Assembly: GCA_020724945.1 (NCBI GenBank)
Contig: DYFX01000003.1
Location: 1 to 36,223, forward strand
DNA: 36,223 bases
DNA from: Candidatus Paceibacter sp.
Lineage (GTDB): Bacteria; Patescibacteriota; Patescibacteriia; SG8-24; DYFX01
Reading direction: 5' to 3'
The first letter of the stretch is position 1. Each line of letters starts with the position of its first letter. Under the pieces are notes generated by a model. It did no database searches, was not told where the DNA came from, and was given only the letters and a program-made list of their open reading frames with translations. Below are positions 1-36,223 of the stretch, in pieces. The position numbers and the translations under genes were made by a program.

Positions 1-113
1 GCACCGACAACGCCGCCATGATCGCCATGGCCGGATATTTCCGCCTCTCCAAGAAGAAGCAGGACGGCTGGAAGGGCATCGCGCCCGACCCGTCCTGGGA
101 ACTCGGCCGTTGA
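1..113 (+). CDS. tsaD: TsaD, C-terminal end (partial)
   Basis: The frame beginning at base 3 is open from the window edge and ends at TGA 111-113. It encodes about 36 residues starting TDNAAMIAMAGYF, which matches the conserved C-terminal segment of TsaD/Gcp/Kae1, the ATPase-fold subunit that transfers threonylcarbamoyl to A37 of ANN-decoding tRNAs. The D-N-A-A-M-I-A motif is characteristic of that family and lies close to its metal/nucleotide site. The next gene, tsaE, starts two bases after the stop and belongs to the same pathway, which supports the call. Only the tail is visible, so nothing can be said about the rest of the protein. Confidence 0.85.
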   Translation, partial: TDNAAMIAMAGYFRLSKKKQDGWKGIAPDPSWELGR

Positions 114-114
114 T

Positions 115-576
115 ATGGAACGCCACATCACCTCGAAACCTGGAGAGACCGCGAAGATCGCCGCCGCGCTGGCCAAGCGCATGAAGGGCGGCGAAGTCCT
201 GGCGCTCATCGGGAATCTCGGCGCCGGCAAGACGACCTTCGCGCAGGCGTTCGCCAGGACCCTCGGCGTCCGCCACCGCATCCAGAGCCCGACCTTCATC
301 TTCATGCATGAGCACCGTCTGGACCGGAAAAGCGACCCCGCGTATTTCGTGCACGCCGACGCCTACCGCGGCGGCGTCGCGGAACTGCGCTCCATCGGCC
401 TCGCGGAATACTTCGGCCGACCGGACGCCGTCGTCCTCGTCGAATGGGCCGACCGCGTGAAGTCGATGCTTCCCAAGAAGACGATCACGGTCCGCTTGAA
501 GCATCTCGGAGGCGACCGGCGCGAAGTGACGATCGCTGGGGCGCCGGCCGCGGCGAACCGGAGGCCGAGGGGTTGA
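115..576 (+). CDS. tsaE: TsaE, tRNA threonylcarbamoyladenosine biosynthesis ATPase
   Basis: 153 residues, the usual size for TsaE, the P-loop ATPase that drives the TsaB-TsaD complex through its t6A catalytic cycle. The Walker A motif GNLGAGKT is at residues 33-40, followed by the family motifs SPTF (58-61), an H-x-D-A-Y-R segment near 80-85 and VEWADR (109-114). The ATG lies two bases after the tsaD stop with no Shine-Dalgarno, so the two genes are probably co-transcribed, with translational coupling. The tail after about residue 140 is Arg/Ala-rich and unconserved. The stop codon overlaps the -35 element of the promoter for the next gene. Confidence 0.93.
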   Translation: MERHITSKPGETAKIAAALAKRMKGGEVLALIGNLGAGKTTFAQAFARTLGVRHRIQSPTFIFMHEHRLDRKSDPAYFVHADAYRGGVAELRSIGLAEYFGRPDAVVLVEWADRVKSMLPKKTITVRLKHLGGDRREVTIAGAPAAANRRPRG

Positions 577-601
577 ACGATCCGGCCGGAAGTGCTAGCT
601 T
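573..601 (+). promoter_or_regulatory. Sigma70-type promoter for the 509-residue protein
   Basis: TTGAAC (573-578), 17-bp spacer, TAGCTT (596-601). The -35 overlaps the tsaE stop codon. The predicted start near 608 leaves a leader of about 35 nt containing AAGGAGG before ATG 643. Confidence 0.6.
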
Positions 602-633
602 CGTAAGGAGTCCTTTTCACCGACCGTACGAAG
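599..633 (+). promoter_or_regulatory. Inverted repeat across the start site, possible operator
   Basis: CTTCGTA (599-605) and TACGAAG (627-633) are perfect inverted repeats separated by 21 bases. The left arm overlaps the -10 and the right arm runs into the Shine-Dalgarno. The left arm would be mostly upstream of the transcript, so a DNA-binding site is likelier than an RNA hairpin. It could also be chance. Confidence 0.3.
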
Positions 634-642
634 GAGGAAACC

Positions 643-2172
643 ATGGGCAAGTACCTGCGGATCAAGAACCGCGGGGAGTGCCCGCGGCTCTATCTGACCC
701 TGCTCGGAGCGACGACCAAGGGCGACAGGATGGACGACCCGTCCCAGGGCGGATGGTTCGGCTCGGGGACGAAATTCGCCCCCGTGGCCGCGCTCAACCT
801 GGGCATCAGCGTCGCCGTCGCCTCGCGCGACGAGGGAGGCCGGTACTTCATCCAGTACCTCGCCGAGAAGCGCAAGCTGCCGGGCAAGACGATCAAGCAG
901 ATCGTCCTGCGCACCACCCTGCCGGATCGGAGCTTCGTCACGCGCGATACGCCGTTCACGCTCGACGCCTGCAAGAACTGGAAGGAGCCGATCGGCGACG
1001 ACGGCATGAAGGCCTTCCGCGTCCTGCGCGAGTACCTGCGCAACGCCGTCGATGCGGATCCGCAAGGCTACGCGATCGAGGAGTGCGACGAGCTCCAGTG
1101 GCCGCCGGAGGGATGGACCTATGTCTACCTCTCGGTGTCGGCGGAGATCCGCGCGATGCTGGCGGCCCCCGCCCGCTACTTCAAGTATGTCGCGCCGGAG
1201 CGTAATCCGCCGCCGCTCGCGTACTTCAAGAACGGCGCGGCCTACGCCCGCTCCGATCCGGAGCGCACGCGCCTCTTCTCGCTCGGCACGCTAGCCTTCT
1301 GCAGCGCGCACCCCCGGTATCGGGCGCGCTATGACTACAGCGTCGACGTGAAGACCGGTACCCAGGGACGCCCGCTCCTCGCCGAGGAACGGACCTTCTC
1401 GGACATGAGCCTGGTCTACTGCGAGGTCAAGAAGATGCTCGCGGCCTGGAAGGATGTCGCCGCGCTCACCGGACTGATCACGGCCATGATCGACGGCGAC
1501 GCCTCGTTCGAGGCGGAAGCGATGGGGTATCTGGACAACACGCCCAAGCTCCTCGCCGCCGCGCCGGAGTGGCTCGCCGCCTGGCGACGGGCCTACGGCG
1601 ACGACGCCGTCATCTCCTCGAACCCGTACGCGGACGAGCTCGCGCGCTACAGCTTCCGGAAGACCTCCGTGACCGTCCTGCAGCAGGGCGTCCGAAGCTT
1701 CCTGAAGGCCTGCGGCGTCCCCGAAGCCGCCGAGTGCATCCCGGGGATGGTCGTGGGACAGGAATACCGCCCCGTCGCCGACCTCGAGGATTGGGAACGC
1801 GAGCGCCTGGCGATCGCGTGCGCCATCATGCACGAGGAGTTCCCCGAATCGAAGGGCTTCGCGCTCTGCGTCTACGAGCCGATGACGGAACGGATGAAGC
1901 CGACCCTCGGCTTCGCCCGCTACGACACGGCCCAGCCCATCCTCTTCGTGCAGCGCGCCTGCATCCGCTCGTGGGACACCCTGATCGCGACGCTCGTCGT
2001 GCACGAGTGCCGCCACGCCCGCACCAAGGTCGACGACACCAAGCGCGACTTCATCGACCGGGCGGACCGCGACCTCGCGGACCTGCTCATCGAGAAGCAC
2101 GGCCTCGAGCACGAGCCCGAGGTGAGGCCGGAGGACATCAGCCTGCCCTCCGTCATCGTCGCGAAACCGTAA
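643..2172 (+). CDS. Permuted GHKL-type ATPase domain with C-terminal HExxH motif
   Basis: 509 residues, start fixed by AAGGAGG 6 bases upstream. Residues 7-60 contain N-R-G, then LLGATTK (20-26), then a glycine motif FGSGTKFA (39-46), which resemble the G1 and G2 boxes of the Bergerat fold. Residues 129-138, REYLRNAVDA, match the GHKL N-box (E-x-x-x-N-A-x-D-A), which normally comes first. The order is therefore G1-G2-N, as in a circular permutation. At 454-458 is HECRH, an HExxH zinc-protease signature preceded by a hydrophobic stretch (IATLVV), followed by an acidic segment that could hold a third ligand. No signal peptide or membrane helix is seen, so it is probably cytoplasmic. Single gene with its own promoter and terminator. 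Function unknown; ATP binding and peptidase activity are inferred from motifs only. Confidence 0.6.
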   Translation: MGKYLRIKNRGECPRLYLTLLGATTKGDRMDDPSQGGWFGSGTKFAPVAALNLGISVAVASRDEGGRYFIQYLAEKRKLPGKTIKQIVLRTTLPDRSFVTRDTPFTLDACKNWKEPIGDDGMKAFRVLREYLRNAVDADPQGYAIEECDELQWPPEGWTYVYLSVSAEIRAMLAAPARYFKYVAPERNPPPLAYFKNGAAYARSDPERTRLFSLGTLAFCSAHPRYRARYDYSVDVKTGTQGRPLLAEERTFSDMSLVYCEVKKMLAAWKDVAALTGLITAMIDGDASFEAEAMGYLDNTPKLLAAAPEWLAAWRRAYGDDAVISSNPYADELARYSFRKTSVTVLQQGVRSFLKACGVPEAAECIPGMVVGQEYRPVADLEDWERERLAIACAIMHEEFPESKGFALCVYEPMTERMKPTLGFARYDTAQPILFVQRACIRSWDTLIATLVVHECRHARTKVDDTKRDFIDRADRDLADLLIEKHGLEHEPEVRPEDISLPSVIVAKP

Positions 2173-2173
2173 A

Positions 2174-2201
2174 CCCCGCACCTTCCGGTGCGGGGTCTTT
2201 T
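2174..2201 (+). terminator. Intrinsic terminator after the 509-residue gene
   Basis: Stem CCCCGCACC (2174-2182), loop TTCC, GGTGCGGGG (2187-2195), then TCTTTT followed by CGT. It lies between converging genes; the opposite strand has a shorter T-run. Confidence 0.85.
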
Positions 2202-2206
2202 CGTCT

Positions 2207-3919
2207 CTATTCCGCGGCGGCGAGCACCTCGTCGACCGTCGTGAGGCCGTCGAGCGCCTTCAGGATGCCGTCCTGCGCCATCGTGACCATGCCCTGCTTC
2301 ACGGCGAGCTCCTGCATCTGGTACTCGGAGACGTTGCCCGTGAGGAGCAGCTTCTCGATCTCGGGGCTCATGGTGAAGATCTCGTAGATGCCCAGCCGGC
2401 CCTTGTAGCCGGAGTCGCCGCAGGTCTTGCAGCCCTTGCCCTTGTAGAACTTGGCGGCGTCGAGGTCCGGCTTCTCGCCGGCGTCGGGCGAGAGCGTCGC
2501 CATGATGTCCTTCACCTTCTTCAGCTGCTCCGGCTCGAGCTTCACCTCCTCCTTGCAGTCCTTGCAGATGCGGCGCACCAGGCGCTGTCCGATGACGGCG
2601 TTCAAGGCCGGCGCGAGGAGGAACGGCTTCACGCCCATCGAGAGGAAGCGCGGGATGGCGCCAGCCGCGCTGTTGGTGTGGATGGTGGAAATCATCAGGT
2701 GGCCGGTGAGCGCCGCTTGGATGGCGGTCTCGGCCGTCTCGAGGTCGCGGATTTCGCCGACCATGATGACATCCGGGTCCTGGCGCAGGATGGCGCGCAG
2801 GCCCTTGGCGAAGGTGTAGTCCTTGGAGAGATCGATGGGGGATTGGTTGATGCCCTCCAGGCTGTATTCGACCGGGTCTTCGAGCGTGATGATCTTCGTC
2901 TCCGCGTCGTTGAGCTTCTTCAGCGTGGCGTAGAGCGTGGTCGTCTTGCCGGAACCGGTCGGACCGGTCGTGATGATCATGCCGTTGGGGCGTTCCACCT
3001 GCGCCTTGAGCTGTTCGTACGCCTTGCCGCGGATGCCGAGATCGTCGAACGACAGGCCGATGGTCGAGGGCTTGAGGAGGCGCATCACGACGGATTCGCC
3101 GTAGGAAGTCGGGATGGTCGAGACGCGGACCTCGGTCTTCTTGCCGCCGATGAAGATGGTGAAGCGCCCGTCCTGCGGGATGTTGTTGACGTTGATCTTC
3201 AGCGCGGAGAACAGCTTGATGCGCGAGATGATGCGCGGCCAGACATCCTTGCCGAGGCGGGCGGCGTCCTGGAGCACGCCGTCGATGCGGTAGCGCACCA
3301 CGACATCCTTCTCCTCGGCCTCGATGTGCATGTCCGAGGCGTCGCCCTTGAGCGCGCCCGCGATGATGATGGTGACGGCGTCGGTGATGTCGGCGCCCTT
3401 CATCATGGCGTCCAGGTCCTTGAAGGACGCCATCTTGTCCTGGTACTTCTTCAGGTCCGCTTCGGTGATCTCGACGCCTTTCACGATCTTGCGGATCTTG
3501 GGGAGCGTGTCGTAGAGCTTCATGGCGTGGGCGAAGCTCTCCTCGGAGATGATGTACATCCCGACATTGGCGCGCGCCCGTTCGCCGACCTGATAGGCGG
3601 CTTCCTTCACCTCCGCGCGCCCCGGGTCGACGGAGGCGATGCGCACCTCGTCGCCGGTCTGCAGGAAGACGACCGTCTTGAGCTCCTTGGCCTGCTCCTG
3701 CGAGAGGAGCACGAGCGCCTCGGGCGAGATGGGGAAGCCTTTCAGGTTGATGTAGGAGACGCCCAAAAGCTGCCCGCGCTTGGCGGTCTCGCGCTCCTTG
3801 GCCTGCAGATCGAGCTCGCGCATCTTGGCGGAGAACTTCTCCTGCGCGTCCGGGGACGCGATGCTCGGCAGCTTCGATTTCTTCAGCAGGTCGTCGATCG
3901 TGGGATTGTCTCCAGGCAT
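2207..3919 (-). CDS. pilB: PilB/GspE-type type IV pilus assembly ATPase
   Basis: 570 residues, hexameric secretion-type ATPase that powers pilus extension at the cytoplasmic face. Walker A GPTGSGKTTT is at 319-328, the Asp box EDPVEY at 347-352, Walker B with DPDVIMVGEIRD at 381-392 and the His box TGHLMISTIHT at 405-415. A C-terminal zinc module has Cys at 452, 455, 497 and 500. This four-Cys module is typical of PilB/GspE and absent from PilT. The N-terminal 170 residues form the variable MshEN-like region. It follows the membrane protein gene by 39 nt; that gap contains an imperfect hairpin without a T-run and no Shine-Dalgarno. The retraction partner pilT lies about 15 kb away. Confidence 0.93.
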   Translation of the reverse strand: MPGDNPTIDDLLKKSKLPSIASPDAQEKFSAKMRELDLQAKERETAKRGQLLGVSYINLKGFPISPEALVLLSQEQAKELKTVVFLQTGDEVRIASVDPGRAEVKEAAYQVGERARANVGMYIISEESFAHAMKLYDTLPKIRKIVKGVEITEADLKKYQDKMASFKDLDAMMKGADITDAVTIIIAGALKGDASDMHIEAEEKDVVVRYRIDGVLQDAARLGKDVWPRIISRIKLFSALKINVNNIPQDGRFTIFIGGKKTEVRVSTIPTSYGESVVMRLLKPSTIGLSFDDLGIRGKAYEQLKAQVERPNGMIITTGPTGSGKTTTLYATLKKLNDAETKIITLEDPVEYSLEGINQSPIDLSKDYTFAKGLRAILRQDPDVIMVGEIRDLETAETAIQAALTGHLMISTIHTNSAAGAIPRFLSMGVKPFLLAPALNAVIGQRLVRRICKDCKEEVKLEPEQLKKVKDIMATLSPDAGEKPDLDAAKFYKGKGCKTCGDSGYKGRLGIYEIFTMSPEIEKLLLTGNVSEYQMQELAVKQGMVTMAQDGILKALDGLTTVDEVLAAAE

Positions 3920-3958
3920 CGTTGCGTGTCGTTCCCGCGAGCGCGGGGAACCCGTACC

Positions 3959-4978
3959 TTACTTCAGGAACCGGTCGAACCAGCGGGCGAGCTTGGACCT
4001 TCCGGCATGGCCGCGCTGATGGAGCTTGGTGAAGAGGTGCACCCAGACCGCGTACTGGAACGAGGCGAGGAGGCCGCCGATGAGCGCGAGGAAGAGCACG
4101 GCCGCCAGGCCGGCGAGCGCGAGGATCACGGCCACGCCCACGCCGCCTTCGATCAACGAGGCGCCGACGAGCAGCGGCAGGAGCACGATGCCGGCCACGA
4201 CGGTGGCCGCGCCGATGCCCAGCGCGGCCAGCAGGTTCACGGCGAAGAGCGCGAGCGCCGTCTCGATGCTGATGAGCCAGTACTTGCGGAAGAGCGCGAC
4301 GGCGGACTCGATGGCGGCGATGACCGGCAGGCGCTGCAGCGTGACATAGCAGGCGGCGTAGATCGTCACGAAGCCGATGATGAGGGTGAGGGGGATGAGG
4401 AGGACGAAGCCGGCCAGGTAGGAGAACGAGCTCCAGAAATTGGCGTCGGCGAGATACAGCACCGTGAGCGACAGCATCAGGTAGAAGAAGGCCAGCGTCG
4501 CCAGGCGCGCGAGGAGGTTCAGGACGAACAAGGGCCAGGCGACCTCGTTGCCGGCCGCGAAGAGCGAACCGAAGGCGGTCTTGCGCCCCCGTTCGGCGTC
4601 GCGGGCTCCGGCGATGAGCCCGCCTTGCGCGGACACCACCACCCAGACGGCCGCGGCCGCGATCCCGATGATCGTCAGCGCGGTCAGCAGGAAGATGACG
4701 ATGCCCTGCGCGCCCGCGGAGGCGAGCGCCTCGCCGATGCCGCCGGCGTCGAGCGCTTGCCAGAGGCCGAAGAAGCCTCCGAAGTCCTCGTCGAGGCCCA
4801 GGCGCCCCGTGCCTTGGACGAGGATCTCGTAGACCCCGCCGTTGCCGAGGAACGAGACGAAGAAGCCCAGAAGCCAGAGCGCCTTGTTCGCGCGCACCGT
4901 CTTCCAGGCGTCCGCCAGGATGTGGCGGTAGAACGCGCCGGTCGGTTTGGTCATATTTCCTCCGCGTGAGTCAAACAT
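3959..4978 (-). CDS. Polytopic membrane protein upstream of pilB
   Basis: 339 residues from ATG 4978. There are about six hydrophobic segments, beginning near residues 36-52 (LWLLGFFVSFLGN) and continuing with long Ala/Leu/Val-rich helices up to about residue 315, ending in a basic tail. The pattern resembles GDPD-membrane-domain-like or DUF4013-like proteins common in CPR genomes, but I do not assign a family. Two starts are plausible. ATG 4978 lies exactly 9 nt after a TATACT box, as in the leaderless genes here. An internal ATG at 4954 has GGAGG four bases upstream. It shares a strand with pilB and is probably co-transcribed; a role in the pilus is only inferred from position. Confidence 0.75.
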   Translation of the reverse strand: MFDSRGGNMTKPTGAFYRHILADAWKTVRANKALWLLGFFVSFLGNGGVYEILVQGTGRLGLDEDFGGFFGLWQALDAGGIGEALASAGAQGIVIFLLTALTIIGIAAAAVWVVVSAQGGLIAGARDAERGRKTAFGSLFAAGNEVAWPLFVLNLLARLATLAFFYLMLSLTVLYLADANFWSSFSYLAGFVLLIPLTLIIGFVTIYAACYVTLQRLPVIAAIESAVALFRKYWLISIETALALFAVNLLAALGIGAATVVAGIVLLPLLVGASLIEGGVGVAVILALAGLAAVLFLALIGGLLASFQYAVWVHLFTKLHQRGHAGRSKLARWFDRFLK

Positions 4979-4987
4979 AGTGCCCTA

Positions 4988-5016
4988 AGTATACAGGATT
5001 CCCGAGCGCCTGCCCA
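4988..5016 (-). promoter_or_regulatory. Promoter for membrane protein-pilB operon
   Basis: On the minus strand: TGGGCA (5016-5011), 17-bp spacer, TATACT (4993-4988). The -10 is near consensus and the -35 is poor. ATG 4978 is 9 nt beyond the -10. Confidence 0.5.
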
Positions 5017-5019
5017 CGC

Positions 5020-5048
5020 TTGACCGCGGCGCGGCGCGCTGGTAGGGT
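5020..5048 (+). promoter_or_regulatory. Promoter for gene at 5087
   Basis: TTGACC (5020-5025), 17-bp spacer, TAGGGT (5043-5048). It is divergent from the membrane protein-pilB promoter immediately upstream. Confidence 0.65.
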
Positions 5049-5051
5049 GAA

Positions 5052-5070
5052 CCGTCGTCACTCGCGACGG
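5052..5070 (+). promoter_or_regulatory. Leader inverted repeat before gene at 5087
   Basis: CCGTCG (5052-5057) and CGACGG (5065-5070) form a 6-bp stem between the -10 and the ribosome binding site AGGAAGG. It sits at the expected transcription start, so it could be an operator or a short 5' hairpin. Confidence 0.3.
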
Positions 5071-5086
5071 CAGGAAGGCGTCAGGC

Positions 5087-5932
5087 ATGGAGGAAACGCT
5101 GTTCGGGACCCGACTTTCCGTACCGGAAGATCCGGATCCGGCCGCGCCGGAGCTGATCGACGCGATGCATACCGCCTACCGCATCGGCCGCGACTTCCTG
5201 TGGGAGCGGCCGGACATCCCTCCGGCGCCGCCGGACGCCATCGGACGGCGGATCGAGAAGCTCTCCGGAGGATCGTCGTCGTCCTTCCACGCGGCGCTGG
5301 CCGCGTTCCATCTCGGCGCCGCGCGGCCCTCGGAGGGCTCGCGCCGGAAGTCGACGCCGCGCGTCGCGCACCTCGCCTCCGCCCAACAGGCGCTCACCCG
5401 TTCTTTCCTCGCGATGCACCGCGACGCGCTGGTCGAAGTGTTCAGCAAGAGCAAGCGCGTCGGGTTCGCCGATGTCGTCGCCTGGCGCACCACCCTCTCC
5501 GGCGCCATGGCCGTCGCCCGCGTCGCCCGCGTCCTGCATGACGCCGGAGCCCGGCTCTGGCTGCCGACGATCCGGATGGACATGCGCGACAAGATCGACC
5601 TCATCGCGGCCTTCGGCCCGGCGACGGGCGTCTGCCTCCAGGTCAAGAACGACCACGCCGCCGCCGCGACCGTCTGCACGCCCTGCGCGCCGGACGACCT
5701 CGCTACGCCCGCGGACTGTCCGCCGGAGTTCATGCGCGGCGTCCGCGACCATGCGCGGCGCGTCGGCGGCGCGTGGCACGGCCTCTTCGTCCGCGTCGGC
5801 AGCCGCGGCATCCCGTTCCAGGACCTGAAGCGGTGCCAGACCATCCGCCGCAGCCTGCTCGCCGCCGTGGCGGGACTGGTTCCCGAGGCGATCATGACCT
5901 CGGCGACCGAAACCTCGCCGCCCGCACCATAG
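5087..5932 (+). CDS. Hypothetical protein with PD-(D/E)XK nuclease-like motif
   Basis: 281 residues; the start is supported by AGGAAGG upstream. No family is recognised with certainty. Residues 164-187 contain M-D-M-R-D-K-I-D171 followed, after a hydrophobic strand and a turn, by V-C-L-Q185-V-K187. This D...(Q)xK arrangement on adjacent beta strands is the core signature of PD-(D/E)XK nuclease-like domains, and the preceding helix (about 128-152) fits that fold. Residues 60-66 are a Gly/Ser-rich linker. There is no signal peptide or membrane helix. It is monocistronic with its own promoter and terminator. If the fold is right it may cut or bind DNA or RNA, but an inactive or unrelated protein is possible. 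Confidence 0.5.
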   Translation: MEETLFGTRLSVPEDPDPAAPELIDAMHTAYRIGRDFLWERPDIPPAPPDAIGRRIEKLSGGSSSSFHAALAAFHLGAARPSEGSRRKSTPRVAHLASAQQALTRSFLAMHRDALVEVFSKSKRVGFADVVAWRTTLSGAMAVARVARVLHDAGARLWLPTIRMDMRDKIDLIAAFGPATGVCLQVKNDHAAAATVCTPCAPDDLATPADCPPEFMRGVRDHARRVGGAWHGLFVRVGSRGIPFQDLKRCQTIRRSLLAAVAGLVPEAIMTSATETSPPAP

Positions 5933-5959
5933 ACCGCGCCGCTCCCGGCCGGTCTTTTT
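5932..5959 (+). terminator. Intrinsic terminator after gene at 5087
   Basis: A GACCG...CGGTC stem with one bulge (5932-5954), starting on the last base of the stop codon, then TTTTT and CGTT. Confidence 0.8.
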
Positions 5960-5973
5960 CGTTCCGCCTCCGC

Positions 5974-6003
5974 TTGACCTCGTCTCCATCCGCGGACTAG
6001 CGT
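5974..6003 (+). promoter_or_regulatory. Promoter for gene at 6032
   Basis: TTGACC (5974-5979), 18-bp spacer, TAGCGT (5998-6003), 14 bp after the previous T-tract. Confidence 0.6.
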
Positions 6004-6031
6004 GGAAGCAGGACCTTGAAAGGAGGCCGCC

Positions 6032-6679
6032 ATGATCGATTGCGTCGATGCCATCGCCGTCCCGCAGGCGGTCACGCCCTTCGTCCGCCCGAGCGCCTCC
6101 ATCTTCACCGTCGAAGGCGGGAAGGTCCGGATGCATGTCGTCCGCGGACGCGACGAGGCGCTGCGCGTCATCGCCGAAAAGCGCGCCCAGACCCGCGACG
6201 AACGCTATCGGCTGTGCCTCGACATCGTCGAGGCGTCCATGCTGCCGGAGCGCGCCGACGCCCCGACCGTCTCCATCGCGCCATGCGCCGCCGTCCTGCA
6301 GATGCTGGAAGCGACCTACGCGGTGATGCCGGAACTCGATCGGGTCGAGGATCTCGTCTATGCCGACGCGCCCGGCCTCGACGCCTTCCGTCTGCCGCGG
6401 TCGCCGGAAATCGATTCCGGGTATGCCGTCGTCCGCACGCGGACGGGCCCTCTGCTCGAGGTGTTCCATACGCGCGCGCACGCCTTCGCGTTCGCGGAGC
6501 GCCACGACGCGTTGTTCAGCGAGGACGACCGGCGTCTCATCGACGAGGCGTTCGGCGCGAGTCCGCTCGACGACCGATCCGTGCGCGCCTCCGAGGCCTT
6601 CGGAGGCTTCGCCGCCGCCGTCATCGGCGCCCACGACCGCCTCTTCCGCCTCCTCCGCGCCGCGGCCATCCGCCGCTGA
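6032..6679 (+). CDS. Hypothetical protein, 215 residues
   Basis: I do not recognise a family. The start is fixed by AAAGGAGG 6 bases before ATG. The sequence is soluble in character, Ala/Arg/Asp-rich, with mixed alpha/beta periodicity and no Walker, zinc or other catalytic motif that I can see; there is no signal peptide or transmembrane helix. Codon use (C/G-ending, GAT-GTC-like substitutions) matches the neighbours, so there is no sign of recent transfer. It is a single unit with its own promoter and a strong terminator that also faces the end of ftsH. It may be one of a set of lineage-specific genes lodged between conserved operons. Confidence 0.65.
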   Translation: MIDCVDAIAVPQAVTPFVRPSASIFTVEGGKVRMHVVRGRDEALRVIAEKRAQTRDERYRLCLDIVEASMLPERADAPTVSIAPCAAVLQMLEATYAVMPELDRVEDLVYADAPGLDAFRLPRSPEIDSGYAVVRTRTGPLLEVFHTRAHAFAFAERHDALFSEDDRRLIDEAFGASPLDDRSVRASEAFGGFAAAVIGAHDRLFRLLRAAAIRR

Positions 6680-6686
6680 AACTCAA

Positions 6687-6716
6687 GACCGGCCCCTTTC
6701 GGGAGCCGGTCTTTTT
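6687..6716 (+). terminator. Intrinsic terminator between gene at 6032 and ftsH
   Basis: GACCGGC (6687-6693), inner CCC-TTTC-GGG, GCCGGTC (6705-6711), then TTTTT and CGTT. The converging ftsH may also use the stem from the other side, although its T-run is weak. Confidence 0.88.
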
Positions 6717-6719
6717 CGT

Positions 6720-8534
<1,815 letters not shown>

Positions 8535-8597
8535 TGGGAGATGTGGTTCGGGCCGCGGGGTCCCTGCGGGATCCGAGGCGGCCGCGCCGCGAGGCGC

Positions 8598-9734
8598 TTA
8601 ACCCTTAGATTCTTCCGTCGGCGCCTCCGCCTTGTCGGAACCGCCCTCTTCCAGCGCCTTCAGCGAGAGGCCCAGGCGGTGCTGTTCCGGCTCGATCGAG
8701 ACGATCTTGAATTTCATGGTGTCGCCGATCTTGGCGATGTCGCTCACGCTCTTCACCGGCTTCTTGGAGAGCTCGGAGATGTGGGCGAGGCCGTGGATGT
8801 CGCGGTCCAGCTCGACGAAGAAGCCGAACGGGTTGACCTTGAGCACCTTGCCTTCGACCGTGTCGCCGACCTTGTACTTCTCGCCGACCGTCTTCCAGGG
8901 GTCCTGGATGAGCTTCTTCATGGAGAGGAAGATCTTGGAGCCCTCGATGCCGATGACCTCGGCCTTGACCGTCTCGCCGACCTTCACGAGGTCGCGCGGA
9001 TGGTCGATGCGCTGCCAGGCGATCTCGGAGATGTGGACGAGGCCTTCGAGGTTGTCGAACTTCACGAAGACGCCGAAGTCCGCGATGGCCGTGATGGCGC
9101 CTTCGACGACATCGCCGACCTTGTACTTGTCGAGCACGCCCTTCTGCGCCTCTTCCCAGACGGCCTTCTCGGAGACGATGAGCTTCTCCTCGCGCTCGTT
9201 CACATCGATGATCTTGACGCCCATCGACTGTCCGACGAAGCTCTTCAGCTTCTCGAGGATCTTGATCTTGTCGCCGCCGGAGACGCGCGGGTAGTTGTCG
9301 GGGGAGAGCTGGGAGACCGGGAGGAAGCCGTTCACGTGGTTCACGCGGACGAGCAGGCCGCCCTTGTTGGCCTCGACGATCTTGGCCGGGATGACTTCGC
9401 CCGTGTCGATCATCTTGCGGAGGGTTTCCCAGGCGCGCTGCTGGCCGGCGTAGCGGAAGGAGAGCTCCACTTCGCCGAGCTCGTTCTCGAGCTCGATGAC
9501 GGTGGCTTCGACCTCGTCGCCGGGCTTCAGGCCGTCGTACTCGCCGGCTTCCGCGTAGATCTCGCGGCCGCGGACGACGCCGGTCTTGTAGCCTTCGATA
9601 TCGACGCGGATCTCGTTCTTGGCGATGGAGATGACCTTGCCTTTGACGACATCGGCGACCTTCGGAATCTTCAGCCAATCCTTGTCGGCAAGGAGGGTCT
9701 TCAGGTCGACGGCCGCGGTTTTGGTGTTGGACAT
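8598..9734 (-). CDS. rpsA: Ribosomal protein S1-like protein, four S1 domains
   Basis: 378 residues containing four tandem S1/OB-fold RNA-binding domains at roughly 17-84, 101-165, 185-255 and 270-345. Repeats three and four are the most canonical (VxGxVxxIxxFGxFVxFD...GLxHISE). Four domains is the form seen in Firmicutes-like and CPR S1 homologs, against six in E. coli. It binds mRNA on the 30S subunit, which matters here because most conserved genes in the window have no Shine-Dalgarno. No Shine-Dalgarno precedes its own ATG. It has a strong promoter and an AT-rich leader of about 90 nt. The C-terminal tail is acidic and unstructured. Confidence 0.92.
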   Translation of the reverse strand: MSNTKTAAVDLKTLLADKDWLKIPKVADVVKGKVISIAKNEIRVDIEGYKTGVVRGREIYAEAGEYDGLKPGDEVEATVIELENELGEVELSFRYAGQQRAWETLRKMIDTGEVIPAKIVEANKGGLLVRVNHVNGFLPVSQLSPDNYPRVSGGDKIKILEKLKSFVGQSMGVKIIDVNEREEKLIVSEKAVWEEAQKGVLDKYKVGDVVEGAITAIADFGVFVKFDNLEGLVHISEIAWQRIDHPRDLVKVGETVKAEVIGIEGSKIFLSMKKLIQDPWKTVGEKYKVGDTVEGKVLKVNPFGFFVELDRDIHGLAHISELSKKPVKSVSDIAKIGDTMKFKIVSIEPEQHRLGLSLKALEEGGSDKAEAPTEESKG

Positions 9735-9824
9735 ACTGATTTAGCTTAAGAATTAGCCTTTTAATACTTAAAATCGGGCTGGGTTAAGAGTTACGGGAGC
9801 CGCCCGTGGCTCCATATAAAAGGC
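9735..9824 (-). promoter_or_regulatory. AT-rich structured 5' leader of rpsA
   Basis: The leader of about 90 nt is far more AT-rich than its surroundings. A hairpin GGAGCC/GGCTCC (9813-9808 with 9801-9796) lies near its 5' end, overlapped by an alternative ACGGG/CCCGT pairing, followed by an A/U-rich stretch up to the ATG. S1 binds A/U-rich RNA and E. coli rpsA is autoregulated through its leader, so autoregulation is a reasonable inference. Confidence 0.4.
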
Positions 9825-9830
9825 ACGGGG

Positions 9831-9859
9831 AGTATAGGGAAAAGCCGTTTTTTTGGCAA
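9831..9859 (-). promoter_or_regulatory. rpsA-ftsH promoter
   Basis: On the minus strand: TTGCCA (9859-9854), 17-bp A-rich spacer, TATACT (9836-9831). It is one of the strongest promoters in the window. Confidence 0.8.
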
Positions 9860-9874
9860 GTCCAGGCCGAAATC

Positions 9875-9903
9875 TTGACGCGGCGCCGGAATCGGGGTAG
9901 AGA
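9875..9903 (+). promoter_or_regulatory. Promoter for lipoprotein at 9935
   Basis: TTGACG (9875-9880), 17-bp spacer, TAGAGA (9898-9903). It is divergent from the rpsA promoter, with 15 bp between the two -35 boxes. Confidence 0.55.
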
Positions 9904-9934
9904 TGGGCGCAGTCCCTTCCACCGCGAGGTTCCG

Positions 9935-10324
9935 ATGCGCTCTGCCATCACGACGCTTGCGCTTTGCCTGGCCGCCACCGCCTGCCGAACGGACACGGAG
10001 CCGAAACTCCAGGGTCCGGACCCGGATCCGATACTTCATACGGAGACGCTGTCGAACGATCTCTTCATCGTCGTCGCGACCGCCCCCTTCGGTCACCAGG
10101 ACCGGCTCGCGCTGGCCGTCGCCGAAGACGGCAGCGGCGCGTGCGCGACTTTCGTCGTGCCTTCCGACATGGCCCTGAAAAAGGGCGATGTCTTCAAGGT
10201 GCACCGCCTCTGTTACCGCGCGCGGGAGGCGCGCCGTGGAAGCGAAGGCGTGACCGCCCTCGACGCCTGCACGGATGTCGTCATCCCGTATCGGCTCCCG
10301 ACGCCGGAAGCGGAGCCGAAGTGA
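9935..10324 (+). CDS. Small predicted lipoprotein
   Basis: 129 residues from ATG 9935, with GAGG about 6 bases upstream. The N-terminus MRSAITTLALCLAATAC is a short signal peptide ending in a lipobox-like ATAC with Cys17 as the candidate lipidated residue. The mature part has an initial acidic/Pro-rich spacer and then a compact domain with three more Cys residues (in the ACATF, RLCYR and DACTD segments). No family is recognised. Having an upstream reading frame open does not justify an earlier start, because the promoter lies inside it. It is likely exported and anchored to the membrane. It may share a transcript with the membrane protein 60 nt downstream. Confidence 0.65.
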   Translation: MRSAITTLALCLAATACRTDTEPKLQGPDPDPILHTETLSNDLFIVVATAPFGHQDRLALAVAEDGSGACATFVVPSDMALKKGDVFKVHRLCYRAREARRGSEGVTALDACTDVVIPYRLPTPEAEPK

Positions 10325-10384
10325 CCGCGGCGAGCCGTTCGCCCGGTATCCGGAAACCCCGATCCTCATCGTGAAGGAGTCTTC

Positions 10385-10675
10385 GTGAGTTCCACCGACC
10401 CGTCCGTCCATTGCGACTGCCGCGCCGTCAGCGTCCGTCGCGCCATCGTCGTCTCCATCGTCGTCGGCCTCGCCGCCGCCGTCGCCCGGAGCGCCGTCTT
10501 CCGCGACGCGCCGGCCGCCCAAGCCGCCTGCGGGACCGTCGCCGGCCTCGCCGTCGCCGCGTACGGCATCGCGCGCCTGTACGACCGCGACCGCCGCCTG
10601 CCCGCGTGGGTCTACGCCGCCGTCGTCCTCGCCGGCACGACGCTCGCGACGCTCTGGACCGTCCGCCTCTTCTGA
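10385..10675 (+). CDS. Small three-helix membrane protein, GTG start
   Basis: 96 residues. GTG 10385 is chosen because GAAGGAG lies 6 bases upstream and no ATG exists nearby. Three hydrophobic segments are evident at about 21-36, 46-62 and 73-93, separated by short Arg/Asp-rich loops. The N-terminus has C-D-C. No family is recognised. It follows the small lipoprotein by 60 nt without a clear promoter of its own, so the two are probably co-transcribed and could act together at the membrane. The stop codon forms part of the terminator stem. Confidence 0.6.
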   Translation: MSSTDPSVHCDCRAVSVRRAIVVSIVVGLAAAVARSAVFRDAPAAQAACGTVAGLAVAAYGIARLYDRDRRLPAWVYAAVVLAGTTLATLWTVRLF

Positions 10676-10697
10676 CCCTCCTCGCGAGGGTCTTTTT
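10674..10697 (+). terminator. Intrinsic terminator after gene at 10385
   Basis: GACCCTC (10674-10680), loop CTCGC, GAGGGTC (10686-10692), TTTTT then CGT. The stem includes the last two bases of the stop codon. Confidence 0.88.
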
Positions 10698-10710
10698 CGT
10701 CCGTCGCCCC

Positions 10711-10739
10711 TTGCCCCGACGCTCTTGCGATGCTACGCT
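10711..10739 (+). promoter_or_regulatory. Promoter for MBL-gyrA gene cluster
   Basis: TTGCCC (10711-10716), 17-bp spacer, TACGCT (10734-10739). It gives a leader of about 60 nt before ATG 10806, without Shine-Dalgarno. No later promoter or terminator is clear before 15478, so gyrA may depend on it. Confidence 0.6.
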
Positions 10740-10805
10740 GACCCCGTAAAACAGCCCCCGTACGCGGCCCTCGCCGCCGCGGGGCAAGCATCACTGCCGC
10801 ACCAC

Positions 10806-11456
10806 ATGACCATCCAGTTCCTGGGCGTTTCCTGCTTCAAGATCGCGACGAAAATCGGCAACGACGAGGTGACCATCGTGACCGATCCGTATTCCGACAA
10901 GGTCGGGAAGCTGCCGCGCAACCTTTCGGCCGACATCGTCACCATGAGCCGCCGCACGCACGAGCATCACAACAATCTCGAGGCGGTCGCCGCGGGCGCG
11001 TTCGTCATCGAGCATCCGGGCGAATACGAGGTGAAGGGCATCCCCATCTACGGCACGCCGGCGTCGCACGAGAAGCCCGAGCCGAAGGACTATCACAAGA
11101 ATGTCATCTTCCAGTTCACCGTCGACGACATGCGCATCGCGCACCTCGGCGGCCTCGACAAGCCGCTCACCGACGACCAGCTCGCCCAGCTCGGCGAGGT
11201 CGATGTGCTGATGATCCCCGTCGGCGGGGGAGACGTGCTCTCCGCGCAGGCCGCGGCCGATCTCGTGAGCCGCATGGAACCGCGCATCGTCATCCCGATG
11301 CATCATAAGATGAAGGACCTCGCGCTCTCCGCCGGAGCCGTCGAGCCGTTCGTGAAGGAAGTCGGCGCCAAGACCATCGAGACCGACAAGTGGAAGGTCC
11401 TGAAGAAGGACCTGCCCCAGGAGGAGACCTTCATCGTCCTCTTGTCCAAAGCCTAA
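10806..11456 (+). CDS. Metallo-beta-lactamase-fold protein with altered metal site
   Basis: 216 residues from ATG 10806, the first Met that gives the family N-terminus (MTIQFLGVSCFKI). It resembles the Lactamase_B_3 / UPF0173-like MBL proteins: TDPY at 26-29, GEYEVKGI at 72-79, HLGGL at 113-117, MIPVGGG at 136-142 and PMHHK at 164-168. The signature HxHxDH is replaced by R50-T-H52-E-H54-H55, and the usual LGDL Asp ligand is Gly (LGGL). At least three metal ligands are thus missing or changed. The protein may bind metal differently or have lost hydrolase activity. It is the first gene of a cluster leading into gyrA, 8 nt upstream of the next gene. Confidence 0.75.
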   Translation: MTIQFLGVSCFKIATKIGNDEVTIVTDPYSDKVGKLPRNLSADIVTMSRRTHEHHNNLEAVAAGAFVIEHPGEYEVKGIPIYGTPASHEKPEPKDYHKNVIFQFTVDDMRIAHLGGLDKPLTDDQLAQLGEVDVLMIPVGGGDVLSAQAAADLVSRMEPRIVIPMHHKMKDLALSAGAVEPFVKEVGAKTIETDKWKVLKKDLPQEETFIVLLSKA

Positions 11457-11464
11457 GACTCCCG

Positions 11465-11884
11465 ATGCCGCACGCGACGCACAAGGCCCGAAGGATCCAG
11501 ACGAGCGATGTCCCGCACGCGCCCGTTCGGCGTCGTCGCAGCCGCTTCGAGCAGCAGGCCCTGCTGGCGCTCGCGGTCGGCATCACGATGACGGCCATCG
11601 TCGGCCTGTATGCGGCGTCGTTCCGGTCGCGGTATCCCGTGATGCGCCTCGCGTCGGACACGCCCCGATGGTCGCTCCTCGACGAGGATCTCCTGGACCG
11701 CGCGGCGCCCGTCTATCGCGATTTGAGCGGCGTGAAAGCCTCGCTGCTGCGGCTGACGAGCGCCGGCAAGACGCACGCGGACGCCGCCGTCATCCTGAAA
11801 GCCAAGGTCCAGGAACGCGCCCGCGCCGCCGCGAGCGGAACCCCCGAGACCTCCGAACCCCCTGCTACTCCGGAAACGCCCTGA
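11465..11884 (+). CDS. Single-pass membrane protein upstream of gyrA
   Basis: 139 residues. A basic N-terminal segment (several Arg at 13-27) precedes one transmembrane helix at about 31-51 ([20 protein letters not shown]), giving an N-in, C-out topology. The outside part is about 85 residues, probably helical, ending in a Pro/Thr/Glu-rich tail. No family is recognised. It begins 8 nt after the MBL gene and ends 10 nt before gyrA, with no Shine-Dalgarno at either junction, so it appears to be a cistron of the same operon. Confidence 0.65.
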
Positions 11885-11894
11885 AGCTCCCCAT

Positions 11895-14369
<2,475 letters not shown>

Positions 14370-14370
14370 C

Positions 14371-15141
14371 ATGAAAGCCTTCTTCGCCTGGATCCGGCAG
14401 TGGGCCCGCACGGCCTTCGAGGCCGCGAGCGACATCGCCTTCTACCGCCGCCTCGAAGGCCGGAAGACGGGCGAGGCGGTCGGCTACCTCGCGATGTTCG
14501 CGGTGGTCTGGACCGTCCCGCTCGCGGTGATGTTCTTCGTCGGGCTTCGCGACGCGGTGACCCGTTTCGCCGAAGGCGTCCGGACGGAAATCCCGCCCGG
14601 CACGGTCTTCGAGATGAAGGACGGCAAGCTCTCGAACGATCTCCAGGAACCGCTCGTCATCCGCGGCAGCGATGCCGTGATCGTCGTGAACACCGCCACC
14701 TCGACGCTCGGACTCCAGGAGGGGGAGAGCGGACTCGTCGTCGGCGCCGACGGCATCGAGCCGAGTCCCGATGTCGGGGCCGACCGCGTGGACTTCGCGC
14801 GCGCCCCCGACTTCCGCGTCGACCGCGAGGGCCTGATGGGATGGATCGCGCGCTGGGGGCCGTTCCTGCTCTTCCTCGCGTCGCTGGCCACCCTCGTCCT
14901 CATGTTCCTGGCGTTCTGGGCGGGCTTCCTGCTGAACGCGCTGGTGCACGGTTTCGCGCTGTGGCTCGTCCTCAAGCTGATCAGGCGCCCGCGCCGCTGG
15001 CGCGCGTCGTTCGTCGCCGCCGCCTATGCCGGCACGGCGCCGATCGTCCTGGGGATGCTGTTCAACGGCGTCGAGGCGCTCGCCTTCGTGCCCGGCATCG
15101 TCTACTGGGGCTTCGTCGCGTGGATCGCGTACGACGCCTAG
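14371..15141 (+). CDS. DUF1189-like membrane protein
   Basis: 256 residues. A transmembrane helix lies at about 38-58, followed by an extracytoplasmic region with IPPGTVFEMKDGKLS (near 72-88), which has the xPxxxxxxDGxLS character of DUF1189 proteins, then three to four C-terminal helices from about 165 to the end. The function of DUF1189 is unknown; the outside part probably forms a small beta domain. The gene starts one base after the gyrA stop, indicating translational coupling, with no Shine-Dalgarno. It is followed by a small orphan gene after 16 nt. Confidence 0.75.
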   Translation: MKAFFAWIRQWARTAFEAASDIAFYRRLEGRKTGEAVGYLAMFAVVWTVPLAVMFFVGLRDAVTRFAEGVRTEIPPGTVFEMKDGKLSNDLQEPLVIRGSDAVIVVNTATSTLGLQEGESGLVVGADGIEPSPDVGADRVDFARAPDFRVDREGLMGWIARWGPFLLFLASLATLVLMFLAFWAGFLLNALVHGFALWLVLKLIRRPRRWRASFVAAAYAGTAPIVLGMLFNGVEALAFVPGIVYWGFVAWIAYDA

Positions 15142-15157
15142 AAGAAGGGAGGTCCGC

Positions 15158-15478
15158 ATGAGCCGAAAGAAGCCGTCGACCGCCCTCATGGCGATCGACA
15201 GGATCCTGCCTGAAGCCGCCGCCCGCGCGATGTACGATTGGCGCCGCGCCTTCGGCACGCCGCCGACGCAGATGCGTCTCGGCGTGGACGCGCGCGGGAA
15301 CCTCGCGATCGATCTCGCCGACCCGAAGGCCGTCCGGCCGGGGGAGTCCTACCTCGTGGTCGAGTCGCTCACGAGCCGCATCGTCGGCGTGCTCCGCGAC
15401 GGCGCGCTCGACGCCGAGCCGCAGCACCTTCCGCCGTCGAGCGCCGCCTGCACGCTCTTCCGCGCCGCGAAAGCCTAG
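15158..15478 (+). CDS. Hypothetical protein, 106 residues
   Basis: The start is fixed by GGGAGG 6 bases before ATG. No family is recognised. The N-terminal 35 residues are basic and helical; residues 39-75 look like a small beta-rich domain (MRLGVDARGNLAIDL, then SYLVVESLTSRIVGVL). No membrane helix or signal peptide is present. It is the last gene of the MBL-gyrA cluster, 16 nt after the DUF1189 gene, and unlike the upstream genes it has a strong Shine-Dalgarno. A strong terminator follows directly. Confidence 0.6.
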   Translation: MSRKKPSTALMAIDRILPEAAARAMYDWRRAFGTPPTQMRLGVDARGNLAIDLADPKAVRPGESYLVVESLTSRIVGVLRDGALDAEPQHLPPSSAACTLFRAAKA

Positions 15479-15506
15479 GCCCTCCCTTGCGCGGAGGGCC
15501 TTTTTT
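15478..15506 (+). terminator. Intrinsic terminator closing the gyrA cluster
   Basis: GGCCCTCC (15478-15485), loop CTTGCGC, GGAGGGCC (15493-15500), six T then CGT. The first stem base is the last base of the stop codon. Confidence 0.9.
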
Positions 15507-15516
15507 CGTCTAAGGT
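15487..15516 (+). promoter_or_regulatory. Candidate promoter nested in terminator, for DAGK-like gene
   Basis: TTGCGC (15487-15492) lies in the terminator loop, with an 18-bp spacer to TAAGGT (15511-15516). ATG 15545 follows an AAGGAGG. Confidence 0.45.
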
Positions 15517-15544
15517 GCGGGCAGTTCCTTGGAAGGAGGCCGTC

Positions 15545-16645
15545 ATGGCCGAAGGACTCGTTTCACGGTTCCAGAAGCGCCGCGCCGAGAAGCGCGTGAA
15601 GAAGATCGCCATGTTCGGCAACGCCAAGAAGGCGGGGTTGGGCATGGACCGCGAGAAGCTCAAGGCGGATGTCGAGAAGACGCTCCGCAAGCATTTCCCG
15701 ACCAAGCCTGTCCTGGGCCACTCCGCCTATGTCGAGCTGAACCTGACGCGCGATCTCGACGAGCTCGCCGAGGCCAAGGAGCGCACGATGCGGGACGACC
15801 CGCCGGAGATCGTCGTCCTCTTCGGCGGCGACGGCACGACGCAGAAGACGCTGGGCGAGGACGAGGAGTTCCTCCGCTACCTGACGCATGATCCGGAGCG
15901 CGCTCCGGAAGTCATCGTCATCGGCGGCGGCACCAAGAATGTCGTCCCGACGGCGCTGAAGCTCCTCGGCCGCGACCCGATCGCCGCGCTCGATGTCATC
16001 TGCCAGAAGATCAACCGCGGTTTCCCGCGCGAGGTCCGTCCGTGCCCGATCCTGCGCATCAACGACCGCCACGGTTTCATCTACGGCGCGGGCCTGCCCG
16101 TCAACGCGCTCGACGAGTACTACCGGCACGAGGCCGGCCGTTGGCGCGCGAGCAAGGCCGGCGCCTCGATCCTGTGGCGCGAGACGCTGGGGCGCCTGTC
16201 GCCCTGGCGGCGCCCGTCGGTCTTCCGGAAGTTCGGAGCGACCGTCTCCACCCGCGGCGCGGACGGAGGCGACGGCGCGATCGCGATGACGAGCTTCAAC
16301 GCGGTCATCGCCTCGTCGCTCCGCGAGATCCACTCGGTGCTCAAGGTCACCCATCGCGCCGGAGAGCGCCTCGCGTGCTTCCACGCCGTCTGCAACAGCA
16401 ACGGCTTCCTGCGCAGCGCCATGAACCTGCCGGCGTTTTTCAGCAAGGACTTCCCGCTGCTCGGCTCCGCGGAGGAGGTTGTCACCGACCGCATGGTCAT
16501 CCGCTACAAGGAGCCGATGCGGCACACCATCGATGGCGAGATCTACGACTCCACGGCCAAGCTCGGCAGGTCAGTCCTGTCCGAGGAGGGCGAGGAGGTC
16601 GTCGTCATCGAGACCGGACCGTACATCAAGTTCGTCCGCGCCTGA
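15545..16645 (+). CDS. Diacylglycerol kinase-like lipid kinase
   Basis: 366 residues from ATG 15545, with GGAAGGAGG upstream. The DAGK catalytic signature GGDGT is at 94-98 (VVLFGGDGTTQ), and GGGTKN at 127-132 corresponds to the family P-x-GTxND element. The C-terminal half has the second beta-sandwich domain ending in a predicted beta strand (GPYIKFV). Family members phosphorylate diacylglycerol, sphingoid bases or polyprenol-type lipids with ATP at the inner membrane face; the substrate here is unknown. NAD kinases share the GGDGT motif, but the domain order and the TKN motif fit the DAGK/YegS group better. It is a single transcription unit. Confidence 0.75.
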   Translation: MAEGLVSRFQKRRAEKRVKKIAMFGNAKKAGLGMDREKLKADVEKTLRKHFPTKPVLGHSAYVELNLTRDLDELAEAKERTMRDDPPEIVVLFGGDGTTQKTLGEDEEFLRYLTHDPERAPEVIVIGGGTKNVVPTALKLLGRDPIAALDVICQKINRGFPREVRPCPILRINDRHGFIYGAGLPVNALDEYYRHEAGRWRASKAGASILWRETLGRLSPWRRPSVFRKFGATVSTRGADGGDGAIAMTSFNAVIASSLREIHSVLKVTHRAGERLACFHAVCNSNGFLRSAMNLPAFFSKDFPLLGSAEEVVTDRMVIRYKEPMRHTIDGEIYDSTAKLGRSVLSEEGEEVVVIETGPYIKFVRA

Positions 16646-16672
16646 TCCCGGCCCTCGCGCCGGGATTTTTTT
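16645..16672 (+). terminator. Intrinsic terminator after DAGK-like gene
   Basis: ATCCCGGC (16645-16652), loop CCTCGC, GCCGGGAT (16659-16666), then a run of T to 16672. It is one of the few T-tracts not followed by CGT. Confidence 0.88.
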
Positions 16673-16715
16673 AAGGCGAAACGGCGTCGCGGAGGCTTGC
16701 GAGGAGGGGGAGGGC

Positions 16716-16744
16716 TTGCCAAAACCCCGGAGTGCCGCTACACT
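16716..16744 (+). promoter_or_regulatory. rpmF-nusB promoter
   Basis: TTGCCA (16716-16721), 17-bp spacer, TACACT (16739-16744). The predicted leader is about 20 nt. A second TATACT at 16762-16767 is only 4 nt from the ATG, too close to serve as the promoter. Confidence 0.75.
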
Positions 16745-16771
16745 GCCCGTGTCATTTATCGTATACTGACT

Positions 16772-16960
16772 ATGGGTCTCCCCGGACATCGCCGGACTTC
16801 CTCGCACAAGCGCCGCCGCGCCGCTCACTTCGCCCTCGGCAAGAAGCAGCTCACGGAATGCGCCAAGTGCAAGAAGCCGGTCCAGCCCCACAAAGCTTGC
16901 GCCTTCTGCGGCACCTACAAGGGCCGCCAAGTGCTCAAGACCAAGGCTTCCAAGAAATAG
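16772..16960 (+). CDS. rpmF: 50S ribosomal protein bL32
   Basis: 62 residues from ATG 16772, starting [20 protein letters not shown], the standard bL32 N-terminus. The zinc-ribbon is complete: CAKC (near 30-33) and CAFC (near 43-46). A longer in-frame reading upstream is excluded because it would contain the promoter. bL32 sits in the large ribosomal subunit near the peptidyl-transferase region. The zinc-bound (four-Cys) paralog type is present, which suggests dependence on zinc. nusB follows after 34 nt in the same orientation, probably in one operon. Confidence 0.95.
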
Positions 16961-16994
16961 ATGTACTTTCAGTGAGGTAACGCGTCAGCCCTTT

Positions 16995-17513
16995 ATGTCC
17001 AACCGCCATCTCGCCCGGACCGTCGCCATGCAAACCCTGTATGAACGGGATTTTCACGGCGGCAAGATGGAAGATCCCGACGCCGCCTGCGCGCGCAACT
17101 TGGAAGAGTTCGCGCCTGGCCTCGACGACAAGGGCTTCGCCAAGGAGCTCGTGGTCGGCGTGTTGAAGCATCAGAAGGACATCGACGCGACCATCACCAA
17201 GTACGCCCCTGCGTGGCCGTTGCCGCAGATCACGATCGTCGATCGGAACATCCTCCGTATCGGCGTTTTTGAACTCAAGCATTCGGACACCGTCCCCTCC
17301 AAGGTCGCCATCAACGAGGCCATCGAGATGGCCAAGACCTTCGGCGGCGAATCCTCCGGCAAGTTCGTGAACGGCGTCCTCGGCGCCATCTTCAAGGACA
17401 TGATCGCGAGCGGCTCCATCAAGGAGGTCGACAAGCAGGAACCGAAGAAGAAAGAGGAGGGCGACGAGGCGGACAAGAAGGAGGAAAAGGCTCCTGCCGC
17501 CGAAGAGTCCTGA
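16995..17513 (+). CDS. nusB: NusB transcription antitermination factor
   Basis: 172 residues. Residues 4-140 carry the NusB all-helical fold: [17 protein letters not shown] at the N-terminus, then [13 protein letters not shown] and the helix [30 protein letters not shown], the family signature. NusB binds boxA RNA with S10 (NusE) and promotes antitermination and rRNA processing. After residue 140 there is an unusual low-complexity Lys/Glu/Ala-rich tail of about 30 residues, not part of the usual fold. A GAGG lies too far upstream (about 16 nt) to be a good ribosome binding site. It is co-oriented with rpmF and rnc, a common grouping in Gram-positive and CPR genomes. Confidence 0.93.
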
Positions 17514-17603
17514 TCGCGACTTAACTCACCGCGTTTCTGCGGCGATGCGTGCCTGTCGATCCCGACGGGACTTGTCGCTACGGAAAGGCGCGCACCGCGC
17601 ACC

Positions 17604-18296
17604 ATGAAAGACTTCTCCAAGTTCGAGGAGAAGATCGGCGTCCAGTTCAAGGACCGGGATCTTCTCGTCCAGGCGTTCGTCCACCGTTCCTATCTCAACG
17701 AGCATCCGGATTTCCGGCTCGGGCACAACGAACGGCTCGAGTTCCTCGGCGACGCCGTCGTCGAGCTCGTCGTCACCGAATACCTCTACGCCAACTATCC
17801 GAATCCCGAAGGCGAGCTGACCAACTGGCGCGCCGCCTTGGTCAACGCCAACACGCTGGCGCTCATCGCGCAGCACGACCTCGGGATGGAGGAATACCTG
17901 TACCTCTCGCGCGGCGAGGCGAAGGACTCCGGTTCCAAGGCCCGCTCCTACATCCTGGCCAACGCCATCGAGGCGCTCATCGGCGCGATGTACCTCGACC
18001 GGGGGATGGATGTCGTCAGCGACTTCATCAGGCGCTTCGTCCTCTCCAAGCTCGACGAGATCCTGGAGAAGAAGCTCTACATCGACCCCAAGAGCCGCTT
18101 CCAGGAAGCCGCGCAGGAGAGCTCCGGCGTCACGCCGTCGTACCGCGTGCTCTCCGAGACCGGACCCGACCATGCCAAGGAGTTCGATGTCGGCGTCTAC
18201 CTCGGTTCCGAGCTCGTCGCCACCGGCAAGGGCTCCTCCAAGCAGGACGCGCAGATCGAAGCCGCGCGGAAGGCGCTGGAAGTGAAGGGGTGGTAG
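17604..18296 (+). CDS. rnc: Ribonuclease III
   Basis: 230 residues with the RNase III domain (1-150) and a double-stranded RNA-binding domain (about 158-228, ending SSKQDAQIEAARKALE). The signature ERLEFLGDA is at 43-51, with Glu46 and Asp50 as catalytic-site residues. At the second metal-binding segment the sequence is ILANAIEALIG; the residue matching E. coli Asp114 is Asn120, while the essential Glu (E. coli 117) is retained as Glu123. It cuts double-stranded RNA in rRNA precursors. The start ATG 17604 gives the expected N-terminus; no Shine-Dalgarno and no clear promoter are visible in the 90-nt gap after nusB. Confidence 0.95.
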   Translation: MKDFSKFEEKIGVQFKDRDLLVQAFVHRSYLNEHPDFRLGHNERLEFLGDAVVELVVTEYLYANYPNPEGELTNWRAALVNANTLALIAQHDLGMEEYLYLSRGEAKDSGSKARSYILANAIEALIGAMYLDRGMDVVSDFIRRFVLSKLDEILEKKLYIDPKSRFQEAAQESSGVTPSYRVLSETGPDHAKEFDVGVYLGSELVATGKGSSKQDAQIEAARKALEVKGW

Positions 18297-18301
18297 GCGC
18301 A

Positions 18302-18326
18302 GGGGCCGGTCATACCGGCCTCTTTT
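18302..18326 (+). terminator. Intrinsic terminator after rnc
   Basis: GGCCGGT (18304-18310), loop CAT, ACCGGCC (18314-18320), then TCTTTT followed by CGTTT. Confidence 0.85.
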
Positions 18327-18335
18327 CGTTTGTAG

Positions 18336-18341
18336 TATACT
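18336..18341 (+). promoter_or_regulatory. -10 box of pilT promoter
   Basis: TATACT, 8 nt before ATG 18350. No convincing -35 is seen. The spacing implies a leaderless or nearly leaderless transcript. Confidence 0.5.
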
Positions 18342-18349
18342 GGGCCCAT

Positions 18350-19393
18350 ATGCTCACCGCTCCCTCGTTGTTCGGCGCCGCCGCGCAGAAAGGCGCGTCG
18401 GACCTGCACCTGCTCGTCGGACACCGGCCGATCCTCCGCGTCACCGGAGAGCTCTTCGACATCGAAGCCGAGGAGGTCCTGACGGACGCCGCGATGGAGA
18501 AGATCATCCGGCAGGTCGCCACGCCGGAGCAGTTCGAGCGCTTCCGCATCGAGAAGGAGCTCGACCTCGCCTACGGCGTCGAGGGCGCGCGTTTCCGCGT
18601 GAACCTGCACTGGGAGAAGGGGCACATCGGCCTGGCCGCGCGTACCATCCCCCAGGAGATCCCGACGATGCAGCAGCTCGGACTGCCGCCGGTCATCCAG
18701 GGCTTCACCGACCTGCCGCACGGGCTCATCCTCGTGACCGGCCCGACCGGCGCCGGCAAGTCCACCACGCTCGCCGCCAAGGTCGACTACATCAACGAGA
18801 GCCGCCGCGTGAACATCATCACGCTCGAAGACCCCGTCGAGTTCCTCTTCACGCCCAAGCAATCCATCATCCGCCAGCGCCAGCTCGAATCGGACATGGT
18901 CACCTTCGCCGAAGGCCTGAAGCATGTGCTGCGCCAGGACCCGGATGTCGTCATGGTCGGCGAGATGCGCGACCTCGACACCATCGCCACCACGCTGACT
19001 CTCGCCGAGACGGGCCACCTCGTCTTCGCCACGCTCCACACCTACTCGGCGCCGCAGACCATCTCGCGCATCATCGATGTCTTCCCGCCGTTCCAGCAGA
19101 CGCAGATCCGCCTCCAGCTCGCCATGACGCTCCGCGGCGTCGTCTCCCAGCAGCTCCTGCCGCGCGTCGGCGGAGGCCTGATCGCCACGCGCGAGGTGCT
19201 GGTCAACACGCCGGCCTGCGCCAACCTCATCCGCGAGAACAAGGTGGAGCAGATCAAGAACGTCATCCAGACCGGCGCCGCCGTCGGCATGGTGTCGTAC
19301 GCGCAGGACATCAAGCGCATGGTGAAGGAGGGCCTCATCACCGCCGAGACCGCCGAGAACTACCTGATCGCCAGCAACGAGAACCAGAAGTGA
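18350..19393 (+). CDS. pilT: PilT, type IV pilus retraction ATPase
   Basis: 347 residues from ATG 18350, which gives the PilT-type start (SDLHLLVGHRPILRVTGEL at 17-35). Walker A GPTGAGKST is at 131-139, the Asp box LEDPVEF at 159-165, Walker B DPDVVMVGEMRD at 197-208 and the His box HLVFATLHT at 223-231. The C-terminal ACANLIRENK (289-298) corresponds to the AIRNLIRE motif required for retraction in PilT. The zinc module of PilB is absent. It disassembles the pilus, giving twitching and DNA uptake in other bacteria. It is monocistronic, with a -10 box immediately before the start codon and a strong terminator behind. Confidence 0.95.
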   Translation: MLTAPSLFGAAAQKGASDLHLLVGHRPILRVTGELFDIEAEEVLTDAAMEKIIRQVATPEQFERFRIEKELDLAYGVEGARFRVNLHWEKGHIGLAARTIPQEIPTMQQLGLPPVIQGFTDLPHGLILVTGPTGAGKSTTLAAKVDYINESRRVNIITLEDPVEFLFTPKQSIIRQRQLESDMVTFAEGLKHVLRQDPDVVMVGEMRDLDTIATTLTLAETGHLVFATLHTYSAPQTISRIIDVFPPFQQTQIRLQLAMTLRGVVSQQLLPRVGGGLIATREVLVNTPACANLIRENKVEQIKNVIQTGAAVGMVSYAQDIKRMVKEGLITAETAENYLIASNENQK

Positions 19394-19399
19394 CGCGCG

Positions 19400-19432
19400 A
19401 AGAGGCCCGGACATCCCGGGCCTCTTGCTTTT
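19400..19432 (+). terminator. Intrinsic terminator after pilT
   Basis: An 11-bp stem: 19400-19410 pairs with 19416-19426, loop ACATC, then GCTTTT. The T-tract runs into the next -35 box. Confidence 0.85.
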
Positions 19433-19459
19433 GACGCGGAGGCGGCAGGCGGGTAGGGT
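19431..19459 (+). promoter_or_regulatory. Promoter for triplicated lipoprotein
   Basis: TTGACG (19431-19436), 17-bp spacer, TAGGGT (19454-19459). The -35 shares two T with the pilT terminator tract. Confidence 0.65.
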
Positions 19460-19488
19460 AGAGCCGCTCTTTCCACCTGGAGGTCCGC

Positions 19489-20697
19489 ATGCGCCGCTTC
19501 ATCGCTTTGACCGCCCTCGCGTTCGCCGCCTGCGGCGACAACGACCGCCTTTCCGACCCGATCGACATGGTCTATCGCGTCACCGTCACGGAGTTGGAGG
19601 ACAGCTGCGACGACGGCTCCCTGGCGGGGCCCGAGACCGCCTTCGTCGACGCGCGCCTGCATGCCGACGGCACGGTCGAGCTGGTCGAGCGCAGCCTCTG
19701 GATCCCCGGACCCGGAGCGTACCCGTCCATCCGCGTGCACGGCGGCGTCGTCGACTACGACGCCCAGCGCGCGTCGGCCTACACCGAGAAGGTGTTCCCA
19801 TACCATATCGGAGGGACGCTCACGACGGAGGCGATGGACCTGACGCTCACGGAGCATTGGTACCGCCAGCCGGATTTCACCGACTGCGTGCGCATCGTGC
19901 GCATGCGGGGCGCGCCGCGCGGGTTCCTCGATCCCGCGGACCTCGACGGCATCTACGAGATCGATGTCGCCTATTACGGCGAGATCTGCGGAAGCGATCC
20001 GCTCCCGTCCGTCCCGGAGGGCCGCCAGGTCCTCCTGCTCGACGCCGATCCGCGCCCTGACACGCTGACGCTGTGGATCGAGTCGTACATCGGCATGAAC
20101 GCCGATCTTCCCGGCGGCGACGGCCGCATCGACTGGGACGGTCCGATGACCGTCTCGACCATCGAAGGCTATGTCGGGACGACCGGCGGCCTGCACGGCC
20201 GGTTCGGACCCGCCGAGGTCGACGCCGAACTGTCGTTCCGCCTCCCGGGACAGGCGGCGGACTGCGCGTATCGCTACGCGCTCACGGGCGCCAAGCGCCC
20301 GTCGACCGCGACGGAGCCGCAAGGCGACTACCGCGTCGTCTTCCGCGTCCGCGACGGCTGCGAAGGCCGCACCGAGACGCGCGAGTCCCATGTCACGCTC
20401 GTCCGCCAGCGCGCCGACCTCATGGAAGTCCGCGACAGCTTCGGCCTCTGGTTCATCCCGATCGACGGCGACGCCCTTTCCGCGACCGATTCCGGACCGG
20501 GCGTCGTCGCGACCTTCGAAGGCGCGGCGACGCCGCCGTACCTCTCGTACACCGTCGCGTTCACCTACGGCGAAGGCGCCGACGCCTGCACCTACGCCTG
20601 GGATGTCGACGGCGTCGCCCGCTACCATCCGCACGAGCCGTGGGAACCCGCCTTCCCGCCCGATCCGACCCGCACCGCGCCCGACCTCGACCCGTGA
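19489..20697 (+). CDS. Predicted lipoprotein with three repeated Cys-paired units
   Basis: 402 residues; CTGGAGG precedes ATG 19489. The signal peptide MRRFIALTALAFAAC has Cys15 as the candidate lipidated residue. The mature protein appears to hold three related units starting MVYRVTVTELEDSC, GIYEIDVAYYGEIC and GDYRVVFRVRDGC. Each ends in a D-C or A-C segment (TDCVRIVRMRG, ADCAYRYALTG, DACTYAWDVDG). Cys pairs are 40/133, 167/259 and 291/367, which suggests one disulfide per unit. The beta-rich pattern resembles a small lipocalin- or immunoglobulin-like sandwich, but I do not assign a family. It is likely surface-exposed on the outer leaflet. Single gene with its own promoter and terminator, codon use like its neighbours. 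Confidence 0.7.
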   Translation: MRRFIALTALAFAACGDNDRLSDPIDMVYRVTVTELEDSCDDGSLAGPETAFVDARLHADGTVELVERSLWIPGPGAYPSIRVHGGVVDYDAQRASAYTEKVFPYHIGGTLTTEAMDLTLTEHWYRQPDFTDCVRIVRMRGAPRGFLDPADLDGIYEIDVAYYGEICGSDPLPSVPEGRQVLLLDADPRPDTLTLWIESYIGMNADLPGGDGRIDWDGPMTVSTIEGYVGTTGGLHGRFGPAEVDAELSFRLPGQAADCAYRYALTGAKRPSTATEPQGDYRVVFRVRDGCEGRTETRESHVTLVRQRADLMEVRDSFGLWFIPIDGDALSATDSGPGVVATFEGAATPPYLSYTVAFTYGEGADACTYAWDVDGVARYHPHEPWEPAFPPDPTRTAPDLDP

Positions 20698-20723
20698 CCT
20701 CCCCGGTCGCGGGCTTTTCTTTT
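20691..20723 (+). terminator. Intrinsic terminator after lipoprotein
   Basis: CCCGTGACC (20691-20699), loop of five, GGTCGCGGG (20705-20713) with one T-G pair, then CTTTTCTTTT. The stop codon is inside the left arm. Confidence 0.75.
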
Positions 20724-20726
20724 GGA

Positions 20727-20753
20727 ACGAAAAACACGCCCGTTCAGGGCATG
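20727..20753 (-). terminator. Intrinsic terminator after tRNA-Lys
   Basis: On the minus strand: CATGCCC (20753-20747), loop TGAAC, GGGCGTG (20741-20735), TTTTT then CGTT. It faces the lipoprotein terminator. Confidence 0.85.
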
Positions 20754-20760
20754 TCATTCA

Positions 20761-20836
20761 TGGTGCGTCGGCTGGGGGTCGAACCCAGGACCTTAGGCTT
20801 AAGAGGCCTCTGCTCTACCGGCTGAGCTACCGACGC
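20761..20836 (-). tRNA. tRNA-Lys (anticodon CUU)
   Basis: 76 nt with encoded CCA. Acceptor GCGTCGG/CCGACGC pairs over 7 bp, the D stem is GCTC/GAGC, the T arm CTGGG-TTCGACC-CCCAG is perfect, and the discriminator is A. The anticodon loop CTCTTAA gives anticodon CTT, which reads the Lys codon AAG. The anticodon stem GAGGC/GCCTA has four Watson-Crick pairs and a G-A mismatch at 27-43. Confidence 0.93.
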
Positions 20837-20857
20837 ACGGACGATTTCCACAAACGG

Positions 20858-20886
20858 ATACTATACGGCCCCGCGAAAAGAATCAA
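20858..20886 (-). promoter_or_regulatory. tRNA-Lys promoter
   Basis: On the minus strand: TTGATT (20886-20881), 17-bp spacer, TAGTAT (20863-20858). It lies between the two tRNA genes, so tRNA-Lys is transcribed at least partly on its own. Confidence 0.65.
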
Positions 20887-20891
20887 GACCC

Positions 20892-20966
20892 TGGTGCGGG
20901 CGGAGGGAATCGAACCCCCATAGCCGGTTCCGAAGACCGGTGCTCTATCCGTTGAGCTACGCCCGC
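20892..20966 (-). tRNA. tRNA-Arg (anticodon UCG)
   Basis: 75 nt with encoded CCA. Acceptor GCGGGCG/CGCCCGC, D stem GCTC/GAGC, anticodon stem CCGGT/ACCGG and T arm GGGGG-TTCGATT-CCCTC (one G-U pair) all fold. The anticodon loop CTTCGGA gives TCG, reading CGA and probably other CGN codons. Confidence 0.94.
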
Positions 20967-20976
20967 CAGCCAGGGA

Positions 20977-21005
20977 ACGATAGCGGATTTGAACGGGATT
21001 TTCAA
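20977..21005 (-). promoter_or_regulatory. tRNA-Arg promoter
   Basis: On the minus strand: TTGAAA (21005-21000), 17-bp spacer, TATCGT (20982-20977). The predicted start is only a few bases upstream of the mature tRNA 5' end. Confidence 0.75.
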
Positions 21006-21010
21006 GTCCG

Positions 21011-21039
21011 GGACGAAAAAAACCGCCGGTCAGGCGGTT
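21011..21039 (-). terminator. Intrinsic terminator overlapping the end of gmk
   Basis: On the minus strand: AACCGCC (21039-21033), loop TGACC, GGCGGTT (21027-21021), a T-run, then CGTCC. The left arm encodes the last gmk codons and the TGA stop lies in the loop. Confidence 0.9.
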
Positions 21040-21605
21040 TCGGAATACGGACGGAGGATGCGGAGGACATCTTGGATGCAGTCTTCCAGGTATCCGTGCC
21101 GGTTCGTGACGACATGATCGCACTCGACGGCGGCGGCGATCTCGCCGGGGGCGGCGGCCAGGCGCTTCGCGATGTCCTCCTCCTTCATCGGCGGGACGCG
21201 GGCGCGGAGGCGCGGCTCGAGGTCCCCGAAGTCGCCGGGCCTGATGAAGATCGCCACGGCTTCGGGCATCAGCTTCTTGATGATGCGGGCGCCCTGGATC
21301 TCGACGATCTTGATGGCGAGGGGAGAGGCTTCCAGCGCGCGTCGGAGGCCGGAACGCGAGGTCCCGTACCAGTGCTGCGAGTACTGTGCGTGCTCGAAGA
21401 AGTCGCCTTCCGCGGCCTTCCGCTGGAACTCCTCGCAGGAGAGGAAGTGCATGTCGACGCCGGGCGTCTCCTTCGTGCGCGGGGCGCGGCAGGTGGTGGA
21501 GAGCACATGGATGGCGTCGGGACGCCGCGCGAGCACCTCCGCGAGGACGGAGCTCTTGCCGACCGCGGTCGGCCCGATGATCAGGACGAACGTTCCGATC
21601 GGCAT
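21030..21605 (-). CDS. gmk: Guanylate kinase
   Basis: 191 residues, typical length. The P-loop GPTAVGKSS is at 11-19. The GMP-binding segment STTCRAPRTKETPGVDMHF aligns with the family SxTTRxPRxGExxGxDYxF, with Cys in place of the second Thr and Met for Tyr. The lid segment WYGTSRSGLRRAL and the C-terminal segment VVTNRHG (where other Gmk have VVND) also fit. It converts GMP to GDP with ATP. Unlike most conserved genes here it has a strong Shine-Dalgarno, AAAGGAGG 6 nt before ATG. It is divergent from the DUF1059 gene. The substitutions suggest a divergent but probably active enzyme. Confidence 0.85.
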   Translation of the reverse strand: MPIGTFVLIIGPTAVGKSSVLAEVLARRPDAIHVLSTTCRAPRTKETPGVDMHFLSCEEFQRKAAEGDFFEHAQYSQHWYGTSRSGLRRALEASPLAIKIVEIQGARIIKKLMPEAVAIFIRPGDFGDLEPRLRARVPPMKEEDIAKRLAAAPGEIAAAVECDHVVTNRHGYLEDCIQDVLRILRPYSETA

Positions 21606-21644
21606 GGCGGCCTCCTTTCAATGAGCCGCCAGGAGCTTACCACA

Positions 21645-21673
21645 TTGAATTCCCGTCCTGATTCCGCTACACT
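21645..21673 (+). promoter_or_regulatory. Promoter for DUF1059 gene
   Basis: TTGAAT (21645-21650), 17-bp spacer, TACACT (21668-21673). ATG 21686 is 12 nt beyond the -10, giving a leader of about 6 nt and no Shine-Dalgarno. Confidence 0.65.
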
Positions 21674-21685
21674 GTGGACAAGTCT

Positions 21686-21883
21686 ATGAGGACCAAGCTT
21701 CTGAAATGCAGCGATTTCGGCCTCGAGTGCGACGCGGAATTCCGCGGCGCGACGGTCGAGGAGGTCTTGGAGCAGGTCAAGAAACACGGCATGGAGGCCC
21801 ACGGGCAGACCGCCGAGCAGGTCAACTCCGAGGCCGTGATGCAGATCGCCGCGACCAAGACCCGCGACGAGGACGGTTCCTGA
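21686..21883 (+). CDS. DUF1059-like small protein
   Basis: 65 residues from ATG 21686; a GTG 12 nt upstream is excluded by the promoter position. The pattern KLLKCSDFGLECDAEFRGATVEEVLEQVKKHG followed by H-G-Q matches DUF1059, a small alpha/beta domain with a C-x-D-x-G-x-x-C-D motif (Cys8 and Cys14 here), the E-E-V helix, and a closing HG segment. The function of the family is unknown. It is short, cytoplasmic and monocistronic. A hairpin-like GCGCTCCCGGCCGCGCTCC region follows, but without a T-run, so I do not call a terminator. Confidence 0.75.
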   Translation: MRTKLLKCSDFGLECDAEFRGATVEEVLEQVKKHGMEAHGQTAEQVNSEAVMQIAATKTRDEDGS

Positions 21884-21930
21884 ACCGCGCTCCCGGCCGC
21901 GCTCCGTGACCGCGATGCGGTTTCACGGAG

Positions 21931-21959
21931 TTGACAAAGCCGGGGCTTCAGGCTATCTT
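21931..21959 (+). promoter_or_regulatory. typA promoter
   Basis: TTGACA (21931-21936), 17-bp spacer, TATCTT (21954-21959). The -35 is perfect. The predicted start near 21966 gives a leader of about 47 nt. Confidence 0.85.
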
Positions 21960-21970
21960 GAGGCGTCGAG

Positions 21971-21997
21971 AATCCGACCCTGTCGGATTTTCATTTT
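21971..21997 (+). promoter_or_regulatory. Terminator-like hairpin in the typA leader
   Basis: AATCCGAC (21971-21978), loop CCT, GTCGGATT (21982-21989), then TTCATTTT and CG. It sits between the typA promoter and the start codon, where it could attenuate transcription or form a temperature- or RNase-sensitive leader. Confidence 0.5.
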
Positions 21998-22012
21998 CGC
22001 CGAAAACACCCT

Positions 22013-23818
<1,806 letters not shown>

Positions 23819-23825
23819 GGAAGAC

Positions 23826-23860
23826 GACGGCCGCCCTTGACGGGGCGGCCGTCTTGCGTT
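23826..23860 (+). terminator. Strong hairpin after typA with poor T-tract
   Basis: An 11-bp stem: 23826-23836 pairs with 23843-23853. The loop is TTGACG (23837-23842), identical to a -35 element. The following TTGCGTT is a weak T-tract. With a 17-bp spacer the -10 would be TCTGCT (23860-23865), which is poor. Confidence 0.6.
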
Positions 23861-23882
23861 CTGCTGTCATGCAGGAGGAAGC

Positions 23883-24410
23883 ATGAGACGGAAACCGAAG
23901 ACGCCCGAAGGGATGATCGTCGCCGCCACGACGCGCGAGGAACCGCCGCCGCGGCCCGATCCGACCGACACGCTCGCATGCGTCGGGGAGTCGGGCTGGA
24001 AGGTGAAGTTCGCCTGCGGTCACAAGGCGCCGAGGCGGTTCAAGATCGATTTCTACGGCGAGGTGCGCGAACCCGCCAAGGAGGTCCTCAAGCGGCGCGA
24101 GCGCTGCGGCCCGTGCGCCGCGGCATGGCTGAAGGACATCTCCATCCGCTGCGCGCTCTGCGGCTGCGCCATCCTCCCGGGCGAAGGCGTCGCGGCGTAT
24201 GCCGACGATCCTTCCTACAAGGAGGCGTGGAAGACGCGCATCGGCTCGGACAAGGACGGCGTCCTCGGATGCATGGGGTGGGACTGCTGCCCCTCCGGCG
24301 GCTTCTTCGCCGGACACTGGACGCTGGACGGGTTCCGCCCGGCCTACGCCCACGGCTCGGCCATGTCCGAGGCCATCGCCACCGGCAAGCCCGTCATCGG
24401 CAACGCCTGA
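23883..24410 (+). CDS. Cys-rich hypothetical protein, probable zinc-binding
   Basis: 175 residues; AGGAGG precedes ATG 23883. No named family is recognised. Cysteines are clustered: FACGH near 44-48, CGPC near 75-78, CALCGC near 90-95 and CMGWDCC near 134-140. These pairs suggest two zinc-ribbon- or treble-clef-like sites. The order of C-x-x-C pairs around an I-L-P-G-E-G-V-A segment resembles small zinc proteins common in CPR genomes, but that is from memory and cannot be checked here. No membrane segment. It is a single gene with its own strong terminator. Confidence 0.65.
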   Translation: MRRKPKTPEGMIVAATTREEPPPRPDPTDTLACVGESGWKVKFACGHKAPRRFKIDFYGEVREPAKEVLKRRERCGPCAAAWLKDISIRCALCGCAILPGEGVAAYADDPSYKEAWKTRIGSDKDGVLGCMGWDCCPSGGFFAGHWTLDGFRPAYAHGSAMSEAIATGKPVIGNA

Positions 24411-24437
24411 CCGCCCCGCACCACGGGCGGTCTTTTT
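24409..24437 (+). terminator. Intrinsic terminator after Cys-rich gene
   Basis: GACCGCCC (24409-24416), loop of eight, GGGCGGTC (24425-24432), TTTTT then CGT. It starts inside the stop codon. Confidence 0.9.
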
Positions 24438-24498
24438 CGTCTCCGGCTTCGATGGACGAAAATGCGTCAGCTGACGCAAAACGGTACACGAGGGTTTC

Positions 24499-24527
24499 TT
24501 GACCCCGCACCCGTTTCCCCATAAAGT
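24499..24527 (+). promoter_or_regulatory. proS promoter
   Basis: TTGACC (24499-24504), 17-bp spacer, TAAAGT (24522-24527). ATG 24537 is 9 nt beyond the -10, which predicts a leaderless or nearly leaderless mRNA. Confidence 0.75.
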
Positions 24528-24536
24528 AGGCGTGCT

Positions 24537-25805
24537 ATGCGCTACTCCCACCTCTTCGGAAAGACTTCCAAGAACGCCCCGTCGGACGCCGATTCGCCGA
24601 ACGCCCGCCTGCTCGAGCAGGGCGGCTTCGTCGAGCATGTGATGGCCGGCGTCTATTCGTGGCTCCCGCTCGGGCTCTCCGTCCTCCGCAAGGTGGAGCA
24701 GATCGTCCGCGAGGAGATGGACGCGCTGGGCGGCCAGGAGATCTTCATGCCGTCGCTCCATCCGAAAGAGTACTGGGACACGACCGGCCGCTGGGACAAG
24801 GTCGACATCCTCTTCAAGCTGAAGTCGCAGACGGACAAGATGTACGCCCTCGGCTGCTCGCACGAGGAAGTCGTCACGCCGCTCGCGCAGAAGTTCACGC
24901 GCTCGTACAAGGAGCTGCCCTTCGCGCTCTACCAGATCAACACCAAGTTCCGCGACGAACTGCGCGCCAAGTCCGGCGTCCTGCGCGGCCGCGAGTTCCG
25001 GATGAAGGACATGTACAGCTTCCACACGGACCAGGCCGACCTGGAAGCGTTCTACGCGAAGGCGCTCGAGGCGTATGTCCGCGCCTTCAAGCGCTGCGGC
25101 CTCGATGTGAAGGTCGTGCAGGCTTCCGGCGGCATCTTCACCGACAAGATCTCGCATGAGTTCCAGGCGCTCACCGAATCCGGCGAGGACACCATCCTGG
25201 CCTGCGAGACCTGCCGTTTCGGCCAGAACCTCGAGGTCGCGACCCTCAAGGAAGGGGACGCCTGCCCCAACGGCGACGGCAAGCTCGTGAAGGTGAAGGG
25301 TATCGAGGTCGGCAACATCTTCGACCTCGGCACCAAATATTCGGACGCCTTCGGCTTCGACTTCATGAACGAGGAAGGCAAGCATGAGCGCATCCTGATG
25401 GGCTGCTACGGCATCGGCACCTCGCGCCTCGTCGGCGCCATCGTCGAGGCCTACAACGACGACAAGGGCATCGTCTGGCCCAAGGCCGTGGCGCCGTTCC
25501 ATGTCCATCTCGTGCCGCTCAAGTCGAAGGATGAGGAGAAGCGGAAGCTCATCGATGCGGCCGTCTCCGCGATCGAGACGGACCTTGCCGAGCGGCATAT
25601 CGAAGTCCTGGTCGACGACCGCGACAAGGGCGCCGGCGAGAAGTTCGCCGACGCGGACCTGATCGGCGCCCCGCTCCGCCTCGTGCTCTCCGAGAAGTCC
25701 CTCGCCGCCGGCGGCGTCGAATGGAAGGAGCGCGCCGCGGCCGAAGCCAAGAGCGCCCCGCTCGAGGGCCTCGGCGCCGAAATCGCGCGCTGGTTGAAAG
25801 CCTAG
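24537..25805 (+). CDS. proS: Prolyl-tRNA synthetase, short form without editing insertion
   Basis: 422 residues against about 570 for the common bacterial enzyme. Class II motifs are visible: motif 1 around GVYSWLPLGLSVLRKVEQIVREEM (38-61), motif 2 in FRDELRAKSGVLRGREFRMKDMYSFH (138-163) and motif 3 MGCYGIGTSRLVGAI (about 288-302), then the anticodon-binding domain. Between motifs 2 and 3 there are only about 125 residues, so the roughly 180-residue INS editing domain that clears Ala-tRNA(Pro) is missing, as in mitochondrial and alphaproteobacterial forms. No Shine-Dalgarno; the start codon lies 9 nt after the -10 box. Confidence 0.95.
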   Translation: MRYSHLFGKTSKNAPSDADSPNARLLEQGGFVEHVMAGVYSWLPLGLSVLRKVEQIVREEMDALGGQEIFMPSLHPKEYWDTTGRWDKVDILFKLKSQTDKMYALGCSHEEVVTPLAQKFTRSYKELPFALYQINTKFRDELRAKSGVLRGREFRMKDMYSFHTDQADLEAFYAKALEAYVRAFKRCGLDVKVVQASGGIFTDKISHEFQALTESGEDTILACETCRFGQNLEVATLKEGDACPNGDGKLVKVKGIEVGNIFDLGTKYSDAFGFDFMNEEGKHERILMGCYGIGTSRLVGAIVEAYNDDKGIVWPKAVAPFHVHLVPLKSKDEEKRKLIDAAVSAIETDLAERHIEVLVDDRDKGAGEKFADADLIGAPLRLVLSEKSLAAGGVEWKERAAAEAKSAPLEGLGAEIARWLKA

Positions 25806-25812
25806 ATTCCCG

Positions 25813-25842
25813 AAGGCGGCCTTGACTGAAGGCCGCCTTTTT
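25813..25842 (+). terminator. Intrinsic terminator after proS
   Basis: An 11-bp stem: 25813-25823 pairs with 25829-25839, then TTT. The apical region contains TTGACT (25822-25827), with a poor -10 (TTCAGT, 25845-25850) 17 bp downstream. Confidence 0.85.
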
Positions 25843-25898
25843 GGTTCAGTGGACGCAGTCTCGCCCTTCCGACCCGATCCACCTGCCAGGAGGATACG

Positions 25899-26177
25899 AT
25901 GCGCCGATTGCTGCTCTGGATGTTCACCAGCACGCCGGAAACCGGCTTCTCCGAGCACCTGAACAAGATCGCCGCGCGGCTGATCCTGCTCATGACTCCG
26001 ATCCTGCTGACGCTCTACTGCGGAAGCGTGGGCTTCGGCTGGGGCGTCTGCGCCGGGATGCTCCTCTTCGCCGGCGCGGCCTTCATCAGCACGACCTGGT
26101 ACCGATGGAACGTGATCGAGGCTCCCCGGCTCGACGAGCTGGCCCGCGCCCGCGCGCTCCGCGGTCTCCGTCGCTGA
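25899..26177 (+). CDS. Small membrane protein, 92 residues
   Basis: CAGGAGG precedes ATG 25899 by 6 bases. The N-terminal 25 residues are amphipathic (MRRLLLWMFTSTPETGFSEHLN). Two hydrophobic segments follow at about 27-45 and 47-65, probably a helical hairpin, then a basic Arg-rich C-terminus. No family is recognised. A promoter is uncertain: the only -35-like sequence nearby is inside the proS terminator. Single gene, converging with the HU gene through a shared terminator. Confidence 0.6.
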   Translation: MRRLLLWMFTSTPETGFSEHLNKIAARLILLMTPILLTLYCGSVGFGWGVCAGMLLFAGAAFISTTWYRWNVIEAPRLDELARARALRGLRR

Positions 26178-26184
26178 ACGCAAA

Positions 26185-26218
26185 ACGCCCCAGCATCGTC
26201 GGAGCGTCTTTTCTTTTT
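26185..26218. terminator. Bidirectional terminator between gene at 25899 and HU gene
   Basis: ACGC (26185-26188) with GCGT (26204-26207), extended by C-G pairs with one bulge, followed by TTTTCTTTTT on the plus strand and by TTTTGCG on the minus strand. Confidence 0.65.
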
Positions 26219-26501
26219 ACGCCTTGCCCTTCAGCGAGTCCTTGAGCGTCTTTCCGGCCTTGAACTTCGGGACGCGGACTTCGGGGATGGTGATCTTCTC
26301 GGTGGGGTTCTGCGGGTTCACGCCCATGCGCGAGGCGCGCGTGCGGGCGGAGAAGGCGCCGAAGCCGGCGATCGTGACCTCGCCGCCGTTCTTGAGCTCG
26401 GCGATGATGAGGTCCGTCAGCGTCTCGACGATCTCTTCGCCGCGCTTCTTGGGGAGGTCGAGCTTCTCGGCGAGCTTCACGGCCAATTCGGCTTTGTTCA
26501 T
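26217..26501 (-). CDS. hup: HU-family DNA-binding protein
   Basis: 94 residues, standard HU length. The N-terminal helices (MNKAELAVKLAEKLDLPKK) are followed by the signature GFGAFSARTRASRMGVNPQN around 46-65, with the intercalating Asn-Pro at the tip of the arm, and the C-terminal VRVPKFKAGKTLKDSL. It dimerises, bends DNA and compacts the nucleoid. The gene starts 4 nt after the ymdB stop with a weak ribosome binding site, so it is likely the third gene of the rny-ymdB-hup operon. No second HU/IHF gene is in the window. Confidence 0.95.
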   Translation of the reverse strand: MNKAELAVKLAEKLDLPKKRGEEIVETLTDLIIAELKNGGEVTIAGFGAFSARTRASRMGVNPQNPTEKITIPEVRVPKFKAGKTLKDSLKGKA

Positions 26502-26505
26502 ATGT

Positions 26506-27306
26506 TTACTCGATGATCTTTTGAATCTGGACGATCTTCACGGCCTTGCCGTCTTCTCCGACGGTCACGGCGACCGCGTTCAGGTCGACGGGGCCGGCCT
26601 CGGGGATCTCGAAGGCCTTCGCCTCGCCTTCGACGAACCGGCTGATCGGCCCTTCCGGCTCGACGCCGAGGATGGAGTGGCGCGCGCCGGTCATGCCGAT
26701 GTCGGTCAGGTAGGCGGTGCCCTTCGGCAGGATGCGGGCGTCGGCGGTCGGCACATGGGTGTGCGTGCCGGTCACCGAGGAGACGCGTCCGTCGAAGTGG
26801 ATGCCGAAGGCGATGCGCTCGGAGGTCGCCTCGCCGTGGAGATCCACGATGATGGCGTCGAGCTTCTCGCCCGCATGCCGCTTCAGGACGGATTCCATGG
26901 CGACGAAGGGGCTGCCGTACGGCTCGCCCATGAAGACCTGGCAGATCAAGTTTACCACGAGGACCCGTTTTTCGCCAAGTGTTAGCGTTTTTTCGCCGTC
27001 GCCGGCCGTCCCTTCGGGGAAGTTGGCGGGGCGGATGAGGAGATCCTTGAGCTCGGGGTCGGCCCAGACATCGTGCGGACCCTTCTGGTTCGAGAAGATA
27101 TGGTTGCCGGAGGTGAAGAAGTCCACCCCTGCGGCGTGCAGTTCGGCGATGATGGGGCGCGTCACGCCCTTGCCGTGCGCGAGGTTCTCGGCGTTCACGA
27201 TCGTCAGGTCGGGATTGAACTCCTCCTTCAAACGAGGAAGCGCTCGTTTGAGCGCTTCGCGTCCGATCTTGCCGACGACATCTCCGAAGACGAGGAATGT
27301 CATCAT
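26506..27306 (-). CDS. ymdB: YmdB-type metallophosphoesterase (cyclic-nucleotide phosphodiesterase family)
   Basis: 266 residues, the usual length. FGDVVGKIGREAL near residues 7-19 holds the first metal Asp; the NAENLAHGKG and SGNHIFSN segments hold the conserved Asn/His ligands, and GTHTHVPTADARILP the C-terminal His cluster. Bacillus YmdB hydrolyses 2',3'- and 3',5'-cyclic nucleotides and affects biofilm formation. It lies 6 nt downstream of rny on the same strand; the rny-ymdB pair is conserved in Firmicutes and many CPR genomes, which supports both calls. Two tandem ATG codons occur at the start (27306 and 27303); no Shine-Dalgarno. Confidence 0.92.
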   Translation of the reverse strand: MMTFLVFGDVVGKIGREALKRALPRLKEEFNPDLTIVNAENLAHGKGVTRPIIAELHAAGVDFFTSGNHIFSNQKGPHDVWADPELKDLLIRPANFPEGTAGDGEKTLTLGEKRVLVVNLICQVFMGEPYGSPFVAMESVLKRHAGEKLDAIIVDLHGEATSERIAFGIHFDGRVSSVTGTHTHVPTADARILPKGTAYLTDIGMTGARHSILGVEPEGPISRFVEGEAKAFEIPEAGPVDLNAVAVTVGEDGKAVKIVQIQKIIE

Positions 27307-27312
27307 ACGGGT

Positions 27313-28842
27313 CTAGCGCGCGTATTCGATCGCGCGCATCTCGCGGATGACGTTGATCTTGATCTCGCCGGGGTACTGGAGCTCCTGCTCGCACTTCTTG
27401 GCGATGTCCTTGGCGAGCTGCCAGGCGCCGAGGTCGTCGATGCGCTGGGGGGAGACGAAGACGCGGATCTCGCGGCCGGCCTGGATGGCGTAGGCGCGGT
27501 CGACGGCTTCGAAGGAGGTGGCGACCTTCTCGAGGTCCTCGAGGCGCCGGACATAGTTCTCGAGCGTGTCCTTGCGGGCGCCGGGGCGCGATCCGGAGAT
27601 GGCGTCGGCGGCCTTGCAGAGGTAGCCCTCGATGTTGCGCGGCCGGTCCTCGTGGTGCGAGAGCGAGTGGTAGGCGATCTCCTCGGGGAAGCCGAACTTC
27701 TTCATGATGTTGTAGCCGATCTCCGGGTGGGCGCCGGGGACATCATGGTCGACGGCCTTGCCGACATCGTGGAAGAGCCCGCCCTTGAGCAGGACCGCGG
27801 CGTCGGCGCCGACTTCCTTGGCGAGGAAGTTGCCGATCAGCGCGACCTCGATGGAGTGGCGCAGGACATTCTGGCCGTAGGAGGTGCGGTACTTCAGGCG
27901 GCCGAGGATGGAGATGAGCTTGGGGTCGACCGAGCCCAGCGGGATGCCGCACTCGATCATGGCGTCCTCGCCGGCCTTCTTGATGTCGAGCGCGAGCGTG
28001 CGCTTGGCCTCCTCGATGGCCTCCTCGATCTTGGTCGGCTGGATGCGGCCGTCCTTGATGAGGCTCTCGAGCGCGAGGCGGGCGACCTGGCGGCGGATGG
28101 GGGAGAAGCCGGAGACCGTGATGGCGTTCGGCGTGTCGTCGACGATGATCTCGGTGCCGGTCAGCTGCTCGAGCGACTTGATGTTGCGGCCCTCCTTGCC
28201 GATGATGCGGCCCTTCATGTCGTCGGAGGGGAGCTGGACCTGGGTCGTGGTCGTCTCGGCGCAGTGCGAGGAGGCGACGCGGGAGATGACGGCGGAGAGG
28301 ATGTTGCGGGCCTTCGTCTCGTACTCGTCGGTGCCGGCGCGCTCGATCTTGCGGATGCGCGAGAGGATCTCGTCCTGGGCCTCGTCCTCGATGGCCTTGA
28401 AGAGCTGCTCCTTGGCGACTTCGCGGGGGAGTTCGGCGACCTTCTCGAGCTTCTCGCGCATGTCCGCCTTGAGCCGCTCGATCTCGGCCTTGGCGGCCTC
28501 GATCTCCTTGGCATGCTCGTCGCTCTTCCGGGTCTTCTCCTGGAGCTCGAGAAGCTGCTTGTCGAACATCGATTCGCGCTTCTCGAGGCGCTGCTGGACG
28601 GCGTTCAGCTCCTTGCGGCGCTCGGCCTCGTCGCGCTTGGCCTCGTCGAGCATCTGGACGGACTTCTTCTTGGCCTGGAGCTCGATCTCCTGGGCCTTGG
28701 CCTTGGCGTCGTTCACGGTCGCCTCGGCCTTGGCTTCGGCGGACGCGATCTTGTCGGCGGTGACTTTCTTTTGGATGTAATAGCCGGCGCCCAGACCGAC
28801 CGCCAAGGCGGCCAGGGCGAGGAGCAACAACGGGACGGACAT
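27313..28842 (-). CDS. rny: Ribonuclease Y
   Basis: 509 residues, full length. An N-terminal membrane anchor (about 3-22) is followed by a long charged coiled coil (about 35-200), a KH domain with IIGKEGRNIKSLEQLTG near 212-228, and an HD domain with the HDVGKAVDHD motif near 355-364. It is the membrane-bound endoribonuclease that begins mRNA decay in bacteria lacking RNase E. It leads the rny-ymdB-hup operon. A hairpin followed by CGGCTTTTCG lies in the leader. There is no Shine-Dalgarno; the start context is ccctATG. Confidence 0.96.
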   Translation of the reverse strand: MSVPLLLLALAALAVGLGAGYYIQKKVTADKIASAEAKAEATVNDAKAKAQEIELQAKKKSVQMLDEAKRDEAERRKELNAVQQRLEKRESMFDKQLLELQEKTRKSDEHAKEIEAAKAEIERLKADMREKLEKVAELPREVAKEQLFKAIEDEAQDEILSRIRKIERAGTDEYETKARNILSAVISRVASSHCAETTTTQVQLPSDDMKGRIIGKEGRNIKSLEQLTGTEIIVDDTPNAITVSGFSPIRRQVARLALESLIKDGRIQPTKIEEAIEEAKRTLALDIKKAGEDAMIECGIPLGSVDPKLISILGRLKYRTSYGQNVLRHSIEVALIGNFLAKEVGADAAVLLKGGLFHDVGKAVDHDVPGAHPEIGYNIMKKFGFPEEIAYHSLSHHEDRPRNIEGYLCKAADAISGSRPGARKDTLENYVRRLEDLEKVATSFEAVDRAYAIQAGREIRVFVSPQRIDDLGAWQLAKDIAKKCEQELQYPGEIKINVIREMRAIEYAR

Positions 28843-28885
28843 AGGGTGATAGTCCGTCGCTCCGATCCTGGTTGTTCGAGCGTCG

Positions 28886-28910
28886 AAAAGCCGGAAAGCC
28901 TTAGGCTTTC
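28886..28910 (-). promoter_or_regulatory. Terminator-like hairpin in the rny leader
   Basis: On the minus strand: GAAAGCC (28910-28904), loop TAA, GGCTTTC (28900-28894), then CGGCTTTTCG. It resembles the typA leader hairpin. RNase Y is known to be autoregulated in some bacteria, so a self-cleavage or attenuation site is possible. Only a weak promoter candidate (TTGCCC at 28957-28952) lies upstream. Confidence 0.4.
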
Positions 28911-29069
28911 TTCTGTGCGCGCGCGGATTCTCTCATTTCTACCGGAAACTGGGGCAAAAGTCGCATGGGGGTGGGGCGCAGCTCTTCGGGCTCAACCGGG
29001 ACGGAACGAGCGGATCGCTAATGATGAACTGGTTCGACCATATCACGGGGAGGTGCCTCCGGCAAGGTG

Positions 29070-29075
29070 TATACT
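29070..29075 (+). promoter_or_regulatory. -10 box of GT-C-like gene
   Basis: TATACT. ATG 29085 is 9 nt and ATG 29082 is 6 nt beyond it. No clear -35. The spacing fits a leaderless start at one of the two ATG codons. The 28843-29069 gap otherwise holds only the rny leader. Confidence 0.5.
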
Positions 29076-29081
29076 GCCCCC

Positions 29082-30590
29082 ATGATGAAACGCCCGTATT
29101 CGCTGGTCTTCGCGCTTTCCGCCGCCTTTTTCGCGTGGATCCACTTCGTTCCGGGCTTCGGCGACCCCGACGCCTACTACCATCTGCGGATGACGCGCCT
29201 GACGATGGAGTCCGGGCCCGTCGCGGCCTTCCCGTGGCTGCCGCAGACCACGCTCGCCGACGCGTTCGCCGACCATCACTTCCTCTATCACATCGCGCTC
29301 GCGCCCTTCCTCGCCGCGTTCGGGGATTTCCACGGAGCGAAGATCGCCACGGTCGTCTTCGCGGCGCTCGCGGTCGTCGCCGTCGCATACCTCCTGAAGG
29401 GCTATGGCGTGCGGCGGCCGCATCTTTGGGCGCCGCTCCTGTTCTTCGCTCCGGGATTCGTCTTCCGGCTGCTGCTCACCAAGGCCACCGCGCTCGCGCT
29501 CGCCGCGCTCTGCCTCTTCCTCGTCGCGCTCCGGCGCCGGCATCGCGGCGCGGCGTTCGCGATCGCCTTCGCGTATGTCTGGCTGCATGGCGGGTGGCCG
29601 CTCCTTCTCGTGGCCGCTGCGATCGACGCGCTCGTGCGCCGCTCGGCGCGGATGTTCGTCGCGACCGCGCTCGGATCGGCGGCCGGACTCGTCCTGAACC
29701 CGTTCTTTCCGGCGAACCTCCTCTTCTACGGCGAGCAGATCCTGCAGATCGCCGTGCTCGGGCGCCCCGATCCCGCCGTGCTCGTCGGCGACGAGTGGTA
29801 TCCGCGCGAGTTCGCGACGATCTTCATCGGGAACATCGGCGCGTTCCTGCCGATGCTCGCCGCCGCGGCCGCCGCGGCCGCCGCCGTGCTGACCGGCGCG
29901 CGCCCGCGCCCCGTGCGCGTCGACCTGTCGCGGCGCTTCGACATGCTTTTCGCCGGATCGTTCGCCGCGATCCTGCTGCTCATGACGCTCCGCCAGGCGC
30001 GGCATCAGGAGTACCTCGTGCCGATGGCCCTCCTCGCCGGCGCGCTCGTCGCGGAGACGGCGCTCGCCGCCATCGACCTGCGCGCGCTCGCCGCGCGGGC
30101 GAAGGCGCGGTTCGGCCGCGCGGCCGTCCCGGCGACGGCGGCGCTCGTCGTGGCGTGCGCGGCCGCCGCCGTCTGGCTGCTCTGGATCCCGCGCCGTTCC
30201 TACGAGGATCGTCCGCCGGCGTCGCGGTACGCCGATGCCGGCGCTTGGGTGCGCGCACATGTGCCGGCGGGGGAGACGATCTTCCACGCGCGCTGGGACG
30301 ATTTCCCCCAGCTCTGGTACCGCTCTCCGGAGCATCGCTACATCGCCGGCCTCGACGCGCTCTTCTCCTACCGCAAGGATCCGGCGAAGTACTGGCTCTG
30401 GCGCGACATCGGCGAAGGCCGCCGCCGCGAAGGGCTGGCCGAGCTGATCGTCGAGGAGTTCGGCGCGCGGCATGTCTTCCTGCGCATGGGCCCCGACCCG
30501 CTCCGTTCGCTCATCAAAAAAGACCCGTCGTTCGAACGGGTCTACGCGGACATCGAGGCGGAGGTCTGGAGGATCAGAGACGCACGATGA
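29082..30590 (+). CDS. GT-C-fold-like integral membrane glycosyltransferase
   Basis: 502 residues with about nine to ten hydrophobic helices over residues 1-365 and a soluble C-terminal domain of about 130 residues. After the first helix comes GDPDAYYHLR (near 26-35), resembling the D-x-D/E-type acidic motif in the first outer loop of STT3/PMT-like GT-C enzymes, and then FADHHFLYHI. The C-terminal domain has FHARWDDFPQLWYRSP. GT-C enzymes move sugars from lipid carriers to proteins or lipids on the outer membrane face. Substrate is unknown; the WWDYG motif of true STT3 is not seen. The 3' end overlaps the converging gene at 30574 by 17 bp. A GTG at 29067 is rejected because it lies upstream of the -10. 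Confidence 0.7.
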   Translation: MMKRPYSLVFALSAAFFAWIHFVPGFGDPDAYYHLRMTRLTMESGPVAAFPWLPQTTLADAFADHHFLYHIALAPFLAAFGDFHGAKIATVVFAALAVVAVAYLLKGYGVRRPHLWAPLLFFAPGFVFRLLLTKATALALAALCLFLVALRRRHRGAAFAIAFAYVWLHGGWPLLLVAAAIDALVRRSARMFVATALGSAAGLVLNPFFPANLLFYGEQILQIAVLGRPDPAVLVGDEWYPREFATIFIGNIGAFLPMLAAAAAAAAAVLTGARPRPVRVDLSRRFDMLFAGSFAAILLLMTLRQARHQEYLVPMALLAGALVAETALAAIDLRALAARAKARFGRAAVPATAALVVACAAAAVWLLWIPRRSYEDRPPASRYADAGAWVRAHVPAGETIFHARWDDFPQLWYRSPEHRYIAGLDALFSYRKDPAKYWLWRDIGEGRRREGLAELIVEEFGARHVFLRMGPDPLRSLIKKDPSFERVYADIEAEVWRIRDAR

Positions 30591-30960
30591 GCGTCACGAC
30601 GCCGGAGCGGCGCGCCTCGTCGTGCCAGCGCCAGGCGCGCTCGCAGTCGAGGCCGCGCATGGCCAGGTAGCCGGCGCAACAACCCCAGACGGCGGCCGCC
30701 ACATCGGCGGAAAGGTCGTCGTCCTTGGTGTCGACGAGATCGATCGTCGCGCGGTCGGCGCCGTCGAGGACCGCGTCGCGCAGGCCATCGAACACGCGAT
30801 CGAGGTAGGGGACGGCGAAACCGTTCCCCGCCTTCTCGAACTCCGCGGGCGCGTCGTCGCGCAGGGGCTTGAGGTGAAGCTCGACTTCCTTGGCGAGCTT
30901 GGCGCGGACCGATCGGCAGCCGTTGCGGATGCCCGTGAGCGTCGTGCGGATCTGCGGCAT
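30574..30960 (-). CDS. Hypothetical protein, 128 residues
   Basis: AAGGAG lies upstream of the ATG and a good promoter precedes it. No family is recognised. The protein is alpha-helical in appearance: a basic N-terminal helix (RNGCRSVRAKLAKEVELHL), a middle section rich in Asp, and a C-terminal hydrophobic helix-like region (DVAAAVWGCCAGYLAM) that is too short and polar to be a clear membrane segment. The 3' end overlaps the GT-C-like gene by 17 bp on the other strand, with no terminator between them. The -35 of its promoter touches the truB stop codon. Confidence 0.6.
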   Translation of the reverse strand: MPQIRTTLTGIRNGCRSVRAKLAKEVELHLKPLRDDAPAEFEKAGNGFAVPYLDRVFDGLRDAVLDGADRATIDLVDTKDDDLSADVAAAVWGCCAGYLAMRGLDCERAWRWHDEARRSGVVTLIVRL

Positions 30961-31004
30961 GAAGGATCTCCTTGTCGTCCGGGTGATCCGGAAAGCGACG
31001 CAGG

Positions 31005-31033
31005 AGCGTAGCAGGGATCCGCCGCCGCGTCAA
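31005..31033 (-). promoter_or_regulatory. Promoter for gene at 30960
   Basis: On the minus strand: TTGACG (31033-31028), 17-bp spacer, TACGCT (31010-31005). It abuts the truB stop codon (31036-31034). Confidence 0.7.
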
Positions 31034-31699
31034 TCAGGGCGTGAAGAGGCGTTCCGGCGCGACGCCTTCTTTCGTCACCGCGTCCTTCACGTCGAAGCTC
31101 CCGATGCGCGTGCGCCGCAGTTCCTCCAGGTACGCGCCGCAGCCGAGCGCCCTGCCGATGTCGTCTGCGAGCGCGCGGATGTAGGTGCCGCTCGAGACGC
31201 GCGTGCGGATCTTGGCGATGGGCCAGGCGTAGTCGGCGAGCGAGAGCTCGTGGATCGTCACGCGGACGGGTTTCCGCTCGATTTCCTTCCCCTCGCGCGC
31301 CAGTTCATACAATTTCTTGCCGCCGACCTTCTTGGCGGAGTACATCGGCGGCACTTGGTCGATCTCGCCGCGGAACTTTTCCAGCGCGGCTTCGAACGCC
31401 TCGCGGGAAACCGGCGCGCAATCCTTTCGTTCGGTGACGGCGCCCGTGCGGTCCATCGTGTCGCTCGTCGCGCCGAGGCGGAGCGTCGCTTCGTAGGTTT
31501 TGTCGAGGCCGACGAACCGGGAAATCTCCTTCGTCATCTTCCCGACGGCCAGGATGAGGAGTCCTGAAGCGAACGGATCGAGCGTTCCCGCGTGGCCGAT
31601 CTTCCGGGTGCGCAAAACGCGCCGCGCGGCGTCGACGATGTCGTGCGAGGTCGGGCCGACGGGCTTGTCGATCAGCAGGAATCCGGAGGGGGCGTCCAT
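31034..31699 (-). CDS. truB: tRNA pseudouridine-55 synthase, short form
   Basis: 221 residues. The N-terminus FLLIDKPVGPTSHDIV and the catalytic segment HAGTLDPFASGLL (Asp near residue 41) define TruB, which makes pseudouridine 55 in the T loop of tRNAs; both tRNAs here carry the TTCGA target. The protein stops right after the catalytic domain (TRIGSFDVKDAVT...), so the C-terminal PUA domain of the roughly 310-residue E. coli type is absent. This shortened form is common in reduced genomes. No Shine-Dalgarno; the start context is acctATG. It is divergent from the gene at 31772. Confidence 0.94.
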   Translation of the reverse strand: MDAPSGFLLIDKPVGPTSHDIVDAARRVLRTRKIGHAGTLDPFASGLLILAVGKMTKEISRFVGLDKTYEATLRLGATSDTMDRTGAVTERKDCAPVSREAFEAALEKFRGEIDQVPPMYSAKKVGGKKLYELAREGKEIERKPVRVTIHELSLADYAWPIAKIRTRVSSGTYIRALADDIGRALGCGAYLEELRRTRIGSFDVKDAVTKEGVAPERLFTP

Positions 31700-31702
31700 A
31701 GG

Positions 31703-31730
31703 TTGACAATCTGGGATTTCGTGCTAGGTT
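31703..31730 (+). promoter_or_regulatory. Promoter for gene at 31772
   Basis: TTGACA (31703-31708), 16-bp spacer, TAGGTT (31725-31730). It lies 3 bp from the truB start codon on the opposite strand, so the two units may interfere with each other. Confidence 0.7.
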
Positions 31731-31771
31731 GAGCTTAGTCCGCCCCGCCCTTTCAGACAACAGGAGGCCCC

Positions 31772-32662
31772 ATGAGTTCCGAGGAGAACAAGAAGCCTCC
31801 CGGCAACGGGGGGCCGCGCGTGCTCGGCGACGCGCCGGACGACGCTTGCGAGATCGTGATCGACTGCGAACCGCCCGCGCTCATGCTCACCTCGAAGGCC
31901 AAGCAGGCCCACGAGGAGCTGCGCGACATCATGCGCGAGCGGAAGGACCGCTGGTTCACCGCCTTCGCGCGGAATCTCGCCCGCAACGGCAAGAAGCTCC
32001 CGCGCATCATCGTGCATGTCGTGACCGGCGGCGTCGTGACCATCGCGGTCACGGCCGCGACCGGCGACCCCGTGACCGGCCTGGCCGCCGGCACGGCGGT
32101 CGGCGTCACCGGTCCGCCGGCGCTCTCGACCACGCGCCTGCGCCGCAGCCGCCTCGCCGAGCACCGCCGTTCCTACCCCGATGTCCCGGAGTTCCACGAT
32201 CTCTGGGCGGTCACCGCCTACGAGTTTTGCCTCATCGTCCGCGGCTACGAGCTGCGACAGCAGGCCATCCACCGCCTCCGCAAGCTCGCGCGCCAGTTCC
32301 GGCATGACGAGCGGCGGGCCGCCGCGGCGCTCCGCACGGCCGACGGGTTCGCGAACTTGCTGTGCGGCTATTACGCCGACCTGGTCGAGATCGATCGCGT
32401 GCTCCTCGAGTATCAGGACGATTCCATCGAACGGTACGCCGACGAGGAAGGCCAGGCCGCCATCCGGCAGATCCAGCCCTTGAAGGAAGGACAGTACGAC
32501 TGGCTCATCCTCGAGCCGGAAGTCATCGTCCCCGGCAAGGAGCAGGAGCTGCTCGAGCGCGACCTCCAGGAGATCGCGAGCTACCGCGACATGGCCGATG
32601 CCATCGACCCGTACGAGGCCATGCGCCGCGAACAGGAAGAGCACGAAGGTTCCGAAGACTGA
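31772..32662 (+). CDS. Hypothetical protein with central hydrophobic segment
   Basis: 296 residues; ACAGGAGG precedes ATG 31772. No family is recognised. An acidic, Pro-rich N-terminus (1-35) is followed by a charged helix (41-75), a Val/Ala/Gly/Thr-rich hydrophobic segment at about 79-115 that could form a membrane hairpin, then a long Arg/Glu-rich helical region to the end with a very acidic tail. This layout could belong to a membrane-bound coiled-coil scaffold, but nothing specific is known. It is monocistronic, with a good promoter and a strong terminator. Confidence 0.6.
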   Translation: MSSEENKKPPGNGGPRVLGDAPDDACEIVIDCEPPALMLTSKAKQAHEELRDIMRERKDRWFTAFARNLARNGKKLPRIIVHVVTGGVVTIAVTAATGDPVTGLAAGTAVGVTGPPALSTTRLRRSRLAEHRRSYPDVPEFHDLWAVTAYEFCLIVRGYELRQQAIHRLRKLARQFRHDERRAAAALRTADGFANLLCGYYADLVEIDRVLLEYQDDSIERYADEEGQAAIRQIQPLKEGQYDWLILEPEVIVPGKEQELLERDLQEIASYRDMADAIDPYEAMRREQEEHEGSED

Positions 32663-32663
32663 C

Positions 32664-32694
32664 CCCCGCCCGCGGCGCCGCGGCGGGGCTTTTT
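32664..32694 (+). terminator. Intrinsic terminator after gene at 31772
   Basis: CCCCGC (32664-32669) with GCGGGG (32683-32688), extended by an internal GC palindrome, then CTTTTT. The infB -35 begins 3 bp after the T-tract. Confidence 0.85.
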
Positions 32695-32696
32695 CA

Positions 32697-32725
32697 TTGA
32701 CAGATATGCGGAAGTCCCGTATCCT
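32697..32725 (+). promoter_or_regulatory. infB promoter
   Basis: TTGACA (32697-32702), 17-bp spacer, TATCCT (32720-32725). ATG 32735 is 9 nt beyond the -10, so the mRNA leader should be about 0-3 nt. Confidence 0.85.
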
Positions 32726-32734
32726 CCGACATAC

Positions 32735-34756
32735 ATGAACATCACCGAAATCGCGCGCCGCCTGCGCGTCACGCCCGACGAACTCCGCGAGAAGCTCCCG
32801 ACCCTCGGGTTCGACATCGGGCGCAAGGCGATCAAAGTCGATCATCGCGAGGCCGAGCGCATCATCCGCCGCTGGCAGGAGAACGCCTGGAAGCAGAAAC
32901 AGCTGGCCGACGAGAAGGCCAAGATGGAACTGCGCCGCAAGATCCAGGCCGGCGAAGTCACGGCCGACCGCAAGATCCAGATCCCGCCGTCCATCACCGT
33001 CCGCGAGCTGGCCGACAAGCTCCAGCGCCCCGTCACGGATGTCATCCGCGAACTGATGAAGGGCGGCATCTTGGCGTCCATCAACGAACGCGTCGACTTC
33101 GACACGGCCGCCATCATCGCCGAGGATCTCGGCTACCAGGCCGTGAAGCAGGACGAGGGGCAGAAGGAAGAGACCGTCTCCTCCGCGCTCGACCAGCTCA
33201 AGGAAGCCGTCCTCTCGGAGGACGACGGGAAGCTGCAGCCGCGTCCGCCGGTCGTCGTCGTCATGGGCCATGTCGACCACGGCAAGACGACGCTGCTCGA
33301 CGCCATCCGCGCCACCGCCGTCGCCACGGGCGAGTCCGGCGGCATCACCCAGCACATCGGCGCCTATCAGGCCGTGAAGAACGGGCGCTCCATCACCTTC
33401 ATCGACACCCCGGGCCATGAGGCCTTCACCATGATGCGCTCGCGCGGCGCCCGCGTCGCCGATGTCGCCATCCTGGTCGTCGCCGCCGACGACGGCGTCC
33501 AGCCGCAGACGGTCGAAGTCGTCCGCATCATCGAGGCGGCCAAGCTCCCGTATGTCGTCGCCATCAACAAGATGGACAAGGAAGGCGCCAACCCCGACCA
33601 GGTCAAGCGCCAGCTTTCCGATCTCGGCATGATTCCCGAGGACTGGGGCGGCAAGACCGTCATGGTCCCGATTTCCGCGAAATCGAACACCGGCATCGAC
33701 GGCCTGCTCGACACCATCCTGCTCGTGGCCGACATCGAGAAGGACAAGATCCGCGCGAACCCCGACCGCCGCGCCATCGGCACCATCATCGAGTCGCATG
33801 TCGACAAGGGCGAAGGCCCCGTCGCGACCGTCCTCATCCAGGGCGGCACCTTGAAGCGCAACGACATCCTCGGCATCGGCGGCGTGAACTACGGCCGCGT
33901 CCGCGCCATGAAGGACTGGACGGGCAAGCTCGTCGACGAGGCGCCGCCGGGCATGCCGGCCAAGATCCTCGGCTTCAAGCTCGCGCCGACGGTCGGCGAT
34001 GTCATGGAGGTCCCGGAACGCCCCCAGGATCTCAAGGACTGGAAGGAGATCAAGCACGCGCAGAGCTCCACCCAGCCGACCGTCTCCGGCTCGTCCTCGC
34101 CCTCCGCTTCCGGCGACGAGGGTTCCGCCAAGGAGAAGGACTGGGTCAATGTCATCGTCCGCGCCGACGTGCTCGGCTCGCTGGAAGCCATCCTCGGCGC
34201 GCTCGAGCGCATGACGCATCCCGATGTCGGCGTGCGCATCGTCGGCAAGGGCCTCGGCAATGTCAGCGACTCCGACATCCTCGCGGCCGAATCGAACGGC
34301 GCGCTCGTCCTCGCCTTCCATGTCAACCCGACATCGAGCGCGGCCGCCCTGGCGCGCGACAAGGACATCCCCGTCCGCCAGTACAAGGTCATCTACGACC
34401 TCCTCGACGACGTGAAGGAGGAACTGAAGAAGAAACTCAAGGCGGAAGTCATCCGCACCGACCTCGGCAAGCTCGAGATCAAGGGCGTGTTCCGTTCCGG
34501 CAAGGACGGCCAGATCGTCGGCGGCGTCTGCACCGACGGAAAGGTCATCCGCGGCGCGCTCGCCCAGGTCTTCCGCGCGGGCGTCCCGGTCGCCTCCGGC
34601 AAGATCGCCGACCTCCAGAGCCACAAGCAGTCCGTGGCGGAAGTCTACGGCGGCCAGGAATGCGGCATCCGCTTCGAAGGCCGCGGCCAGATCGAGCTCG
34701 GCGACATCCTGGAGATCTACAGCGAGGAGAAGCGCGAGAAACAGCTCGGCTTCTGA
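32735..34756 (+). CDS. infB: Translation initiation factor IF-2
   Basis: 673 residues against about 890 in E. coli; the long variable N-terminal region is reduced to one IF2_N-like helix domain (1-60) plus a linker. The G domain has G1 GHVDHGKTT (near 176-184), G2 [11 protein letters not shown]3 DTPGHEAF and G4 NKMD. Domains II, III and IV follow. A Ser/Glu-rich linker (about 443-470, [17 protein letters not shown]) separates domains II and III. IF2 brings initiator tRNA to the 30S subunit and is central to initiation on leaderless mRNA in other bacteria. Its own gene appears leaderless. Confidence 0.97.
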
Positions 34757-34761
34757 CATGC

Positions 34762-34791
34762 GCGGACCGCCCTTCACGGGCGGTCCGCTTT
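34762..34791 (+). terminator. Intrinsic terminator after infB
   Basis: An 11-bp stem: 34762-34772 pairs with 34778-34788, loop TTCAC, then TTT and CGTC. The T-tract is short. Confidence 0.8.
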
Positions 34792-34801
34792 CGTCTACGA
34801 T
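34773..34801 (+). promoter_or_regulatory. Candidate promoter nested in terminator, for trxA
   Basis: TTCACG (34773-34778) in the terminator loop, 17-bp spacer, TACGAT (34796-34801). It would give a leader of about 80 nt; no other promoter is visible before trxA. Confidence 0.4.
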
Positions 34802-34887
34802 GGAGGCGCTTCGTCCCGCGAGCCCGACCGCCTGGCGGCGCGTCCGGCGGCGCCGACGACGGATCGACGCGAATTCAACCAACACCT

Positions 34888-35208
34888 ATGGAACTCGTCA
34901 TCACCGAAGAGAATTTCGAAAAGGAGGTCCTGAAGTCCGATGCGCCCGTGCTCGTCGACTTCTGGGCGCCCTGGTGCGGCCCCTGCAAGATCATGGGCCC
35001 GATCATCGAGGAGGTCGCCAAGGAGCTCGAAGGCAAGCCGGTCAAGATCGGGAAGATGAATGTCGACGACAACCCGGAGACGCCCGGGAAGTTCGGCATC
35101 ATGAGCATCCCGACCATCATCATCTTCAAGAACGGCGAGGCCGTGGAGCAGATGGTCGGCGTGCAGGCCAAGGAGAAACTGATCGAGAAACTCACCGCGC
35201 AGATGTAA
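34888..35208 (+). CDS. trxA: Thioredoxin
   Basis: 106 residues from ATG 34888, the standard size. The active site WCGPC is at 29-33, preceded by VLVDFWAP, and the cis-Pro is in the SIPTIIIF segment. It reduces protein disulfides in the cytoplasm with electrons from TrxB, whose gene follows 37 nt downstream. An earlier in-frame start is excluded since it would run through the infB terminator. No Shine-Dalgarno; the context is acctATG. A GC hairpin separates it from trxB. Confidence 0.96.
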   Translation: MELVITEENFEKEVLKSDAPVLVDFWAPWCGPCKIMGPIIEEVAKELEGKPVKIGKMNVDDNPETPGKFGIMSIPTIIIFKNGEAVEQMVGVQAKEKLIEKLTAQM

Positions 35209-35214
35209 GCGAGA

Positions 35215-35243
35215 GCCCGCCCGGACGGGCGGGCCTCTTCTTC
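35215..35243 (+). terminator. GC hairpin between trxA and trxB
   Basis: GCCCGCCC (35215-35222), loop GGAC, GGGCGGGC (35227-35234), then CTCTTCTTCC. The T-tract is interrupted by C, so it may be a partial terminator or an RNA stabiliser that lowers trxB relative to trxA. Confidence 0.6.
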
Positions 35244-35245
35244 CT

Positions 35246-36193
35246 ATGGAAAAGACCATCATCATCGGCGCCGGCCCGGCCGGCTACACCGCGGGCATCT
35301 ACGCCTCGCGCGCCAACCTGGAACCCCTGCTCTTCGCCGGCCCCCAGCCGGGCGGCCAGCTCACCACCACCACGGAGGTCGAGAACTGGCCAGGCGAGGA
35401 CAAGGGCGTGATGGGGCCCGAACTCGTGCTGAAGCTCAAGGCGCAGGCCGAGAAGTTCGGCACGCGCGTCGTCGAGGAGACCGTCACGGCCGTCGACTTT
35501 TCCGCCAAGCCGTACAAGGTCATGACGGACGCCGGCAAGACCTACGAGGCCGAGACCGTCATCGTCGCGACCGGCGCCTCCGCGCGCCGCCTCGGTCTCG
35601 AATCCGAGAAAGCGTTGTACGGTAAGGGCGTCTCCGCCTGCGCGACCTGCGACGGCTTCTTCTTCAAGAACAAGGAAGTGGTCGTGGTCGGCGGGGGAGA
35701 CTCCGCCATGGAGGAGGCCACCTTCCTCACCAAGTTCGCATCCAAGGTCACCATCTTGAACCGTACCGACAGGTACAAGGCGTCGGTCCCGCTGCTCGAG
35801 CGCGCCAAGGCCAACCCGAAGATCTCCTTCATCGAGAATGTCGAGGTCGCGGAGATCCTGGGCGTCGATGTCGGGCATGTCACCGGCGTGAAGCTGAAGG
35901 ACGCCAAGACCGGCGAGGTGTCGGAGCTGAAGGTCGACGGGGTCTTCGCCGCCATCGGCCATGTGCCCAACACCGAGTTCCTGAAGCCGTGGATCGAATG
36001 CGACAAGGTCGGCTATGTGGTCACCAAGGGCCCGGGCGATGTCACCACCAAGTACGAAGGCGTCTTCGTCTGCGGCGATGTCATGGACAGGCGCTACCGC
36101 CAGGCCATCACCGCCGCCGGCACCGGCTGCATGGCCGCGCTGGAAGCGGAACGCGTGCTGACGCACCGGAGCTTCGGCGCGAACAACGGCTGA
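35246..36193 (+). CDS. trxB: Thioredoxin reductase
   Basis: 315 residues, full length. The FAD-binding GAGPAG is at 8-13, the redox-active CATC at 132-135, the second nucleotide-binding GGGDSA at 149-154 and the C-terminal FAD motif VFVCGDVMD near 272-280. It passes electrons from a nicotinamide cofactor through FAD to thioredoxin. The NADPH-selecting motif HRRxxxR of the classic enzyme is NRTDRYK here (172-178), so cofactor use may differ. It is adjacent to trxA. No Shine-Dalgarno; the start comes directly after the hairpin and a C/T stretch. Confidence 0.95.
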   Translation: MEKTIIIGAGPAGYTAGIYASRANLEPLLFAGPQPGGQLTTTTEVENWPGEDKGVMGPELVLKLKAQAEKFGTRVVEETVTAVDFSAKPYKVMTDAGKTYEAETVIVATGASARRLGLESEKALYGKGVSACATCDGFFFKNKEVVVVGGGDSAMEEATFLTKFASKVTILNRTDRYKASVPLLERAKANPKISFIENVEVAEILGVDVGHVTGVKLKDAKTGEVSELKVDGVFAAIGHVPNTEFLKPWIECDKVGYVVTKGPGDVTTKYEGVFVCGDVMDRRYRQAITAAGTGCMAALEAERVLTHRSFGANNG

Positions 36194-36201
36194 ATCCCGA
36201 A

Positions 36202-36223
36202 CGCCTCCCTTGACGGGGAGGCG
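36202..36223 (+). terminator. Terminator hairpin after trxB (cut by window end)
   Basis: CGCCTCCC (36202-36209), loop TTGACG (36210-36215), GGGAGGCG (36216-36223). The T-tract lies outside the window. The loop equals a -35 element, as after typA. Confidence 0.7.

Follow-up and report, generated by a model that had tools for sequence, protein, structure and literature searches.

GHKL ATPases such as Hsp90, MutL, gyrase, and the histidine kinases are described as carrying their motifs in the order N-box, G1, G2, and an aspartate that contacts adenine stands at their G1 motif. The closest described relatives of the protein analyzed here, designated P0001, are two families of phage proteins, PHROG 8203 and PHROG 6077, both of unknown function. 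PHROG 8203, which includes gp29 of Pseudomonas phage YuA, has the same motif order as P0001 (G1-G2-N-GT), an E-x-R block, and a homologous C-terminal domain, but its members are 392 to 397 aa long and carry EExxH, not HExxH; other annotations within this family read "HATPase" (Ssp-JY42) and "hydrolase, metallopeptidase" (AN14), and the literature, as partially covered here, yielded no useful paper on YuA gp29. The PHROG 6077 type, exemplified by EalM132_00137 of Exiguobacterium phage vB_EalM-132 and CDS0173 of Moorella phage MTATph1, has homologous ATPase and transducer blocks, and both of these proteins possess a HETxH C-terminal domain. Unlike P0001, the PHROG 6077 type is N-box-first, and most of its members are without the peptidase-like domain.

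Scanned singly, P0001 matches no Pfam or NCBIfam model, as motif searches based on the canonical order overlook such proteins, and its matches to PHROGs 8203 and 6077 are weak and restricted to the first 60 residues (hmmscan against PHROG 8203, 0.003). The P0001 family profile, however, aligns colinearly with PHROG 8203 (residues 4 to 496 with 1 to 408; hhalign E value of 8.6e-26), such that homology extends over the full length. The protein family is therefore not new, and its nature seems to be undescribed in the literature searched. We consider it moderately probable that P0001 is a GHKL ATPase in which the N-box unit has moved to a position between G2 and the GT strand, and which continues into an Hsp90/MutL-like transducer and a C-terminal zincin (HExxH) domain.

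The gene and its conserved motifs

The window, i.e., the entire stretch of DNA analyzed, consists of 36,223 nucleotides of Candidatus Paceibacter sp. (contig DYFX01000003.1), and coordinates below refer to its forward strand unless stated otherwise. The P0001 gene is a 509-aa open reading frame at positions 643 to 2172, whose ATG at 643 is preceded by a strong Shine-Dalgarno sequence (gaaggaggaa, positions 630 to 639) read directly from the sequence; the reading frame, its coordinates, and all named motifs are exactly as given in the original prediction. The gene starts 66 bp past the same-strand tsaE gene (positions 115 to 576; Pfam TsaE, 8e-33), which follows the tail of tsaD (positions 1 to 114), and a Rho-independent terminator (positions 2173 to 2196) lies between it and a convergent gene for a PilB/GspE-type ATPase on the reverse strand (positions 2207 to 3919; Pfam T2SSE, 7e-122). 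The promoter of its own that had been proposed for this gene was not recovered: given the absence of a sigma-70-like site from positions 400 to 2400 and the 66-bp same-strand spacing, cotranscription with tsaE is just as likely as transcription from a dedicated promoter. The highest hydropathy average over 19 residues is 1.4, by which P0001 is probably cytoplasmic.

The ATPase core opens with the G1 motif N9-R10-G11 (positions 667 to 675), in which N9 and G11 are invariant and which aligns with the D-D-G of DxGxG in the canonical-order relative L018. There follow a predicted ATP lid (residues 21 to 40, positions 703 to 762), modeled as a low-confidence loop (pLDDT of 59 to 62 in the domain model and 45 to 52 in the full model), and the G2 motif FGSGTKFA (residues 39 to 46, positions 757 to 780), which begins a helix at residues 41 to 52. 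The transposed unit (positions 934 to 1056) comprises a strand at residues 98 to 106 and the N-box helix at residues 125 to 138 (REYLRNAVDA, 129 to 138) and is succeeded by a strand at residues 144 to 148, after which the GT strand (residues 157 to 164, with G157-W-T159-Y-V161; positions 1111 to 1134) closes the ATPase core in its canonical place. The middle part (positions 1171 to 1422), with its invariant Y179-F180 and E248-x-R250, is transducer-like, in line with the full-length structural match to Hsp90.

Across eight full-length proteins of the lineage that are 26 to 35% identical to P0001, the residues N9, G11, G22, S41, G42, K44, R129, E130, N134, H454, E455, R457, and H458 are invariant, which at such low identity makes these motifs more than chance. 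When the phage relatives are added (16 rows, N-terminal 260 aa), N9, G11, G22, G42, K44, G66, R129, E130, N134, Y179, F180, E248, and R250 are still invariant. The N-box conforms to E-x-x-x-N-A-x-D, with R129, E130, and N134 in 16 of 16 rows and D137 in at least 90%, and at G2, GSGxK opens a helix, as in the GxxGxG motif, its first glycine being glutamine in two members. The G1 motif is of the N-[R/K]-x-G type and not DxGxG: asparagine replaces aspartate in nearly all permuted members and the second glycine is absent, a further departure that might alter nucleotide use. All orthologues have N-x-G, GSGxK (first glycine variable), and RExxxNA in common, together with HExRH where they are full-length. 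The motifs that had been named are thus real and conserved, the ATPase motifs recurring both in the orthologues of eight related Patescibacteria genomes and in phage proteins.

The C-terminal zincin-like domain

Residues 383 to 485 (positions 1789 to 2097) are predicted to form a helix, three strands, the HExxH helix (444 to 461), and a final helix (469 to 485), the same arrangement as in small zincins. The HECRH motif (residues 454 to 458, positions 2002 to 2016) reads HExRH in all nine full-length bacterial proteins. D465 is invariant, and D475 (positions 2065 to 2067), a candidate third metal ligand, is D or E in every bacterial member and missing from the EExxH proteins. The bacterial C-terminal profile is related to those of the canonical HETxH group (E value of 1.5e-8) and the EExxH group (1.9e-7). 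Searched against the PDB, the HExxH profile has eight best matches with E values of 0.19 to 0.91, none significant alone (Spartan, Wss1/WLM, 3e11, and MJ1213), all of which we take to be zincins or to be so annotated by known structure class. The original prediction of a fused HExxH metallopeptidase therefore stands insofar as a conserved HExxH domain occupies the same chain, but no profile match to a known zincin family is significant, the best being to DUF6782, a putative metallopeptidase family (0.002, for the C terminus of relative L018), and to Spartan (0.19).

Neither the bacterial clade nor the phage clade nearest to it shows any variation in HExxH, which in further phage relatives is replaced by EExxH (the YuA-type, L010, L016, L053, and L054 proteins) or lacking altogether (L011, L017, L020, and L057). 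The joint expectation that the ATPase and peptidase motifs would be conserved in concert consequently holds only in part: the N-box and G2 are kept in Patescibacteria and phages alike, but the HExxH motif of many phage proteins is EExxH or absent. Genes whose products have EExxH and no longer possess the candidate third ligand lie at positions 2486 to 3661 of L014, 2495 to 3676 of L015, 2492 to 3682 of L016, 6001 to 7293 of L053, 747 to 2021 of L054, and 4001 to 5419 of L010.

To judge from their sequences, the EExxH phage relatives appear to have abandoned zinc peptidase chemistry, and because others have lost the motif, this chemistry is probably retained in only part of the family. At the level of sequence, such losses show the presumed peptidase chemistry to be dispensable for the function common to the family, which counts against the explanation that we favor. 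They also lend themselves to a different account, possible but in our estimate improbable, in which the permuted GHKL module is a clamp, the C-terminal domain is a structural or regulatory zincin relic, and the conserved function is ATP-driven remodeling or binding rather than proteolysis; the N-box, G2, and E-x-R do stay in phage relatives whose HExxH is altered or gone. But every full-length bacterial member keeps both HExRH and D/E at residue 475 despite identities of about 25 to 47%, and the sister phage clade and two canonical relatives likewise have HExxH.

As a special case of the favored explanation, P0001 could be a DNA-linked, ATP-dependent protease that acts on DNA-bound or cross-linked proteins in the manner of SprT/Wss1, with the GHKL module as a DNA clamp. 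The C-terminal profile finds its best, though weak, PDB matches in Spartan and WLM/Wss1, and the phage genes adjoin those for primase, helicase, polymerase, or ligase, both in keeping with such an activity, which we nevertheless regard as unlikely: those PDB matches are not significant, phage early genes cluster regardless of function, and the bacterial neighbors are tsaE and pilB.

Probable rearrangement of the GHKL core

The phage proteins were reached by tblastn, and further ones were obtained from IMG/VR contigs, one of which has neighboring genes from phage families. The permuted order occurs in the huge-phage proteins L010 and L011, in YuA gp29 and its kin, and in L050 to L057, and the canonical, N-box-first order occurs in L012, L018, L019, L022, L024 to L028, L030, and L031, of which L012 and L018 carry HETxH. 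The nameless family is tied to the GHKL ATPases by L018, whose N-terminal 140 residues match HATPase_c (4.8e-5) and HATPase_c_3 (7.4e-5), both just under the curated gathering cutoffs, and which has DDGPG at G1 and HETLH at its end.

Profile alignments between the permuted and canonical families break into two pieces. The bacterial family aligns with the canonical family from residues 7 to 361 (to 51 to 323; hhalign E value of 1.3e-15), and the second-best alignment pairs the N-box at 129 to 151 with 26 to 48 (1.1e-3); the YuA-type phage family likewise aligns over residues 3 to 244 (to 50 to 250; 1.6e-16), with a second piece pairing 89 to 143 with 11 to 60 (1.2e-6). As a sequence pattern, this two-piece alignment is the signature of a permutation. 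We then repermuted the profiles in silico, shifting a 50-column segment to the front, realigning to the canonical family, and scoring each placement. For the bacterial family, moving the segment with the N-box gave the highest score among 46 placements (167, against 123 for the native order and a median of 113); for the permuted phage family, the same move raised the score from 126 to 175, the highest among 35. Taking the GT strand along lowered the score from 167 to 157 (bacterial) and from 182 to 170 (phage).

Because the best placement contains the N-box and moving the GT strand is detrimental, the motif order is G1-G2-N-GT, and a circular permutation of the whole domain was rejected in favor of transposition of the N-box unit only. 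In these alignments, the unit of strand, N-box helix, and strand is exchanged with the block running from G1 to the post-G2 strands, and the last strand is unmoved. What had been predicted as a circularly permuted GHKL ATPase is accordingly rearranged relative to its canonical-order relatives, but with its N-box unit between G2 and the GT strand and not by permutation of the entire domain. A tandem duplication followed by trimming would produce this order.

AlphaFold models are confident for residues 1 to 260 (16 sequences; pLDDT of 89.2, pTM of 0.87), where the lid at 21 to 40 is the main uncertain part, and somewhat less so for the full length (eight sequences; pLDDT of 83.5, pTM of 0.68). 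The domain model contains, in order, the G1 strand, lid, G2 helix, four strands, the N-box helix, and two strands. Against the PDB, Hsp90 is the only Foldseek match of the full model with an E value below 1e-3 (1.4e-5); the domain alone has none below this threshold, with Hsp90/HtpG constituting four of its five top matches (0.06 to 0.19), although Foldseek aligns in sequence order only and so penalizes a permuted domain. The predicted Bergerat-like sandwich, whose N-box helix would face the glycine loop, has in its favor a confident model with fitting elements and the full-length match but no significant match of the isolated domain. In the BFVD, a 543-aa protein of an uncultured phage ranks first (5e-29), and next comes a protein of 437 aa, equal in length to that of L012. 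The phage family has a weak sequence match to MORC2, and an "RNaseH" match in Vibrio phage YC (E value of 3) was taken as chance.

An unrelated, non-Bergerat domain that by chance bears GHKL-like motifs in the wrong order would account for the want of Pfam matches and for the nonsignificant domain-only search; we deem it very unlikely, in that the profiles are homologous to those of canonical proteins matching HATPase_c, the second alignment falls exactly at the N-box, and the top fold match is Hsp90.

Chromosomal locus and comparison with known systems

Orthologues occur in 9 of 95 related genomes (own genome included), all but one from the same taxonomic order. Relatives with a named source come from a Candidatus Uhrbacteria, from Parcubacteria SG8_24, and from a Candidatus Paceibacterota MAG. 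In a 380-genome sample of the phylum, the genome of origin is the only match, and at the level of the class, PHROG 8203 has matches in 5 of 286 genomes, each from the same order. Single-protein scans of viral and genome contigs and a search of plasmids returned no relatives; the related-genome search and a tighter alignment extended the reach. PADLOC returned nothing for the bacterial proteins and chance-level matches for the phage relatives (PtuB, 0.0016; DrmB, 0.005).

The arrangement tsaD-tsaE-(0 to 3 genes)-gene-pilB is found in the window and in genomes G001, G006, G010, G011, and G048; G008 preserves it up to the contig end, G009 preserves its pilB flank, and G007 departs from it. The tsaD-tsaE/pilB locus itself is common to genomes of more than one family, and in G002 and G003, which are without the gene, a transglycosylase-like gene and an RF-1-type gene lie between tsaE and pilB. 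Within the same taxonomic order, peptidoglycan enzyme genes (SLT_2 transglycosylase or, in L041, VanY) repeatedly adjoin the gene or replace it between tsaE and pilB (L038, 3363 to 4208; L039, 1194 to 1964; L042, 8669 to 9529 and 9645 to 10475; L041, 6153 to 6857; L083, 1477 to 2295). In G048, a reverse transcriptase gene (RVT_1; L044, 5939 to 7024) is situated between tsaD and tsaE. The G008 orthologue (L008, 1498 to 2661) departs from the family sequence near the contig end, probably through a frameshift or assembly fault, and was excluded from the full-length profile.

In the tree (midpoint rooted for drawing only), the bacterial proteins fall into a single clade (100/99) adjoining the HExDH phage clade L050 to L052 (99/98), and each genome has a single copy. 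The least likely explanation is that the gene is a prophage remnant of recent arrival, or sits on a contaminating contig, and has no bacterial role; the close phage relatives and patchy presence might point that way, but the synteny across more than one family, the single bacterial clade, the single copy, and the intact motifs largely refute it. The gene is a single-copy constituent of this Patescibacteria lineage, phage related and stably kept on the chromosome. Between congeners (643 to 2172 of the window versus 1438 to 2964 of L002), the protein is 36% identical, TsaE 57%, and PilB 83%, and the congeneric orthologue no longer carries the N-box Asp or the first Gly of GSG; the P0001 gene evolves unusually fast at a fixed locus, with its catalytic motifs largely kept.

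Under the favored explanation, the rearranged segments would fold back into a single, normal Bergerat ATP site, ATP binding would shut a dimer formed by the N-terminal parts in the manner of Hsp90/MutL, the transducer with its invariant YF and ExR would relay the movement to the HExxH domain, and that domain would cut or grip one protein substrate. A gene that diverges fast, has phage relatives, and is often lost is more suggestive of phage-host conflict, or of the handling of nucleic-acid-bound proteins, than of housekeeping, although weak constraint would likewise account for the fast evolution. For DNA-bound proteins, the weak hints are the SprT-like C termini and the replication-gene neighbors in phages; for phage-host conflict, rIIA (PMC7824862) and VcSduA (PMC12137116) may serve as precedents by analogy.

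What we would tentatively put forward, with reservations greater than those attached to the architecture itself, is that the Bergerat fold has undergone a natural permutation, apparently without earlier description, that is present in phages and Patescibacteria and powers or gates a metalloprotease; the literature, in the part covered, contains no paper on a permuted Bergerat fold or a GHKL-HExxH fusion. P0001 has the look of an ATP-driven machine, related to phage proteins, that some ultra-small bacteria have retained chromosomally. Since motif order is altered with residues kept, and canonical-order sisters exist in phages, permutation of the fold is directly testable, and the survival of both sister families in phages opens the permutation event itself to study.

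Among known systems of phage-host conflict, T4 rIIA orthologues and VcSduA (a Shedu protein with GHKL) join GHKL to a C-terminal effector that varies (PMC7824862, PMC12137116), and the VcSduA authors put forward control of the C-terminal nuclease by the GHKL domain (PMC12137116), but these proteins are described as having a standard N-terminal GHKL domain, and their C-terminal domains are others. Hsp90/HtpG, MutL, and MORC share the N-box, G2, and GT strand with P0001 but have the canonical order, DxGxG in G1, and no peptidase domain. The SprT/Spartan, Wss1/WLM, DUF6782, and DUF2268 zincins resemble P0001 in their HExxH helix after a small sheet and in weak profile matches but differ in that none matches significantly, and P0001 is fused to an ATPase and has a third ligand that is a candidate. 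Should the fusion prove active, it would constitute an ATP-gated metalloprotease built differently from the AAA+ proteases.
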